From Qipengyuania proteolytica (lineage in GTDB: Bacteria; Pseudomonadota; Alphaproteobacteria; Sphingomonadales; Sphingomonadaceae): a DNA stretch of 64,000 bases. The translations under genes and the position numbers were made by a program. The notes below the pieces were generated by a model. That model searched no databases. It saw only the letters and a list, made by a program, of their open reading frames with translations, and was not told where the DNA came from. Location: positions 558,001 to 622,000 of the forward strand of contig NZ_JAIGNN010000001.1 of the NCBI RefSeq assembly GCF_019711565.1, given 5' to 3'. Of the stretch, positions 1 through 64,000 are shown in pieces. Each line of letters begins with the position of its first letter. Position 1 is the stretch's first letter.

Positions 1-2
1 AA

Positions 3-548
3 GCCATGCGGCGCGAGGCGGAAGGCGAGGCCGAGGCCGAGAAGTTGCGTGCCGAAGCCGCCCGCGTGCGCTTCGAGGTCGAGGCGGCGGGCCAGCGGGC
101 GATCAACGAGGCGGCGAATATCCTGTCCTCGGACCAGATCAGCCTGCAGACCAAGCTGGCCCTGCTCAAGGTCATGCCCGATCTGGTGCGCGAAAGCGCC
201 AAGCCGCTGGAAGCGATCGAGAGCATCAAGATCGTCCAGGTCGACGGGCTCACGAATGGCGGCGGCAAGTCGTCCGGCGGTGCCGGCGGCAGCGGCAACC
301 TCGCGAGCGATGCGGTGAGCGCGGCGCTGGCCTACCGCGCGCAGGCACCGGTGCTCGACGGACTGATGAAGGAACTGGGCCTCGACGGCTCGTCGCTCGA
401 CGGCCTCGTCAAGGGCCCGGCGGCAGCGGAAGCGGCCAAGCCCGCCCGGCTGACCGAGGTGCTCGAAGACATCGCGGATCAGGTCGGGGATGCCGAGGCC
501 AAGGCTGGCAAGACGGCGAAGAACGAAGGCGACAAACCCGACGCCTGA
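3..548 (+). CDS. Flotillin-like SPFH protein, C-terminal part (5' end outside window)
   Basis: The reading frame is open from the left edge, so only the last 181 residues are visible and the start lies outside the window. The visible part begins with an Ala/Glu-rich coiled-coil stretch (repeats such as EAEGEAEAEKLRAEA) typical of the region after the SPFH domain in flotillins. It continues with a conserved segment around LALLKVMPDLVRESAKPLEAI and a GG-rich linker before an Ala-rich tail. Flotillins are membrane-anchored scaffolds that oligomerise in ordered membrane microdomains. The SPFH core itself is not visible, so the assignment rests on the coiled coil and C-terminal region. A strong terminator follows the stop codon. 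Confidence 0.75.
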   Translation, partial: AMRREAEGEAEAEKLRAEAARVRFEVEAAGQRAINEAANILSSDQISLQTKLALLKVMPDLVRESAKPLEAIESIKIVQVDGLTNGGGKSSGGAGGSGNLASDAVSAALAYRAQAPVLDGLMKELGLDGSSLDGLVKGPAAAEAAKPARLTEVLEDIADQVGDAEAKAGKTAKNEGDKPDA

Positions 549-570
549 TCGCCAGTCGAGAAATAGGGAA

Positions 571-597
571 GGGGGCGCTCCGGCGTCCCCTTTTTTG
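571..597 (+). terminator. Rho-independent terminator after the flotillin-like gene
   Basis: GGGG-G-CGC pairs with GCG-T-CCCC around a TCCG loop, with one G-T wobble, and is followed directly by six T residues. It lies 22 bases after the flotillin stop codon and isolates that gene from the next one. Confidence 0.9.
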
Positions 598-632
598 TTC
601 GCATCCCGCAGGTGCATGGGTAGAACACGCCT

Positions 633-1604
633 GTGACGAAACACTTTCTCGCCGTTCTGGCGCTCGCCCTGCCTGTCCCCCTTGCTGCACAGGCGCAGCC
701 AGAACCGGTCGATGCGCTGACCGCGGAAATTCAACTCGCCGATGCCGACCGCTTCGTCGCCATGTTCGAGCAGACCGAAGGACGGCCGACTGCGGAGGAG
801 GTCCAGCGGCTGTATCTCGATCCGGGTTCATACGGCGTCGCCGTGTTCACGCCCTATCGCATCACCAGTGCCGAAAACCTCGCCGCGGCGATTGCCGCCG
901 ACCCTGCAAGCTACCGCAAGGCCATCGATGTATGCCTGCCGCAGGTGCGGGCCGCGAATGGCGACCTGCGCTCGATCTATCTCGGCCTACAGGGCGCGTT
1001 GCCTGACGCGAATCTGCCGCAAGTCTACGTCCTGTTCGGCGCGGGCAATTCGGGCGGGACGGCAGACCTGGGGGCGCAGGTGCTCGGTCTCGAGGTGCTG
1101 TGCGGTCTCGCCGAAGACCATGGCGGCCTGCGCCGCTGGCTGCGTCATTTCTTCGCCCATGAGACGATACACGCGCTGCAACAGGAAGCCGGCGCGAATG
1201 CCGACGACGATGCGCTCCTGCGCAATGTGCTGGCGGAAGGCGCGGCGGATTTCATCGCGCGGCTCGTAACCGGTCAGGAGCCCGACGAGGCGAAGGCCGA
1301 GTTCGGGATGGCGCGTGAAACCGAGCTATTTGCCCGCTTCCTTGCCGACATCGACATCGTGCGCGATCACGGCGAGAACGATGCGGGAGATCATGCCACC
1401 GCCTCGCAGGCAGAACGACGCTGGGTGGGCAATTACGGGACCGCCCCCGACGGATGGCCGGGTGAACTGGGTTACTGGCTCGGGCTGCGGATCTGGGAAG
1501 CCAACTGGAATGCGGCCGAAGACAAACGCGCGGTGTTGCAGAGGATGCTCACGCTCGAGGATCCGCGCGGCGTGCTGGCCACGTGGGCCGCTCGGTCCGA
1601 CTGA
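633..1604 (+). CDS. Secreted HExxH protein, putative zinc metalloprotease
   Basis: This is a 323-residue protein with an N-terminal signal peptide (about residues 1-22, ending near LAAQAQ), so it is probably periplasmic. The clearest motif is HETIH at residues 176-180 in a helix (FFAHETIHALQQE), followed about 25 residues later by EGAAD. This layout resembles gluzincin-type zinc proteases, where a downstream Glu is the third metal ligand. It recalls the DUF2268 group of predicted zinc proteases, but I cannot assign a family firmly. The start is GTG at 633; no in-frame ATG lies nearby upstream. A short inverted repeat (AGGCCTG/CAGGCCT, 1604-1623) follows the stop without a T-tract. Confidence 0.6.
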   Translation: MTKHFLAVLALALPVPLAAQAQPEPVDALTAEIQLADADRFVAMFEQTEGRPTAEEVQRLYLDPGSYGVAVFTPYRITSAENLAAAIAADPASYRKAIDVCLPQVRAANGDLRSIYLGLQGALPDANLPQVYVLFGAGNSGGTADLGAQVLGLEVLCGLAEDHGGLRRWLRHFFAHETIHALQQEAGANADDDALLRNVLAEGAADFIARLVTGQEPDEAKAEFGMARETELFARFLADIDIVRDHGENDAGDHATASQAERRWVGNYGTAPDGWPGELGYWLGLRIWEANWNAAEDKRAVLQRMLTLEDPRGVLATWAARSD

Positions 1605-1770
1605 GGCCTGCTAAAACAGGCCTGTCCTACAGCCTGGCACCGGTGATAGGCATTGCGGCCACGCCCCCACTCAGCTTCAGAATAGCGGGGGGGGGCGGCT
1701 GGGGTCGACTGAAATCTGGTGCTATGCCCTACCAAGGCACTGATTCGGAACGATTAAACGGTGATCCGGT

Positions 1771-1813
1771 CCGGGCGACAGGGTGTCGCCATTGTCGCCC
1801 GGGTGTCGCCCGG
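1771..1813. repeat. Short direct and inverted repeat cluster beyond the galU stop
   Basis: The 10-mer GGGTGTCGCC occurs at 1781-1790 and 1801-1810. The arm CCGGGCGACA at 1771-1780 has two perfect partners (TGTCGCCCGG) at 1793-1802 and 1804-1813, so alternative hairpins can form. It lies just 3' of galU on the minus strand and may act as a transcript-end structure, although no T-tract follows. Confidence 0.5.
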
Positions 1814-1821
1814 TTGCCGTA

Positions 1822-2712
1822 CTAGTCCGCCAGCAGGCGCTCGGCGATGGCGCGAACTTCTTCGCCCATATCCTCGCGCTCCAGCGCCAGTGCCAGCGTC
1901 GCCTCGACGAAGCCAGTCTTGCTGCCGCAGTCGAAGCGACGGCCCGCGAAGGTCACCGCGTGGAAGGGCTGGTTGCCGATCATCTTCGCCATCGCATCGG
2001 TCAGCTGGATCTCGCCGCCTGCGCCCTTCTCCTGGTCTTCCAGCACGCGCATGACCTCGGGCTGCAGGATATAGCGGCCCGAGATGATCTTGTTCGACGG
2101 CGCCTGGTCGACCGGGGGCTTCTCGACGAGGCCGGTCACTTCGGTCAGCGTGTCCGACTTGGTCTCGCCCGGCGCGATCACGCCGTAGCTCGATACCTCC
2201 TCCTGCGGCACTTCGAGCACCGAGATGAGGTTGCCGCCGACTTCGTTATAGGCCTCGACCATCTGCTTCATGCAGCCGGTCCCGCCGCCCTTGGCCGCGA
2301 CCATCAGCTCGTCGGGCAGCAAGATCGCGAAGGGTTCGTCGCCGACGATGGCGCGCGCGCACCAGATCGCATGGCCGAGGCCCATAGGGACCTGCTGGCG
2401 CACCGTGATGATGTCGCCCGGCGTAGCCCGCGTGGAATCGAGCACGGTCATGTCCTTGCCCCGCTCTTCCATGGTCGACTCGAGTTCGTAGGCGACGTCG
2501 AAATGCTCGACGATGGCGGTCTTGCCGCGGCCGGTAACAAAGATGATCTGCTCGATTCCCGCCTCGCGCGCCTCGTCGACGGCATACTGGATCAGCGGGC
2601 GATCGACGATCGGGAGCAGTTCCTTCGGGATCGCCTTGGTCGCGGGCAGGAAGCGGGTGCCGAGGCCCGCGACGGGAAAAACGGCTTTCCTGATCGGTTT
2701 ATGCTGGGTCAT
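1822..2712 (-). CDS. galU: UTP--glucose-1-phosphate uridylyltransferase
   Basis: GalU makes UDP-glucose from UTP and glucose-1-phosphate in the cytoplasm, supplying sugar donors for envelope polysaccharide, LPS and glycolipids. The 296-residue length is normal for bacterial GalU. The nucleotide-binding signature GLGTRFLPATK is at residues 16-26, followed by the conserved lysine region PKELLPIVDRP. Later signatures include GLGHAIWCA and the VEKP segment. It is divergent from murA with about 128 bases between the starts, which must hold both promoters. Nothing about the sequence is unusual. Confidence 0.95.
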   Translation of the reverse strand: MTQHKPIRKAVFPVAGLGTRFLPATKAIPKELLPIVDRPLIQYAVDEAREAGIEQIIFVTGRGKTAIVEHFDVAYELESTMEERGKDMTVLDSTRATPGDIITVRQQVPMGLGHAIWCARAIVGDEPFAILLPDELMVAAKGGGTGCMKQMVEAYNEVGGNLISVLEVPQEEVSSYGVIAPGETKSDTLTEVTGLVEKPPVDQAPSNKIISGRYILQPEVMRVLEDQEKGAGGEIQLTDAMAKMIGNQPFHAVTFAGRRFDCGSKTGFVEATLALALEREDMGEEVRAIAERLLAD

Positions 2713-2840
2713 GGCCGCGTGGGGTAGGTCCGCAATCGGGGTCGGTCAATCGACATAGGTTAAGTCCCGCGGGCCTTGGCCGGTTTTTGTAACAGCTCCG
2801 TGACGCTTGCCAGCGGCGCTATCCCGTTTAAGGGAACGGC

Positions 2841-4124
2841 ATGGACAAGCTACTCGTACGCGGCGGCAACCGCCTTTCAGGCACGATTCCCATTTCCGGC
2901 GCGAAGAACGCGGCCCTCACGCTGCTTCCCTGCGCCTTGCTGACCGACGAGCCGGTGACGCTGCGCAACCTGCCGCGGCTGGCGGACATCGACGGGTTCC
3001 AGCACCTGATGGGCCAGTTCGGCGTGGCGCATACCATCGCCGGCCACCGTCCGCAGGACTTCGGGCGCGTGATGACGATGGAAACGCCGCGGATCACCTC
3101 CACGGTCGCGCCCTACGAACTGGTGCGCAAGATGCGCGCCTCGATCCTTGTGCTCGGCCCGATGCTGGCGCGCATGGGCGAAGCGACCGTCTCGCTGCCC
3201 GGCGGCTGCGCGATCGGCAACCGCCCGATCGACCTTCACCTCAAGGCGCTGGAGGCGTTCGGCGCCCATATCGAACTGGCGCAGGGCTACGTGAAGGCCT
3301 CGGCCCCGGACGGCGGCCTGCCCGGCGGCGAATTCGATTTCCCGGTGGTTTCGGTCGGCGCGACCGAGAATGCGGTGATGGCCGCGGTGCTGGCCAACGG
3401 CACCAGCCGACTGATCAACGCGGCGCGGGAGCCCGAGATCGTCGACCTGTGCAACCTCCTCGCAGCGATGGGCGCAGAGATCGAAGGGATCGGCACCTCC
3501 GAACTGACGATCCACGGCGTGAAGCGCCTGCATGGTGCGACCTACCGCGTGATGCCCGACCGGATCGAGGCGGGCTCCTATGCCTGCGCGGCGGCGATCA
3601 CCGGGGGCGAGGTCCTGCTCGAAGGTGCCGATGCCGACGACATGGCCTCGACCATCCACGCGCTGCGCAACATCGGCGTCGAGTGCGAGTCGGTGAAAGG
3701 CGGTGTCAGGGTCGCGGCCCACGGTCCGCTCAAGGCTCACAACCTCACCACTGCGCCTTTCCCCGGCCTAGCCACCGACATGCAGGCCCAGCTCATGAGC
3801 CTGCTGACCCAGGCCGAAGGGGCGAGTGTGCTCAAGGAAACGATCTTCGAAAACCGGTTCATGCACGTGCCCGAGCTCGCGCGGATGGGCGCCAACATCG
3901 AGACCACTGGTCGTACCGCCGTGGTGCGCGGCCCGGTCGAACTGACCGGCGCCGAAGTCATGGCAACCGACCTGCGCGCCTCGATGAGCCTCGTGATCGC
4001 GGGGCTCGCCGCCAAGGGCGAGACCACTGTTCGACGCCTCTACCACCTCGACCGCGGCTACGAGCGGCTGGAGGAGAAGCTTCAGCTGGTCGGCGCGGAT
4101 ATCGAACGGGTCGGCGACGACTGA
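2841..4124 (+). CDS. murA: UDP-N-acetylglucosamine 1-carboxyvinyltransferase
   Basis: MurA catalyses the first committed step of peptidoglycan synthesis, transferring enolpyruvate from phosphoenolpyruvate to UDP-GlcNAc in the cytoplasm. The 427-residue length fits the family. The N-terminal GAKNAAL motif and the active-site loop [16 protein letters not shown] are present. The catalytic Cys is residue 123, corresponding to Cys115 of E. coli MurA and the target of fosfomycin, so this copy is predicted to be of the fosfomycin-sensitive type. It starts at ATG 2841 after an AAGGGAAC Shine-Dalgarno-like stretch. It is divergent from galU, pairing two envelope precursor genes. Confidence 0.96.
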
Positions 4125-4135
4125 GGGCTGGCTGC

Positions 4136-4160
4136 GGACCTTTTGCACGATCCATTCGTT
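4136..4160 (+). promoter_or_regulatory. Candidate EcfG-type general stress promoter (one mismatch)
   Basis: GGACC at 4136-4140 and CGTT at 4157-4160 are separated by 16 bases. The alphaproteobacterial EcfG consensus is GGAAC-N16/17-CGTT, so this matches with one mismatch in the -35 box. It lies about 25 bases upstream of a small stress-type gene. This is inference from spacing and consensus only. Confidence 0.35.
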
Positions 4161-4184
4161 GGGTCGCAAAGGAAGGATCACATC

Positions 4185-4409
4185 ATGCTACTCAAACTCG
4201 CAGCACTCGGCGCGCTCGGCTATGTCGGTTACCGCGCCTATGAAAAGAACCGTCTCGACAGGAATGGCGTCGCCTTCGCCGATGGCGAACCCAGCGGCGC
4301 GTTCCGCAATGCAGGCGCGGAATCGACCAGTTCCCACACGCCAATGAGCAAGACCGACGAGGCACTCGACGAGACGTTCCCGGCCAGCGACGCGACCGCG
4401 AAGTATTGA
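4185..4409 (+). CDS. Small membrane-anchored protein of stress type
   Basis: This is a 74-residue protein. A short hydrophobic N-terminus (MLLKLAALGALGYVGYRAY) could anchor it in the inner membrane, and the rest is polar. The C-terminus carries the short motif DEALDETFPASDA, which I recognise from small uncharacterised proteins of sphingomonads, often in general-stress regulons; no biochemical role is known to me. I chose ATG 4185 because it has a strong Shine-Dalgarno (GGAAGGA at 4171-4177) at good distance; a TTG 42 bases upstream is less likely. A possible EcfG-type promoter precedes it. Confidence 0.65.
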   Translation: MLLKLAALGALGYVGYRAYEKNRLDRNGVAFADGEPSGAFRNAGAESTSSHTPMSKTDEALDETFPASDATAKY

Positions 4410-4416
4410 CCTCGCG

Positions 4417-4698
4417 CTAGCGTTCCGGAAGGGCGTATTTCGAAGGGGCGGCGGGCCAGATCCCGTCGCCCCTTTGCTGTGTGACGAGCCAGATGCGGAT
4501 CGCGCCCGCTAGCCCGGGCGGATTGTCGGCCCGGATGCGCTCGGCATCGATCTCGGCGACGAGCGCGTTGATGGACTTGTCGCGCGCGGCGGCGGCTTCT
4601 GTCAGCATCTCCCAGAACAGCGGCTCCAGGCTGATCGAGGTGCGATGGCCAGCAATGCGGACGGAGTATTTCTTCGGCGGGTGGTAGGGGGGAATCAT
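4417..4698 (-). CDS. Ribbon-helix-helix domain protein
   Basis: This 93-residue protein resembles the RHH_4 group of small DNA-binding proteins. The predicted beta-strand is around KYSVRIAGHRTSISLE (residues 10-25), followed by two helices, with a helix carrying SINALVAEIDAER. Family members are presumed dimeric transcriptional regulators with unknown targets. The start at 4698 gives MIPPYHPPKKYS, which matches the usual beginning just before the ribbon strand; the longer open frame upstream has no domain. The gene is divergent from the membrane-tethered LuxR-type protein (85 bases between starts), so it may regulate the shared spacer. Confidence 0.75.
   Translation of the reverse strand: MIPPYHPPKKYSVRIAGHRTSISLEPLFWEMLTEAAAARDKSINALVAEIDAERIRADNPPGLAGAIRIWLVTQQRGDGIWPAAPSKYALPER
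4443..4475 (+). terminator. Possible terminator for the small stress gene, inside the convergent RHH gene
   Basis: A 13-bp stem AAGGGGCGGCGGG/CCCGTCGCCCCTT (one G-T wobble, loop CCAGAT) is followed by only three T residues. It falls within the 3' coding part of the RHH gene on the other strand. The short T-tract keeps confidence low. Confidence 0.35.
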
Positions 4699-4783
4699 CG
4701 GGGGCCCTCTACATATCCTATGCCGCGAGCACACGAATTTTTTGGGGTGGTTGGCGAACCCGCCGTTTCCTAGACAAGCGCGC

Positions 4784-5518
4784 ATGGTGGAAGCCCTCGA
4801 CGACCTGACCGATAAGGAGAAGGAAACCCTCCGCCTGATCGTGCGCGGGCACGACGCCAAGAGCATGGCGAGCGAGCTCGACCTGTCGGTCCACACGATC
4901 AACGAACGCCTGCGCGTCGCGCGCCGCAAGCTCGGCGTAACCAGCAGCCGCGAAGCCGCCAGGCTGCTGTTCGAACGCGAGCGCGGGACCTACGAAAATC
5001 TTGCAGACAAGGATTTGGGGGACGACCGGTCGCTCGGTTCCGGCGAAGCTGACGGGGTCGCGACAGGCAGGCCTGCCCGTCGCATCCTTGCAGGAGTAAT
5101 CGTCATGATGACCATCTTCGCCGCCGGCCTCATCCTCACCTCCCAAATGGGCGAACCCGTCGCGGAGCCAGTTCCGGTCGAAGTGCCGTCAAGTGACGCG
5201 GCCATCGTCGCAGCCGCAGAAGGCTGGCTTGCCCTGACCGACGCGGGAGATTGGGAAGCCAGTTTCGATGCGACTGGACGAACCTTCAAACAGAGCAATA
5301 CGCTCGCAGGCTGGACGAATGCAGCTACTCAGGTGAGAGGACCCCAAGGCGCATTCCTTTCACGCGAGCTGCAGACGATCCGCTTTCTCAACGCGCCTCC
5401 CCACGGTTACCAGGAGGTCGTCTTCGCTACGCGCTACGCGAATGCCGACGTCATCGAGACCGTCACTCTCCAAGAGGAAGAGGGCGAATGGAAGGTCGTC
5501 GGAATCATGGTGGATTGA
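4784..5518 (+). CDS. LuxR-type HTH protein with one membrane segment and a DUF4019 domain
   Basis: The 244-residue protein has three parts. Residues about 5-62 form a LuxR/GerE helix-turn-helix (LTDKEKETLRLIVRG, then SVHTINERLRVARRKLGV). Residues 101-119 are a transmembrane helix (ILAGVIVMMTIFAAGLIL). Residues about 140-243 resemble DUF4019, placed outside the membrane (EGWLALTDAGDWEASFDAT, WKVVGIMVD). This predicts a DNA-binding domain held at the inner membrane by a periplasmic sensor-like domain. There is no receiver or autoinducer-binding domain. The start at ATG 4784 puts the HTH at the very N-terminus. The signal sensed is unknown. Confidence 0.75.
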   Translation: MVEALDDLTDKEKETLRLIVRGHDAKSMASELDLSVHTINERLRVARRKLGVTSSREAARLLFERERGTYENLADKDLGDDRSLGSGEADGVATGRPARRILAGVIVMMTIFAAGLILTSQMGEPVAEPVPVEVPSSDAAIVAAAEGWLALTDAGDWEASFDATGRTFKQSNTLAGWTNAATQVRGPQGAFLSRELQTIRFLNAPPHGYQEVVFATRYANADVIETVTLQEEEGEWKVVGIMVD

Positions 5519-5529
5519 GCGAAGCAAGC

Positions 5530-5558
5530 GGGGCGCGGCTGTCCGCCAGCCGCGCCCC
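5530..5558. terminator. T-less hairpin between convergent genes
   Basis: A perfect 12-bp stem (GGGGCGCGGCTG/CAGCCGCGCCCC, loop TCCGC) sits between two convergent genes and could act in both directions. Neither side has a T-tract, so it may stabilise 3' ends rather than terminate by the intrinsic mechanism. Confidence 0.5.
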
Positions 5559-5566
5559 GAACGCGA

Positions 5567-6292
5567 TCAATACATGTGCTGGCCGCCATTGATGCTCATG
5601 GTCGAGCCGGTGACGAATTCGGCGTGTTCCGAGCACAGGAAGCTCACCCCGCGGGCGATCTCGCTCGCCTTGCCGAGGCGGCCGACGGGGATCTTGGCGA
5701 CGATCTTCTCCAACACCGGCTCGGGCACGGCGGCGACCATGTCGGTGTCGATGTAGCCCGGGGCGATGGCGTTGACGGTGATGCCGAAGCGCGCGCCTTC
5801 CTGCGCCAGCGCCTTGGTGAAGCCGTGGATGCCGCTCTTGGCCGCAGCGTAGTTGACCTGGCCGTACTGGCCCGCCTGCCCGTTGATCGAGCCGATGTTG
5901 ACGATCCGGCCCCAACCGCGCTCCTTCATGCCGGCGAAGGTCGCCTTGGCCATGTTGAAGCACCCGCCGAGGTTGGTGCGCATGACCGCGTCCCAGTCCT
6001 CGTAGCTCATCTTCAGCAGCGTGCCGTCGCGGGTGATGCCGGCATTGTTGACGACGATATCGATCGGGCCATGCTCTGCCTCGACCTGCTGGCAGGCCTC
6101 TTGTACCGCATCGTAGTCGCCCACGTCGAACTTGACCGTGGGAATGCCGGTTTCCTCGGTGAAGGCCTTTGCCGCCTCGTCATTGCCGGCATAGTTGGCG
6201 ACGACCGTACAGCCGCGTTCGTCGCGCAGCCTTTCGCAGATCGCGCGTCCGATACCGCGGGTGCCCCCGGTTACGATGGCAACTCGTCCCAT
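5567..6292 (-). CDS. phaB: Acetoacetyl-CoA reductase
   Basis: PhaB reduces acetoacetyl-CoA to (R)-3-hydroxybutyryl-CoA with NADPH, the second step of polyhydroxybutyrate synthesis. The 241-residue protein is a classical short-chain dehydrogenase: TGGTRGIG nucleotide-binding motif, NNAG, catalytic Ser ([11 protein letters not shown]) and YAAAKSG. The sequence [18 protein letters not shown] and the C-terminal GGQHMY are typical of PhaB rather than FabG. I chose ATG 6292, preceded by GGGAGA; a TTG 15 bases upstream is less likely. The PHA depolymerase gene in this window is at 32.6 kb, so PHA genes are scattered. Confidence 0.9.
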
Positions 6293-6349
6293 ACTCGATT
6301 CTCCCAAGCTTTCCGTAGCGTTCGCAGCGGTCTTAGGCGTTCAGGCATG

Positions 6350-6375
6350 ATTGTGCCAAGCGATGCATACGCATG
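6350..6375. promoter_or_regulatory. TGC-rich inverted motif upstream of phaB
   Basis: ATTGTGCC at 6350-6357 is followed by ATGC-ATAC-GCAT at 6364-6375, about 60-80 bases before the phaB start. The 8-mer ATTGTGCC also occurs at 33966-33973, beside the PHA depolymerase. PhaR repressors of alphaproteobacteria bind TGC-rich inverted sites, so this is a candidate operator. Inference only. Confidence 0.3.
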
Positions 6376-6437
6376 CTCGGCGCAGCGACGCGGCGTTCAA
6401 TCGTATTCTTGAGGTCGGTGAACGCGCGGGGCGCGGG

Positions 6438-7196
6438 TCAGAAGCGCAGCTGGGTTCCGACGTAGACTGCCTGATCGTCCTCCACCCCGTCGGTCAGGGG
6501 TGCAAGGCGATTGCGGTCTTGCGAGAGGCGGACACCCGCCGTCACGTTGAGATTGCCCTTCACGCGGTAAGAGCCCTGGAGGTCGACGCTCTGGTCAGCC
6601 AGCGCTTCAAGCGTGCGCGGCGAACGGCCGACGCTCGTTTCGCTTTCGACTGCGATGCGCGAGCCGAACCGGCTCGGCTTGCCGGGCTTCGCTTCGGCCG
6701 GGCGGTAGGTCGCCAGGTCGGGCATTGCCAGATCGCGTACGCTTTCGGGCAGGGTGGCGGTCTTCTGCGGCTGGACGAAGCTCTGATAGCCCCGGGCGAT
6801 GCCGAGGTTGTAGCGCGTCGGCGCGATTTCGAGAGCCCGTTCGCGGCCCTGCTCGGCAGCGACGGTTTCGATGGCACCGCGCACCGAGATGGCGCGGGCG
6901 GTTGCATCGTCGACCCGGACGGCGACGGTGACCGTGCGTTCGGCCGAGCGCTGGATATTGGTAGCAGGCGTGAACTGGACCCCATCCGAACCCATGATCG
7001 CCGCGACCTTGCGGGCCAGCTCGGGATCCACATTGGCCGGTGTGAACGGCAGGCCGCCCAACTCGGCGGGCAGGCTAACGTTATCGGTCGTCCCGATGGC
7101 AAGGCCGGCTCCGGGAAGCGCGATCGCCAGACCGGCAGCAGCCAGCGCGGCGGGGATCGCCCGCTTGCCGTTCCTACCTGTCTTCAACCGTGCCAT
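6438..7196 (-). CDS. Exported protein of unknown function with porin-like C-terminus
   Basis: I do not recognise this 252-residue protein. It has a basic N-terminus and hydrophobic signal (residues about 12-33, ALAAAGLAIALPGAGLAIG), then a region without clear domain signature. The C-terminal quarter has alternating polar and hydrophobic residues (VDLQGSYRVKGNLNVTAGVR, then AVYVGTQLRF). Ending in Phe after an aromatic/hydrophobic alternation is typical of the last strand of outer-membrane beta-barrels, but the protein is too short for a full porin. It may be an outer-membrane-associated surface or polar-growth protein. Predicted export is moderately secure; function is unknown. Confidence 0.55.
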   Translation of the reverse strand: MARLKTGRNGKRAIPAALAAAGLAIALPGAGLAIGTTDNVSLPAELGGLPFTPANVDPELARKVAAIMGSDGVQFTPATNIQRSAERTVTVAVRVDDATARAISVRGAIETVAAEQGRERALEIAPTRYNLGIARGYQSFVQPQKTATLPESVRDLAMPDLATYRPAEAKPGKPSRFGSRIAVESETSVGRSPRTLEALADQSVDLQGSYRVKGNLNVTAGVRLSQDRNRLAPLTDGVEDDQAVYVGTQLRF

Positions 7197-7420
7197 GTGC
7201 CGTCAAATCCTCGCCAATCACCCTTGTTCCACCCTGCCTTTGAGCATCATGCGCCTGAACCGGTGCTGACGCGACTCGCGCAGGGTGCGAGCGTTCTCAG
7301 CCTTCAAGCTATGGAGCCTGTTCGCGTTTGGCCAGCTTTTCCACAGCATGGCCTGACCGATTGGCTGGAAGTGTTGCCCTTTGCCCACAAGCTGTTGGGC
7401 CGGAATCGAAAACCGGCGCG

Positions 7421-7741
7421 TCAGTCGATGGAGTAGCGTCTCTTCAGATCGGCGATGTCGCTGCGCATTGCAGCCAGATGTTCAGGGCTCAGCACCCCGC
7501 CGTTGGCCTCTTCGAGCGCGAGATATTTGCGCAGCAGCTGTGTCCGTTCGGCCTTGTAGGCTTGCGCGACCCACGTGTCTGCCGCAGGCATTGCGATAGG
7601 ATGGGGAGGCGCAAACCATCCCCCTTGCGGCGTTGCATAGGTGAGCGGAGCGAGCGTCGGATTCGGAGCTGACGAATTTGCCTGGGCAGCACCGGCTGTC
7701 ATTGCCATGGCCCCTAGCGCAACGATCCAAACCGTTCTCAT
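7421..7741 (-). CDS. Small secreted protein of unknown function
   Basis: This is a 106-residue protein with a signal peptide (about residues 1-21, cleavage near AQA-NS). The mature part is Pro-rich at first (PQGGWFAPPHPIAMP) and then helical and charged (AERTQLLRKYLALEEANGG, HLAAMRSDIADLKRRYSID). The ATG at 7741 has a strong Shine-Dalgarno (GGGGAGGA), which decides the start against a longer frame. It is divergent from the DUF3576 lipoprotein gene, with 203 bases between the starts. No function can be proposed. Confidence 0.6.
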   Translation of the reverse strand: MRTVWIVALGAMAMTAGAAQANSSAPNPTLAPLTYATPQGGWFAPPHPIAMPAADTWVAQAYKAERTQLLRKYLALEEANGGVLSPEHLAAMRSDIADLKRRYSID

Positions 7742-7944
7742 CAAATCCTCCCCGTTATGTTGGCGAAGCAATCGAACCTTATCCAGCCTTGCCACACGAT
7801 GAATGCAGGCGCCGGATCGCAGGATGCGAGGCGCAATTCAGAACCGGTTCACGCGCTTCCGGGAGAAGACTGGCTTTGCGCAGAGCTTGCCCGCGCGCCC
7901 GCAGGCTTTATAGAGCCCGAAACGGATACAGACCAAGGAACGAC

Positions 7945-8391
7945 ATGAGCGCCTTCGCCAATCTTCGCCGCCCCGCAACCCTCGCTTTGGTCATTGCCGC
8001 GACGGCCGGCCTCGCGGCCTGCGGCGGGCGCGATCGTCCGAAGGCCGACCTCGCTGCCTCGCAGGTCACCACGATCGGCGTGAATTCCTACCTCTGGCGC
8101 GCTGCGCTCGAAGCGGTCAGCTTCGCTCCGCTGCTGCAGGCCGACAGCAATGGCGGCGTGATCGTGACCGACTGGTATGCCAACCCGAGCAATCCGGGCG
8201 AACGCGTGAAGGTCACCGTGACCATCCTCGACCAGGACCTGCGCGCCGATGCGCTGCGCGTGGCGGCCAGCCGCCAGGTCTCGCAGGGCGGGGCATGGGT
8301 CGATGCGCCGGTGCAGGCGGCGACCGTGCAGAAGCTCGAAGACATCATCCTCACCAAGGCACGCGAGCTGCGCCGCCAGGCCGTCGGCTGA
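7945..8391 (+). CDS. DUF3576 lipoprotein
   Basis: The 148-residue protein begins with a lipoprotein signal ending in GLAACGG (lipobox Cys about residue 27), so it is lipid-anchored, probably to the outer membrane because Gly follows Cys. The rest matches the DUF3576 family of alphaproteobacteria: IGVNSYLWRAALEAVSF, a DWY segment and DLRADALRVAASRQ. Function is unknown, but it commonly precedes leuS-lptE in this group, suggesting an envelope role. ATG 7945 follows AAGGAACG and is in frame with the lipobox; the longer frame upstream is not coding-like. leuS begins 62 bases downstream. Confidence 0.85.
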   Translation: MSAFANLRRPATLALVIAATAGLAACGGRDRPKADLAASQVTTIGVNSYLWRAALEAVSFAPLLQADSNGGVIVTDWYANPSNPGERVKVTVTILDQDLRADALRVAASRQVSQGGAWVDAPVQAATVQKLEDIILTKARELRRQAVG

Positions 8392-8453
8392 TTGCCCTCG
8401 AGGGCGGGCAAAACCGCCTTTAAATCGCGCGCAAAACGGCTAAGGCCGCTCGC

Positions 8454-10970
8454 ATGAGCAGCGATACCCGTTTCGATCCCGCCAGCGCCGATGCGCGCTG
8501 GCAAAGCGCGTGGGACAAGGCGCAGACCTTCCGCGCCGACAGCAATTCGGACAAGCCCAAGAGCTACGTGCTCGAGATGTTCCCCTATCCCAGCGGGCGC
8601 ATCCATATCGGCCATGTGCGCAACTACACGATGGGCGACGTGCTGGCGCGCTACAAGAAGGCGACCGGACACGAGGTGCTGCATCCGATGGGCTGGGACG
8701 CCTTCGGCATGCCGGCGGAAAACGCCGCGATGGAAAAGGGCGTCCATCCGGGCGGCTGGACCCGCGCAAACATCGAACACATGAAGGCGCAGCTGAAGCG
8801 CCTCGGCTTCGCGCTCGACTGGAGCCGCGAGCTGGCGACCTGCGAGCCGGACTATTACGGCCACGAGCAGGCGCTGTTCATCGACCTTTACGAAGCGGGC
8901 CTCGTCTATCGCAAGGAGAGCGAGGTCAATTGGGACCCGGTCGACATGACCGTGCTGGCCAACGAGCAGGTGATCGACGGCAAGGGCTGGCGCTCGGGCG
9001 CGGAGGTCGAGAAGCGCAAGCTCAACCAGTGGTTCCTCAAGATCACTGATTTCGCCGAGGAGCTGCTCGACGGCCTCGGCAGGCTCGAGAACTGGCCGGA
9101 CAAGGTCCGGCTGATGCAGGAGAACTGGATCGGCAAGTCGAAGGGGCTCGAATTCAGCTTCGACCTGTCGAACGGCGAAAAACTGCCGGTCTACACCACG
9201 CGGCCCGACACGATCTTCGGTGCGAGTTTCGTTGCGGTCGCTGCCGACCATCCGGTCGCGCAGGGCATCGACAGCGACGAAGCGAGCGCGTTCATCGCCC
9301 TGTGCAAGAAGGGCGGGACGACCGCGGCCGAACTCGAAACCGCTGAGAAACTCGGCTTCGACACCGGTATCACCGCGAAGCACCCATTCACCGGCGCCGA
9401 CCTGCCGGTGTATATCGCCAATTTCGTGCTGATGGACTACGGCACCGGCGCGATCATGGCGGTCCCGGGCCACGACCAGCGCGACTTCGAATTCGCCACC
9501 AAGTATGGCCTGCCGATCCCGCGCGTCGTGGCGCCCAGCGTCGAAGATGCGGGCAGGCCCTTCGAAGGCGAAGCCGAGGCGGGCGAAGGCGTCATCGTCA
9601 ACTCGGACTTCCTCGACGGCATGAGCGTGGAAGATGCCAAGCGCGCAATCATTGCCCGGATCGAGGAACAGGGCCGCGGCCAGGGCAAGACCGTCTGGCG
9701 CCTGCGCGACTGGGGCGTTTCGCGCCAGCGTTACTGGGGCACACCGATCCCCTTCATCCATTGCGGGGCCTGCGGCGTGGTCCCCGCGCCCAAGGACAGC
9801 TTGCCGATCACCCTGCCCGAGGATGTCGACTTCCAGACGCCTGGCAATCCGCTGCTGCGCCATCCGACCTGGAAGCATGTCGACTGTCCCAAGTGCGGCG
9901 GCAAGGCCGAGCGCGAAACCGATACGCTCGACACTTTCGTCGATTCGAGCTGGTACTTCCTGCGCTTCGCCAGCCAGCCCGCGGACAGGCCCTTCGACCG
10001 CGACGAAGTCGCCAGGTGGATGCCGGTCGAACAATATATCGGCGGCATCGAGCATGCGATCCTGCACTTGCTTTACGCGCGCTTCTGGACCCGCGCACTG
10101 GCGCATATGGGACAGCTCGAGGTGAAGGAACCCTTCGCCTCGCTGTTCACGCAGGGCATGGTGACGCACGAGACCTATTCGCGGCAGGAAGGCGGCAAGA
10201 CCGTCTATTTCGCGCCCGACGAGATCAGCCGGGAGGCGGAGCGGGCGCTGCTGACCGCCGATGGCGGCGAGGTCGAGATCGGCCGTGTGATCAAGATGTC
10301 GAAGTCGAAGAAGAACGTCGTCGATCCCGACACGATCATCGATACCTACGGCGCCGACGCGGTGCGCTGGTTCATGCTGTCCGACAGCCCGCCCGAGCGC
10401 GACCTGCCGTGGTCGGAAGCGGGCATCGAAGGCTGCTCGCGCTTCGTTCACCGGTTGTGGCGCCTGTTCGCGGCACATGATGCCGGGGCAGAGGGCGCGG
10501 ACAAGGCACTCGATCGCAAGACGCACCAGACGGTCGATGCCGTCGGTCGCGATATCGAGGCGCTCGGCTTCAACAAGGCGGTGGCGCGCATCTACGAACT
10601 GACCGGCGCGGTCGAAAAGGCCGCACCCTCGGCCAGTCGCTCGACCGCCATCCGCACGCTCGTCCAGCTGACCGCGCCGATGATGCCGCATCTGGCAGAG
10701 GAAGCCTGGGCCGGGATAGGCATGGAAGGCATGGTCGCCGATGCGCCCTGGCCCGAAGTCGATTCCGCGCTGCTGGTCGAGGACGAGGTCACCATCGCCG
10801 TCCAGCACAAGGGCAAGCTGCGCGACACGCTGACCGCTCCCAAGGGCGCGTCGAAGGAAACTCTCGAGGCGATGGCGCTAGCGAGCGAGAACATGCAGCG
10901 TTCGATCGACGGGGCAGAAATTCGCAAGGTCATTGTCGTGCCCGACAGATTGGTGAATATCGTCACCTGA
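8454..10970 (+). CDS. leuS: Leucyl-tRNA synthetase
   Basis: LeuRS charges tRNA-Leu in the cytoplasm. The 838-residue length is typical of bacterial LeuRS. HIGH is at residues 51-54 ([11 protein letters not shown]) and KMSKS at residues 614-618. The editing domain inserted in the Rossmann fold contains [12 protein letters not shown] and the [10 protein letters not shown] segment. A zinc-binding Cys pattern (CGACG, CPKCGG) is present around residues 438-485. Its last base overlaps the first base of lptE (TGATG), so the two are translationally coupled. Confidence 0.97.
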
Positions 10971-11458
10971 TGCGTCGCGCCCTGCTCCTCCTCGCCAGCC
11001 TCGCGCTCTCCGCCTGCGGGCTCCAGCCCATGTATGCGGGCGGTGGTAGCGGCGACGTCGCGCGCGGCCTTGCCGCGGTCGAGGTGCCCGCGATCGAGGG
11101 GCAGGCCGGCTGGCTGGTGCGCAATGCGCTCAACGACCGTCTCGGCGCTGCCGGTGCCGCAAGTCCGCAATACCGGCTCGACGTGCGCCTCGACGATCAG
11201 CTCGAAGGGCTGGGCGTCCTGCGCGACGACACGATCAGCCGCGAACGCCGCACGCTGCGCGCGCGCTACCAGCTGATCGACCTCGCAAGCGGCGAAATCT
11301 TGCTCGATGCGACCGCCGGATCGGACGCGGGGATCGATGTCGTCTCGAGCGAATATGCGACCATCGCCGCCGAACAGACCGCGCTCGAAAACCTCGCCGA
11401 AGACGTGGCGCAGCGGATCGTGACGCGCGTCGCGCTGACCCTGCGCAAAGAGCAGTGA
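10970..11458 (+). CDS. lptE: LPS-assembly lipoprotein LptE
   Basis: LptE is the outer-membrane lipoprotein that plugs the LptD barrel and helps place LPS in the outer leaflet. The 162-residue protein has a lipoprotein signal with LSACGLQPMY (lipobox Cys about residue 16), and CGLQPMY is characteristic of alphaproteobacterial LptE. The gene sits between leuS and holA, the standard position. Its ATG overlaps the leuS stop and its TGA overlaps the GTG start of holA (GTGA), so the three form a tightly coupled operon. Confidence 0.9.
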   Translation: MRRALLLLASLALSACGLQPMYAGGGSGDVARGLAAVEVPAIEGQAGWLVRNALNDRLGAAGAASPQYRLDVRLDDQLEGLGVLRDDTISRERRTLRARYQLIDLASGEILLDATAGSDAGIDVVSSEYATIAAEQTALENLAEDVAQRIVTRVALTLRKEQ

Positions 11459-12501
11459 AGCTCACCAGCCGCGATTTTGCCGCCAAAGGCCGTAGCGCGG
11501 CGCAGGATTGCGGCATCTTCTTCTTCTGCGGGCAGGACGAGGCGGGCGCGAGCGCGGCGGCCGGCGACCTCGTGACATGGCTGAAGGAGCCGGGCGAGCG
11601 GGTCGAACTCACCGGCGGCGACCTGCGCGGCGATCCGGCGCGGCTGGGCGACGAGGCGCGCTCGACATCGCTGTTCGGCGACAAGCGCCACATCTGGGTG
11701 CGCGCCGCGGGCGACGAGGCCTATGAGGCGCTCAAGACGCTTACCGAAACGGGCGACATGGGCGCGGGCGCGGCGTGTCCGGTAATCGTCGTCGCGAGTT
11801 CGGCGACCGACAAGTCGCGCTCCGCCAAGCTGCTCGAAAAGCGCAAGGATGCGGTGGTCGCGCTGTTCTACCCGCCCGACCTGCGCTCGGTCTCGCAAAG
11901 CGTGCGCGGAATGGCCGATGCAGCAGGTGTGCGGCTTGGCGGAGACCTAGCTGAACGGATCGCGCGCGCCGCCAATCTCGACGTGCGGCTGGCGCAGAGC
12001 GAAGTGACCAAGCTCGCGACCTATCTCGATGCGAGCGCGCAGAGCCCCCAGCCGGCGACGGCGGAAGACCTCGATGCCGTCGGCGCGACGAGCGAGGAGG
12101 ATGGGTTCATGCCGCTCGTCAATGCGGTGATGGGTGGGCAGGGCGGCAAGGTTGCGCCCGAGATCGCGCGGATGAAGCAACTCGGCCTCAATCCGGTCGG
12201 CGTGCTGCTGGCGTTCGAACGGCGCGCGGCGCAGCTGGCACGGATTGCCGCTGCGCTCGGCAACCGGCCCTATGGCGATCTCGACAAGGGCGAGAAGGCG
12301 CGGCTGGGAATCTTCTGGAAGGAAGAGCGCGAGATCGGCCAGCAACTGTCGCGCTGGCGCGCTCGGGGACGGCTCGACCGGCTGACGCACGGCCTCACTC
12401 GCCTGCACCGCGAACTGCTGACGAATAGCCAGGCCTCCGAACTGCTGCTGGCTCAGGGGCTGACCAGCCTCGCGCAGCTGGCGGGTGCGGGCCGCCGCTA
12501 G
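11455..12501 (+). CDS. holA: DNA polymerase III delta subunit
   Basis: HolA opens the beta sliding clamp as part of the clamp loader. The 348-residue length is normal. The family pattern is seen in IFFFCGQDEAGAS near the N-terminus, the STSLFGDKRHIWV segment and the C-terminal helical region with LLTNSQASELLLAQGL. The start is GTG at 11455, overlapping the lptE stop by four bases. At its 3' end the TAG stop shares the tetranucleotide CTAG with the stop of the convergent nucleotidyltransferase gene. Confidence 0.92.
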   Translation: MKLTSRDFAAKGRSAAQDCGIFFFCGQDEAGASAAAGDLVTWLKEPGERVELTGGDLRGDPARLGDEARSTSLFGDKRHIWVRAAGDEAYEALKTLTETGDMGAGAACPVIVVASSATDKSRSAKLLEKRKDAVVALFYPPDLRSVSQSVRGMADAAGVRLGGDLAERIARAANLDVRLAQSEVTKLATYLDASAQSPQPATAEDLDAVGATSEEDGFMPLVNAVMGGQGGKVAPEIARMKQLGLNPVGVLLAFERRAAQLARIAAALGNRPYGDLDKGEKARLGIFWKEEREIGQQLSRWRARGRLDRLTHGLTRLHRELLTNSQASELLLAQGLTSLAQLAGAGRR

Positions 12502-13646
12502 GCGCGGAGCCAGGCGTCGAGGCGGGCGATCGTTTCGCCTCTTGCCCGGTCGGAGGCGGTCGCACGGCTCTTCAGGGTGCCGCCGATTTCCTGTCCGACC
12601 CACCTTGCATAGCCGCGCAGGCTGTCATGGCGTTCACGCCGCGCCAGGACGCGTCGCAGCTTCTCGCTGAGCGCCAGGTCGCTGCGTCCAAGCTTGGCTA
12701 GCGCGATATCGCTTTCCCGCGCGGAAAGGGGTTTGGCGAGCAGGGCAGGAATCGCATCAATGATATCCGGTGGGATATCGATCGGGCATTGCAGCGCCGC
12801 AGCAGTTCCGGGCGCGGTCCAGTGGTCCGTTGCCGCGATGCATAGCGCCGCGTGGCGGAGCCAGTCATCCCGGTCGGCCCGGTGCCAGAGCTCGCCGAGA
12901 TCAAGTCGCTCCGGCTGCTCCGCCAGTGTCGCGAAGTCGACCAGCATGAGCGGTCCGCCGTCGAGCCGGTGGAAGGCGGCGTGGACGGCGAGGTGCATGA
13001 CGGCATCGATCGGATCGAGCACGCGAACGCCGGCCAAGGCGGCGGCAGCGACGCTACGGTCGAGCAGGCCGTGGGGATGCGGCGGCATGCGGCCGTCATT
13101 ATCCCACAGGCGGGTATGGATCTCGAGCACCAGCCCATCGGGCGACTCGAGCGCCGGAAGGTGTTTGAAGCGCGCCGCCCATTCGTCCAGCGGCAGCGCC
13201 GTCTCCTCGCAAGCCGTGTAGCCGCTGGCGAGCAGGGCCGCATGGGCGTCCAGCGACCTGTCGGCGGGCACCAGAATGTCGAGGTCACGCATCGGGCGCA
13301 TGCCGGGTTCGGGGTAGCAACCCCACGCCAGCCACGCGCCCTTGAGCGCCGCCATGGGGATGCCCGCGTCAACAAGCAGCCGAGCGATGCGGACGAGCTC
13401 CGCCCGCTGGGCCAGCGCAACCAGGGAGCTCTCGCGAAAAGCCCCGGCCCAGCCTTTTCGGATTGCCCCCGGTACCAGCGTCTGGTCGCCGCGGAGCCGG
13501 TGCAGCGCCGGCCGGCACCGGTGCTCGTGGGCGCGCTCGTCCAAGGTGCGCCAGTCTTCTTCCGACAATTGCTGCCACTGCGGCCCATCGAGCGGCCTGC
13601 GCCCGACCAGTTCGGTCAGCAGTGTTTCGATCGGCAGCCCGGACAC
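12498..13646 (-). CDS. Nucleotidyltransferase family protein
   Basis: The 382-residue protein matches the NTP_transf_5 type of uncharacterised nucleotidyltransferases. The N-terminal helical part is followed by the motif MAALKGAWLAWGCYPEPGM and then RPMRDLDILVP, where the Asp residues of DLD (about residues 121-123) are the expected metal ligands. A C-terminal alpha-helical region follows. The substrate is unknown; relatives often lie near polysaccharide or peptide-modification genes. It starts 11 bases after the lptA stop codon, in apparent operon with rnd-lptC-lptA. Its stop overlaps that of holA by four bases. Confidence 0.75.
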   Translation of the reverse strand: MSGLPIETLLTELVGRRPLDGPQWQQLSEEDWRTLDERAHEHRCRPALHRLRGDQTLVPGAIRKGWAGAFRESSLVALAQRAELVRIARLLVDAGIPMAALKGAWLAWGCYPEPGMRPMRDLDILVPADRSLDAHAALLASGYTACEETALPLDEWAARFKHLPALESPDGLVLEIHTRLWDNDGRMPPHPHGLLDRSVAAAALAGVRVLDPIDAVMHLAVHAAFHRLDGGPLMLVDFATLAEQPERLDLGELWHRADRDDWLRHAALCIAATDHWTAPGTAAALQCPIDIPPDIIDAIPALLAKPLSARESDIALAKLGRSDLALSEKLRRVLARRERHDSLRGYARWVGQEIGGTLKSRATASDRARGETIARLDAWLRA

Positions 13647-13656
13647 GGGCGCGGCC

Positions 13657-14211
13657 TCAGTTTTCGGGGACGGAGAAGGTCCCGCTCACCCGGCCGCCGG
13701 AGCTGCTGCTGCTTTCGCCGGTGACGGAGGACGACCCGCTGGCTTGGCCATCGACGCTCGACACGCCGGAGCGCAGGTCGATCACCAGCCGCCCGCCGTT
13801 GAGCGTGTCGCCGCCGCGGTTGAGCCGGACATTGCCCGCCATCGTGATTATGCGGCGGTTGAAATCGTAGACCGCGGTGTCACCGCGCGCCCGTTCGTTG
13901 CCGCGTTGCACATCGACCCCGCCGGTCGCCATGATGCGCTGGATCTGCAGGCTGCCGGCATCCGAATAGTTCACGATCGTGCGCGCCGCATTGAGGCTGA
14001 GGCCGGCCTGCGTGATCCGCACGTTGCCCGACAGGACGACGCGGTTCTGCCGGTCCTGCAGCTCGATCCGGTCCGCCGCATAGGACACCGGTGCGTTCGA
14101 ATTGTGCCCCGCAATCGCCTGCGCCTGCAATTGCATGCCACCGACCGCTGTCAGCGTAAGGGCGAAACCGGCGAGCGCCCAGCGGGCCATCGAGGGAACG
14201 AGCTTGGTCAT
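13657..14211 (-). CDS. lptA: LPS transport periplasmic protein LptA
   Basis: LptA polymerises into the periplasmic bridge that carries LPS from LptC to LptD. The 184-residue protein has a signal peptide (about residues 1-32) and an OstA-like beta-jellyroll: ISYAADRIELQDRQNRVVLSG-like strands, then NVRITQAGLSLNAARTIVNY and VYDFNRRIITMAGNVRLNRG. The tail is rich in Ser and Gly (GSSSVTGESSSSSGGRVSG), presumably flexible. Its ATG overlaps the lptC stop by four bases. The usual next gene, lptB, is not present here; a nucleotidyltransferase gene follows. Confidence 0.9.
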   Translation of the reverse strand: MTKLVPSMARWALAGFALTLTAVGGMQLQAQAIAGHNSNAPVSYAADRIELQDRQNRVVLSGNVRITQAGLSLNAARTIVNYSDAGSLQIQRIMATGGVDVQRGNERARGDTAVYDFNRRIITMAGNVRLNRGGDTLNGGRLVIDLRSGVSSVDGQASGSSSVTGESSSSSGGRVSGTFSVPEN

Positions 14212-14879
14212 CTGGGCATCCTCAGTTCGCCCGGGTCCATGCGCAGGCGCGCATTGCCGGACAGGGCAATCGTACGTTCGTTGAGATCGGCGGTCAGGCG
14301 GTTGGCGCTGAAGGTTCCGGCGGGAATCTCGCCTTCGACCCCGTCGTCACCGCGCAGGGTCTTGTTTTCCAGATTGACCGATACGCCGCGCGCCACCATG
14401 CGATAGCCATCGGCGGCGACCATCAGCAGCGGTCCGTCGACCGAGACCACCTGCTCCTCGAGAGAGTATTGCCCGCCATCGGCGGATACGCGCGCAGGCC
14501 CGTCGTTAAGCAGCAGCCGCGCCACCACTTCGTTCATGCGCACGATCCCTTCGGCGCTGGAACGTTGCACCGCCTCGCCCGCGGTGAGCGAGAAGGGGCG
14601 GCCGTCATTATCCTCGCCGCGGTAGAGCGCATTGTCGACGCGCAGGCGTTCGTTGATGACCGCCACCTTGTCGCGATCGAGCAGGAAGCTCACTTCGCCG
14701 CGCGGACTGAGCGGGGTGATCACCATCAGCGCGGCGAGCACGCCCACGCCCATCGGCAGGGCCTTGGCGAGGAAGCGCACCAGCCGGTCATGCGTGCCGC
14801 CCGGCTCGGCCCAGTGCTGCCGCTCGTTGCGGCGCGCCTTGGCCTCCTGCGTCTCGATCCTGCGTTGGCGGACAACCAT
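14208..14879 (-). CDS. lptC: LPS export protein LptC
   Basis: LptC is the single-pass inner-membrane protein that receives LPS from LptBFG and passes it to LptA. The 223-residue protein has a basic cytoplasmic N-terminus, a transmembrane helix at about residues 41-61 (ALPMGVGVLAALMVITPL) and a periplasmic jellyroll (EVSFLLDRDKV, VDNALYRGEDNDGRPFSLTA, ISLSGNARLRMDPGELRM-type strands). It lies 24 bases downstream of rnd and overlaps lptA by four bases (ATGA), as in related genomes. Confidence 0.88.
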   Translation of the reverse strand: MVVRQRRIETQEAKARRNERQHWAEPGGTHDRLVRFLAKALPMGVGVLAALMVITPLSPRGEVSFLLDRDKVAVINERLRVDNALYRGEDNDGRPFSLTAGEAVQRSSAEGIVRMNEVVARLLLNDGPARVSADGGQYSLEEQVVSVDGPLLMVAADGYRMVARGVSVNLENKTLRGDDGVEGEIPAGTFSANRLTADLNERTIALSGNARLRMDPGELRMPR

Positions 14880-14903
14880 GGCGGCGGCTTGAACCCCTGC
14901 TCC

Positions 14904-15521
14904 TTACGCGTGGCTGAAGATGTCGTGATCGGCCCAGCCGGCGAGGTCGAGCCGCGCGCGGGTGGGCAGGAAATCGAAACAGGCCTGCGCCATGTCCATC
15001 CGGCCTTCGCGTTCGAGCCGCCGGTTCAGTTCCTCGCGCATGCGGTGGAGGAAGCGCACGTCGCTGGCGGCATATTCGCGCTGCGCCTCGCTGATCACGG
15101 GGCCGCCCCAGTCCGAGCTCTGCTGGACCTTCGACATGCTCTCGCCGAGCAGTTCGTCCACGAGGTTCTTGAGGCCGTGGCGGTCGGTGTAGGTGCGGAC
15201 CAGCTTGCTCGCGATCTTGGTGCAATAGCAGGGCGCGGCGGTGACCCCGAGGTAGTGTTCGATCGCCGCGAGATCGAAGCGCGCGAAGTGGAAGAGCTTG
15301 AGCCGCTGCGGATCGCCCAGCACGGCCTTGAGGTTCGGCGCGTCATAGGTGCTGTCGGGGCCGAAGCGCACGAGGTGCTCGTCGCCTTGGCCATCGCTGA
15401 TCTGCACCAGGCACAGCCGGTCGCGCGGCGTGATCAGGCCCATGGTTTCGGTATCGACGGCCACCGGGCCATCGGCGAGCACGCCTTCGGGGAGGTCTTC
15501 TTCGTGGAAATGCACTGCCAT
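14904..15521 (-). CDS. rnd: Ribonuclease D / DEDDy 3'-5' exonuclease
   Basis: This 205-residue protein contains only the DEDD exonuclease domain, without the HRDC domains of E. coli RNase D; this short form is usual in alphaproteobacteria. Catalytic signatures are VAVDTETMG (Exo I, Asp and Glu), the LFHFARFDLAAI region (Exo II) and YAASDVRFLHRM (Exo III, Tyr and Asp). It trims RNA 3' ends, for example tRNA precursors. I chose ATG 15521 because it directly precedes the exonuclease fold; the open frame extends much further upstream without recognisable domain. It is first in a minus-strand series with lptC and lptA. Confidence 0.88.
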   Translation of the reverse strand: MAVHFHEEDLPEGVLADGPVAVDTETMGLITPRDRLCLVQISDGQGDEHLVRFGPDSTYDAPNLKAVLGDPQRLKLFHFARFDLAAIEHYLGVTAAPCYCTKIASKLVRTYTDRHGLKNLVDELLGESMSKVQQSSDWGGPVISEAQREYAASDVRFLHRMREELNRRLEREGRMDMAQACFDFLPTRARLDLAGWADHDIFSHA

Positions 15522-15563
15522 GGCGTGGGCCTTAAGCCGTTTGCGCTCTAGAGGGAAGGGACG

Positions 15564-16244
15564 ATGGCGGAGATGGTACCCGACAGCTGGAAGCCGGTCC
15601 TGGACCCGGTGCTGGATACGCCCGAAGCGCGGCGGCTGGGCGGCTGGCTGCGCGCGGAAGAAGAGGCCGGCAAGGATGTCTACCCGCCGCCCGGTTGCCG
15701 GCTGAAGGCGCTCGAACTGACCCCGCTCGAGGCGGTGAAGGTCGTGATCCTGGGGCAGGACCCGTACCACGGGCCGGGGCAGGCGATGGGCCTGTGCTTT
15801 GCAGTCCCCGAAGGCGTGAAGGTGCCGCCGAGCCTGCTGAACATCTACAAGGAGTTGGAGGCCGATCTCGGTAAAGCGCGGCCTACGCACGGCGACCTCA
15901 CCAGATGGGCGCGGCAGGGCGTGCTCCTGCTCAACAACACGCTGACAGTCGAGGCGGGGCAGGCGGGCAGCCACGCCGGGCGCGGCTGGGACGCGATCAC
16001 CGACGCCTGCGTGGGTGCGGTGGCGGCGCGGCCAGAGCCCAGTGTCTTCATGCTCTGGGGCAGCCACGCGCAAGCCAAGGCGAAACGCATCGACGGCTTG
16101 CGCGGAGGCAGGCATTGCGTGATCGAAAGCCCGCACCCTAGCCCGCTGTCGGCCCATCGCGGCTTCTTCGGCTCGCGCCCGTTCAGCCGCGCCAACGCCT
16201 TTCTCGAGGCCCGGGGCCGGGGTCCCATCGACTGGACGGTTTGA
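15564..16244 (+). CDS. ung: Uracil-DNA glycosylase
   Basis: Ung removes uracil from DNA, starting base-excision repair. The 226-residue protein is family-1 UDG: the water-activating loop GQDPYHGPGQAMGLCF, the LLLNNTLTVEAGQAGSH segment, and the DNA-intercalating loop ESPHPSPLSAHRGFFGSRPF with the catalytic His. The length and motif order match standard enzymes. It is divergent from rnd with about 42 bases between starts. An ATG at 15564 follows GGGAAGGGAC. Confidence 0.97.
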   Translation: MAEMVPDSWKPVLDPVLDTPEARRLGGWLRAEEEAGKDVYPPPGCRLKALELTPLEAVKVVILGQDPYHGPGQAMGLCFAVPEGVKVPPSLLNIYKELEADLGKARPTHGDLTRWARQGVLLLNNTLTVEAGQAGSHAGRGWDAITDACVGAVAARPEPSVFMLWGSHAQAKAKRIDGLRGGRHCVIESPHPSPLSAHRGFFGSRPFSRANAFLEARGRGPIDWTV

Positions 16245-16301
16245 CTTGCCATGCCCCTGCCGGCGTGAAAGGCTCGTACGGCAAGGCAGGGGAGACAGAT
16301 C

Positions 16302-17789
16302 ATGAAGGCGATCTTCGGGGCAGGCGCGGCGCTCGCGGTTCTGGGCATGATGGTTCCGGCTCAGGCGGAGACCGGCGGCGACCATCACCAGACGGCAGCA
16401 GCGCCCGACGATTCAGCAAAGGCAGCGGCGCTCTCCGAAGCCATGCGGGCGGCGGAACTGTGGGTGGAGGGGCAGCGGCAATACCGCAAGATTCCCGCCA
16501 TCTCCGCTGCGGTGGCGCAGGGCGATCGCACCGTCTGGGCCACGGGCTTCGGCACGACCGACCGCGCGCAGCGGACGCCGGCGACGGCGGACACGATCTA
16601 TTCGATCTGCTCGATTTCCAAGCTCTTCACCGCAGTCGCGCTGATGCAGCAGTGGGAACAGGGTAAGGTCGCGCTCGATGTGCCGATTACCGATTATTTG
16701 CCCTGGGCAAAGCTGGCCGCCGACCCGCGCGACAGCGTGCCCGTCACGCTGCGCGGCGCGCTGACGCATTCGGCGGGGCTACCGCGCGAAAGCGACTATC
16801 CCTACTGGACCGGACCGGACTTCCCCTTCCCCAGCCAGGCGCAGATCCGCTCGCGCATCGGCGAACAGTCGCCGCTCTATCCGGCCTCGACCACCTGGCA
16901 ATATTCGAACCTCGGCCTGACGCTGGTGGGCGAGACAGTCGAAGCTGTCAGCGGAGAGGCGTTTGCGGACTACGTCAGCGCTAGGATACTTACCCCGCTT
17001 GGCCTCGACGACACGCGTCCGGCCATACCGACCGATCTCTACGGCAAGCAAATGGCTGTCGGCTGGGGCGCGCTCGCAGCCGACGGGACGCGGCCCGCGG
17101 TGAAGCTGTTCGACCCGGCCGGCATCACGCCCGCGGCCGGTTTCAGTTCGAGCGCGGCCGATCTTGCCAAATTCGCCAGCTGGACCTTCCGTCTCGCCAA
17201 AAGCGGCGAGGCCGAGGTGCTGCGGCCGTCGACGCTGCGCGAGATGCAGCGGGTGCATTACGTCTCGCCCGACTGGAACACCAGTTGGGGCCTCGGCTTC
17301 TCGGTCCGCAACGAGAACGGCACCACCGTTGTCGGGCATGGCGGTTCCTGCCCCGGCTATCGCAGCGCGCTGATGATCGCGCCCAAGGAAGAGATGGGTA
17401 TCGCCGTTGCGATGAATGCGATGGACGATCCGGGCTATCTCGCTCGCGGAATCGCCGCTCTGGTCAACGCACGCGGTGGAGCGACGGCGTTCGATCCGGT
17501 CGAAGGCGTAAAACTCGACGACTACGCCGGCGTCTATGACGGGCAGCCGTGGGATTCGGACTATTTCCTCGTGCCCTGGGCGGGCGGGCTGACCTGGATC
17601 GGGCCCGACGCCAAAGAGCCGGCCGACGGCTTATGGCGCCTCAAGCCGCTGGGCGGTGACCGTTTCCGGGTGGTCACCGACAAGGGCGAGGAGCGCGAGG
17701 AGGTCGTGTTCGAACGCGATCGCGCGGGCAAGGTCGTCCATTATCGCCAGCATTCGAACTTCAACCGCAAGGTTAGCCCGCTCCCCTGA
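16302..17789 (+). CDS. Serine hydrolase of the class C beta-lactamase fold
   Basis: The 495-residue protein has a signal peptide (residues 1-22) and a beta-lactamase/DD-peptidase-type domain: SxxK at residues 104-107 (SISK), the YSN motif in WQYSNLGLTL, and HGG in VVGHGGSCPGY. It is therefore an exported serine hydrolase, probably periplasmic. Members include esterases, D-aminopeptidases and penicillin-binding-type enzymes; I would not predict beta-lactam resistance from this alone. A C-terminal extension of about 100 residues after the hydrolase domain (LDDYAGVYDGQPWDSDYF) resembles the lipocalin-like extra domain seen in such hydrolases. GGGGAGA precedes ATG 16302. Confidence 0.85.
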   Translation: MKAIFGAGAALAVLGMMVPAQAETGGDHHQTAAAPDDSAKAAALSEAMRAAELWVEGQRQYRKIPAISAAVAQGDRTVWATGFGTTDRAQRTPATADTIYSICSISKLFTAVALMQQWEQGKVALDVPITDYLPWAKLAADPRDSVPVTLRGALTHSAGLPRESDYPYWTGPDFPFPSQAQIRSRIGEQSPLYPASTTWQYSNLGLTLVGETVEAVSGEAFADYVSARILTPLGLDDTRPAIPTDLYGKQMAVGWGALAADGTRPAVKLFDPAGITPAAGFSSSAADLAKFASWTFRLAKSGEAEVLRPSTLREMQRVHYVSPDWNTSWGLGFSVRNENGTTVVGHGGSCPGYRSALMIAPKEEMGIAVAMNAMDDPGYLARGIAALVNARGGATAFDPVEGVKLDDYAGVYDGQPWDSDYFLVPWAGGLTWIGPDAKEPADGLWRLKPLGGDRFRVVTDKGEEREEVVFERDRAGKVVHYRQHSNFNRKVSPLP

Positions 17790-17802
17790 TCGGCGGATCG
17801 CT

Positions 17803-18582
17803 TCAGAAGATCGAATAGCCGCCGTCGATCACCACCGAATCGCCGGTGTGGAACTTGCTGGCATCACTCGCGAAATAGACCGCGATGCCGGCAAAATCCT
17901 CGCCTTCGCCCCAGCGGCGCATGGGTACCCGGCCGATGGCCTTTTCGTTGAAGGCGTCCCACGACTGCAGCCGCTCGGTCATTTCGGTGGCGATCCAGCC
18001 GGGCAGCACCGCATTGGCGCGGATGCCGTGACGGGCCAGTTCGACCGCCGTGCCGCGCACCATCGCGAGGACGCCCGCCTTGGTCACGGCATAGGCCTGG
18101 TTCTGCGGCGCGCCGTGGATCGCCGAGACACTCGACGTCACCAGCAGCGAGCCGCCCTTGTCCCCCGCCTCCGCACGCGCAACCATGTGTTTCGCGGCTT
18201 CGCGGAAGGTCCAGAATACAGCGTCGAGATTGACCGTCGTAACCTTGCGCCACTGCTCGGTGGTCTGCTCGGTCAGCGGCGCGCCACCGCCGACCCCGGC
18301 GTTGGCGATGCAAGTGTCGATCCGGCCGAGTCGCGACAGGCTCTCGGACATGGCATCTACCACGGCCTCTTCGTTCGACACGTCGACTTCCAGTGCCTCG
18401 ACCCGGCCGCCATGCGTCTTGAGCTTCTCCAGCGCTGTGGCATTCTTGCCCGCATTGCGCCCCCAGATCGCAACATCGGCACCGGCTGCGGCAAGGCCTT
18501 CCGCCATGCCCAGGCCGATCCCGCCATTGCCCCCGGTCACAACTGCCACCTTGCCAGTAAGGTCGAAGGGTTTGAATGCCAT
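17803..18582 (-). CDS. Short-chain dehydrogenase/reductase
   Basis: The 259-residue protein is a classical SDR: TGGNGGIGLGMAEGLA nucleotide-binding motif, NAGVGGG, catalytic Ser in VTSSVSAIHG, and YAVTKAG. It probably oxidises or reduces a hydroxyl or keto group with NAD(P). The C-terminal FHTGDSVVIDGGYSIF is standard. I chose ATG 18582 (MAFKPFDLTGK) because it gives the usual SDR N-terminus; longer in-frame extension is noncoding. It is divergent from a crotonase gene, suggesting a shared catabolic role, but the substrate is unknown. Confidence 0.85.
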   Translation of the reverse strand: MAFKPFDLTGKVAVVTGGNGGIGLGMAEGLAAAGADVAIWGRNAGKNATALEKLKTHGGRVEALEVDVSNEEAVVDAMSESLSRLGRIDTCIANAGVGGGAPLTEQTTEQWRKVTTVNLDAVFWTFREAAKHMVARAEAGDKGGSLLVTSSVSAIHGAPQNQAYAVTKAGVLAMVRGTAVELARHGIRANAVLPGWIATEMTERLQSWDAFNEKAIGRVPMRRWGEGEDFAGIAVYFASDASKFHTGDSVVIDGGYSIF

Positions 18583-18669
18583 GATCGCGTGTCTCCTCTC
18601 TCGTGCGCCCCACTCAACGCCAGCGCGAGGACGATTGCAAGATGCAACCGACCCGCTAGTCTGCGCGGC

Positions 18670-19452
18670 ATGACCGACCTTATCCTGACCGACATCGCCG
18701 ACGGCATCGCCACCGTCACCCTCAACCGCCCGGAAGCGATGAATGCGCTGTCGAAAGCGCTGCGGCACCGGCTCTACGAAGTGATGACCGCGCTGGACGC
18801 GGACGATACCGTGCGCGCGGTGATCCTGACCGGTGCGGGTGAGCGGGCCTTCACGGCGGGCCTCGACCTCAAGGAACTCGGCAGCGAGGCGGGCGCGCTC
18901 GGCGCAGCCAATGCGGAAGGCGCGGACGAAAACCCGGTCAAGGCGATCGAGGTCTGCCGCAAGCCGGTGATCGGCGCGATCAACGGGGTCGCGATCACCG
19001 GCGGGTTCGAGGTCGCTCTCGCGTGCGACGTGCTGATCGCCAGCACCAATGCGCGCTTCGCCGATACGCACGCCCGCGTCGGCATCGTGCCGGGATGGGG
19101 CCTGTCGCAGAAATTGAGCCGGATGATCGGGATCAGCCGGGCCAAGGAGCTGAGCTTCACCGGCAATTTCCTCGATGCCGGCACGGCCGAGCGCTGGGGC
19201 CTCGTCAACCGCGTCGTCGCGCCCGAAGATTTGCTCCCCGAAGCGCGCAAGCTAGCCGCGGACATGGCCAGCATCGATCCCGCCTTCCTCGCGCAGTACA
19301 AGGCGCTGATCGACGAAGGCTATGCCGCGAGCTTCGGCGAGGGGCTCGAGATCGAGCACAGGCTGTCCTCCGCCGCGAACTCCGCCGTGAGCCCGGAAGA
19401 GGTCGAGGCCCGCCGCGCAGACGTGCAGGCGCGGGGCCGCACACAAGGCTAG
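18670..19452 (+). CDS. Enoyl-CoA hydratase/isomerase family protein (crotonase fold)
   Basis: The 260-residue protein has the crotonase pattern VTLNRPEAMNALS, an oxyanion-hole segment FTAGLDLKELG and GAINGVAITGGFEVALACD. The first catalytic Glu of hydratases aligns with Glu in GFEVALA. The second falls in FADTHARVGIVPGWG, where standard hydratases have Glu (as in PEI) and this protein has His, so simple enoyl-CoA hydration is uncertain. The start at ATG 18670 yields the normal N-terminus (MTDLILTDIADG); the open frame extends further upstream through the SDR antisense and is not coding. Confidence 0.8.
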   Translation: MTDLILTDIADGIATVTLNRPEAMNALSKALRHRLYEVMTALDADDTVRAVILTGAGERAFTAGLDLKELGSEAGALGAANAEGADENPVKAIEVCRKPVIGAINGVAITGGFEVALACDVLIASTNARFADTHARVGIVPGWGLSQKLSRMIGISRAKELSFTGNFLDAGTAERWGLVNRVVAPEDLLPEARKLAADMASIDPAFLAQYKALIDEGYAASFGEGLEIEHRLSSAANSAVSPEEVEARRADVQARGRTQG

Positions 19453-19472
19453 GTTCGCAGCAGGGCGAAGAC

Positions 19473-19982
19473 TCAAGCCAGCCCTAGCGTTGCGAGGACG
19501 AAGTCTGCCCGCGCGGCTAGCGAAATGCGCGGCAGTTCCGCGGTTCTGTAGCCGAGACTTGGCAGCAGGTTGGAAAGGTGTTCGTATTCGACTCTGGCGG
19601 TACCCAGATCGTGACGCCGCATCGAATCCTGGCAAAAGATTTCGGGCCAGGGTGGAACAAGAAACACTGCGTCATAGGGCCGATACGAACCCAGTTCCGC
19701 CACAGCCGGCCTTGCGTCCAGTCGCTCCAGTCCGGCCAGCGCATCGATCAATCCGCGGTCGTAGAACACCGGTTCCTGGTCTTCCAGATGCTCGGCGAGG
19801 TCCGCGCGCGCCATATCGGCAGCGGCCCACAGGAAGGCGCGGGGGTCTTCCCATGGCGTGATGCCCGCGGCAATCAGTCTGCGCCCGGGTTCGGGCACCG
19901 TGCAATAGCCACGCTGCGCGAGCTCTTGGAGTAGCGACGATTTGCCGCCACCCGAACAACCGGTGATGAGTATGTCGGCCAG
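19473..19982 (-). CDS. AAA_28-type small ATPase, probable CTG start
   Basis: The protein resembles the AAA_28 family of small P-loop ATPases. The Walker A motif GCSGGGKSS is encoded upstream of the first conventional start (GTG at 19898), which would remove it. The frame is open back to the end of gltD and contains no ATG, GTG or TTG before the P-loop. The best candidate is CTG at 19982, four bases after the gltD stop, giving 169 residues starting LADILITGCSGGGKSS. Later motifs fit the family (PEPGRRLI, VFYDRGLIDALAG, FLVPPWPEIF). A start by coupling to gltD translation, a non-AUG start or a sequencing error are all possible. Confidence 0.65.
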   Translation of the reverse strand: MADILITGCSGGGKSSLLQELAQRGYCTVPEPGRRLIAAGITPWEDPRAFLWAAADMARADLAEHLEDQEPVFYDRGLIDALAGLERLDARPAVAELGSYRPYDAVFLVPPWPEIFCQDSMRRHDLGTARVEYEHLSNLLPSLGYRTAELPRISLAARADFVLATLGLA

Positions 19983-19986
19983 GCGC

Positions 19987-21423
19987 CTAGCGCGGCAGGT
20001 CGGAGAGGCCCATCAGCGCCTTGTCGACCGCATGGGCGCACTGGCGCCCTTCGCGGATCGCCCAGACGACCAGGCTCTGCCCGCGCCGCATGTCGCCGCA
20101 GGAGAAGACGTTTGCCTCGCTGGTGAGGTACCATTCGGTATCCGCTGCGACATTGCCGCGCCCGTCGAGATCGACTCCGGCACGATCGAGCAGTCCGCGG
20201 CGCTTGGGACCGGTGAAGCCCATGGCGAGCAGGATCAGGTCGGCCTTCAGGGTGAAGGTGCTCCCCTCCACTTCCTGCATGCGGCCATCCTTCCATTCGA
20301 CGCGGACGCATTCGAGGCCGGCGACGTCGCCGTTCTCTTCGACCACGCGCTTGGTGAGGACAGCCCAGTCGCGATCGACGCCTTCCTCGTGGCTCGAGGA
20401 GGTGCGCAGCTTCAGCGGCCAGTCGGGCCAGGTCAGCGCCTTGTCTTCCTTCTCCGGCGGCTTGGGCATGATCTCGAGCTGGGTGACGCTGGCCGCGCCT
20501 TGCCGGTTGCTCGTGCCGACGCAGTCGCTGCCGGTGTCGCCGCCGCCGATCACGATCACGTGCTTGCCGGTTGCGGTCAGCGAGCCGCGCGGCGCGGCAC
20601 GTACTTCCTCGTCGCCTGCATTGCGCTTGTTCTGCTGGGTGAGGAATTCCATCGCCAGCCGCACGCCGGGCAGCTCGGCGCCGGGGATGTCTAGCTGGCG
20701 CGCTTCTTCCGCGCCGCCGGCCAGAACCACCGCGTCGAAATTTTCCTGCAGGGCGGTGAAGCTGACCTCGACGCCGACCTCGCTCGAGGTGCGGAACTGG
20801 ACGCCTTCGGCCTCCATCTGCACCGCACGGCGGTTGATGAGGTGCTTCTCCATCTTGAAGTCGGGAATGCCGTAGCGCAGCAGTCCGCCGATCCGGTCGC
20901 TCTTCTCGAACACGGTCACGGCATGGCCCGCACGGGCCAGTTGCTGAGCGCAGGCGAGGCCGGCAGGTCCCGAGCCGATCACCGCAACCGACTTGCCGGT
21001 GCGCTTGTCCGCGATCTGCGGTTTGACCCAGCCTTCCTGGAAGCCGCGGTCGATGATCGCACATTCGATCGACTTGATGGTGACCGGGCTGTCGATGAGG
21101 TTGAGCGTGCAGGCTGCCTCGCACGGGGCGGGGCAGACGCGGCCGGTAAACTCGGGGAAATTGTTGGTCGAGTGCAGGACTTCGAGCGCGTTCTTCCAAT
21201 CGTCCTCGTAGACGAGGTGGTTCCAGTCCGGGATGATGTTGTTCACCGGACAGCCGTTGTGACAATAGGGAATGCCGCAGTTCATGCAGCGCGACGCCTG
21301 CGTGCGCAGCTTGTCCTCGCTCAGCGGGACCACGAATTCCTTGTAGTTCCCGAGGCGCTCCTTGGGATCGCGATAGCTGCGATCCTCGCGCTCGAATTCG
21401 AGAAAGCCGGTTTCCTTGCCCAT
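19987..21423 (-). CDS. gltD: Glutamate synthase small (beta) subunit
   Basis: GltD takes electrons from NADPH and passes them by FAD and iron-sulfur clusters to GltB. The 478-residue protein has two N-terminal cysteine clusters ([14 protein letters not shown] and [12 protein letters not shown]) for [4Fe-4S] binding, then an FAD motif ([19 protein letters not shown]) and an NADPH motif ([19 protein letters not shown]). The length is standard. It starts five bases after gltB, in operon, and is followed closely by a small ATPase gene. Confidence 0.96.
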
Positions 21424-21428
21424 GACCC

Positions 21429-26126
<4,698 letters not shown>

Positions 26127-26310
26127 GAGGGGTCGGGTGACCAAATCCAATGGTGCCACAGCGGCACCGCAAAATTGCGCGAGCGATCGTCATGGCGGGA
26201 GGATTGTGGTTTTGCAACTGCGAGAAGCGAAGCAATATTTCACGCGCACCAAGTTTTCCGCGCGGGAAGGCGGATGGGCGCGGGATAAATTCGTATTCGC
26301 CGCTACGGCA

Positions 26311-27231
26311 CTAAGGGCGCTTGCCGTCCTGCGACAGGCGTTCGAGGGCACTCCGCAGGCTGGCCTGGGGATCGTCCGTGCCGGCTTCCGCGCTGGCGGG
26401 CGGGGCCGAACGATCGGCCTCGCGGCGCAGGAAAGCGATCACCGGATCGACGTCACCATCGGCGGGCGTCGTGCCCCGTTCTTCGGCGGCGCGCTGCGCG
26501 GCTATGGCCTGTGCCAGCCGGGCAGTCAGATCGGCGAGGGAGAGATCGCCGATTGCATCGACCGCAGCCTTGGACAGCGGTGCGGGCAGGGGTTCGGGAC
26601 GTGTGCCGGCCGTCGCCTTGCCGACCTCCGTCCATTCGAGTTCGGTCTCCGGCATTTCGGCCGTATTGCTGCGGTCCGCCTCCGGTGCCGCCGGCACGAT
26701 CGGCCCGTCGCCCCCCGTTTCTTCGACGACTTCCTCGAAATCGGCGTCCACGACCTCGATCGGATCCTGTGTCGCCGCCTCGTAGCCTTCGTCGGTCAGG
26801 TATTCGCGCGGATTGAACGGTCGGCGCGGAGCCTCCTCTCCGGTGGCTTCTACGGGCGCTTCGTCAACCTCTTCGAGCCACGGTCCGGTGGCTTCGAGGA
26901 CATCCTCGTCCCGGAGGTCGTCCTCACTCCAGGCCTCGGGCTCGTCCCGCTCCTGCGCGTCACCGAAGGCGGTCACGCGCATGGCGATCACCAGGCCGAG
27001 CAGCAGGCCGAACAGTCCGGCCAGTGCGGACAGGACCAGCCGCGCCAGCAGCGCATTGCCGACGAAGCGATCGATGCCGAGGGCACCGCGCAGGCTCGCG
27101 ACGACCGGGTCGGGCATGACGAAGGTGCCACCGGCCAGCAGGGCTGCGAACCACAGCGCCACCAGCCATCGGAATGCCGGATGGCCGCTGATCGGTCTTG
27201 TGTCGGTTGCGCCGGACATCGGTGCTGTCAT
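26311..27231 (-). CDS. Membrane protein with long acidic domain, unknown function
   Basis: I do not recognise this 306-residue protein. It has two transmembrane helices near the N-terminus (about residues 19-40, WLVALWFAALLAGGTFVM, and 62-85, ALAGLFGLLLGLVIAM). A long soluble tail follows, very rich in Glu, Asp, Pro and Ala (for example ERDEPEAWSEDDLRDED), which is probably disordered. A conserved-looking patch near the end (LADLTARLAQAIAAQ) may be helical. It lies between gltB and an exosortase-associated glycosyltransferase, all on the minus strand. The start is ATG 27231 or the GTG just before it. Confidence 0.55.
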   Translation of the reverse strand: MTAPMSGATDTRPISGHPAFRWLVALWFAALLAGGTFVMPDPVVASLRGALGIDRFVGNALLARLVLSALAGLFGLLLGLVIAMRVTAFGDAQERDEPEAWSEDDLRDEDVLEATGPWLEEVDEAPVEATGEEAPRRPFNPREYLTDEGYEAATQDPIEVVDADFEEVVEETGGDGPIVPAAPEADRSNTAEMPETELEWTEVGKATAGTRPEPLPAPLSKAAVDAIGDLSLADLTARLAQAIAAQRAAEERGTTPADGDVDPVIAFLRREADRSAPPASAEAGTDDPQASLRSALERLSQDGKRP

Positions 27232-27244
27232 CACCCCTTCGAAA

Positions 27245-28474
27245 TCAGCCGACCGCAGAATGCCGTCGATCCGGCTTCGCGCCTAGCAGTTCTTGGTAAA
27301 CATCGAGATAACGCTCCACGTTCCGCGACCAATCGTGCCGCTGGGCGACATGCTCGCGGCCCCGCTCGCGCATGGCAGGCCAGCCGGCTTTCGCATCGAT
27401 GAAGCGGGCCAGTGCGGCGGCCATGGCCGGGGGATCGTCTGGCGGAAAGAGCAGGCCCGTCACCCCGTCCTCGATCAATTCGCGGTGACCGCCGACATCG
27501 CTTGCGGCGACGATCTTACGTTCTGCCATCGCCTCGAGCGGCTTCAGCGGGGTGACGAGATCGGTCAGGCGCGATTTCTTGCGTGGGTAGGCGAGCACGT
27601 CGACCAGCGAGTAATAGCGTTCGACTTCGGCATGGGGCACGCGCCCGGTGAAGACGATCGCCGCGCTGGCGGGAGAGGCCGCGGCTTGGGCGCGCAGGGC
27701 TTCGTCCATCGGGCCACCACCTACCAGCAGGAGCTGCGCCGCCGGATGCAGCTCCTGCAGCAAGGGCATGGCGGCGATCAGGTCGTCGAGCCCTTCGTAG
27801 TCGTAGAAGCTGCCGATGAAGCCGATGACCGGGTCGGTGCCGATGCCGATTGCCTGCACGAGCGCATCGTCGCGCGGCGGTGGATCGCCGAACAGCGTGA
27901 GGTCGACGCCATTGGGCGAAAGACCGATCTTGTCCCCGTCATGGCCGCGGGCGACCAGATCGTCGCGCAACCCTTCGCAGATCGTGAACACGGCATCGGC
28001 GCCCGCCACCACGCGGTTTTCGAGCGCGCGGGTGAGGCGGTATTTGAGCGAGCCTTCGGTGCCGGTCCCGTTACCGACCGCCGCATCCTCCCAGAAAGCG
28101 CGGATCTCGTAGACGAAAGGCAGGCCGATGTTTCGTGCGGCCCGCAGGCCCGCCATGCCGCAAAGCGCGGGCGAATGGGCATGGAGCACGTCGGGCCGCC
28201 AGTCGGCGGCTACGCGCTCGATCTGGGCGCGCAAACTCTCTATCTCGCGCCATTCGCGCAGGCCCGGGGGTCCCGAGGTTGCGCCCGGTGTGCGGTGAAA
28301 CGTCAGCCCTTCGACGGTCTCTACGTCCGGTCCCTCGGCCAGATGGCGTGCGCCTGTGATCCCGCGCACCTCGACGCCCTTCCCCTGGAGGCTCTTGAGG
28401 ATGGCGCGCGTGCGAAAGGTATAGCCCGAATGCAGGGGCAGCGAGTGGTCGAGGATGTGCAGGACGCGTGTCAT
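27245..28474 (-). CDS. Exosortase A-associated glycosyltransferase
   Basis: The 409-residue GT4-type glycosyltransferase matches the family associated with the PEP-CTERM/exosortase A (XrtA) system (TIGR04063 type). The hallmark N-terminus is LHILDHSLPLHSGYTFRTRA. Other features are the GT-B donor half with IGFIGSFYDYEGLDDLI and the GRVPHAEVERYYSLVDVLAYP region. Such enzymes build exopolysaccharide or glycan parts of the exosortase system at the inner face of the membrane. No exosortase gene is in this window. ATG 28474 gives the hallmark start; an upstream extension of 15 residues is less likely. Confidence 0.85.
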   Translation of the reverse strand: MTRVLHILDHSLPLHSGYTFRTRAILKSLQGKGVEVRGITGARHLAEGPDVETVEGLTFHRTPGATSGPPGLREWREIESLRAQIERVAADWRPDVLHAHSPALCGMAGLRAARNIGLPFVYEIRAFWEDAAVGNGTGTEGSLKYRLTRALENRVVAGADAVFTICEGLRDDLVARGHDGDKIGLSPNGVDLTLFGDPPPRDDALVQAIGIGTDPVIGFIGSFYDYEGLDDLIAAMPLLQELHPAAQLLLVGGGPMDEALRAQAAASPASAAIVFTGRVPHAEVERYYSLVDVLAYPRKKSRLTDLVTPLKPLEAMAERKIVAASDVGGHRELIEDGVTGLLFPPDDPPAMAAALARFIDAKAGWPAMRERGREHVAQRHDWSRNVERYLDVYQELLGAKPDRRHSAVG

Positions 28475-28555
28475 GTGGCAGGGCTTGTGACACACCAGGC
28501 TTAACACCGCGTCAACCACAAGCTGCTAAGTCTGCGCGCAAGGAAGACTGCCCGC

Positions 28556-28747
28556 TTGATCGATTACATCGCCCTCGGCCTGACCCATGCGCTGATCATG
28601 CTCGCCCTGCTGCGCGTCCTCGTGCGGCCCGAGCTCGATCGCGAGGACATGATGGCGGACGAGCCGGACGGGGATGCGGAGCCCGAAACCACGCCGCGCG
28701 CGAGGCGCCGCGGGCGGCGGACGCGCAACGGGGGCGGCCATGCTTGA
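28556..28747 (+). CDS. Small membrane protein upstream of the O-ligase
   Basis: This is a 63-residue protein with one transmembrane helix (residues about 3-23, DYIALGLTHALIMLALLRVLV) and a polar tail that goes from acidic to strongly basic (RARRRGRRTRNGG). It starts at TTG 28556 and its stop overlaps the start of the O-ligase gene by eight bases, so the two are probably coupled. I do not recognise a family. It may be an accessory subunit of the ligase. The non-ATG start and short length lower confidence. Confidence 0.45.
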   Translation: MIDYIALGLTHALIMLALLRVLVRPELDREDMMADEPDGDAEPETTPRARRRGRRTRNGGGHA

Positions 28748-30122
28748 CATCGCGCTGTTCCTGACGGTGATGATCTTCTTCGCCATGGGTATCAGGCGGC
28801 CCTTCATCTGGGTGCTGGCCTATCTCTACATCGACATCCTCGCGCCGCAGAAGATCAGCTGGTCGCTGCTCTCGTCGATCCCGGTTTCGCTCATCGCCTT
28901 CCTGCTCGCCTTTGCCGGCTGGATCATCGGCGACACCAAGGCGAACACCCAGTTCACGCTGCGGCAGGGCATCCTGCTGGCGCTGCTGGTGTGGTGCTTC
29001 ATGACCCTGCAATGGGCCGACTTCCCCGAATTCGCGCAAGCCAAGTGGGACTGGGTGTGGAAGGCGCTGGTCTTCGCGATCTTCCTGCCCGTCACCTTGA
29101 CGACACGGCTCAGGATCGAGACCGCGATCCTCGTCATGGTGCTGACGGCGGGGGCGATCATCATCTCGGCCGGGATGAAGACGGCAGGCGGCGGCGGCGG
29201 CTACGGCAATCTCTACCTGTTCGTGAACGACAATTCGAACATGTACGAAAGCTCGACCCTCGCCACGGTCGCGATCTCGATCATCCCGATCATCCTCTGG
29301 CTGGCAAAGCATTCGACGATCTACCCGACCGTCTGGCGGGTGAAGACCTTAGCGGGCCTGCTGATCTTCGCCTGCCTCATGATCCCGATCGGGACCGAGG
29401 CGCGCACCGGGCTCGTCTGCATCGGCGTGCTCGGTTTGCTGATGCTGCGCGATGTGAAGCGGCGCATGCTGTATATCGCAGGGGCGGCAGCGCTCGGCCT
29501 TGCTGCCCTGCCGTTCCTTCCCGCGAGCTACTACGAGCGGATGTCGACGCTGGGTTCGGTGCAGCAGGACCAGTCGGCCTCGACCCGGATGCAGGTGTGG
29601 ATGTGGACGCTCGACTACGTCGGCAGCCGCCCGCTCGGCGGGGGTTTCGACGCCTTCCGGGGGAATAGCTTCACCTACCAGCTGCCGGTCGTCGAGAAGG
29701 ACGGCGCGACCGTGTCGGTCGAATACCAGGAAATCACCGACGGCGCGCGCGCCTATCACTCCTCCATCTTCGAGATGCTGGGCGAACAGGGCTGGCCGGG
29801 CCTGTTCCTCTGGCTGGCCCTCCACGGCGTCGGGTTGTGGCAGATGGAAGTCATCCGCAAGCGGTGGATGCACCGCAAGGCCCCGGCCGAGCAATGGCAG
29901 TCCCCGCTCGCCAGCGCGCTGCAATTCGCGCAGATCATCTACCTCGTGGGTGCGACCTTCCAGGGGATCGCCTTCCAGCCCTTCGTGCTCATGCTCGTGG
30001 GCCTGCAGATCGGCCTGTGGACCTATTGCAGGAAGCGCGAGTCGGCGAAGGTCGAGGCAGTACGCAAGGCGGCGCGCGACGCCCGCCGTGCCACAGCCTC
30101 GGCCAATCCCGCAATGCCGTAA
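28740..30122 (+). CDS. Putative O-glycosylation ligase, exosortase A-associated
   Basis: The 460-residue polytopic membrane protein matches the Wzy/O-antigen-ligase-like family of exosortase A systems (TIGR03097 type). About ten or more hydrophobic helices are visible, starting MLDIALFLTVMIFFAMGIRRP. A soluble loop with TLGSVQQDQSASTRMQVWMW and GGGFDAFRGNSF lies between helices, as in O-ligases, and is followed by YHSSIFEMLGEQGWPG. It would transfer a glycan from a lipid carrier to an acceptor on the periplasmic side. It is divergent from the glycosyltransferase of the same system. Confidence 0.85.
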   Translation: MLDIALFLTVMIFFAMGIRRPFIWVLAYLYIDILAPQKISWSLLSSIPVSLIAFLLAFAGWIIGDTKANTQFTLRQGILLALLVWCFMTLQWADFPEFAQAKWDWVWKALVFAIFLPVTLTTRLRIETAILVMVLTAGAIIISAGMKTAGGGGGYGNLYLFVNDNSNMYESSTLATVAISIIPIILWLAKHSTIYPTVWRVKTLAGLLIFACLMIPIGTEARTGLVCIGVLGLLMLRDVKRRMLYIAGAAALGLAALPFLPASYYERMSTLGSVQQDQSASTRMQVWMWTLDYVGSRPLGGGFDAFRGNSFTYQLPVVEKDGATVSVEYQEITDGARAYHSSIFEMLGEQGWPGLFLWLALHGVGLWQMEVIRKRWMHRKAPAEQWQSPLASALQFAQIIYLVGATFQGIAFQPFVLMLVGLQIGLWTYCRKRESAKVEAVRKAARDARRATASANPAMP

Positions 30123-30232
30123 CGGCAGCGTCCGGGCGGGTTGCGCGCCCTCTCTCGTTGCGCCATGAGTCCGCCCGCGAGCGCGGCCGGAGTCGCGCAA
30201 AACCACGGTTTTTCGAGAGAGAGGAGGCGCGC

Positions 30233-30682
30233 ATGAGCCCGCAGGAACTGGCAGAGAAAGTCGGACAGCACATCGGCACCAGCGAATGGGTCGAGATGAG
30301 CCAAGAGCGCATCAACCAGTTCGCCGACGCGACCGGTGACCACCAGTTCATCCACATCAACGAGGAAGCGGCCAAGATGACGCCCTTCGGCGGCACCATC
30401 GCGCATGGCTTCCTGACGCTGTCGATGATCCCCTATCTCGGCGCCCATTCGGATACGCCCAAGCTCGACGGCGTGAAAATGGGCGTGAACTACGGCGGCA
30501 ACAAGACCCGCTTCATCTCGCCGGTCCGCAGCGGCAAGCGCATCCGCGGTCACTGGAAGCTCCTCGAAATGGTCGAGAAGCGTCCGGGCCAGTGGCAGCA
30601 GACCTGCGAGATCACCATGGAGATCGAAGGCGAGGAAAAGCCCGCCCTGATCTGCGAATGGATCACCCAGATTTTCGTCTGA
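30233..30682 (+). CDS. MaoC-type (R)-specific enoyl-CoA hydratase family protein
   Basis: The 149-residue protein is a single hot-dog domain of the MaoC type. The hydratase motif is seen in the region FADATGDHQFIHINEEAA, with Asp and His as expected catalytic residues, followed by GTIAHGFLTLSMIPYL. It would hydrate trans-2-enoyl-CoA to (R)-3-hydroxyacyl-CoA or a related reaction. In PHA-making bacteria such enzymes (PhaJ) link beta-oxidation to polymer synthesis; this is inference. ATG 30233 has a strong Shine-Dalgarno (GAGGAGG). A thiolase gene follows after 58 bases. Confidence 0.85.
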   Translation: MSPQELAEKVGQHIGTSEWVEMSQERINQFADATGDHQFIHINEEAAKMTPFGGTIAHGFLTLSMIPYLGAHSDTPKLDGVKMGVNYGGNKTRFISPVRSGKRIRGHWKLLEMVEKRPGQWQQTCEITMEIEGEEKPALICEWITQIFV

Positions 30683-30740
30683 TTTCCCCCTCCTCCCCGG
30701 CGAGGATCAGGCACTTTCATAGCAATCCAAGGAAATACCC

Positions 30741-31919
30741 ATGCGTGACGCAGTCATCGTCTCCACCGCCCGCACCGCCATCGGTCGCGCCTACAAGGGC
30801 GGGTTCAACGACACCAAGGGCCCGACGCTCGGCGCCTATTCGCTGAAGCCCGCGATCGAGTGCGCCGGCATCGAAGCCGGCGAAGTCGACGACGTCCTGT
30901 GGGGCGCCGCGCTCCAGCAGGGCACGCAGGCCGGCAACCTCGCCCGGCAGGTCGCGCTGCGCGCCGGTTGCCCGATCGGCACCAGCGGCATGACGATCGA
31001 TCGCCAGTGCTCGAGCGGCCTGATGACCATCGCCACGGCGGCCAAGCAGATCATCGTCGATCGCATGGATGTGGTCGCTGCAGGTGGCCAGGAATCGATC
31101 AGCCTGGTGCAGACCAAGGAAATGCGCGTGATGCCCGATCCCGAGCTGATCAATATGCACGGCGCGATTTACATGCCGATGCTGCAGACCGCCGAAACGG
31201 TCGCCCAGCGCTATGGCATCAGCCGCGAAGCCCAGGACGAATACGCGCTCCAGTCGCAGCAGCGCACGGCACAGGCGCAGGAAGAAGGTCGCTTCGACGA
31301 CGAAATCGTCGCGGTTTCGACCACGCACAAGGTCCAGAACAAGGAAACCGGCGAGATTTCGGACGTCGCCATCACCATCGACAAGGACGAAGGCAACCGC
31401 CCCTCGACCACGCTCGAAGGCCTCGCCTCGCTGCAGCCGGTCATGGGTCCGGGCACCACGATTACGGCCGGCAACGCCTCGCAGCTGTCGGACGGGTCCT
31501 CGGCCAGCGTGCTGATGGAAGCGAAGGTCGCCGAACAGAAGGGTCTTGAACCGCTCGGCCGCTATGTCGGCATGGCGGTCGCGGGGACCGAGCCCGACGA
31601 GATGGGCATCGGCCCGGTCTTCGCGATCCCCAAGCTGCTCAAGCGCTTCGACCTCAGTGTCGACGACATCGGCATCTGGGAACTCAATGAAGCCTTTGCG
31701 GTGCAGGTACTCTACTGCCGCGACAAGCTCGGTATCGACAACGACAAGCTCAACGTCTCGGGCGGCTCGATCTCGATCGGCCACCCCTATGGCATGACCG
31801 GCGCCCGGTGCACGGGCCACGTCCTGCTCGAAGGCAAGCGTCGCGGCGCGAAATACGGCGTCGTCACCATGTGCGTCGGCGGCGGCATGGGTGCAGCGGG
31901 ACTGTTCGAGATCTTCTAA
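30741..31919 (+). CDS. Acetyl-CoA acyltransferase (thiolase)
   Basis: The 392-residue thiolase has all three active-site signatures: the nucleophile Cys in DRQCSSG, His in GHPYGMTG and Cys in CVGGGMG. It cleaves 3-ketoacyl-CoA or condenses acetyl-CoA; which direction applies here is not decided by sequence. It lies behind a MaoC-type hydratase, suggesting a small acyl-CoA unit. The start follows AAGGAAATACCC. A hairpin follows the stop. Confidence 0.92.
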
Positions 31920-31949
31920 CTCCCACTTGTCCAAAGCATTGAAAGCGCG

Positions 31950-31978
31950 CATCCTTCGGCCCTAACGGTCGGAGGATG
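31950..31978 (+). terminator. Hairpin after the thiolase that also contains the next gene's Shine-Dalgarno
   Basis: CATCCTTCGGCC (31950-31961) pairs with GGTCGGAGGATG (31967-31978), with one wobble and one mismatch, around the loop CTAAC. TTCGTTT follows. The GGAGGA (31971-31976) that serves the downstream gene starting at 31986 lies in the right arm, so the hairpin could end the thiolase transcript, mask the ribosome site, or both. Confidence 0.45.
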
Positions 31979-31985
31979 TTCGTTT

Positions 31986-32594
31986 ATGGGCATCATGGAA
32001 ATCATCGGGATTGCAGGCAGCGTGAGCCTGCTGGCGGGTTGGAGACTCTATCTCTGCATCTTCGCGACCGGCCTTGCGATGCGGATGGATGTCTTGCCCC
32101 TGCCCGAGCACCTGGCGGCGCTCGACGTGCTGGCGAGCCCGTGGGTCATGGCCATCGCCGCACTGGCCGCCGTGGCCGAGTTCTTCGCCGACAAGGTGAT
32201 GTGGCTCGATAGCGCCTGGGATGCGGTCCACACCCTGGTGCGGCCGATCGGCGGGGCGCTGCTGGCGCTGGCCATCGTCGACCCTTCCGACCCCATGACG
32301 CAGGTGATCGCCTTCATGCTCGGCGGCGGCGCGAGCCTGGCCGCGCATGCCGGAAAGGCGGGCGCGCGCGGTGTCGTCAATGCCAGCCCCGAGCCGGTGA
32401 GCAATGTCGCGGTCTCGACCGTGGAGGACGTCGCGACGATCGGCCTGCTCTATTTCGCTTACGAATACCCGGTTGCCGCAGCCGGCATCGCGCTGGTGCT
32501 GCTGGCCCTGACGATCGGGCTGCTGGTGCTCGCGCGGCGGGTGATCGGCAAGCTGCTAGGCAGGCGCCGACCGGCCGGGGGAGAGCGGATCTAG
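31986..32594 (+). CDS. DUF4126 membrane protein
   Basis: The 202-residue protein is hydrophobic with about five transmembrane segments and matches the DUF4126 family (IIGIAGSVSLLAGWRLYLCIF at the start, SPWVMAIAALAAVAEFFADKV, then GGGASLAAHAGKAGAR). Function is unknown. Start choice: ATG 31986 has GGAGGA nine bases upstream, within a hairpin arm; an ATG nine bases later is the alternative. It faces the PHA depolymerase gene, with 18 bases between the stops. Confidence 0.85.
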   Translation: MGIMEIIGIAGSVSLLAGWRLYLCIFATGLAMRMDVLPLPEHLAALDVLASPWVMAIAALAAVAEFFADKVMWLDSAWDAVHTLVRPIGGALLALAIVDPSDPMTQVIAFMLGGGASLAAHAGKAGARGVVNASPEPVSNVAVSTVEDVATIGLLYFAYEYPVAAAGIALVLLALTIGLLVLARRVIGKLLGRRRPAGGERI

Positions 32595-32612
32595 CGGGGC
32601 AAGTCCGGCGCC

Positions 32613-33863
32613 TCACCCATGTGCGGCGATGAACTCCTCGACCACCGGCGCGATCTTGGTGCGCCAGCGGCTGCCGTTGAAGATGCCGTAATGGCCCGCG
32701 CCTTCGGCCATGTAGTAGCGCTTCTTCCTGTCCGAGAGTTTCGGAGTCAGGTCGAGTGCGGCCTTGGTCTGGCCCAGGCCCGAAATGTCGTCGCGCTCGC
32801 CCTCGATTGCCAAGAGCGCGGTGGCGGTGATGTCGCCGAGGTCCACCCTCTTGCCGCGGTGGACGAAGGTGCCGTTGGGCAGGGCGTGGGTCTGGAACAC
32901 TTCCTCGACCGTCTGGAGATAGAATTCCGCCGTCATGTCGCACACGCTGCGGTATTCGTCGTAAAAGTCCTTGGTCGCCTGCGCACTGTCCTGGTCGCCG
33001 ACGGTGAGGTGTTTGAACATCTCGTAGTGGCTCATCATGTGGTTGCCGAGATTCATGCTCATGAAGCCCGCAAGCTGCATGAACCCGGGATAGACTCTGC
33101 GTCCTGCGCCGCGATACTGCATCGGCACGGTGGCGATGACGTTGTGGCGGAACCACTCGATCGGGCGCTCCATCGCGAGGTCGTTGACGCTGGTCGGCGA
33201 ACAGCGCGTGTCGATCGGGCCGCCCATCATGGTGAGGGTTTTCGGCGTGCAAAGATGCGCGTCGCGATTCATGATCGCGGTCGCCGCGAAGACGGGGACC
33301 GAAGGTTGGCACACCGCCATGACATGTGCGCCACCCCCAGTTTCATCGGGCCCGATATGTTCGAGGAAGCCGATCACGTAGTCGATGTAATCGTCGAGGT
33401 CGAAGGTCCCTTCGTGCAGCGGGACGGTCTTGGCGTCGGACCAGTCGGTGACGAACACGCGGTAGCGCTCCAGCATCCGCTCGACCGTGCCGCGCAGCAG
33501 GGTCGCATAATGGCCGCTCATCGGCGCAACGACCAGCAGGCGCGGCGCGTCTTCGGGCAGGCTTTCGCGGTAGAACTCCTTGAGGTCGCCGAACGGGCGG
33601 TTGACCACGGTGGATTCCACCACCGGATGGCTGGTGCCGTCGAGCTCGACTGCCTCTATTCCCCAAGCGGGTTTCCCGTAGGGCGCCGCGGCATGGGCGA
33701 AGACTTCGAGTGCGCTTGCGGCCATCGGGCCCAGCCCGAGATAGCCCAGGGGCCCATAATTGAATGGGTTGGCCGGATTGGAGAGCATTTCTGCCCCGAT
33801 CGAAGCCCAGGAACTGGCCGAGTTGAGCCAGCTGCGCTGCAGCTCATAGGCGTGGTAAAGCAT
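32613..33863 (-). CDS. phaZ: Intracellular polyhydroxyalkanoate depolymerase
   Basis: PhaZ breaks down PHA granules in the cytoplasm. The 416-residue protein matches the intracellular PHB depolymerase family: MLYHAYELQRSWLNSASSWA at the N-terminus, the nucleophile Cys in AVCQPSVP (this group uses Cys instead of Ser), and catalytic His in the C-terminal segment GAGHYGIFNG. The alpha/beta-hydrolase order is complete. It is divergent from an ABC exporter, and the spacer holds a TGC-rich palindrome. With phaB at 5.6 kb it implies that the organism stores PHA. Confidence 0.92.
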   Translation of the reverse strand: MLYHAYELQRSWLNSASSWASIGAEMLSNPANPFNYGPLGYLGLGPMAASALEVFAHAAAPYGKPAWGIEAVELDGTSHPVVESTVVNRPFGDLKEFYRESLPEDAPRLLVVAPMSGHYATLLRGTVERMLERYRVFVTDWSDAKTVPLHEGTFDLDDYIDYVIGFLEHIGPDETGGGAHVMAVCQPSVPVFAATAIMNRDAHLCTPKTLTMMGGPIDTRCSPTSVNDLAMERPIEWFRHNVIATVPMQYRGAGRRVYPGFMQLAGFMSMNLGNHMMSHYEMFKHLTVGDQDSAQATKDFYDEYRSVCDMTAEFYLQTVEEVFQTHALPNGTFVHRGKRVDLGDITATALLAIEGERDDISGLGQTKAALDLTPKLSDRKKRYYMAEGAGHYGIFNGSRWRTKIAPVVEEFIAAHG

Positions 33864-33938
33864 GCGTATCCCCTGCTGGCCGACCGGTTGTTATAGTGCC
33901 GTGCCTCTCCGTAGACCGTCCATCCTGACGGGATTGGT

Positions 33939-33958
33939 TGCATTGTGCAATGCACAAT
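33939..33958. promoter_or_regulatory. Nested palindrome between phaZ and the ABC exporter
   Basis: ATTGTGC-AAT-GCACAAT (33942-33958) is a perfect inverted repeat, and the overlapping TGCATTG-TG-CAATGCA (33939-33954) is another. A further half-site ATTGTGCC occurs at 33966. It lies about 75-95 bases before the phaZ start. PhaR-type regulators bind TGC-rich inverted repeats, so an operator is plausible. The regulator is not in the window. Confidence 0.45.
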
Positions 33959-34026
33959 CGTCCCAATTGTGCCGAACGGCGCCTTGCCCTGTGGATTTTC
34001 GGCCCGGTCGGACCTAGGTGGGGGTC

Positions 34027-35853
34027 ATGGACGGGCAAATCGACGACAAGGCGCAAAAGCGCCGCCGCTTCGGGCGCAAAGGCAGGGCCGGCGAACCGCG
34101 CGAACGGTCGCTCAAGCCACTGCGCATGGTGTGGCAGTCGGCCACGAAATACCCGGGTCATGTCGCGCTGGCGGTGATCGCGCTATTCATCACCGCGGCC
34201 GCAACGCTGGCGATTCCGGCCGGGTTCAAGATGGTGATCGACAAGGGCTTCGCGGAAGGGGCCGATCCTGAAGCAATGGGCCGCTGGTTCCGCTATCTGC
34301 TGATGATCGTCGGCGTACTCGCGATAGGTACGGCCATGCGGTTCTATTTCGTCAGCTGGCTCGGCGAGCGTGTGGTCGCCGATATCCGTCTGCGCGTGCA
34401 GGAAAACCTGCTGCGGCTGGCACCGGGGTTCTACGAAGAGAACAGCCCCAAGGAAATTTCCAGTCGCATGACCAGCGATACGGCGCTGATCGAAACCGTT
34501 GTCGGCACAACCGTGTCGGTGGCGCTGCGCAACACGCTGATGGCCATCGGCGGGACGGCCTATCTCTTCTGGCTTGTGCCTAGCCTGACGCTGGGCCTGT
34601 TCCTGATCATCCCATGCGTCGTCGTTCCGATCACCTATTTCGGGCGGCGCCTGCGCAAGGTTAGCCGGACCAGCCAGGACCGGGTGGCCGATATCGGGGC
34701 GATGGTCACCGAAGTGCTCGGCGCGATGAAGATCGTCCAGGGCTTCAATCAGGAAACCCGCGAGCACCAGCGGTTCGAGGAAGCGGTAGAGCGAACGTTC
34801 AGCGTCGCCAAGCGCCGGGTGATCATCCGCGCGATCATGACCGCAGTCGTGATCCTGTGCGTTTTCGGCGGCATTACCATGCTGGTGTGGCGCGGCGCGG
34901 AAGCCGTGGGCGAAGGCACGATCTCCGGTGGCACCATCGCCGCTTTCGTCCTGACAGCCGGTCTGGTGGCGGGTGCGTTCGGTGCACTGACCGAGGTCTA
35001 TGGCGACTTGCTGCGGGGCGCGGGAGCGGCGAGCCGCCTTGCCGAACTGCTCGAGGAAAAGCCGACCATCACCGCGCCGGCGCGGCCGCAGGCTTTGCCG
35101 GCACCACCGCGCGGCAGCCTGTCTTTTCGGAACGTTACCTTCCGCTATCCTACGCGGCTCGAAACCCCGGCGATCAGCGATTTCAGCCTCGAGGTCGAAC
35201 CGGGCGAGACCGTCGCTATTGTCGGCCCCTCGGGCGCGGGCAAGTCGACCATATTCCAGCTCGCCGAACGGTTCTACGACCCGCAGGCGGGCTCGATCCG
35301 GCTCGACGGCGTGCCGCTGACCAGTGCCGATCCCGCGGAAATCCGCCGTCGCATGGCGTATGTCCCGCAGGAAGGGGTGCTGTTCAGCGCCAACGCCCGC
35401 GACAACCTGCGCTACGGCAACTGGGACGCGAGTGACGAGGATATCTGGGCCGCCGCGCGTGCCGCCAATGCAGCCGAGTTCCTCGAAAAGCTGCCGCAGG
35501 GTCTCGACACCTATCTCGGCGAAAGCGGCACGCAGCTTTCGGGCGGCCAGCGCCAGCGCATGGCGATCGCCCGTGCCCTGTTGCGCGATGCACCCATCCT
35601 GCTGCTCGACGAAGCGACCAGTGCGCTCGATGCGGAAAGCGAGAAGCTGGTGCAGGACGCGCTCGAGCACCTCATGGAAGACCGCACGACGCTTGTCATC
35701 GCCCACCGGCTCTCGACCGTTCGCGCTGCCGACCGGATCGTGGTCATGGAAGACGGGCGGATTGTCGAACAGGGTACGCACGACGCGCTCTCGGCCAACG
35801 GCGGCCTGTATGCTCGGCTCGCCAAGCTGCAATTCGTGCTCGAAGAGACCTGA
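34027..35853 (+). CDS. ABC exporter, fused permease and ATPase
   Basis: The 608-residue half-transporter has an N-terminal six-helix exporter domain (residues about 30-325) and a C-terminal ATPase with Walker A GPSGAGKST, signature LSGGQRQRMAIARAL, Walker B ILLLDEATSALD and the switch His in VIAHRLST. This is the MsbA/multidrug exporter type, working as a homodimer in the inner membrane. The basic N-terminus (DDKAQKRRRFGRKGR) is cytoplasmic. The substrate cannot be read from sequence; lipid, drug or peptide export are options. GTG 34018 is an alternative start. Confidence 0.88.
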   Translation: MDGQIDDKAQKRRRFGRKGRAGEPRERSLKPLRMVWQSATKYPGHVALAVIALFITAAATLAIPAGFKMVIDKGFAEGADPEAMGRWFRYLLMIVGVLAIGTAMRFYFVSWLGERVVADIRLRVQENLLRLAPGFYEENSPKEISSRMTSDTALIETVVGTTVSVALRNTLMAIGGTAYLFWLVPSLTLGLFLIIPCVVVPITYFGRRLRKVSRTSQDRVADIGAMVTEVLGAMKIVQGFNQETREHQRFEEAVERTFSVAKRRVIIRAIMTAVVILCVFGGITMLVWRGAEAVGEGTISGGTIAAFVLTAGLVAGAFGALTEVYGDLLRGAGAASRLAELLEEKPTITAPARPQALPAPPRGSLSFRNVTFRYPTRLETPAISDFSLEVEPGETVAIVGPSGAGKSTIFQLAERFYDPQAGSIRLDGVPLTSADPAEIRRRMAYVPQEGVLFSANARDNLRYGNWDASDEDIWAAARAANAAEFLEKLPQGLDTYLGESGTQLSGGQRQRMAIARALLRDAPILLLDEATSALDAESEKLVQDALEHLMEDRTTLVIAHRLSTVRAADRIVVMEDGRIVEQGTHDALSANGGLYARLAKLQFVLEET

Positions 35854-35977
35854 TTTCTCGGCCAATGACGTCACGAAGCCGATGAACGCCTTCGCGACTG
35901 CGGTGGATGGTGGTACCGCTGCGCCATTCTGATTCCGGCCCGTTCGGGCCGCGATCCTGTATTGGGAGACTGCATCG

Positions 35978-38119
35978 ATGATCCGTAACCTGCTTGCCGT
36001 CGGCGCAAGCGCCCTGGCGCTTACCCTCGCGACGCCGGCTCTTGCCGACCACCACGAAGAAAAGAAGACTGAGCAAGCTACCCCGCTGCCGACGATGAGC
36101 TTCGGCACCTGGGGCTTCGATCCGGCCTCGCTCTCCCCTGACATCGATCCGGGTGACGACTTTTTCGCCTATGCCAACCAGAAGTGGCTCGACGAGAACC
36201 CGCTGCCGCCCGAATTCAGCCGCTTCGGTGCCTTCAACCTGCTGCGCGAGAAGTCGACCAGCGACGTCAAGGCTCTGGTGGACGAACTCAACGCCAAGGA
36301 TCCCGCAACGCTGACTGCCGACGAGCAGCGCATCGTTGCGGTATATGATTCCTATCTCGATACGGCTGCGATCGATGCGAATGGCCTCGCGCAGGCGCAG
36401 CCCTACCTCAATCAGATCATTGCCGCGGATTCGCTCGACAAGCTGCTGACCTTGTGGGCCATGCCCGGCATGCCCTCGCCGCTCGGCGGCCAGGTCGAAG
36501 TCGATGCGAAAGAAACCGATCGCTACTCGGTCTATCTCGGCACCGGCGGGCTGGGCCTGCCCGATCGCGACTATTACACCGACACCACCGAAAAGGGCGA
36601 GAACATCAAGGCGAAGTACAGGGAGTACCTCGCCTTCCTGTTCGGCAAGGCCGGCTATGCCGATCCTGAAGCGGCCACCGCTGCAGTCTATGCCTTCGAA
36701 GACAAGATCGCCCGCAACGTTGCTTCCGACCGCGCGGCAAGCCGCAACGCGGATCTTTTCTACAGCCCGTTCACCCCGGCAGAGCTGTCGGATCTGGCCG
36801 GCGATTTCCCGTTGCAGACCATGATCAGTGCATCTGGCTTCGGCGATACCGATCGCTACATCGTCACCGACCTGAGGCCAAGCGCCGAACGCGCCAAGGA
36901 ACTCGGCCTGACGGACGAAACCATGGCCAAGCTGGGTTCGGGTTTCGAAGGCATGCTCGAGCTGCTCGAGAACACCCCGGTCGCAACGCTGCAGGCTTGG
37001 ACCATCAAGGAGTTCATGGAGAACAATTCCTCCATCCTCGGCTCGGAAATCGATGCGGCGGACTTCGCCTTCTTCGGCACGCTGCTAAACGGCACGCCCG
37101 AACAGCGCCCGCGCTGGAAGCGGGCGATCGGGGAGACGGAGAGCCTGTTCGGCGAACTGCTCGGCAAGTCGTATGCCGCGCGCTACTTCCCCCCGTCGAG
37201 CAAGGAATCGATGGAAGAGCTCGTCGCGAACCTGCGCAAGGCCATGGCTGCCTCGCTCGACGAAATCGACTGGATGGGCGACGCATCGAAGACGCAGGCC
37301 ATGGCCAAGCTCGCCAGCTTCGACCCGAAGATCGGCTATCGCGACAATCTCGAGACCTACGAGGGCCTCGAAGTCGAGGCGGGCAATCCCCTGGCCAACC
37401 GGTTCGCGGCGGCCCGCTGGAACTGGCAGGACAATCTCGATAAGCTGGGCGAACCCATCGATCGCACCGAGTGGGGCATGCTGCCGCAGACGGTGAATGC
37501 CTATTACAACCCGCTCAAGAACGAGATCGTCTTCCCGGCGGGCATCCTGCAGCAGCCGTTTTTCGGGCCGGATGCGGACCTGGCCGTTAATTACGGCGCC
37601 ATCGGCGGCGTGATCGGCCACGAAATGGGCCATGGATTCGACGACCAGGGTTCGAAGTTCGACGCCACCGGTGCGCTGCGCAACTGGTGGACCGACGAGG
37701 ACCGCGCCAATTTCGACAAACTGACCGATGCGCTTGTCGCCCAGTACGACAAGTTCTGCCCGCTCGACGAAGGCAAGACCTGCGTCAACGGGCGCCTGAC
37801 CCTTGGCGAGAATATCGGCGATCTCGGCGGGCTCAGCATGGCCTATCGCGCCTACAAGCTGGCAACCGCGGGCAAGGATGTGCCGGTGATCGACGGCCTG
37901 ACCGGCGACCAGCGCTTCTTCCTTGCCTGGGCTCAGGTATGGCGCGCCACCCAGCGCGAAGACGCTCTTCGCCAGCAGCTGCGTACCGATCCGCACAGCC
38001 CGTCTTATTACCGGGTCAACGGCATCGTCCGCAATTTCGACGAGTGGTACGAGGCGTTCGGTATCACCCCGGACGACGAACTCTATCTGCCGCCGGAACA
38101 GCGCATTCGCATCTGGTAA
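35978..38119 (+). CDS. M13 family zinc metallopeptidase (PepO/neprilysin type)
   Basis: The 713-residue protein has a signal peptide (residues 1-23, ending ATPALA) and is periplasmic or secreted. The zinc site is HEMGH at residues 548-552, with the third ligand Glu611 in GENIGDLGG; the C-terminal Trp (RIRIW) matches the family's conserved end. Other marks are NAYYNPLKNEIVFPAGILQ and the N-terminal DDFFAYANQKWLDENP. M13 enzymes cut peptides on the amino side of hydrophobic residues. The region between it and the ABC gene holds GGCCCGTTCGGGCC but no T-tract. A strong terminator follows. Confidence 0.93.
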   Translation: MIRNLLAVGASALALTLATPALADHHEEKKTEQATPLPTMSFGTWGFDPASLSPDIDPGDDFFAYANQKWLDENPLPPEFSRFGAFNLLREKSTSDVKALVDELNAKDPATLTADEQRIVAVYDSYLDTAAIDANGLAQAQPYLNQIIAADSLDKLLTLWAMPGMPSPLGGQVEVDAKETDRYSVYLGTGGLGLPDRDYYTDTTEKGENIKAKYREYLAFLFGKAGYADPEAATAAVYAFEDKIARNVASDRAASRNADLFYSPFTPAELSDLAGDFPLQTMISASGFGDTDRYIVTDLRPSAERAKELGLTDETMAKLGSGFEGMLELLENTPVATLQAWTIKEFMENNSSILGSEIDAADFAFFGTLLNGTPEQRPRWKRAIGETESLFGELLGKSYAARYFPPSSKESMEELVANLRKAMAASLDEIDWMGDASKTQAMAKLASFDPKIGYRDNLETYEGLEVEAGNPLANRFAAARWNWQDNLDKLGEPIDRTEWGMLPQTVNAYYNPLKNEIVFPAGILQQPFFGPDADLAVNYGAIGGVIGHEMGHGFDDQGSKFDATGALRNWWTDEDRANFDKLTDALVAQYDKFCPLDEGKTCVNGRLTLGENIGDLGGLSMAYRAYKLATAGKDVPVIDGLTGDQRFFLAWAQVWRATQREDALRQQLRTDPHSPSYYRVNGIVRNFDEWYEAFGITPDDELYLPPEQRIRIW

Positions 38120-38144
38120 GGCCGGTTCGTCGCTAAAACACCCG

Positions 38145-38184
38145 AAGGGCGGAGCAGGTCGCTTGACTTGCTCCGCCCTTTCTT
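38145..38184 (+). terminator. Rho-independent terminator after the M13 peptidase
   Basis: A perfect 12-bp stem AAGGGCGGAGCA (38145-38156) and TGCTCCGCCCTT (38169-38180), loop of 12 bases, followed by TTTCTTC. It separates the peptidase from uppP. Confidence 0.85.
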
Positions 38185-38199
38185 CATGGACCGCCGCTA

Positions 38200-39009
38200 A
38201 TGACTACGACCATAACTGCGATCCTGCTCGGCATCCTGGAAGGCCTGACGGAATTCCTGCCCGTTTCTTCGACGGGACACCTGATCCTTGCCCAAGGCTT
38301 CTTCGGTTACGATCCCGCACAATGGAGCCAGTTCAACGTCGTAATCCAGCTGGGCGCCATCCTCGCGGTCGTCGTGTCCTATCGTGCGCTGTTCTGGCAG
38401 ATGGGAACCGGCTTTCTGCGGTGGGAACCCGCGTCGGTGCGCTTTGTGCGCAACATCGTGCTGGGCTTCCTGCCAGCGGCCATCATCGGCTTGCTCGCGA
38501 AGGACGCGATCGAGCTCATGCTGGGCAGTCCCGTGGTCGTGGCGGTTGCGCTGATCGTGGGCGGTATCGCGATCCTCGTGCTCGAAAAGATCATCCCGCC
38601 GGGCGAGGATACCGGTGTGGCGGCATTGTCCTGGAAGGTATGTCTGGCCATCGGGCTCGCTCAGTGTCTCGCCATGATCCCCGGAACCAGCCGCTCCGCA
38701 TCGAGCATTCTCGGCGCGCTCGCGATGGGAGTGGGCCGCAAGACAGCTGCCGAGTTTTCCTTCTTCCTCGCCGTTCCCACCATGCTCGGAGCGGCAACGG
38801 TAAAGATCGCTGACGATCCGGCGATGTTCGCTGGAGGGTCGCTGATCGGATGGGATGAGATCGCCCTCGGCTTCACGGCCGCTTTTCTCACCGCTCTTGC
38901 GGTCATTCGCCTGTTTGTCGCCTACGTCGCAAGGCACGGCTTTTCACCGTTTGCTTGGTACCGGATCGCGCTGGGCAGCGTCGGCCTGTACTGGTTCGTC
39001 CTGGCCTGA
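38200..39009 (+). CDS. uppP: Undecaprenyl-diphosphatase
   Basis: UppP (BacA) dephosphorylates undecaprenyl pyrophosphate to recycle the lipid carrier for peptidoglycan and other envelope polymers; it is a polytopic inner-membrane protein. The 269-residue sequence has the catalytic motif EGLTEFLPVSSTGHLIL near the N-terminus and the second motif PGTSRSASSILGALAMGVGR. Around eight membrane segments are visible. Extra copies give bacitracin resistance in other bacteria. It starts 20 bases downstream of the terminator's last stem base. Confidence 0.95.
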   Translation: MTTTITAILLGILEGLTEFLPVSSTGHLILAQGFFGYDPAQWSQFNVVIQLGAILAVVVSYRALFWQMGTGFLRWEPASVRFVRNIVLGFLPAAIIGLLAKDAIELMLGSPVVVAVALIVGGIAILVLEKIIPPGEDTGVAALSWKVCLAIGLAQCLAMIPGTSRSASSILGALAMGVGRKTAAEFSFFLAVPTMLGAATVKIADDPAMFAGGSLIGWDEIALGFTAAFLTALAVIRLFVAYVARHGFSPFAWYRIALGSVGLYWFVLA

Positions 39010-39103
39010 TTGCGCCATCCGCGGTCTTTTTTTTGACACAAACGCGGAACCATAGCGCGTTCGGGGATTTGATGTCCGGAGAACGAGTATTGGGGATTGT
39101 CCG

Positions 39104-39358
39104 ATGGGCCTTTTGATTCTGATCGTCGTAGGAGCCGTCCTCGGATGGCTGGCGACGATCATCCTGCGTATCGAAGACGGGCGCGGCATTCTTGCCAATG
39201 CTGGTGCTGGTGTCGTCGGTTCGCTGGTCGCCGGCCTGGTCGGCGGAAACGGCTCGATCTTCGGTGCGGTCAGCGGCATTGCCCTGTTGTGGGCCGTGCT
39301 GGGGGCCGTTATCGCGGTCGGGGTCCTGAACCTGGTTCGGCAGCGCGCGTTGCGCTGA
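39104..39358 (+). CDS. GlsB/YeaQ/YmgE-family stress membrane protein
   Basis: The 84-residue protein has three closely packed hydrophobic segments rich in Gly (ILIVVGAVLGWLATIILR, then GRGILANAGAGVVGSLVAGL and GSIFGAVSGIALLWAVLGAV). The GRGILANAGAGVVGS pattern is the hallmark of the transglycosylase-associated/GlsB family of small stress proteins. Members are induced by acid or general stress in other bacteria; their exact role is unclear. No clear EcfG promoter is visible upstream. Confidence 0.88.
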   Translation: MGLLILIVVGAVLGWLATIILRIEDGRGILANAGAGVVGSLVAGLVGGNGSIFGAVSGIALLWAVLGAVIAVGVLNLVRQRALR

Positions 39359-39430
39359 TCCCTAGTTCCATATTTACCACAGAGGAGTTCCGGGGGGAAA
39401 CCCGGCTCCCAATTCAAGGGGAAGTACACC

Positions 39431-39694
39431 ATGAAGTTCAACAAGCTTACTCTCGTCGCTTCGGCTGCCGCTCTTAGCCTCGGTGTCGCTGCATGTGACG
39501 GCGCAAACGAAAATGCCATGGAAGACGCCGGCGAACAGCAGGCCGAAGTCGTGAACGAGCAGGCCGAAGCCATGGAAGACGCCGGCCAGATCACCGACGC
39601 CCAGGAAGACGCCATGACCGACGCTGCCGAAGACCAGGCCGACGCCATGGAAGAACAGGGCGAAGCGATGGACGAAACGGCTCCCGCCGAATAA
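39431..39694 (+). CDS. Small acidic lipoprotein with repeated AMEDAG/DAM pattern
   Basis: The 87-residue precursor has a lipoprotein signal ending LGVAACDG (lipobox Cys about residue 22). Asp follows the Cys, which in enterobacteria marks retention in the inner membrane. The mature part is helical, with repeated variants of AMEDAG and DAM (EDAGEQQ, AMEDAGQI, EDAMTDAAED, DAMEEQG), giving a strongly acidic coiled surface. Similar proteins are encoded at 46.5 kb and 46.3 kb. Function is unknown. AAGGGGAAG precedes the ATG and a bidirectional terminator follows. Confidence 0.7.
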   Translation: MKFNKLTLVASAAALSLGVAACDGANENAMEDAGEQQAEVVNEQAEAMEDAGQITDAQEDAMTDAAEDQADAMEEQGEAMDETAPAE

Positions 39695-39720
39695 TCGCCC
39701 GCATCGAAGTCGAAAAGAAA

Positions 39721-39750
39721 ACGGCCCGGGAGCGATCCCGGGCCGTTTTT
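39721..39750. terminator. Bidirectional terminator between the lipoprotein gene and phhA
   Basis: A perfect 11-bp stem ACGGCCCGGGA/TCCCGGGCCGT with loop GCGA. On the plus strand TTTTT follows; on the minus strand TTTTCTTTTC follows. It can end both convergent transcripts. Confidence 0.92.
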
Positions 39751-39767
39751 CTGTGGCGGGCGGGCAA

Positions 39768-40706
39768 TCAGACGGGCTTTGCGCCGCTCCCGCGTCCGCC
39801 GCGCAGCGTATATTCGAGCGTGCCCTCGTTCACCACGTAATCGACGTCGATCACCGCGGTATTGGCATAGGTGAAACCGGGGCCGAGGTGCCGGTAGAGC
39901 TTGTCGAAATCGCGTTCTACCGTCTGGCGGTAAAGATCCTCGAAGGTCTCGATCACGAAGTATGTCGGCTGCAGGTCGCTGATCACGTAATCGGTGCGCA
40001 TGACCCGGTCGACATTCAGCATGATCCGGTTGGGGCTCTGTGCCTCGGTCGCGTAGACCACTTCAGTAGGGCCCGAGAGAATCCCGGCACCATAGGCCTT
40101 GATCCCGTCCTGCTCCTGGATCAGCCCGAACTCGACCGTGTACCAGTAGAGGGAGCCGAGCGCCTTCAGCCGGTTGTAGCGCATCGCCTTCCACCCGGCG
40201 CGGCCATATTCCTGCATGTAATCCGCATAGACCGGGTCGGTCAGCATCGGCACGTGGCCGAAGACGTCGTGGAAGACGTCGGGCTCCTGGATGTAATCGA
40301 AGGTCTCGCGCGTGCGGATGAAATTGCCTGCCGGGAACCGCCGGTTGGCGAGGTGCCAGAAGAACACGTGATCGGGGATCAGCATCGGCACCGGCACGAC
40401 GGTCCATCCGGTCAGCGCGTTCAGATCCTCCGACAGCTTGCCGAATTCGGGAACGCCGCCGCGGTCGAGATTGAGTTTCTGCAGGCCGGCCATGAACGCG
40501 CTCGCCGCGCGGCCCGGCAGGACCTCCATCTGGCGGGCGAACAGGTCGTTCCAGATTGCGTCGTCGTCGCTATCGTAGACTTTCTGCTTGGGCTCGAGCC
40601 AGTCGTCGCCGACATGCTCGGGCTTTTTCAGCGGTGCGGTGAAGACATCCGCCGGAAGATCGGGCAGACGGCTAAAGTCCTGTTCGGGTTCTGCAAGTGT
40701 CGCCAT
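39768..40706 (-). CDS. phhA: Phenylalanine 4-monooxygenase
   Basis: PhhA hydroxylates phenylalanine to tyrosine using tetrahydropterin, O2 and non-heme iron in the cytoplasm. The 312-residue monomeric bacterial form has the iron-binding pair in EPDVFHDVFGHVPML (two His) and the downstream Glu ligand in YWYTVEFGLI. The pterin region (GAGILSGPTEVVYA) is present. I chose ATG 40706 (MATLAEPEQDFSRLP); a longer frame lacks conserved sequence. It is divergent from ppk2 with 56 bases between starts. No pterin dehydratase (phhB) is adjacent. Confidence 0.93.
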   Translation of the reverse strand: MATLAEPEQDFSRLPDLPADVFTAPLKKPEHVGDDWLEPKQKVYDSDDDAIWNDLFARQMEVLPGRAASAFMAGLQKLNLDRGGVPEFGKLSEDLNALTGWTVVPVPMLIPDHVFFWHLANRRFPAGNFIRTRETFDYIQEPDVFHDVFGHVPMLTDPVYADYMQEYGRAGWKAMRYNRLKALGSLYWYTVEFGLIQEQDGIKAYGAGILSGPTEVVYATEAQSPNRIMLNVDRVMRTDYVISDLQPTYFVIETFEDLYRQTVERDFDKLYRHLGPGFTYANTAVIDVDYVVNEGTLEYTLRGGRGSGAKPV

Positions 40707-40762
40707 ATCGTTGCCGATGATACTAGCTTTCGGCGCGGCGCACAAATCGGGAGATGGAGCCG

Positions 40763-41533
40763 ATGAATCGCAAGGAATACGAAGCCGTGCTCGATCCGAT
40801 GGAGGAAGAACTCGTCGGCATGGCGCGCTGGGCGCGCAGCACCGGCCAGCGGATCGTGGTGATCTTCGAAGGGCGCGATACGGCCGGCAAGGGCGGCGCC
40901 ATCCAGGCGGTGCGGGAGCGGCTCAATCCCCGCCAGTGCCGCACGGTTGCGCTGTCGAAGCCGACCGAGGCTGAACAGACCCAGTGGTACTTCCAGCGCT
41001 ATGTCGCGCACCTGCCGAGCGCGGGCGAGATCGTCCTGTTCGACCGCAGCTGGTACAACCGCGCGGGCGTCGAGCGGGTGATGGGTTATGCCAGCGAGGC
41101 GCAGGTCGAGGCTTTCCTGGAACAGGCGCCGACCTTCGAGAAGATGCTGGTCGAGGACGGCATCCTGCTGTTCAAATACTGGCTCGCGGCAGACCAGGCG
41201 CAGCAGGAAGAGCGGTTGCGCGAGCGGCTGGAGGACCCCCTCAAACGGTGGAAGCTGTCGCCCGTGGATCTCGCCGCGCGCGACAAATACGATGCCTATA
41301 CCCAAGCGCGCGAGGCGATGCTTAAGGCGACGCATACCGAGTGGGCACCGTGGACGCTGGTCGATTTCAACGACCAGAAGCGCGGGCGGCTGACGCTGGT
41401 GCGCGACCTGTTGGACCGCCTGCCCGACCTGCAAGTCGAGCCCGTGCCGATCGACTTCCCCGAGTTGGGGCGCGAACCGCAAGCCGAGCGGTATTCGGTG
41501 CTGAAGCCGATCGCGCCGTTCCCGATTCCCTAG
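40763..41533 (+). CDS. ppk2: Polyphosphate kinase 2
   Basis: PPK2 moves phosphate between polyphosphate and nucleotides, usually making ATP or GTP from NDP. The 256-residue single-domain protein has Walker A FEGRDTAGKGGA, the VALSKPTEAEQTQWYFQRYV segment and Walker B with FDRSWYNRAGVERVMG. The second ATG (40763) has GGGAG nine bases upstream; the first ATG at 40754 overlaps that Shine-Dalgarno too closely, so I prefer the later start. Its stop shares CTAG with the convergent hydratase gene. Confidence 0.92.
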   Translation: MNRKEYEAVLDPMEEELVGMARWARSTGQRIVVIFEGRDTAGKGGAIQAVRERLNPRQCRTVALSKPTEAEQTQWYFQRYVAHLPSAGEIVLFDRSWYNRAGVERVMGYASEAQVEAFLEQAPTFEKMLVEDGILLFKYWLAADQAQQEERLRERLEDPLKRWKLSPVDLAARDKYDAYTQAREAMLKATHTEWAPWTLVDFNDQKRGRLTLVRDLLDRLPDLQVEPVPIDFPELGREPQAERYSVLKPIAPFPIP

Positions 41534-42384
41534 GCGAGCGAGGCGCGCGCCTTCAGGCACTCGCGCCCGTCGGACGCGATAGCCGCCATCTCGATTCCGG
41601 CACTTTCCTGCCGCATGACGAGGTGGAGCGGCTCGTCCGCGATCGCCGGGCTCATCGCGCGGAAGCCGAACCCGGCCAGGCGGTTCTCGCCGAACTCGGC
41701 GGCAGCCAGCTGGAGCAGCAGGCTCGCCATCAGGGGCCCATGGACCACCAACCCGCGATAGCGTTCCACCTCCTGCGCATAGGGCGCATCGTAGTGGATG
41801 CGGTGCGTGTTGAAGGTCAGCGCCGAATAGCGGAACAGCAGGCGAGGGTCGGGGGTGATCTCCCTGTGCGCGTCCCAGCCCGACGAATCGAAGCGCCCTT
41901 CGCCCGGCGGCGGGGGCTGGAGCGGGGCATCGGCAGTGGCCGCCTCGCGATAGACCAGCGTCTGGCGTTCGTTCACGGCCAGCGCGCCATTCGCGCGGGT
42001 TTCGTGCTCGATTTCGACGAACACGAGCGTGCCGCTGCGCCCGCTCTTTTCCTCGATCGCCGCGATGCGCGAGGTCCGCTCGATCGCGTCGCCGATGGCC
42101 AATGGCTGGTGGAAGCGCATGTTGCTCGAGGCCCACATGCGGCGCGGCAAGGGAACCGGCGGCAGGAACCCGTCGGGGTTGTCGTCGCGCAGCGGATGGC
42201 CGTCCTCGCCGAGTGCTGCGGTGGGTGCCTCGGGTGTGCAGAGGCACAAATGGATACCCTGCGGCATGCGACCGCTGTCCGGGACATCGCGGTCAAGCGT
42301 CGCTGCCCAGCGCGCGGCAAGGGCGGAGTCGAGCGTGTCGCGGGCGACCTGTTCGCGCCCGAGCCAGTCGTTCCAGGTGCCCAT
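41530..42384 (-). CDS. MaoC/HTD2-type acyl-CoA hydratase, double hot-dog
   Basis: The 284-residue protein has two hot-dog repeats of the N-terminal-dehydratase and mesaconyl-CoA-hydratase type. The N-terminal half contains MWASSNMRFHQPLAIGDAIER and the C-terminal half LTFNTHRIHYDAPYAQ followed by LVVHGPLMASLLLQ. These are the signatures of C4-CoA or beta-hydroxyacyl-CoA hydratases. It is the last gene of an acyl-CoA cluster; its ATG overlaps the thiolase stop by one base (TGATG). The exact substrate is not determined. Confidence 0.8.
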   Translation of the reverse strand: MGTWNDWLGREQVARDTLDSALAARWAATLDRDVPDSGRMPQGIHLCLCTPEAPTAALGEDGHPLRDDNPDGFLPPVPLPRRMWASSNMRFHQPLAIGDAIERTSRIAAIEEKSGRSGTLVFVEIEHETRANGALAVNERQTLVYREAATADAPLQPPPPGEGRFDSSGWDAHREITPDPRLLFRYSALTFNTHRIHYDAPYAQEVERYRGLVVHGPLMASLLLQLAAAEFGENRLAGFGFRAMSPAIADEPLHLVMRQESAGIEMAAIASDGRECLKARASLA

Positions 42385-43616
42385 CAGGCGGCGCGTTCGA
42401 ACACGGCGGCCATACCCTGCCCGCCCCCGATGCACATGGTCTCTAGGCCATAGCGCGAACCCCGCCGCTGCATCTCGTGCGCCATGTCGGCGAGAATGCG
42501 GATTCCGGTCGCGCCGATCGGGTGGCCGAGCGAGATGCCCGAGCCGTTGACGTTGACGATCTCGCGGCGGCTATCGTCATCGGCAAAGCCCCAGCCCTTG
42601 AGCACCGCGAGCGCCTGCGGGGCGAAGGCCTCGTTCAATTCGATGAGGTCAATGTCGTCCCAACCCAGCCCATTGCGCGCGAACAGCCGCTCGACCGCCG
42701 GGACCGGGCCGATGCCCATGCGGCTGGGATCGCAGCCCGCCGCGCTCCACGAATGGAACCACAGGATCGGTTCGAGCCCGAGTTCGGCAACCTTGTCCTC
42801 CGCCACGACGAGGCAGGCCGCCGCGGCGTCGTTCTGCTGGCTGGCGTTGCCTGCCGTCACGATGGCATCGGGGTCGCGCTTGAGGTCGATGGCGCGCAAG
42901 GTGCCCAGCGTCTCCAAGCTCGCATCGGGGCGGAAGCCTTCGTCCTTGGCGAAGACGAGCGGATCGCCCTTGCGCTGCGGGATTTCGACCGGAACAAGTT
43001 GCTCGTCGAATTTGCCCTCCTCCCACGCGCGCGTCGCATTCCGGTGGCTGCGCACGGCAAAGGCATCGGCTTCCTCGCGGGTGATGCCATAATCCTTGGC
43101 GAGATTCTCCGCCGTCTCGATCATGCCGGTGATGACGCCGTAGCGTTCGATCGGCTGGCTCATCAGGCGGCCACGCGTGAGGCGGTCCCATAGCTGCATG
43201 TCGCCCATCCGCACGCCATTGCGCACCGCAGTCGTGTAATGCTCGACGTTCGACATGCTCTCTACGCCGCCCGCGAGCACGCAGTCCGCAACGCCGGTCT
43301 GGACCATCATCGCCGCCGTCGCGACAGCCTGCAGGCCCGAACCGCAGCGCCGATCGAGCTGGAAGCCGGGCACCTCCTCCGGGTAGCCCGCTGCGAGCCA
43401 GCTCCAGTGGCCGATCGCGGGTGCCTCGCCGCTGCCGTAACCTTGCGAAAACACGACGTCGTCGACGCGGGTCGGATCGATGCCGCTGCGCTCGACCAGC
43501 GCCTTGATGATGATGGCGCCAAGCTGCCCGGCCTCGAGCGGGGCGAGGCTGCCGAGAAAGCGTCCGACGGGGGTTCTCAAGGGCTTGCAGATGGCAACGC
43601 GGCGGTTTGATGTCAT
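42384..43616 (-). CDS. Acetyl-CoA C-acyltransferase (thiolase)
   Basis: The 410-residue protein is a thiolase with the nucleophile Cys in DRRCGSGLQ, His in GHPIGATG and Cys in CIGGGQG. It probably performs the thiolytic last step of a degradation pathway in this cluster. Differences from the thiolase at 30.7 kb (for example SQGYGSGEAPAIGHWSWLAA) show that it is a separate paralogue. Its ATG overlaps the stop of the CoA-transferase by four bases and its stop overlaps the next hydratase. Confidence 0.92.
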   Translation of the reverse strand: MTSNRRVAICKPLRTPVGRFLGSLAPLEAGQLGAIIIKALVERSGIDPTRVDDVVFSQGYGSGEAPAIGHWSWLAAGYPEEVPGFQLDRRCGSGLQAVATAAMMVQTGVADCVLAGGVESMSNVEHYTTAVRNGVRMGDMQLWDRLTRGRLMSQPIERYGVITGMIETAENLAKDYGITREEADAFAVRSHRNATRAWEEGKFDEQLVPVEIPQRKGDPLVFAKDEGFRPDASLETLGTLRAIDLKRDPDAIVTAGNASQQNDAAAACLVVAEDKVAELGLEPILWFHSWSAAGCDPSRMGIGPVPAVERLFARNGLGWDDIDLIELNEAFAPQALAVLKGWGFADDDSRREIVNVNGSGISLGHPIGATGIRILADMAHEMQRRGSRYGLETMCIGGGQGMAAVFERAA

Positions 43617-44869
43617 GGCATGATCCTGGTCTTGGAATAGTCGTGGCCCTCGTCGCTCGGGGCGGCGATGCCGCGCTCCACGAGCTTGCCGATGGCTCCG
43701 GATGAAAGGCCCAGCGTGTCGGCGAGAACTTCCTCGGTGTGTTCGCCGAGATAGGGCGCGCGCCTGGGTTCGCCGCGCGGCTTGTCGGGCATGTTGGCGA
43801 AGCTGCGCGCCACCGGGTAGTCGAAGCCGCTGGGGTTGTCGGGCGTGCGCCCGAACAGCGGGTTGGTGTCGACCAGCACCGGATCCTTCGAGGCCTCGTA
43901 AGGCGTGCGATACCGTTCATACGTCGTGCCCGCGGCGGCCATGCGTTTCTCGAGCTCGGCATAGTCGTGCCGGCTCGCTACGGCCTGGAACAGGGCCAGC
44001 AACCGGTCGCGATGCTGGAAGCGCGGCGTGTCGCCTTCGGCGAAGCGCACGCCGAGCTCGGCTTCCAGCGCGGCGATCTCGTCCGCCAGCCCGAAGGCCT
44101 CGACGATGCCGTCCCACTGCTTGGCGGTGAGCGCGGCGACCATGAAGCGCACCCCGTCCCGTGTGATCATGTCGCTGCCGAACGCGCCCCAGATCGCATT
44201 GCCGAGTCGCTCGCGGTCGCCGCCGCGGAACAGCATCTCGGCCATGGTGCCCGAATTCGCCAGCGTCCCGATCGCCACGTCGCCCAGCGGGACGCGGATT
44301 TCCGCGCCTTCGCCAGTGGCGTCACGGTGCCGCAGCGCCGCAAGCAGGGTGAAGGCGCAATAGGCTCCGGTCAGGAAGTCCCAGGCGGGCATGAGCTGGT
44401 TGACCGGCGGCGCAGTCGCAGGGTCCCAGTCGGCCGGCCCGGTCATCAGCGGATAGCCGGCGGCGGCATTGACGGTGAAATCCATCGCCTGCCTGCCGTC
44501 GTGCCAGCCCATGATGCGGACCGAGACCATGTCCTCGCGCCCCTTCGCCATCGCGGCGTGGCTGAGGAAGCTCTTTTCGGGCAGGTTGGTGACGCATTGG
44601 CCGATCTTGCTGGCGAGTTCGACGCATAGTTCGCGCCCTTCGCCGCTGCGCAGGTCCAGCGCGACGGACTTCTTGGTACGGTTGAGGTTTTCCCACGCCA
44701 GCGAACGGCCGTTGTCCGCCAGCATGAAACGGTCGTAATCGAGCCCGCCTTCCTTGTGGTCGACGCGGATCACCTCCGCACCGAACTGCCCGCAATAGAG
44801 GCCGACGGTGGGCGAGGCCACGAAGCTCGAGACCTCGAGGATGCTCAGACCCTTGAGAAAGTCGTACAT
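43613..44869 (-). CDS. CaiB/BaiF (class III) CoA-transferase
   Basis: The 418-residue protein matches the CoA-transferase III family: MYDFLKGLSILEVSSFVASP at the N-terminus, FGAEVIRVDHKEGG, and LNRTKKSVALDLRSGEGREL. It would move CoA between acyl groups to activate or exchange the substrate of the cluster. ATG 44869 gives the family's usual beginning; the longer frame upstream has no conserved sequence. A palindromic repeat element ends 45 bases before the start codon. It overlaps the thiolase gene by four bases. Confidence 0.88.
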   Translation of the reverse strand: MYDFLKGLSILEVSSFVASPTVGLYCGQFGAEVIRVDHKEGGLDYDRFMLADNGRSLAWENLNRTKKSVALDLRSGEGRELCVELASKIGQCVTNLPEKSFLSHAAMAKGREDMVSVRIMGWHDGRQAMDFTVNAAAGYPLMTGPADWDPATAPPVNQLMPAWDFLTGAYCAFTLLAALRHRDATGEGAEIRVPLGDVAIGTLANSGTMAEMLFRGGDRERLGNAIWGAFGSDMITRDGVRFMVAALTAKQWDGIVEAFGLADEIAALEAELGVRFAEGDTPRFQHRDRLLALFQAVASRHDYAELEKRMAAAGTTYERYRTPYEASKDPVLVDTNPLFGRTPDNPSGFDYPVARSFANMPDKPRGEPRRAPYLGEHTEEVLADTLGLSSGAIGKLVERGIAAPSDEGHDYSKTRIMP

Positions 44870-44914
44870 CAGCGAGTCCCTGTTGCGTGCGGGTCCGACA
44901 TCCGTCCGACCCTT

Positions 44915-44997
44915 GCTGCGCCATCCCACGCCCCCTCCATGCCACCCATAGAATACCGTGCCGTGGGTGGCCGGGAGGGGGCGTGGGATGGCACAGC
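44915..44997. repeat. 83-bp palindromic element, copy 1
   Basis: The left arm (44915-44948) and right arm (44964-44997) are inverted complements, 34 bases each, with a few mismatches. An 18-bp perfect section (44921-44938 with 44974-44991) and a 7-bp inner section (CCACCCA/TGGGTGG) are included. The centre, 15 bases (44949-44963), reads TAGAATACCGTGCCG. A second copy at 54291-54373 has the same arms and the reverse complement of this centre. It lies between the acyl-CoA dehydrogenase and CoA-transferase genes. Confidence 0.9.
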
Positions 44998-45017
44998 CGA
45001 GCCGTCAGGCGAGCAGA

Positions 45018-46214
45018 TCAAAGACCGCTCGCGAAATCGCGCAGCATGTGCTTGGCGATCTGCAGCTGGAGGATCTGCGTCGTGCCTTCGTAGATGCGGT
45101 AGATGCGTGCATCGCGGAAGAAGCGTTCGGCGTCATATTCGGCGAGATAGCCCGCCCCGCCGTAGATCTGCACCACGCGGTCGACCACGCGGCCGCACAT
45201 TTCGGATGCGAAGACCTTGAAGGCGGCAGCGTGCTTGACCGTGTTCTCGCCGCGATCGACGCGGGCGGTGACGTCGGCCATCATGGCTTCGGCGGCGTAG
45301 ATCTCGGTCCAGCTTTCGCTCAGCATCTGCTGGATCAGCTGGAAGTTCGCGATCGGCTCGCCGAAGGCCTTGCGTTCGTTGGCATAGCGTAGCGCGGAAT
45401 CGAGTGCGCGTCGCGCGTAGCCGGTCGAAGCGGCTCCCACCGAGATGCGGCCGTTGTCGAGGCTCATCATCGCGAAGCGGAAGCCCTGGCCGGTTTCCCC
45501 ACCCAGCAGTGCGTCGCCCGGGACATGGACGTCATCGAGCATGACATCGGAGATATGGCTGCCCGACTGGCCCATCTTCTTGTCGGGGCTGGAGGTCGAT
45601 ACGCCCGGCGTGTCCATCGGCACGATGAAGGCGGAGACATGCGCGTTCTTGGGCAGCGCATCCTTCTCTGTGCGCGCCATGATCAGGCCGACATCGGCAT
45701 GCGGCGCGTTGGTGATGTAACGCTTGGTTCCGTTAAGGATCCAGCCGTTGCCGTCCGGGTCCGGACGCGCGATGGTTGCCATCGCTGCGCTGTCGCTGCC
45801 CGAGCCCGGTTCGGTTAGGCCGAAGCAGGCGATCGCGCCGGCGGCGATCTTCGGCCACCATTCGGCCTTCTGCGCTTCGGTGCCGCCATTCTTGATCGCC
45901 GAATTGAACATGCCGACATTGATCGAGAAGATCGAACGGAAGGCGGGCGCGGCATAGGCCATCGCGTGCACCACCTTGGCATATTGCGTGCAATTGAGGC
46001 CCGCGCCGCCGAACTCTTCGGGCACGGTCAGGCCGAACAGGCCCATGTCCTTCATTTCGGCGACGATGTCGGCCGGGATCGCGTCGTTCTCGATCACGTC
46101 CCTTTCCGCCGGGATTAGGCGTTCGCGGACGTAGCGGTTCAGCTGGTCGAGAAACTGGTCGAAGATATCCGCGTCCATGCCGGGGTTGGGGCCGGGGTCG
46201 GGTTCATTGCTCAT
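45018..46214 (-). CDS. Acyl-CoA dehydrogenase
   Basis: The 398-residue flavoprotein has the family signatures: LTEPGSGSDSAAMATIA (FAD/substrate), GTKRYITNAPHAD, and the C-terminal FRDARIYRIYEGTTQI, where the catalytic Glu of short-chain type enzymes is expected. It introduces the alpha-beta double bond in an acyl-CoA. The start is ATG 46214, with GAGGA upstream and an 11-base overlap with the preceding lipoprotein gene. It is followed by a palindromic element and then the CoA-transferase. Substrate length is undetermined. Confidence 0.92.
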   Translation of the reverse strand: MSNEPDPGPNPGMDADIFDQFLDQLNRYVRERLIPAERDVIENDAIPADIVAEMKDMGLFGLTVPEEFGGAGLNCTQYAKVVHAMAYAAPAFRSIFSINVGMFNSAIKNGGTEAQKAEWWPKIAAGAIACFGLTEPGSGSDSAAMATIARPDPDGNGWILNGTKRYITNAPHADVGLIMARTEKDALPKNAHVSAFIVPMDTPGVSTSSPDKKMGQSGSHISDVMLDDVHVPGDALLGGETGQGFRFAMMSLDNGRISVGAASTGYARRALDSALRYANERKAFGEPIANFQLIQQMLSESWTEIYAAEAMMADVTARVDRGENTVKHAAAFKVFASEMCGRVVDRVVQIYGGAGYLAEYDAERFFRDARIYRIYEGTTQILQLQIAKHMLRDFASGL

Positions 46215-46422
46215 CTTCGTTGTCCTCTTCGGCTGCGGTGCCGGTTTCATCCTGCGGAGCGAGCGCCTCGGGAGGCAGGCGGCGCTGTTCGATCATCTCG
46301 GCCGCATCGTCCAGCGCTTGCTGCTCGGTCGCGGAAATGGGATCGACCGCTTCCGGCTGATCGCCGGAACAGGCCGCGAGCAGCCCGAGTGCGGGCAGGG
46401 CGAGAGCCAGACGGATGGTCAT
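46204..46422 (-). CDS. Small acidic lipoprotein
   Basis: This is a 72-residue precursor with a lipoprotein signal ending LLAACSG (lipobox Cys about residue 18; Ser follows, which suggests outer-membrane delivery). The mature chain is acidic with a Glu/Ala-rich tail (TGTAAEEDNEDEQ). Its 3' end overlaps the acyl-CoA dehydrogenase start by 11 bases. ATG 46422 (MTIRLALALPALG) is the likely start; a TTG nine bases upstream is less likely. Function is unknown. Confidence 0.6.
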   Translation of the reverse strand: MTIRLALALPALGLLAACSGDQPEAVDPISATEQQALDDAAEMIEQRRLPPEALAPQDETGTAAEEDNEDEQ

Positions 46423-46429
46423 GTCATGC

Positions 46430-46456
46430 AAAAAGGGCGGGCATTGCGCCCGCCCT
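46430..46456 (-). terminator. Rho-independent terminator after the 97-residue lipoprotein gene
   Basis: On the minus strand, AGGGCGGGC pairs with GCCCGCCCT around a 5-base loop (46434-46456), followed by TTTT. It lies just past the stop of the gene at 46465. Confidence 0.85.
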
Positions 46457-46464
46457 CATGGATC

Positions 46465-46758
46465 TCAGTTTTCGAGATCATCGGCCATGGCATCCATGGC
46501 GGCTTCGGCGGTCGCGGCGGCATTGTCGCCCGCTTCCTGAATGCTGGCGGCCTCGGTCGCCTCCGTGTCCTCGCCCGCTTCGACATCGGCTTCGGTTGCG
46601 GAAGCATCCTCGACCGGCTCGGCATCGACATCGACCAGCGCTTCGTCTGCGGCGACTTCGACGGTGTCGGCTTCGGCTTCGGTCGATGCGTCGTCGGCGC
46701 TGCCACAGGCGGCGAGGGCCATGCTGGCGGCGGCGGCAAGGGCGATACGGAACTTCAT
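46465..46758 (-). CDS. Small acidic Ala-rich lipoprotein
   Basis: The 97-residue precursor has a lipoprotein signal ending LAACGS (lipobox Cys about residue 19). The mature part consists almost only of Ala, Asp, Glu, Val and Thr, with the VEDASATEADVEAGEDTEAT type of composition, so it is likely extended or disordered. It resembles in style, though not closely in sequence, the lipoprotein at 39.4 kb. ATG 46758 follows AGGAGA. It is divergent from recQ. Function is unknown. Confidence 0.65.
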   Translation of the reverse strand: MKFRIALAAAASMALAACGSADDASTEAEADTVEVAADEALVDVDAEPVEDASATEADVEAGEDTEATEAASIQEAGDNAAATAEAAMDAMADDLEN

Positions 46759-46880
46759 GTCGGGCTCTCCTGACGAAATGACTGTGTGCGCCGCTCTAAA
46801 GCGCGACTTACGCGTGCGGGGCAAGGGGAAAATCGCCCGCCAGCGGTTGCGCCGCGGCAGCGCGACGGCGATCAGGGGCC

Positions 46881-48668
46881 ATGGTCGCGACCCTGTCCCC
46901 TCCGCTCGAGTCCGCCCGCGAGCAGCTCAAGGCCGTATTCGGCTTCGACGAATTCCGCGGCCGGCAGGCAGAAGTGGTGGAGCGGGTGCTCGACGGTCGC
47001 TCGACCCTCGCCGTCATGCCTACGGGGGCGGGCAAGTCGCTGACCTACCAACTGCCGGCGACCATGCTGCACGGCACCTGCGTGGTCATCAGCCCGCTGA
47101 TCGCGCTGATGCACGACCAGCTGCGCTCGGCGCGGGCCAACGGCATCCGGGCGGCGACGCTGACGAGCGCCGATGCCGACCGGCGCGAGACGCAGGCCGC
47201 TTTCCGTGCGGGCGAACTTGACTTGCTCTATGTCGCGCCCGAGCGGGCGAGCCAGCCGGCTTTCCTGGATTTCCTGACCGCAGCCCCGCTGGCGCTGTTC
47301 GCGGTGGACGAGGCGCATTGCGTCTCCGAATGGGGCCACGACTTCCGGCCCGATTACCGCCTGCTGCGCGGGTTGATGGACGCCTTCCCCGATGTCCCCC
47401 GCCTTGCGCTGACCGCGACGGCAGACCAGCAGACCCGCGCCGATGTGATGGCACAGCTGGGTATCCCGGGGGACGGGCTGGTGCTGGCCGGCTTCGACCG
47501 GCCGAATATCCGCTACGCCATCCGCCATCGCGACAATCCGGTACGCCAGCTGGCGGTGCTGATGGCGGAGCAGCCGGGACCCGGCATCGTCTATGCGCCG
47601 ACCCGCCGCAAGGTCGAGGATCTGGCGGAAAAGCTCGCGGCGGCGACCGGGCGGCCGGTGCTGCCCTATCATGCCGGTCTCGATCCGGAAGTGCGCGCGG
47701 CCAACCAGTCGGCCTTCGTCGCGAGCGAGGATATGGTGATCGTCGCGACGGTCGCCTTCGGCATGGGGATCGACAAGCCCGACGTCCGCTTTGTCGCCCA
47801 TGTCGGCGTGCCCAAGTCGATCGAGGGCTATTACCAGGAGACCGGCCGCGCGGGACGCGACGGCGATCCGGCGCGCGCGACGATGTTCTGGGGCGCGGGC
47901 GATTTCGCCACCGCGCGCCAGCGGCTGGCCGAGGTGGACGAGGCGCGGCGCGGGGCGGAGATCGCGCGGCTGAATGCACTCGCCGGGCTGGTCGAGACGG
48001 CGGAGTGCCGCCGCGCCGTGTTGCTGCGGCATTTCGGCGAGGACCCGCCCGCCGAATGCGGCAATTGCGACAATTGTCTCGAAAAGCCGGGCGTCACCGA
48101 CGTGACCGAGCTTGCGCGCAAGCTGCTGTCCGCCGTTTACCGCACCGGCCAGAGCTTCGGCATGGGGCATTTGCAGAAAGTCCTGACCGGCAGCGGGGAC
48201 GAGCGCGTGCGCCAGCGCGGGCACGACCGCCTGAGCGTGTTCGGCATCGTCGAGGGCGAGGATGCGCGCCTGCTCCAGCCGTTGGCGAGAGCCTTGCAGG
48301 CGCGCGGCGACCTCGTCGCGACCGAGCATGGCGGGCTGGCGCTGGGCGGATCGGCGCGGGCGATCCTCAAGGGCGATGCGAAGGTGGAGATCGTCCTGCC
48401 GCCCAAGCGCGAGCGGCGTGGGCGCGGTGGCGGAGGTGCTTCCAACCCGGTCGGCGATCCCCTGTTCGATGCCTTGCGCGAATTGCGCCGCGAATTGGCG
48501 ATCGAGGGGCAGGTGCCGCCCTATGTCATTTTCCACGATGCGACCCTGCGCGAAATGGCCGCAGCGCGCCCTGCAACGCTTGCACAATTGGCTCAACTCC
48601 CCGGGGTCGGGGCAAAAAAGCTCGAAGCCTATGGAGAGCCGTTCCTGCGGGCGATCGCCCGCCATTGA
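46881..48668 (+). CDS. recQ: ATP-dependent DNA helicase RecQ
   Basis: RecQ unwinds DNA 3'-5' in recombination repair and restart. The 595-residue protein has Walker A PTGAGKS at residues 47-53, the DEAH box (AVDEAHCVSEWGHDFR), a helicase C-terminal domain (ETGRAGRDG), the RecQ zinc motif (AECRRAVLLRHFGED, then CGNCDNC) and a C-terminal HRDC domain (LPGVGAKKLEAYGEPFLR). Length and order fit full RecQ. ATG 46881 is preceded by AGGGG. It is followed by 59 bases that hold an AT-rich palindrome before the next operon. Confidence 0.96.
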   Translation: MVATLSPPLESAREQLKAVFGFDEFRGRQAEVVERVLDGRSTLAVMPTGAGKSLTYQLPATMLHGTCVVISPLIALMHDQLRSARANGIRAATLTSADADRRETQAAFRAGELDLLYVAPERASQPAFLDFLTAAPLALFAVDEAHCVSEWGHDFRPDYRLLRGLMDAFPDVPRLALTATADQQTRADVMAQLGIPGDGLVLAGFDRPNIRYAIRHRDNPVRQLAVLMAEQPGPGIVYAPTRRKVEDLAEKLAAATGRPVLPYHAGLDPEVRAANQSAFVASEDMVIVATVAFGMGIDKPDVRFVAHVGVPKSIEGYYQETGRAGRDGDPARATMFWGAGDFATARQRLAEVDEARRGAEIARLNALAGLVETAECRRAVLLRHFGEDPPAECGNCDNCLEKPGVTDVTELARKLLSAVYRTGQSFGMGHLQKVLTGSGDERVRQRGHDRLSVFGIVEGEDARLLQPLARALQARGDLVATEHGGLALGGSARAILKGDAKVEIVLPPKRERRGRGGGGASNPVGDPLFDALRELRRELAIEGQVPPYVIFHDATLREMAAARPATLAQLAQLPGVGAKKLEAYGEPFLRAIARH

Positions 48669-48682
48669 CGTCCCCCGCTCCG

Positions 48683-48712
48683 CGATATAAAGATGATATC
48701 ATAATTATATCG
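48683..48712 (+). promoter_or_regulatory. 30-bp AT-rich near-palindrome, probable operator of the SPFH-RHH operon
   Basis: The outer arms CGATATAA (48683-48690) and TTATATCG (48705-48712) are perfect complements, and the centre contains the palindrome ATGATATCAT. In all, 13 of 15 base pairs are symmetric. Three GATAT half-sites occur about 11-12 bases apart. It ends just before the Shine-Dalgarno GGAGGA of the SPFH gene and is strikingly AT-rich for this DNA. The third-cistron neighbour encodes an RHH protein, so autoregulation is likely but unproven. Confidence 0.65.
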
Positions 48713-48727
48713 GAGGAATGATTCGTC

Positions 48728-49639
48728 ATGACCATGGAACTGAAGGGGATGAAGACGAGCCGCGAAGTGCCGGCCTCGTCCTACAACGGCTACATCATGC
48801 TGATCGTGCTCGTCGCGCTGCTGGCGTTCGCGGCGATCGCCCTGCCCGGCATGGTGCCCGCCTCCGGTGCCGCCAAGGCGGCCAAGCTGATGTTCGTCGG
48901 CACGCTGGTCCTGACCATCATCGGCCTGTGCATCGTCGCGGCGGGCTTTTTCATGATCCAGCCTAACCAGGCGGCGGTGATCACGCTGTTCGGCGAATAC
49001 AAGGGCAGCGAGCGGACCGAGGGGCTGCGCTGGGTCTGGCCGTGGATGGGGCGCAGCAAGGTTTCCGCGCGCGCACACAACATCCATTCGGAGCGGGTGA
49101 AGATCAACGATCTGCGCGGCAACCCGATCGAGATCGCTTGCAACGTCGTGTGGCGCGTGCAGGATACCGCGCAAGCGAGTTTCGACGTGGACGACTACAA
49201 GGAGTTCGTCGAGATCCAGATCGAGGCAGGGCTGCGCACCGTTGGTTCGCGCCACCCTTATGACGACTTCGAGAACGAGGAAGTCACGCTGCGCGGGAGC
49301 GGCGATGTGGTCAATCGCGAGTTGCTCGAGGAGCTCAACGACCGCCTCAAGGTCGCGGGTATCGTGGTCGACGAGGCGGGTCTCACCCACCTTGCCTATG
49401 CGCCGGAGATCGCCAGCGCCATGCTCAAGCGCCAGCAGGCCGACGCGATCATCGCGGCGCGGGCCAAGATCGTGCTCGGCGCGGTCGGCATGGTCGAGGA
49501 CGCGCTGACCAAGCTGAGTGCCGACGGGATCGTCGACATGGACGACGAACGGCGCGCGGCCATGGTGTCGAACCTGATGGTGGTGCTGTGCGGCGAACGC
49601 GAAGCGCATCCCGTCGTCAACGCCGGTTCGCTGTACTGA
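48728..49639 (+). CDS. SPFH/Band 7 domain membrane protein
   Basis: The 303-residue protein has two transmembrane helices (about residues 22-43, [20 protein letters not shown], and 54-77) followed by an SPFH domain beginning near [19 protein letters not shown]. The [12 protein letters not shown] and [21 protein letters not shown] segments are typical. The C-terminal part has [19 protein letters not shown]. Such proteins form oligomeric membrane assemblies. Unlike the flotillin at the window start it has no long Gly-rich tail. It heads an operon with an RHH protein and a small membrane protein. Confidence 0.88.
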
Positions 49640-49664
49640 TCTGGCGGCACGCGGAGCAGGTTCG

Positions 49665-49856
49665 ATGCAGAAGAAGGCCTTTGCCCTCCGTCTCGATCCG
49701 GCGGTCCATGCCGCGATCGAGCGGCTGGCGGCGGCCGAATTGCGCAGCGCCAATGCGCAGATCGAGATGCTGCTGCGCGAGGCGCTGGCGAAGCGCGGCG
49801 TGGACGTCCCGAAGAGCAAGCCACCGAGGCGCGGCAGGCCGGCGAAGGAGGATTGA
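49665..49856 (+). CDS. Arc-type ribbon-helix-helix DNA-binding protein
   Basis: The 63-residue protein is of the Arc/MetJ fold: beta-strand KKAFALRLD (residues 3-11), helix 1 (PAVHAAIERLAAAELR), helix 2 (NAQIEMLLREALAKRG), then a basic tail (KSKPPRRGRPAKED). It should bind DNA as a dimer by its beta-ribbon. It lies 25 bases after the SPFH gene and one base before the next start codon, in one operon. The 30-bp palindrome before the operon is the obvious candidate target. Confidence 0.82.
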   Translation: MQKKAFALRLDPAVHAAIERLAAAELRSANAQIEMLLREALAKRGVDVPKSKPPRRGRPAKED

Positions 49857-49857
49857 G

Positions 49858-50127
49858 ATGACCGAGAAACACGACAAGGCCTGGTTCGCGCAGAAAACCC
49901 ACGGCTATGGCGCCGGCCTGCCGATCGCGTGGCAAGGGTGGGCTATACTGGCGGCCTATGTCGGCATCGTGCTGCTGTCGGGTCTGCTCATCGAATGGGA
50001 CCGTGAGGTGGGGCTGCCGGCCGCGATCGCCATCATGCTGCTGTCCACCGTGCTGTTCACTGTCGTTTGCGCCGCCAAGACACGTGGCGGCTGGCGCTGG
50101 CGGTGGGGCGGGGACAAAGAGCGCTGA
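49858..50127 (+). CDS. Small two-helix membrane protein of the SPFH-RHH operon
   Basis: The 89-residue protein has two transmembrane helices (about residues 25-46, WAILAAYVGIVLLSGLLIEW, and 52-74, GLPAAIAIMLLSTVLFTVV) and a Trp/Arg-rich end (RGGWRWRWGGDKER). The N-terminus is polar (KAWFAQKTHGYGAGLPIAW). It starts with a strong Shine-Dalgarno (AAGGAGGA), one base beyond the RHH stop, so the two are coupled. It may interact with the SPFH protein; I do not recognise a named family. Confidence 0.7.
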   Translation: MTEKHDKAWFAQKTHGYGAGLPIAWQGWAILAAYVGIVLLSGLLIEWDREVGLPAAIAIMLLSTVLFTVVCAAKTRGGWRWRWGGDKER

Positions 50128-50176
50128 CGGCGAATCTCTTGTCGGGCCGTTAACCAATCCGCGCTATGGCGTCCCG

Positions 50177-51175
50177 ATGGACATGCCCATCGCCTCGCCC
50201 ATCATTTCGCATAGCGATCGCACGCCGCGCTGGCTGGTGGCCGGGGTCGCAGGCTTCGCCCTTGCCATCATCCCGCTCGCTGCCGTCATGGCGCAAGAGC
50301 CGGCCGAAGCGCCGTTCACTGTCGCGGAAACGGGCCAGGCCTTCGGTTCGCTGCAACAGGCGGTCGACGCGGTCGGCGACGGCGAGGGCACCATCGTGGT
50401 CGCGCCGGGCAACTGGCGTGAATGCGCGGTCCAGAGCGCGGGGATCATCACCTACCGTGGCGCCGTTCCCGGGGAATCGCTACTCGGCGGCACCGCCTGC
50501 GAAGGCAAGGCGCTGCTCGTGTTGCGCGGTCGCGGTGCGCGGGTCGAAGGCCTTGTGCTGGCCGACGTGTCGGTGGGGGACGGCAACGGCGCGGGCATCC
50601 GGCTCGAGCAGGGGCCGCTCTCCGTCTCGCAGACCTGGTTCCGCGACAGCCAGCAAGGCATCCTCACGGTCAACGGGGTCGAGAGCGAAATGGTGATCGA
50701 CAAGTCGACCTTCACCAGGCTCGGCACCTGCGAGCATTCGGCCGGCTGCGCCCATTCGATCTATGCCGGCGACTATGGCAGCGTCACCGTAACACGCTCG
50801 CGTTTCGAACAGGGGCGCGGCGGGCACTATTACAAGTCGCGCGCGGGCCGGAACGTCGTCGTCGACAACAGCTTCGACGATGCGCACGGACGCGGCACCA
50901 ATTACATGATCGACCTGCCCAACGGCGGCGGCGGCGAGATCCGCAACAACTGGTTCGTGCAGGGCGAGGACAAGGAAAACTGGTCCGCCTTCATCGCCAT
51001 CGGGGCGGAAAGCCCGCAATACAGCGCCGACGGGCTGGTTATCGAAGGCAATGACGCGCGTCTCGCGCCGGGCCTCAGCCGCAATCCCGCCTTCGTGGCG
51101 GACTGGACCGGCGACGCGATCGCAATCGGCGAGAACGCGCTGGGCGTGGGCCTCAAGCGGTACGAACGACGCTGA
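50177..51175 (+). CDS. Right-handed beta-helix protein of unknown function
   Basis: The 332-residue protein has an N-terminal hydrophobic segment (residues about 17-36, LVAGVAGFALAIIPLAAVM), either signal peptide or anchor, and a parallel beta-helix type body. Repeating short strands such as GTIVVAPGNWRECAV, RVEGLVLADVSV, GIRLEQGPLSVSQ, SVTVTRSRFEQG and NVVVDNSFDDA fit that fold. The family includes pectate-lyase-like and surface proteins; no catalytic motif is clear. The start is ATG 50177 or 50183. No operon partner is apparent. Confidence 0.7.
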   Translation: MDMPIASPIISHSDRTPRWLVAGVAGFALAIIPLAAVMAQEPAEAPFTVAETGQAFGSLQQAVDAVGDGEGTIVVAPGNWRECAVQSAGIITYRGAVPGESLLGGTACEGKALLVLRGRGARVEGLVLADVSVGDGNGAGIRLEQGPLSVSQTWFRDSQQGILTVNGVESEMVIDKSTFTRLGTCEHSAGCAHSIYAGDYGSVTVTRSRFEQGRGGHYYKSRAGRNVVVDNSFDDAHGRGTNYMIDLPNGGGGEIRNNWFVQGEDKENWSAFIAIGAESPQYSADGLVIEGNDARLAPGLSRNPAFVADWTGDAIAIGENALGVGLKRYERR

Positions 51176-51226
51176 TGCGAAACCTCTGCCTGCCCGCTTC
51201 GTTGGGCAGGTGAAGGAGCTTTCACG

Positions 51227-51490
51227 ATGGCCGGTGGCTGGGCGCGCGATGGCGCGGTGCAGGACCAGATCGACGATACCGTCAGCGACGCGGTGAGCGC
51301 CGCCCGCGCACGCATGCCGCAGGGCGAGAGCGCGGAGTATTGCGACGAGTGCGGCGAGCCGATCCCCGAGAAGCGGCGCGCGGCCCTGCCCGGGGTGCGC
51401 ACCTGCGTGGAATGCCAATCGGCGCGCGACAGCGCGGTGCGGCAGAGCGGCATCAACCGGCGCGGCAGCAAGGATAGCCAGTTGCGCTGA
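51227..51490 (+). CDS. DksA/TraR-type zinc-finger protein
   Basis: The 87-residue protein has a four-Cys zinc finger of the DksA/TraR type at Cys39, Cys42, Cys60 and Cys63 (YCDECGEPIP and RTCVECQ). The N-terminal part is helical (IDDTVSDAVSAARARM). It lacks the long coiled coil of full DksA, so it is the short TraR/YbiI style. Such proteins may bind RNA polymerase, but this is not established for this form. It stands alone, 28 bases before psd. Confidence 0.85.
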   Translation: MAGGWARDGAVQDQIDDTVSDAVSAARARMPQGESAEYCDECGEPIPEKRRAALPGVRTCVECQSARDSAVRQSGINRRGSKDSQLR

Positions 51491-51518
51491 CCGGTCGCAG
51501 CCGCCAAAGCCTTCGCCC

Positions 51519-52379
51519 ATGGCTTCACCCTTCATCCTGCTCCAACATGTCCTGCCGCACCACGCGGTCTCGCGGCTGGCGGGCAAATTCGCGTCGAGCG
51601 AGACACCGTGGCTCAAGGACCGGCTGATCCGGCGCTTCATCGATGCCTATGACATCGACATGTCGCAGGCGGCGCGCAGCGCGGAGCAATTCACAAGCTT
51701 CAACGACTTCTTCACCCGCGAACTGAAGCCCGGCGCGCGTCCACTGGCCGATGCGGGCGAGTACATCCTCTCGCCTGCCGACGGCGCCATCAGCCAGATC
51801 GGCTGGATCGAGCAAGGCCGCATCTTCCAGGCCAAGGGGCGCGCCTTCACCGCGCAACAACTGCTTGGCGGCGATGCGGACGCTGCGGCGCGATTCGAGG
51901 GCGGCACCTTCGCGACCATTTACCTCAGCCCGCGCGACTATCACCGCGTGCATATGCCTGCCGCAGGAGAATTGCGCTCGACCACCTATGTGCCGGGCGA
52001 ACTGTTCAGCGTGAACCAGGTGACGGCGGAGAATGTCGACGGCCTGTTCGCGCGTAACGAACGCCTCGCCTGCCTGTTCGACGGGCCCGACGGGACATTC
52101 GCCAGCGTCATGGTCGGGGCGATGATCGTGGCCGGCATCCAGACCGTGTGGTCGGACAAGGTCGAAGCACACGCGCCCAAGCTGGTGTGCGAGGACTTTC
52201 CGGCGGGTGCGCACACTTTCGCTGCCGGTGACGAGATGGGCCGCTTCTTCCTCGGCTCGACCGTCGTCATGCTGTTCGAACCGGACAGGGTCGAGTGGCT
52301 CGACGGGCTTGCTGCCGGAGACACCGTGCGGATGGGCCAGGCCCTGGGGCGCAGGCTGGGCTCCAATCCCCGCGCCTGA
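51519..52379 (+). CDS. psd: Phosphatidylserine decarboxylase
   Basis: Psd makes phosphatidylethanolamine from phosphatidylserine at the inner membrane. The 286-residue proenzyme cleaves itself within LGST (in FFLGSTVVMLFE), forming the pyruvoyl group. The catalytic Asp is in SPADGAIS and the His in YHRVHMPAAGELR. The length fits the large Psd type with an N-terminal membrane-associated part. No pssA gene is adjacent. Confidence 0.94.
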   Translation: MASPFILLQHVLPHHAVSRLAGKFASSETPWLKDRLIRRFIDAYDIDMSQAARSAEQFTSFNDFFTRELKPGARPLADAGEYILSPADGAISQIGWIEQGRIFQAKGRAFTAQQLLGGDADAAARFEGGTFATIYLSPRDYHRVHMPAAGELRSTTYVPGELFSVNQVTAENVDGLFARNERLACLFDGPDGTFASVMVGAMIVAGIQTVWSDKVEAHAPKLVCEDFPAGAHTFAAGDEMGRFFLGSTVVMLFEPDRVEWLDGLAAGDTVRMGQALGRRLGSNPRA

Positions 52380-52391
52380 CGCGCAACCGCT

Positions 52392-53453
52392 TCAGGGCAG
52401 CAGGTGTCCCGCCCGGTCGCGCTTGGTGGCGAGGTAGCGGGCATTGTGCGGATTGTCGGGCAGGCTGTGCGGGACACGTTCGGTGACTGCCACACCTTCC
52501 GCCTCGAGCGCGGCGACCTTGGCCGGATTGTTGGTCATCAGCCGGATGGCGCCCACGCCGAGCAGGTCGAGCATCCGCGCGGCGGTGGGGAAATCGCGCG
52601 CTTCGTCGGGCAGGCCGAGCCGGGTGTTGGCGTCGACCGTGTCGAAACCCTGGTCCTGCAACCGGTAGGCGCGCAGCTTGTTGACGAGGCCGATCCCGCG
52701 CCCTTCCTGCCGCATGTAGAGCAGCACGCCCCAGCCGCCCTTGTCGGCCTCCTCCGCCATGGCGTGCAGCGCCGCGTCGAGCTGCGGCCCGCAATCGCAT
52801 TTGAGGCTGCCGAGGATATCGCCGGTGAGGCATTCGGAATGCAGGCGGACGAGCGGCGGCGTGTCGCTGTCCTGCCGCCCGATGACCAGCGCGACATGTT
52901 CGCGCGTATCATCGGGGCTGCGGAAGGCGACGATGCGTGCGCCTTCGGCTGCAGCGACGGGCAGCTTCGCGCGGGTGGCTATCTGGAGCCGCGAGGCGTC
53001 CGCAAAGGCAGCCACATCGCCCGCCTCGAGCGCGACGGGCTCGCCCGCACCATGCGGGTCGACGATGAAGGCGGGTAGCACGCCGGCCATGCGCGCCAGT
53101 TCGAGCGCGGCCCTGGCCTGCTCCTCCCAGTCGCAATGGAGCGCCTTGAACGGGCCCTTGAGCGGCGCGGCGAGGTCCAGCGCGGGATCGGCAATGGCCA
53201 GCGCATGCGGCAGGTCGAACGGCTCGGCGGCGCGCATCAGGACCGGCTGGCGCGGCCTGGCCGCCTCGAGCTGGTTTGCGAGCTTGAGCGTCGCGGCGCG
53301 GCTGGCGGAGAGCAGCATCGCCTCGCCCGTGATGTCGCCGAATGCGGTCTCGACCGGCTGAAGCAGCGGCGCGCCCGCGATAGCCAGCGGCCAGCCGTGG
53401 CGCAGCGCATCCACCGCCTGCGCCGCGCGGCGGGAGGCCGAGGCTTCGCTCAG
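52392..53453 (-). CDS. ribA: GTP cyclohydrolase II with N-terminal extension, probable CTG start
   Basis: RibA opens the riboflavin pathway by hydrolysing GTP. The C-terminal 200 residues form the GCHII core: zinc ligands in HSECLTGDILGSLKCDCGPQL, then YMRQEGRGIGL and RLMTNNPAK. About 150 residues precede it, without DHBP-synthase motifs, a form I associate with this group. No ATG is available. CTG 53453 has GGAG six bases upstream and overlaps the xth stop by four bases (CTGA), giving 353 residues (SEASASRRAAQAVDALRHG). GTG 53414 lacks a Shine-Dalgarno and starts inside the conserved AAQAVDALRHGWPL. Confidence 0.85.
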   Translation of the reverse strand: MSEASASRRAAQAVDALRHGWPLAIAGAPLLQPVETAFGDITGEAMLLSASRAATLKLANQLEAARPRQPVLMRAAEPFDLPHALAIADPALDLAAPLKGPFKALHCDWEEQARAALELARMAGVLPAFIVDPHGAGEPVALEAGDVAAFADASRLQIATRAKLPVAAAEGARIVAFRSPDDTREHVALVIGRQDSDTPPLVRLHSECLTGDILGSLKCDCGPQLDAALHAMAEEADKGGWGVLLYMRQEGRGIGLVNKLRAYRLQDQGFDTVDANTRLGLPDEARDFPTAARMLDLLGVGAIRLMTNNPAKVAALEAEGVAVTERVPHSLPDNPHNARYLATKRDRAGHLLP

Positions 53454-54241
53454 AGCGTGAACTCCGTCACCAGCGGCACGTGGTCGGAGGGCTTGTCCCA
53501 GTCGCGCGCATCCTCGTGGACGGCGTGGGCGGTGGCCTGTTTTGCGAGGTCGGGGCTGGCCCACATATGGTCCAGCCGGCGCCCGCGATCGTTCGCCTTC
53601 CAGTCCTTCGCACGATAGCTCCACCAGCTGTAATAGCGCTCCGGCGCCTTGATATGCTCGCGCCCGATATCGGCCCAGCCGTGCGCGTCCATGAAGCGTT
53701 GCAGGCTCTCGACCTCGACCGGCGTGTGGCTGACGACCTTCAGCAGCTGCTTGTGGTTCCACACGTCGCTTTCGAGCGGCGCGATGTTGAAATCGCCCAC
53801 GATCAGCGTCGGCCGGTCGACAGTGTCGGCCCAGCGCGTCATCCGCTCGAGGAAGTCGAGCTTCTGGCCGAACTTCACATTGATCTCGCGGTCCGGCTCG
53901 TCGCCTCCGGCAGGGACATAGACGTTTTCGACGATCATGCCCTGGTGATCGGTCAGCTCGACGCCGACGTGGCGCGCCTCGCCATTGTCCTGCCAGTCAT
54001 GCCGCGAGAACTCGCGCAGCGGCGTTTTCGCGACCGTCGCCACGCCGTGATAGCCTTTCTGCCCGTGCACCGCGAAGTGCTCGTAACCGAGCGCGCGGAA
54101 GGCCTCGAACGGGAACTGCTGCTCCTGGCACTTGATCTCCTGCAGGCACAGTACGTCGGGCGCCTGTTCCTTCAGAAAGCGTTCCACGATCGGCATCCGC
54201 AGGCGGACCGAATTGATGTTCCAGGTAGCGATAGAGACCAT
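53450..54241 (-). CDS. xth: Exodeoxyribonuclease III / AP endonuclease
   Basis: Xth cuts DNA at abasic sites and has 3'-5' exonuclease activity in base-excision repair. The 263-residue protein has the family motifs: TWNINSVRLRM at the N-terminus, LCLQEIKCQ with the metal-binding Glu, VYVPAGGDE, VGDFNIAPLE with catalytic Asp and Asn, and the final SDHVPLVTEF with His. ATG 54241 (MVSIATWNINSV) is the standard start. A palindromic repeat element ends 49 bases upstream of it. Its stop overlaps the ribA start. Confidence 0.95.
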   Translation of the reverse strand: MVSIATWNINSVRLRMPIVERFLKEQAPDVLCLQEIKCQEQQFPFEAFRALGYEHFAVHGQKGYHGVATVAKTPLREFSRHDWQDNGEARHVGVELTDHQGMIVENVYVPAGGDEPDREINVKFGQKLDFLERMTRWADTVDRPTLIVGDFNIAPLESDVWNHKQLLKVVSHTPVEVESLQRFMDAHGWADIGREHIKAPERYYSWWSYRAKDWKANDRGRRLDHMWASPDLAKQATAHAVHEDARDWDKPSDHVPLVTEFTL

Positions 54242-54290
54242 GGAAGGGGCTTTAGGTGCGTTGTCCGGCAGCAGCAAGCTGCTGCCTCGC

Positions 54291-54373
54291 GCTGTTCCAT
54301 CCCACGCCCCCTCCCGGCCACCCACGGCACGGTATTCTATGGGTGGCCGGGAGGGGGCGTGGGATGGAACAGC
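54291..54373. repeat. 83-bp palindromic element, copy 2
   Basis: A perfect 34-bp inverted repeat: left arm 54291-54324 (starting GCTGTTCCATCCC), right arm 54340-54373 (ending GGGATGGAACAGC). The 15-base centre is CGGCACGGTATTCTA, the exact reverse complement of the copy 1 centre (44949-44963), so the two are in opposite orientation. It lies 49 bases before the xth start. No target-site duplication is apparent by eye. Confidence 0.92.
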
Positions 54374-54420
54374 AAGGTCAGGACGAAGGTCCTGACCGCG
54401 CCCACAAGATACCCCACAAC

Positions 54421-54457
54421 AAAAAACCCTCGCGCCGGGGGCATTGGCACGAGGGTT
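54421..54457 (-). terminator. Terminator on the minus strand, downstream of lolA
   Basis: AACCCTCGTGCC pairs with GGCGCGAGGGTT (minus strand, 54457 to 54425; one mismatch or wobble), followed by TTTTTT. It is about 175 bases past the lolA stop, so it may end lolA or a separate small transcript. Confidence 0.8.
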
Positions 54458-54632
54458 CCTTGTGAGCGTTCGTCACGCTTGGAACGAGGCGAACCAGGAT
54501 GAGGGGGTCAACAGGGGGGAAACCCGCCTCTCGTCGTCTCGCAAGAAGGAAATTACGCCCGTTGCGCTTGCTCTGCAATGAACAACCGACCGCAAAATGT
54601 CGGAATTATACAACCGACCGGGGACGAGCCGT

Positions 54633-55295
54633 TCACCCCGGGCGACGGGACGAACGACGGGGGTCGCGGAAGGTGAATGCGCTGTCCGCGACCGACACCC
54701 CGTAACGCTGGTTGCGCAGGCGCACGGTGGTGCGGTGATTCTGCGCATCGAGTGCCACCCAGTGGGTCAGCCTGAGCCCGCCGGGGGCACTTGCGTCACG
54801 CGCGAAGATCAAAGTGATCGCGCCGAATTCCGGCCGCTTGGGGTCGCGCACGGCGATGCTAACCACGTCATCGTGGTTCGACGGCAACAGCTTGCCATAG
54901 GCCTTCACGTCCCGACTGGGATCGAGCAGCGCGCCGAGCGGCGAGTTCTTGATCGGCCAGCGCTGGACCTGGTTCACCTCGTAATCGACCATGTACATCG
55001 ACTTGCCGTTCGAGACCACGAGCAGGGGCACGCCCTTTTCGTATTCGAAGCGGATCTTGCCGGGGCGCTTCAGCGTCATGACGCCGCCGACCGACTGGCC
55101 GCTGCGGTCGGTCTGGACGAAGTCCGCCTTCATGGTCGAGATGCCGCGCAGCGCGGCGACCGCCTTGTCGAGATCGCCGGCGGCGGCCTCGACAGGGGCG
55201 GGCGCGAGGATGGCGGACGCAGGAAGCGCCGCGGCCAGCCCTAAAGCCAGCGCGGCGCGAATCGGTTTAGCGGTTTTGAAGGACAAGATGTTCAT
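54633..55295 (-). CDS. lolA: Outer-membrane lipoprotein carrier LolA
   Basis: LolA is the periplasmic chaperone that takes lipoproteins from LolCDE to the outer membrane. The 220-residue precursor has a signal peptide (residues about 1-39, ending VEAAA). The mature part has MKADFVQTDRSGQSVGGVMTLKRPGKIRFEYE, an LolA signature split here only by listing, then VSNGKSMYMVDYEVNQV. ATG 55295 gives the normal start; an upstream open frame passes through the rpmG region in another frame and is not coding. It serves the many lipoproteins seen in this window. Confidence 0.9.
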   Translation of the reverse strand: MNILSFKTAKPIRAALALGLAAALPASAILAPAPVEAAAGDLDKAVAALRGISTMKADFVQTDRSGQSVGGVMTLKRPGKIRFEYEKGVPLLVVSNGKSMYMVDYEVNQVQRWPIKNSPLGALLDPSRDVKAYGKLLPSNHDDVVSIAVRDPKRPEFGAITLIFARDASAPGGLRLTHWVALDAQNHRTTVRLRNQRYGVSVADSAFTFRDPRRSSRRPG

Positions 55296-55363
55296 GCTCC
55301 GTGATCTAGCGTTGGAGCATTGAACCGTCACTGAATTGGGGAAGTTCCCCGCATTCAGGAAGA

Positions 55364-55531
55364 TTACTTGATCTTCGCTTCCTTGAACTCGACGTGCTTG
55401 CGCGCGATCGGGTCGTACTTGCGGAAGGTGAACTTCTCGGTGTGGTTCCGGGGGTTCTTCTTCGTCACGTAGTAGAAGCCCGTGTCGGCGGTCGAGACGA
55501 GCTTGATCTTGACGGTTGCGGGCTTCGCCAT
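55364..55531 (-). CDS. rpmG: 50S ribosomal protein L33
   Basis: This 55-residue gene is too short for many ORF cut-offs. The protein begins [20 protein letters not shown] and continues with [14 protein letters not shown] and [20 protein letters not shown], the standard bacterial L33 sequence. It has no Cys pairs, so it is the zinc-independent form. ATG 55531 follows AGGAACACGCC. It lies 68 bases upstream of lolA on the same strand. Confidence 0.95.
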
Positions 55532-55571
55532 GGCGTGTTCCTAAAGATCCTGTGAGGCCGGTTTGCGGCCG

Positions 55572-55602
55572 AAAAAATAAGGGCGGCGCGTCGAGCACCG
55601 CC
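55572..55602 (-). terminator. Rho-independent terminator after arfB
   Basis: On the minus strand GGCGGTGC pairs with GCGCCGCC (one wobble) around TCGAC, followed by CTTATTTTTT. It lies 47 bases past the arfB stop and ends the pabBC-rluA-arfB operon before rpmG. Confidence 0.8.
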
Positions 55603-55649
55603 GTCCGGCGCGCCCATTGGGTGATTCACGGGGAAAAGTCAAGCGCGAG

Positions 55650-56054
55650 CTAGAGCTTCACCGGCCCCCGGTTGGCCTTGACCTCGCCGCGGGCCTTCTT
55701 GGCCTTGATGCGCTTCACCTTGCCCACGCGGTTGACGCGGCTCTTGGCGCGCTTCTTCGGCGGGGTGAGCGCTTCGGAGAGCAGCGCCAGCAGCCGCTCG
55801 CGCGCCGCTTCGCGATTCTGCTCCTGCGTGCGGTATTCGTTGGCGGTGAGCACGATCTCGCCGCCCTTGGTCAGCTTGCTGCCGGCGATCTCCTTGAGCC
55901 GCTCGAAGGCTTCTGGCGGCATGCCGAGCTGGAATACGTCGACCCGCAATTGCACGGCTGTGGCCACCTTGTTGACGTTCTGGCCGCCGGGTCCGGAGGA
56001 GGCGATGAACTTCTCCTCGGCGATATCGAGCGCCTTGTCGGCGATGCGGCCCAC
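55650..56054 (-). CDS. arfB: Peptidyl-tRNA hydrolase ArfB (YaeJ)
   Basis: ArfB rescues ribosomes stalled without a stop codon by hydrolysing peptidyl-tRNA. The 134-residue protein has the catalytic GGQ in SSGPGGQNVNKV and a long basic C-terminal tail (RVNRVGKVKRIKAKKARG) that enters the empty mRNA channel. This tail and the short length separate it from release factors 1 and 2. It starts with GTG at 56054, sharing one base with the stop of the upstream rluA-type gene. Confidence 0.92.
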   Translation of the reverse strand: MGRIADKALDIAEEKFIASSGPGGQNVNKVATAVQLRVDVFQLGMPPEAFERLKEIAGSKLTKGGEIVLTANEYRTQEQNREAARERLLALLSEALTPPKKRAKSRVNRVGKVKRIKAKKARGEVKANRGPVKL

Positions 56055-56716
56055 TATTCCGGGCCGTCGCCGAAGCCGAGCGCGGCGAAATCGCGCGGCA
56101 GCGGCGCGCTGGCTTCGACCGGCGGCTTGCCGTCGCGCGGGACGCTGAGCGCCGCGGCGTGCAGCATCGTGCGCTGCGCACCCTTCCCGTCGCCATAGAC
56201 GGGATCGCCGAGCAGCGGGATGCCGAGCCCGGTCAGCGCATGCACGCGGATCTGGTGGGTGCGCCCGGTCTCGGGGCGGAATTCCACGAGCGCGCGGCCG
56301 TCCCGCTCGTCCAGCACTGTCCAGTGCGTGACCGAAGGCTTGCCCTTCTTCGCCGCAATCATCCGCCAGCCCTTCTCGGCGCTGCTGATCTTGGCGAGCG
56401 AGAGTTCGATCGTGCCTTCGCTGCTGTCCGGCACGCCGGCGAGGATGCCGAGATAACGCTTGCCGACCAGCCGGTCCTCGAAGGCCTTGGCGAAGCGCTT
56501 CAGCGCTTTGGGATTGCGCGCCAGCAGCAGGCAGCCGCTGGTATCGGTATCGATCCGGTGCACCGGCACGGGATCGCGCTGGAAGCCGAGGCGGAGCTGT
56601 TCGAAACGGTCCTCGAGGCTCTGGCCGCCCCGCCGCGGCCGTTCGATCGGCAGGCCGCCGGGCTTGTCGATGATCAGCGCCTCGCCGTCTTCGAAGAGGA
56701 TGGGAATGTCTGTCAT
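56054..56716 (-). CDS. RluA-family pseudouridine synthase
   Basis: The 220-residue protein has the catalytic motif HRIDTDTSGCLL with the active-site Asp, the N-terminal IIDKPGGLPIERP and the later GRTHQIRVHAL. It converts a uridine in rRNA or tRNA to pseudouridine. Without an S4 domain it is like the RluA (23S 746 and tRNA 32) subgroup, but the target is not certain. It overlaps pabBC by four bases and arfB by one base. Confidence 0.88.
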   Translation of the reverse strand: MTDIPILFEDGEALIIDKPGGLPIERPRRGGQSLEDRFEQLRLGFQRDPVPVHRIDTDTSGCLLLARNPKALKRFAKAFEDRLVGKRYLGILAGVPDSSEGTIELSLAKISSAEKGWRMIAAKKGKPSVTHWTVLDERDGRALVEFRPETGRTHQIRVHALTGLGIPLLGDPVYGDGKGAQRTMLHAAALSVPRDGKPPVEASAPLPRDFAALGFGDGPE

Positions 56717-58524
56717 GTTTTGAGCCTTGCTTCCATCGTCAGGCGCAGGCCGTTGCCGAGCAGGAAGCCGCCTTCGAGATCCTCGATCCGCAGCTCCGAC
56801 TCGCGCGCCTCTCCGCTTTCAAGCAGCGACTGGCGCAGCACGCCGGGCAGCAGGCCGAGGCGGGCGGGCGGCGTGAGCAGCACGCCATCTGCGCCGCGCA
56901 CGAACAGGTTGGTGACACAGCCTTCGGTCAGAAGGCCGTCCTCGCGCACGAAGATAGCCTCCTGCGCGCCGTGCCCGCGGGCGACGGCCTGCGCATCCTC
57001 GTAGAACCCGCGGTCGGTGGTCTTGTGGCGCAGGCGCCAGTCGCCCGGATCGACCGGCAGGGGCATGACGATGGCCGTCGCGGGCTCGGGCCAGGCTGCG
57101 GGCATGTCGAGCGCCTCGAGCGCGATCGCGCCGCGCCGGGAGGCGAGCAGGCGGACGCGGCTCGGCTTTTCCAGCACGAAACACAGCGCATGGAGCTGGT
57201 TGCGCGCCTCGTGGCGGTCGAAGGCAAAGCCCAGTTCGGCGGCGCTCGCCTTCATCCGCGCGAGGTGCGCTTCGAGGAAGACGATCCCTTCGTCGGGTGT
57301 GAAGCGCATCGTCTCGATCAGGTCGAACTGCGCGGCGGTATGGTCGGGCGAAGAGGTGCGGACGAAGGCGCCCTTGAGCAGCGCCTCGCGCCATTCGGTG
57401 CGCGCCTCGCTGTCGGCTACGATCGCGCCGCCCACGCCCAGCACGGCCTTGCCGCGCCCGTTCTCGATCTCGGTCAGGCGCAAGGTGCGGATGGCGACGT
57501 TGAAGGCGGCGTCGCCGTCGCTCCCGATCCGCCCGATCGCGCCGCAATAGGGCCCGCGCGGATCGCGCTCGACCGCATCGATCAGCTCCATTGCGCGGAT
57601 TTTCGGCGCGCCGGTGATCGAACCGCAGGGGAAGAGCGCGCGGACGAGGTCGATGGCGCTTTCGCCGGCCTTCAATTGCGCGCGGACCACGCTGACCATC
57701 TGGTGGACCGTCGGATAGCTCTCGATCGCGAAGGGTTCGTCCACCCGCACGCTCCCCGGCTCGGCCACACGGCTCAGGTCGTTGCGCATGAGGTCGACGA
57801 TCATGAGATTCTCGGCCTTGTCCTTGGCCGAGGTCGCGAGTTCTTCGCGTAGCGCGGTGTCGGCGGTGGCATCGCCGGCGCGCGGCCGCGTGCCCTTCAT
57901 CGGCTTGGCCTTGGCCTCGCGGCCCTTCAGAGAGACGAACAGCTCCGGGCTGAGGCTGAGCAGCCAGTGCGCGCCGTCGAAGATCACCCCGCCATAGCCC
58001 GCCTGTGCCGCCGGTCGCAGCGCGGCATAGAGCCCCAGCGGATCGCCGGTGAAATTGCCCGCGAGCGGGAAGGTGAGATTGGCCTGGTAGATATCGCCCG
58101 CGGCAATCGCCTCCTGCAGCCGCGCGAAGACTTCTCCATACCCGCCCGGCGACAGCTGCGGTTCGAGCGGACCCACCCCGCCGCCGCCCTGTGCATGCTC
58201 GGAGAGCCACTGCGGCATGTCCTCGGCGGGGATGCGCTCCGGCTCGCCGAACAGGCCGAGCCAGACGAGTGGCCCCGCGCCGCCCGTACGCGCCGCTGCC
58301 AGCTTCGCGAGCTTCGGCTCGAGCGCAAGGCCCGCCTCATAGGCGATATAGCCGGCCAGCTCGCCGCCCTTTGCGCGCGCGGCCTCGGCTGCGGCCAGCA
58401 CCGCCTCGACCTCGTCGGGGCGCCGCGCCACGAACACTTCGCGCGGGTTCTCGAACAGCAGGGCATCGGCCGCGCCGCTTTCGCGTGCATCATCGAGCAG
58501 GACGAAGGGATGCCGGTCGGTCAT
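56713..58524 (-). CDS. pabB: Aminodeoxychorismate synthase component I fused to aminodeoxychorismate lyase
   Basis: The 603-residue protein is a fusion for folate (p-aminobenzoate) synthesis. Residues about 1-350 are PabB, with GDIYQANLTFPL, the motif KPMKGTRPRAGDATAD containing the catalytic Lys, and CGSITGAPKIRAME. Residues about 365-603 are PabC, a class IV PLP aminotransferase/lyase, with RHKTTDRGFYEDA (PLP-binding Lys), and TEGCVTNLFVR. It makes both the synthase and the lyase from one polypeptide; glutamine amidotransferase PabA is not in the window. ATG 58524 is the best start. It leads an operon with rluA and arfB. Confidence 0.9.
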   Translation of the reverse strand: MTDRHPFVLLDDARESGAADALLFENPREVFVARRPDEVEAVLAAAEAARAKGGELAGYIAYEAGLALEPKLAKLAAARTGGAGPLVWLGLFGEPERIPAEDMPQWLSEHAQGGGGVGPLEPQLSPGGYGEVFARLQEAIAAGDIYQANLTFPLAGNFTGDPLGLYAALRPAAQAGYGGVIFDGAHWLLSLSPELFVSLKGREAKAKPMKGTRPRAGDATADTALREELATSAKDKAENLMIVDLMRNDLSRVAEPGSVRVDEPFAIESYPTVHQMVSVVRAQLKAGESAIDLVRALFPCGSITGAPKIRAMELIDAVERDPRGPYCGAIGRIGSDGDAAFNVAIRTLRLTEIENGRGKAVLGVGGAIVADSEARTEWREALLKGAFVRTSSPDHTAAQFDLIETMRFTPDEGIVFLEAHLARMKASAAELGFAFDRHEARNQLHALCFVLEKPSRVRLLASRRGAIALEALDMPAAWPEPATAIVMPLPVDPGDWRLRHKTTDRGFYEDAQAVARGHGAQEAIFVREDGLLTEGCVTNLFVRGADGVLLTPPARLGLLPGVLRQSLLESGEARESELRIEDLEGGFLLGNGLRLTMEARLKT

Positions 58525-58634
58525 CGGGAACAAGCCTTTAGCCGCTGGCGCGCCGCTGTCCATGCATAGCTTGACCTTGACCGCACGCCTGCGCCACACC
58601 GCCGTGACGGCAAGAAACAGGAGCGGGCGCGGAT

Positions 58635-60161
58635 ATGGGCGAGATTTTCCTCGGACTGGGCGGGAATGGCGAGTACCAGAAGCTGCTGCTCGGGCAGGCC
58701 AACCGCCACGGGCTGATCGCGGGTGCGACCGGGACCGGCAAGACGGTCACGCTGCAGGGCCTTGCCGAAAGCTTTTCCGCCGCCGGGGTTCCGGTCTTCC
58801 TCGCCGATGTGAAGGGCGACCTGTCGGGCATCTCGATGGCCGGTTCGCCGCAGTTCAAGCATGCCGACAAGCTCGAAGGCCGGGCGAGGGAGCTCGGCAT
58901 GGAGGACTACGCCTACAAGGACAATGCCGCGGTCTTCTGGGACCTCTACGGCGAAAAGGGTTTCCCGATCCGCACCACGATCTCGGAAATGGGGCCGCTG
59001 CTGCTCGCGCGCTTGCTCGACCTCAACGAGACGCAGGAAGGGGTGCTCAACATCGTCTTCCGCTTCGCCGACGAACAGGGCCTGCTGCTGCTCGATCTCG
59101 GCGATCTGCAGGCCATGCTCGCGCATACGGCGGAGAATGCGAAGGAGCTCTCCGCGAAATACGGCAATGTCACCAAGGCCAGCGTCGGCACGATCCAGCG
59201 CCAGCTGCTGAGCTTCGAGAGCCAGGGCGCGGACATGTTCTTCGGCGAACCTGCGCTGGAGATCGACGATTTCCTCAAGGTGGACGATCAGGGGCGCGGG
59301 GTGATCAACATCCTCTCGGCCGAAAAGCTGATGCGCGGGCCCAAGCTCTACGCGACCTTCCTCCTTTGGCTGCTCGCCGAACTGTTCGAAACGCTGCCCG
59401 AAGTGGGCGACCCCGAGAAACCGAAGCTCGTGTTCTTCTTCGACGAGGCGCACCTGCTGTTCGACGGCGCGCCCGAAGCGCTGGAGGACAAGGTCGAGCA
59501 GGTCGTGCGCCTGATCCGCTCGAAGGGCGTGGGCGTCTATTTCGTCACCCAGAACCCGATCGACATTCCGGAGAAGATCGCGGGCCAGCTCGGCAACCGC
59601 ATCCAGCACGCGCTGCGCGCCTTCACCCCGCGCGACAAGCGGGCGATCAAGGCGGCGGCGGAGACTTTCCGCATCAATCCCGATCTCGATGTCGAGCAGG
59701 CGATCACCGAGCTGAAGGTGGGCGAGGCGCTGGTCTCGACGCTCGACGAGGACGGCGCGCCGTCGGTGGTCCAGCGCACGCTGATCAAGCCGCCGCATTC
59801 GCGGCTCGGCCCGGTGACCGACAAGGAGCGCGCGATCATCAATTCGGTGAGCGAACTCGACGGCAAGTATGACGACGCGGTCGACCGCGAGAGCGCGGAG
59901 GAGGTGCTGGCCGCCAAGACTGCCGATGCCGCTGCGACTGCCGCAGAGGTCGAGGTAAAGGGCCGCGAGGAGGTTGCGAAGCGGCCACGCAAGACCACGT
60001 CGATGTGGGAAAAGGCGGGCAAGGCGGCAGCCACCGCGGCGGCCGGGTCGCTCTCCTCGATCGCCGTGGCGACCGTGCTGGGCAAGAAGTCGAGCGCCGA
60101 CCCGATCCGCACCGGCGCGACGGCCTTCGTGCGCAATATCTTCGGGAGCCTGATGCGCTAG
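58635..60161 (+). CDS. HerA-like ATPase (DUF853)
   Basis: The 508-residue protein is of the HerA/FtsK helicase superfamily, DUF853 type. Walker A is in [14 protein letters not shown] (about residues 30-43), Walker B in [14 protein letters not shown]. The arginine-finger region follows in [25 protein letters not shown]. The C-terminal part has Ala/Lys-rich tracts. The cellular role is unclear; HerA relatives pump or translocate DNA, but this bacterial type is not well described. Its stop shares CTAG with the histidine kinase gene. Confidence 0.88.
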
Positions 60162-61564
60162 AGCGGCAGGCGGATTTCCGCGCTCAGGCCGCCTTCGGCG
60201 CGGTTCATCAGCACCAGCCTGCCGCCATGCTGCTCCGCCACGGCGCGTGCGATGGTGAGGCCGAGGCCCGCGCCGCCGGTCTCGCGATTTCGGCTCGCCT
60301 CGCCGCGCGTGAAGGGCTCGAGCATTTCGGCCAAGCGGGCTTCGGGGATGCCGGGGCCGCGGTCCGCGACGCGCAGCACGGCTTCGTCGCCTTCGCGCAC
60401 GACGGTGACCTCCGCCGATCCGCCGTAGCGCAGGGCATTGGTGACGAGGTTCCTGAGGCCTCGCTTGAGCCATGTGAGGTGGACCGGCGCGGCGACGCGG
60501 CCTGTCGTCTCCAGCGTAACCGGTTGCCCCATGTCCTCGAATTCCTCGACCACCGAGGCGGCGAGCGCGCCGAGCTCGGTCACTTCGGGCGGCGCACCCG
60601 CACGGCCGACGCGGGCCAGCGAAAGGATGTCGTCGAGCGTCTGCGTGATCTCCTCGATCGTCGCGGCCATCCTGTCGCGCGCGGCATCGTTCTCGACGCT
60701 TTCGATCCGCACGCGCAGCGCGGCGAGCGGGGTCTTGAGGTCATGCCCGATCGCGCCGAGCATCACGTCCTTCTCGTCCAGCATTGCGCCGATCCGGGAT
60801 TGCATGGCGTTGTGCGCTTCGATCAGGTGACGCACATCGTCGGGGCCGGTTGCGGGAATCGGTGCACCCGGCGTTCCCGCGCCGGCGAATCGGGCAGTGC
60901 TGTCCGCGAGTGCGGCGAGCGGCCGTGTGATGCGGCGCAGGACGAACCACAGCAGCCCGAACAGGACGATGAACAGGATCAGGGTCTGGAAGACCAGCGT
61001 GCCCATGATTGTGCGGTCGCGCGCCGGGATGGGCAGGCGCGCGATCTGCCACGTGTCGCTACCCTGCTGGCGCAGGCCCACGACCAGCAGTTCGCCGGGA
61101 GCCTCGCGCAAGCGGCCGGCAAGGCGCGGGAAACGATCGCGCGCGCCGGCAACGATCGGGTCGCTCAGCATCGGACGGCGGATCACGACCAGTTCCGCAA
61201 TAGCGACACCCTGTGCTTCGAGCACCTCGCGCACCGTATCCTCGCGGTCGGTCATGCGGAGATCGCCGGCCGCGAGCGGGCTCGCGGTGCTTTCCGCGTA
61301 GCGCAGGCGGCGCGGCAGGCGAAGGCCTCCGAAGTCGCGCCCGCCGTCACGGACCAGTCGCGGTCCGCGCTCGCCGCGCCCCCGCTCCCCGCGTGTCTCG
61401 CCGGTAACGAGTTGGAAGGCTGCGGTATTGGCGATTGCCAGTTCGCGGCGCTGTTCGGCGGCGCGATAGAGGAGGGTGGTGGAGATCGCCTGCGCAATAA
61501 GCAGCGCGGCGGCGGTCGCCAACATGACCTGGCCGAACAGGCTGCGCGGGACCAGTCGCATCAT
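60158..61564 (-). CDS. Sensor histidine kinase
   Basis: The 468-residue protein has an N-terminal transmembrane helix (about residues 5-26), a periplasmic sensor region, a second transmembrane helix ([20 protein letters not shown]), a HAMP domain, the HisKA site with His274 ([14 protein letters not shown]) and an ATPase domain with NALRYGG, DRGPGIP and GAGLGLTIA. It is EnvZ-like in layout. The periplasmic region is about 140 residues. It overlaps the response regulator by four bases and is expected to phosphorylate it. Confidence 0.93.
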
Positions 61565-62295
61565 GCGCGCTCGCGCGGCTGGCGGGTGACGTCGGCGGAG
61601 AGGCGATAGCCGCCGCCGCGCACGGTCTGGATCAGCTGCGGATTACGGCTGTCGACCTCGATCTTGCGGCGCAGGCGGCTGACCTGGTTGTCGACCGCGC
61701 GATCGAACAGTTGCGCTTCGCGGCCCTGCACGAGATCGAGCAGGCGGTCGCGGTCGAGCACCTGGCGCGGATGGTCGCAGAAGGCGCGCAGCATGCGAAA
61801 TTCGGCGGTCGAAATGGGTACGGTGGCCCCTTCGGGATCGGTCAGCTTGCGCTTGAGCGGGTCGAGCGTCCAGCCCTCGAAGGCATATTCCAGCTCCTCG
61901 TCGGGCGTGGCAGGGGGGCGTTCGGCGCGGCGCAGGACGGAACGGATTCGGGCAACCAGCTCGCGCGGCTCGAACGGCTTGGTAACATAGTCGTCGGCGC
62001 CGATCTCGAGCCCGACGATCCGGTCCATCGCCTCGCCGCGCGCGGTGACGAGGATCACCGGCAGGTGGCGCGCCTCGGTGAGATGGCGGCAGAGCGACAA
62101 CCCGTCTTCGCCGGGCATCATGATGTCGAGCAGGACGAGATCGGGCGTGTTGCCGACCAGCCAGCTGCGCGCGGCGGCGGCGCTCTCCGCCTCCTGCACG
62201 ATGAACCCCTGGCCGGTGAGATACTCGGCCAGGGGTTCGCGCAAGGATCGCTCGTCATCGACCAGGAGGAGGGTGGTGGGCGCGGTTTCAATCAT
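61561..62295 (-). CDS. OmpR-family response regulator
   Basis: The 244-residue protein has a receiver domain with Asp57 (DLVLLDIMMPGEDG) as phosphoacceptor, acidic residues at 13-14 and the Lys of TKPFEPREL. The C-terminal winged-helix DNA-binding domain (RLLDLVQGREAQLFDRAVDN) is OmpR/PhoB-like. It pairs with the overlapping histidine kinase. It starts 50 bases after the EF-hand gene, so all three may be one operon. Targets are unknown. Confidence 0.93.
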   Translation of the reverse strand: MIETAPTTLLLVDDERSLREPLAEYLTGQGFIVQEAESAAAARSWLVGNTPDLVLLDIMMPGEDGLSLCRHLTEARHLPVILVTARGEAMDRIVGLEIGADDYVTKPFEPRELVARIRSVLRRAERPPATPDEELEYAFEGWTLDPLKRKLTDPEGATVPISTAEFRMLRAFCDHPRQVLDRDRLLDLVQGREAQLFDRAVDNQVSRLRRKIEVDSRNPQLIQTVRGGGYRLSADVTRQPRERA

Positions 62296-62345
62296 GGTGT
62301 GTCGTTACCGCGCCTACCGTTTGTCGGGCGAGGCGATCAAGCGCC

Positions 62346-63035
62346 TTACTGAGCGCGACGTTCGGCCCGGCGCTCCTGCCAGGCGGCGCGCCTCGCCTCG
62401 CGGGCGGCCTGGCGTTCTTCCGCGGTTACCTTGCCATCGCCGTCGGCATCGAGCTTGGCGAAGCGGGCCGCAACGCCAGTGTCGAACTCGGCCTTGGTGA
62501 TGGCCTTGTCGCCGTTCGCGTCGGCCATGCCGAAGCCGTGCTTGCCGCGCATGCCGTGATGGCCCCGCTCGCCGCGCGCTTCATGCATCGCTTGCATTTC
62601 GGCCATCGTCAGGCCGCCGGAGCTGTCGGTGTCCGCCGCAGCGAAGCGTTCGGCCATTTTGGCAGCGCGGTCACCGCCGCGCTTGCCCATGCGTTCGCGC
62701 GGTTCGGCTCCGCGTTCGGCCATGCGTTCCGCGCGGCGTTCCTTGCGGGCTTCGTGGGCTGCCTGCATTTCGGCCTGGGTGACCTCGCCGTCATTGTCGG
62801 CGTCGATCCGGGCGAAATGCTCGGCCATCTTCGCTTGGCGGTCGGCGGCGTCGAGAACGCCGTCGGAATTGGCGTCCATGCGAGCGAAGTGCTCGGCCGA
62901 CTTGGCCTGCATTTCGGCCAGGGTCACGACGCCATCGGCGTTCGTATCGGCGCGTTCGCCGCGGGTCTGGGAATAGGCGACGCCGCCGGTCAGGGCGACC
63001 GCCGCAGCGGAAAGGGTCAGAATGGTCTTGCGCAT
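62346..63035 (-). CDS. Periplasmic EF-hand protein with six loops
   Basis: The 229-residue protein has a signal peptide (residues about 1-22) and six EF-hand loops: residues 30-41, 54-65, 78-89, 135-146, 172-183 and 196-207. Loops 1, 3, 4 and 6 follow the DxDxDG...E pattern. Loop 2 ends in Asp (D65), and loop 5 has Lys where Gly is usual (position 6). Between loops 3 and 4 is a very basic linker (ERMGKRGGDRAAK) and between 4 and 5 a His-rich stretch (RGHHGMRGKHGFG). It probably binds calcium in the periplasm. The gene is next to a two-component system. Confidence 0.88.
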   Translation of the reverse strand: MRKTILTLSAAAVALTGGVAYSQTRGERADTNADGVVTLAEMQAKSAEHFARMDANSDGVLDAADRQAKMAEHFARIDADNDGEVTQAEMQAAHEARKERRAERMAERGAEPRERMGKRGGDRAAKMAERFAAADTDSSGGLTMAEMQAMHEARGERGHHGMRGKHGFGMADANGDKAITKAEFDTGVAARFAKLDADGDGKVTAEERQAAREARRAAWQERRAERRAQ

Positions 63036-63199
63036 GGCACATCTCCGTAAGTTGATATCGGAGAGCTGCGACGGCGGGGGAGGGAGGGGGAGACCGTTTA
63101 TCCGCCGCAGCTCGTGTGCCTCTTCTAGGCCCGCATTGTCGCAGGATTATGCCGGGCAGAAAGCGAATTGTATCGCTTTGTCGCGTGATCGCGTGGGCG

Positions 63200-63616
63200 T
63201 TAATCGACCGGAAATGCGGATCGCTCGCGCATCTGCGTCCCTTCGCCCGCAGTGATGAAGATCGCGGTCGCGCTCTCGGCGACATCGGCGATGTGCCAGA
63301 CGCCGGGCGGGTTGATGGCGTATTCTCCTGCAGCAAGCGTTACGGTTGCGCGATGCCCATCAGGAAATTCCTGCGTCAGCACCATCTCGCCTGCCGTGCA
63401 GATGACGACCTCTGCGCCGAGCGGGTGCATTTCCCATGTGTCCCACCCCTCGGTGAAACTGTGCTGCGATACCAGCCTGCCCTCGGCCCCGTCCGCGCCA
63501 TGCCGCGCGCCGTATTCGTCGTACCACTGGTACCCGTCGAACGGCGGCTGCGGCACGGCGGTGGCGCCGAGGCCGAGATGCAGGAAACTCTCGGACAGCT
63601 TGCGCTTGCCCTCCAT
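63200..63616 (-). CDS. Cupin-domain protein
   Basis: The 138-residue protein has a beta-barrel cupin pattern: GWDTWEMHPLGAEVVICTAG with a His/Glu metal-site-like arrangement, and ATVTLAAGEYAINPPGVWH with the second His. The function of small cupins cannot be told from sequence; sugar or amino acid binding, or dioxygenase-like reactions, are options. It starts with ATG 63616, sharing bases with the stop of the VOC gene upstream (TGATG), so the two are coupled. Confidence 0.8.
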   Translation of the reverse strand: MEGKRKLSESFLHLGLGATAVPQPPFDGYQWYDEYGARHGADGAEGRLVSQHSFTEGWDTWEMHPLGAEVVICTAGEMVLTQEFPDGHRATVTLAAGEYAINPPGVWHIADVAESATAIFITAGEGTQMRERSAFPVD

Positions 63617-64000
63617 CAGGCGACCTTGTCCATCAGGAAGGCGTTGAGCTTGTTGCCGTCGGGATCGCGGAAATAGGCGGCGTAGAAGACCATGCCGTTC
63701 TCGTCGGGCTCGCCGCGCGGGCCGGGCGCACCTTCGTCACTGCCGCCATTGGCGAGCGCGAGGTCGTAGATCCGCTGGACCTGGCCGCGGTCCTTGCATT
63801 CGATCGCGACCATCGTGCCGTTGCCCACGGTCGCTTCCTTGCCGTCGAACGGCTTGGTCGCGGCGATCCCGGGCCCGCCGTCCCATGCGCCCCAGGCGAT
63901 GAAGGTGTCGAAATCCATCATCCGACCGACGCCCATTTCGGCGGCGATGGGATCGTAGAATTGCGCAGCGCGCTCGAGGTCGTTGGTCCCCAGCGTAACG
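63616..64000 (-). CDS. VOC-family (glyoxalase/bleomycin resistance-type) protein, N-terminus outside window
   Basis: The frame is open to the right edge, so the first residues lie outside. The visible 127 residues begin VTLGTNDLERAAQFYDPIAA, the typical first strand and helix of the vicinal-oxygen-chelate fold. The end shows FYAAYFRDPDGNKLNAFL, with the expected metal-binding or structural residues of this family. The substrate is unknown. It overlaps the cupin gene. Confidence 0.85.
   Translation of the reverse strand, partial: VTLGTNDLERAAQFYDPIAAEMGVGRMMDFDTFIAWGAWDGGPGIAATKPFDGKEATVGNGTMVAIECKDRGQVQRIYDLALANGGSDEGAPGPRGEPDENGMVFYAAYFRDPDGNKLNAFLMDKVA

Follow-up and report, generated by a model that had tools for sequence, protein, structure and literature searches.

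The 64,000-nt stretch of the Qipengyuania proteolytica genome analyzed here (the window) harbors two long palindromes in opposite orientation, raising the question of what kind of element they are, how the second, inverse copy arose, and how such palindromes are moved and maintained. The core palindrome of copy 1 spans positions 44915..44997 (no strand assigned) and has 34-nt arms that are 91% complementary (31/34) around a polar 15-nt center, TAGAATACCGTGCCG (44949..44963, plus strand). The core of copy 2 (54291..54373, no strand assigned) has 34-nt arms that are 100% complementary, and its 15-nt polar center (54325..54339, minus strand) reads CGGCACGGTATTCTA on the plus strand, the exact reverse complement of the center of copy 1. 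The palindromes, arms and reverse-complemented centers are therefore real and exactly as the first-pass annotation had described them. Both copies fold better than any of 200 dinucleotide shuffles (z-scores of -9.9 for copy 1 and -13.1 for copy 2, the latter computed on 54287-54377; 0 shuffles as good). The size of 83 bp given earlier applies to the core and falls short of the full extent, as the longest inverted repeat of the window pairs 44884-44997 with 54291-54404 (114 nt, 86%) and takes in side hairpins; it exceeds the core because a small hairpin module adjoining each core is also common to both copies. According to Pfam, the genes on either side of copy 1 encode a CoA-transferase and an acyl-CoA dehydrogenase, and copy 2 is flanked by an exonuclease/endonuclease-family gene (here named xthA) and lolA, each pair lying on the minus strand.

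Each window palindrome is the core of a larger element, arranged as side module, core palindrome of about 83 bp, and side module. In a typical element of the genus, an outer box (TTTGTTGSGTGC) is followed by a small hairpin, variable in its stem and almost invariant in its loop, then by TTGC, by the core with its polar 15-nt center, and by a second module. The usual order of the left module is outer box, GTGC, 9-bp stem, 4-nt loop and TTGC, and the right side is an inverted type A module, a type C/D module or a type E module. In copy 1, the left outer box, GAGTCCCTGTTGCGTGCG (44874..44891, plus strand), matches the outer-end consensus of type-A modules and is followed by a type-A small hairpin (44891..44912, plus strand) with the loop ATCC between 9-nt stem halves. 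The right-hand module of this copy, CCGAGCCGTCAGGCGAG (44997..45013, plus strand), was named type E; it is identical in the orthologous copies L029 and L301, is represented by a two-base variant in L320, and recurs as the same string beside a copy at a different locus (L034). In copy 2, the right-hand small hairpin (54376..54397, minus strand) is a type-A module, GGTCAGGAC-GAAG-GTCCTGACC, and the left-hand small hairpin is GGCAGCAGCAAGCTGCTGCC (54267..54286, plus strand). One half of this left-hand hairpin looks like native flank, since it resembles the copy-less allele of genome G024; its stem is altered yet paired in G030.

From 60 genomes of the genus we compiled 91 distinct copies, in which module types A, C/D and E occur in differing combinations (copy 1 and another copy of the same genome, L003, were removed by a filter and stand outside this set). 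A strict type-A anchor is matched on both sides by 32/91 copies, which thus carry their small hairpins as inverted pairs. The loop is ATCC in 97 of the 124 modules of a pairing-selected set. In a set of 107 modules anchored without any pairing requirement, the 52 distinct stems are 81% Watson-Crick at the 8 variable pairs, as compared with a mean of 45% and a maximum of 53% in 500 shuffles. Conservation of the outer box starts sharply 10 nt ahead of GTGC in these 107 modules, indicating that the element has a real end. The center is polar with respect to the modules: 18 copies have a C/D module on the right of the center and 2 have one on the left, with polarity uncertain in 3/91 copies, and in L003, outside that set, the C/D module also lies to the left. 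Centers recovered across the class resemble TAGAATACCGTGCCG in that 62/111 hold GATA/AATAC-like words or their inverse once one metagenome-assembled genome is set aside; the commonest class-wide center string (9/120) comes entirely from one metagenome-assembled genome.

By blastn and folding, the genome of Q. proteolytica carries at least 8 copies that are intact, one that has decayed and one that lacks the core. The core-less copy (L053, G000:C2:592291-592351) is an inverted pair of small hairpins joined by CTTGCGGCAAG, as though the core were missing from the middle. A search for further core-less doublets, by a pattern with CATCCG on both sides, matched 0/60 genomes; this pattern is too strict for counting, since it also misses the known doublet (C2:592293), whose right loop differs.

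The first-pass annotation had proposed a repeat family of this genome and suggested looking for it throughout the genome and its relatives, with only two copies here and none in relatives as the result that would speak against it. That result was not obtained. The copy-2 query matches 34/60 genomes of the genus, including that of Q. proteolytica, with copy numbers that are lower bounds (at most 13 candidates scored per genome), and further copies are scattered across the Alphaproteobacteria. The core pattern is present in 19/385 class-wide genomes (Q. proteolytica included) at 1 to 24 exact-pattern copies each; a reversed control pattern matched 3/385, once each. In a phylum sample, 6/398 genomes match, every one from the same class or closer, and the core was absent from the sampled genomes of other classes. 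Single matches in the class and phylum samples with atypical centers (G365 and G548) may be due to chance. Among the matches listed, named hosts include Sphingomonas, Hephaestia, Novosphingobium, Neoroseomonas, Tistlia, Minwuia, Kiloniellales and Acetobacteraceae, and the core-motif search returned at least 117 loci with at least 120 matches. Three plasmid records also carry the core. One locus, L171 (CP051228.1), is recorded under the flavobacterial name Mesoflavibacter sp.; this name looks doubtful, as the 8-kb stretch around the core has 64% G+C.

Matches were also found on viral contigs (15 stretches on 14 contigs, L187-L201). A reading frame common to the Sphingomonas locus L153 and 9 of the 15 viral stretches matches an HK97-type capsid model, and the annotated phage collection yielded no match to the core, so a phage element was rejected. 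The capsid cluster presumably resembles that of a gene-transfer agent, and such clusters near cores may explain the presence of cores among viral contigs.

By flanking sequence, 63/91 copies sort into 16 groups; the members of a group have both flanks in common and come from different genomes (two of the 16 groups represent the xthA locus, in two gene arrangements). Given that so many copies occupy the same place in different species, we judge the copies to be old. Taken relative to the flanks, the center is found both ways round in 8/16 groups. At the copy 1 locus, the center has one orientation in the Q. proteolytica copy and L029 and the other in L301 and L320, the side-module types being the same, and the centers of L003 and its ortholog L021 are exactly inverse. 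At two further loci, that of L004 (ortholog L042) and that of L007/L290, the side modules too lie on the opposite side, making reversal of the whole element or separate insertion at a hot spot possible there. Because both orientations are found at one locus across species, an inverted center is not evidence for insertion in the opposite orientation.

The same comparison bears on the two window copies. Four relatives (G025, G045, G046 and G051) carry a copy at each of the window loci, 9-10 kb apart. Two of them, G025 and G045, have an inverted center at the copy-1 locus only, so that the two centers are not inverse there. The mirror relation of the window copies is thus not fixed, and an inverse second copy needs no duplication, since two relatives hold both copies without inverse centers. 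The copy-2 locus has empty or decayed alleles in G008, G024 and G044. The gene adjoining xthA also varies by species, being either lolA or another gene (window 53453-54400, loci L202-L251), and elements are found at the xthA junction in both gene arrangements; the repeat may have served as a rearrangement breakpoint at this locus.

The arms of orthologous copies change in concert. Over 90 copy pairs and 30 positions, we counted 224 two-sided changes (188 keeping the pair and 36 not) and 250 one-sided changes, whereas 45 two-sided changes would be expected if the arms were independent, an excess of about fivefold. This count took copies whose left arm ends in the usual CCC phase and applied no pairing filter, unlike an earlier count; as pairs within a group are mutually dependent, no probability is attached to it, and one close pair (L277/L281) contributes 9 one-sided differences resembling an indel shift. 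With rising flank divergence, for which the identities are rough (trimmed alignments), the two-sided share is 0.36, 0.41 and 0.40 and hardly rises. A process with both of the effects seen here is reported from yeast, where template switching between the arms of inverted repeats leads to arm homogenization and spacer inversion, with ten spacer inversions in genes (PMC8604942). As both reported effects are present at the shared loci, we take template switching to be the most likely way in which the copies are maintained and flipped.

Template switching cannot be the whole story, as some exchange between copies also occurs. Side modules differ between copies at shared loci, and of 88 copies classed for outer arm type (21 of these 88 with at least one side unassigned), 6 have different types on the two sides; both observations call for inter-copy exchange. 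Matched arm changes could also arise if one family member replaced another as a whole, so part of them may stem from exchange and not from template switching. Mutation followed by homogenization might, moreover, predict a two-sided share that rises with divergence, which it hardly does, and flips confined to the center do not cover L042 and L007/L290, where the side modules have switched as well.

On balance we favor, with moderate confidence, the reading that the window palindromes belong, as old and non-autonomous members, to a mosaic family of intergenic palindromes whose arms are matched and centers flipped mostly in place. Once placed, a copy would mostly stay put; template switching, or else recombination, between its arms would keep the arms matched and occasionally flip the center, and copies would swap side modules and outer arms. 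Such center flips, and not duplication, would then have put the two window copies in opposite orientation. The original dispersal was probably the work of a trans-acting enzyme that acted on the hairpin and left no target duplication.

The alternative that survives best, although we hold it to be rather improbable, is that the element is a functional site under selection, in which stems are free to vary and loops are recognized; it would be either a hairpin at transcript ends or a DNA or RNA structure to which a host protein binds. Stems that vary with pairing kept around constant loops, and the occupation of the same places in different species, would be expected of such a site. So would a preference for particular gaps: 67 of 82 class-wide cores lie in gaps and 15 inside a crudely predicted gene, and the gaps are tandem in 33 cases, convergent in 21 and divergent in 13. 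Compared with length-controlled gaps, convergent gaps look enriched and divergent gaps depleted on these crude gene calls. This bias fits avoidance of promoters, without proof of a role. Both the patchy presence in the genus (34/60 genomes) and the alleles at the copy-2 locus that are empty or decayed make an essential function less likely, and module differences and center flips at one locus likewise speak against a selected site. Moreover, no T-run lies 3' of the window copies, and Rfam gave no match in the window at the gathering score; over nine loci of this genome it returned 36 hits at E up to 1, 34 of them to microRNA hairpin models and 0 at the gathering score.

Beside copy 2, about 125 nt of the sequence that separates lolA from xthA are conserved (54421-54545, minus strand). 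At the end of this intergenic stretch lie a GC hairpin, whose stem changes are paired, and a T-run; the stretch was recovered by pattern in 29/50 loci scanned (22 distinct sequences). It has no Rfam match at E up to 1 and is a candidate small RNA or shared terminator.

Somewhat less probable still is a MITE of a DDE transposon, in which the outer boxes (GAGTC-TTTGTTGSGTGCG and its inverse) would be terminal inverted repeats used in trans. Type-A ends do carry inverted outer boxes with a sharp boundary, and CTAG is enriched beside the core in other alphaproteobacteria (31 near vs. 3 far flanks, 88 copies). However, other copies terminate in C, D or E modules, and no target-site duplication of 2-9 bp rises above background in the 32 copies with type A on both sides, with boundaries set 8-21 nt outside GTGC. 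Transposases of the DUF4096 (IS5-type) family occur in 18/60 genomes of the genus but not in G005, G009, G025, G032, G041 and G045, all of them rich in the element. Y2_Tnp (IS91-type) occurs in 4/60 genomes (G021, G034, G049 and G056), and only G049 also matches the copy-2 query.

Transposase searches covered Y1_Tnp, DUF4096 and Y2_Tnp, and the genomes searched support neither RAYT, DUF4096 (IS5-type) nor Y2 (IS91-type) enzymes as mobilizers. Inspection by eye of the 25 largest clusters of recurrent protein neighbors revealed no recognizable transposase. In other alphaproteobacteria, AAAAC, CTCTAG and related words are enriched in the sequence flanking the core, and inverted flank similarity around class-wide cores is only partly above chance (20/96 above the 95% null level). 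Judging from this word enrichment and from the larger inverted repeats around some cores, the core may in some copies sit in or between small host palindromes.

The first-pass annotation had attributed the palindromes to a REP/MITE-type family moved by a transposase, for which it suggested a RAYT-type enzyme; the repeat family stands, and the RAYT-type transposase does not. We regard it as very unlikely that these are REP/REPIN-type elements moved by a RAYT (Y1 HUH) transposase, with the present copies as relics or moved from elsewhere, even though multicopy hairpins in inverted pairs without detected target duplication fit such a mechanism. Y1_Tnp is absent from the Q. proteolytica genome and from the class genomes with the four highest copy numbers (24, 18, 10 and 10). 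In a survey of 33 chosen genomes, it was present in 8/25 element-bearing and 0/8 element-free genomes, a difference that makes loss of RAYT elsewhere conceivable, and it was lacking in the other 17/25 element-bearing genomes. The described REP tags are GTAG or CGTC (PMC3733652). The bases ahead of the small hairpin are instead GTGC-like, and neither tag occurs in the 5 bases ahead of the stem in the 8 commonest strings (113/124 pairing-selected modules), in a test that covered the type-A hairpins; 58/182 copy sides had no such hairpin.

Finally, a recent local inverted duplication, which would account for two copies 9 kb apart with inverse centers, is rejected by the orthologous copies and is left with practically no probability, as each window copy has same-locus counterparts in several other species and the side modules of the two differ.

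BIME and REP elements of enterobacteria and pseudomonads are non-coding, multicopy, short intergenic palindromes combined with modules both ways round. The present family resembles them in being a multicopy, non-coding mosaic of short intergenic palindromes, and its repeated palindromic modules in varying order and orientation (91 copies) make it a bacterial interspersed mosaic element in the broad sense. Unlike BIME/REP elements, it has a long core (~83 bp) with a polar center between small hairpins, occurs at 1 to 24 copies per positive class genome (at least 8 in Q. proteolytica), is mostly without RAYT, and shares its core among families of one class. Rhizobial intergenic mosaic elements (RIMEs) are palindromic, intergenic and mosaic elements of about 100 bp in Alphaproteobacteria, and the present family is like them, compared by description, in being palindromic, mosaic and intergenic and in its host class. 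As in REPINs, two small inverted hairpins surround a center and no target duplication was detected, but a long palindrome fills that center, and the Y1 transposase is missing from the Q. proteolytica genome and most element-bearing genomes searched. The CGTC-tagged REPs of Alphaproteobacteria have stems of 8-9 bp and loops of 4-5 nt and are mostly inverted dimers (PMC3733652). The present family agrees with that account in host class, stem and loop sizes and inverted dimers, whereas the type-A module has no CGTC tag, AT stem start or CCA tail. Judged from its sequence organization, the family is a mosaic of intergenic palindromes like BIMEs; it fails both the RAYT and the GTAG/CGTC tag tests. 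Among the matches listed in open-licence PMC literature (palindromic repeats with Alphaproteobacteria, Sphingomonas, Novosphingobium or Erythrobacter; REPIN/RAYT), no description of it was recognized, and two 11-mers of the core retrieved no paper on bacterial repeats, by title, from open-licence full text.

A more far-reaching possibility, which we put forward tentatively, is that these copies belong to a so far undescribed hairpin superfamily of Alphaproteobacteria. A non-RAYT enzyme would recognize the core and its polar center and insert it into small host palindromes, or between them, without duplicating the target; template switching would then keep the palindrome perfect and toggle its polarity, so that the copies would act as slow in-place switches. 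As a widely scattered palindromic element without the transposase expected from REP biology, the family also makes its mobilizer a searchable question. When the two halves of a hairpin change in a matched way, this is usually taken as a sign that selection acts on the structure. In many copies at shared loci, matched arm changes accompany center inversion, which points to a mutational process instead, and the family would offer a many-locus bacterial system for telling such a process from structural selection.
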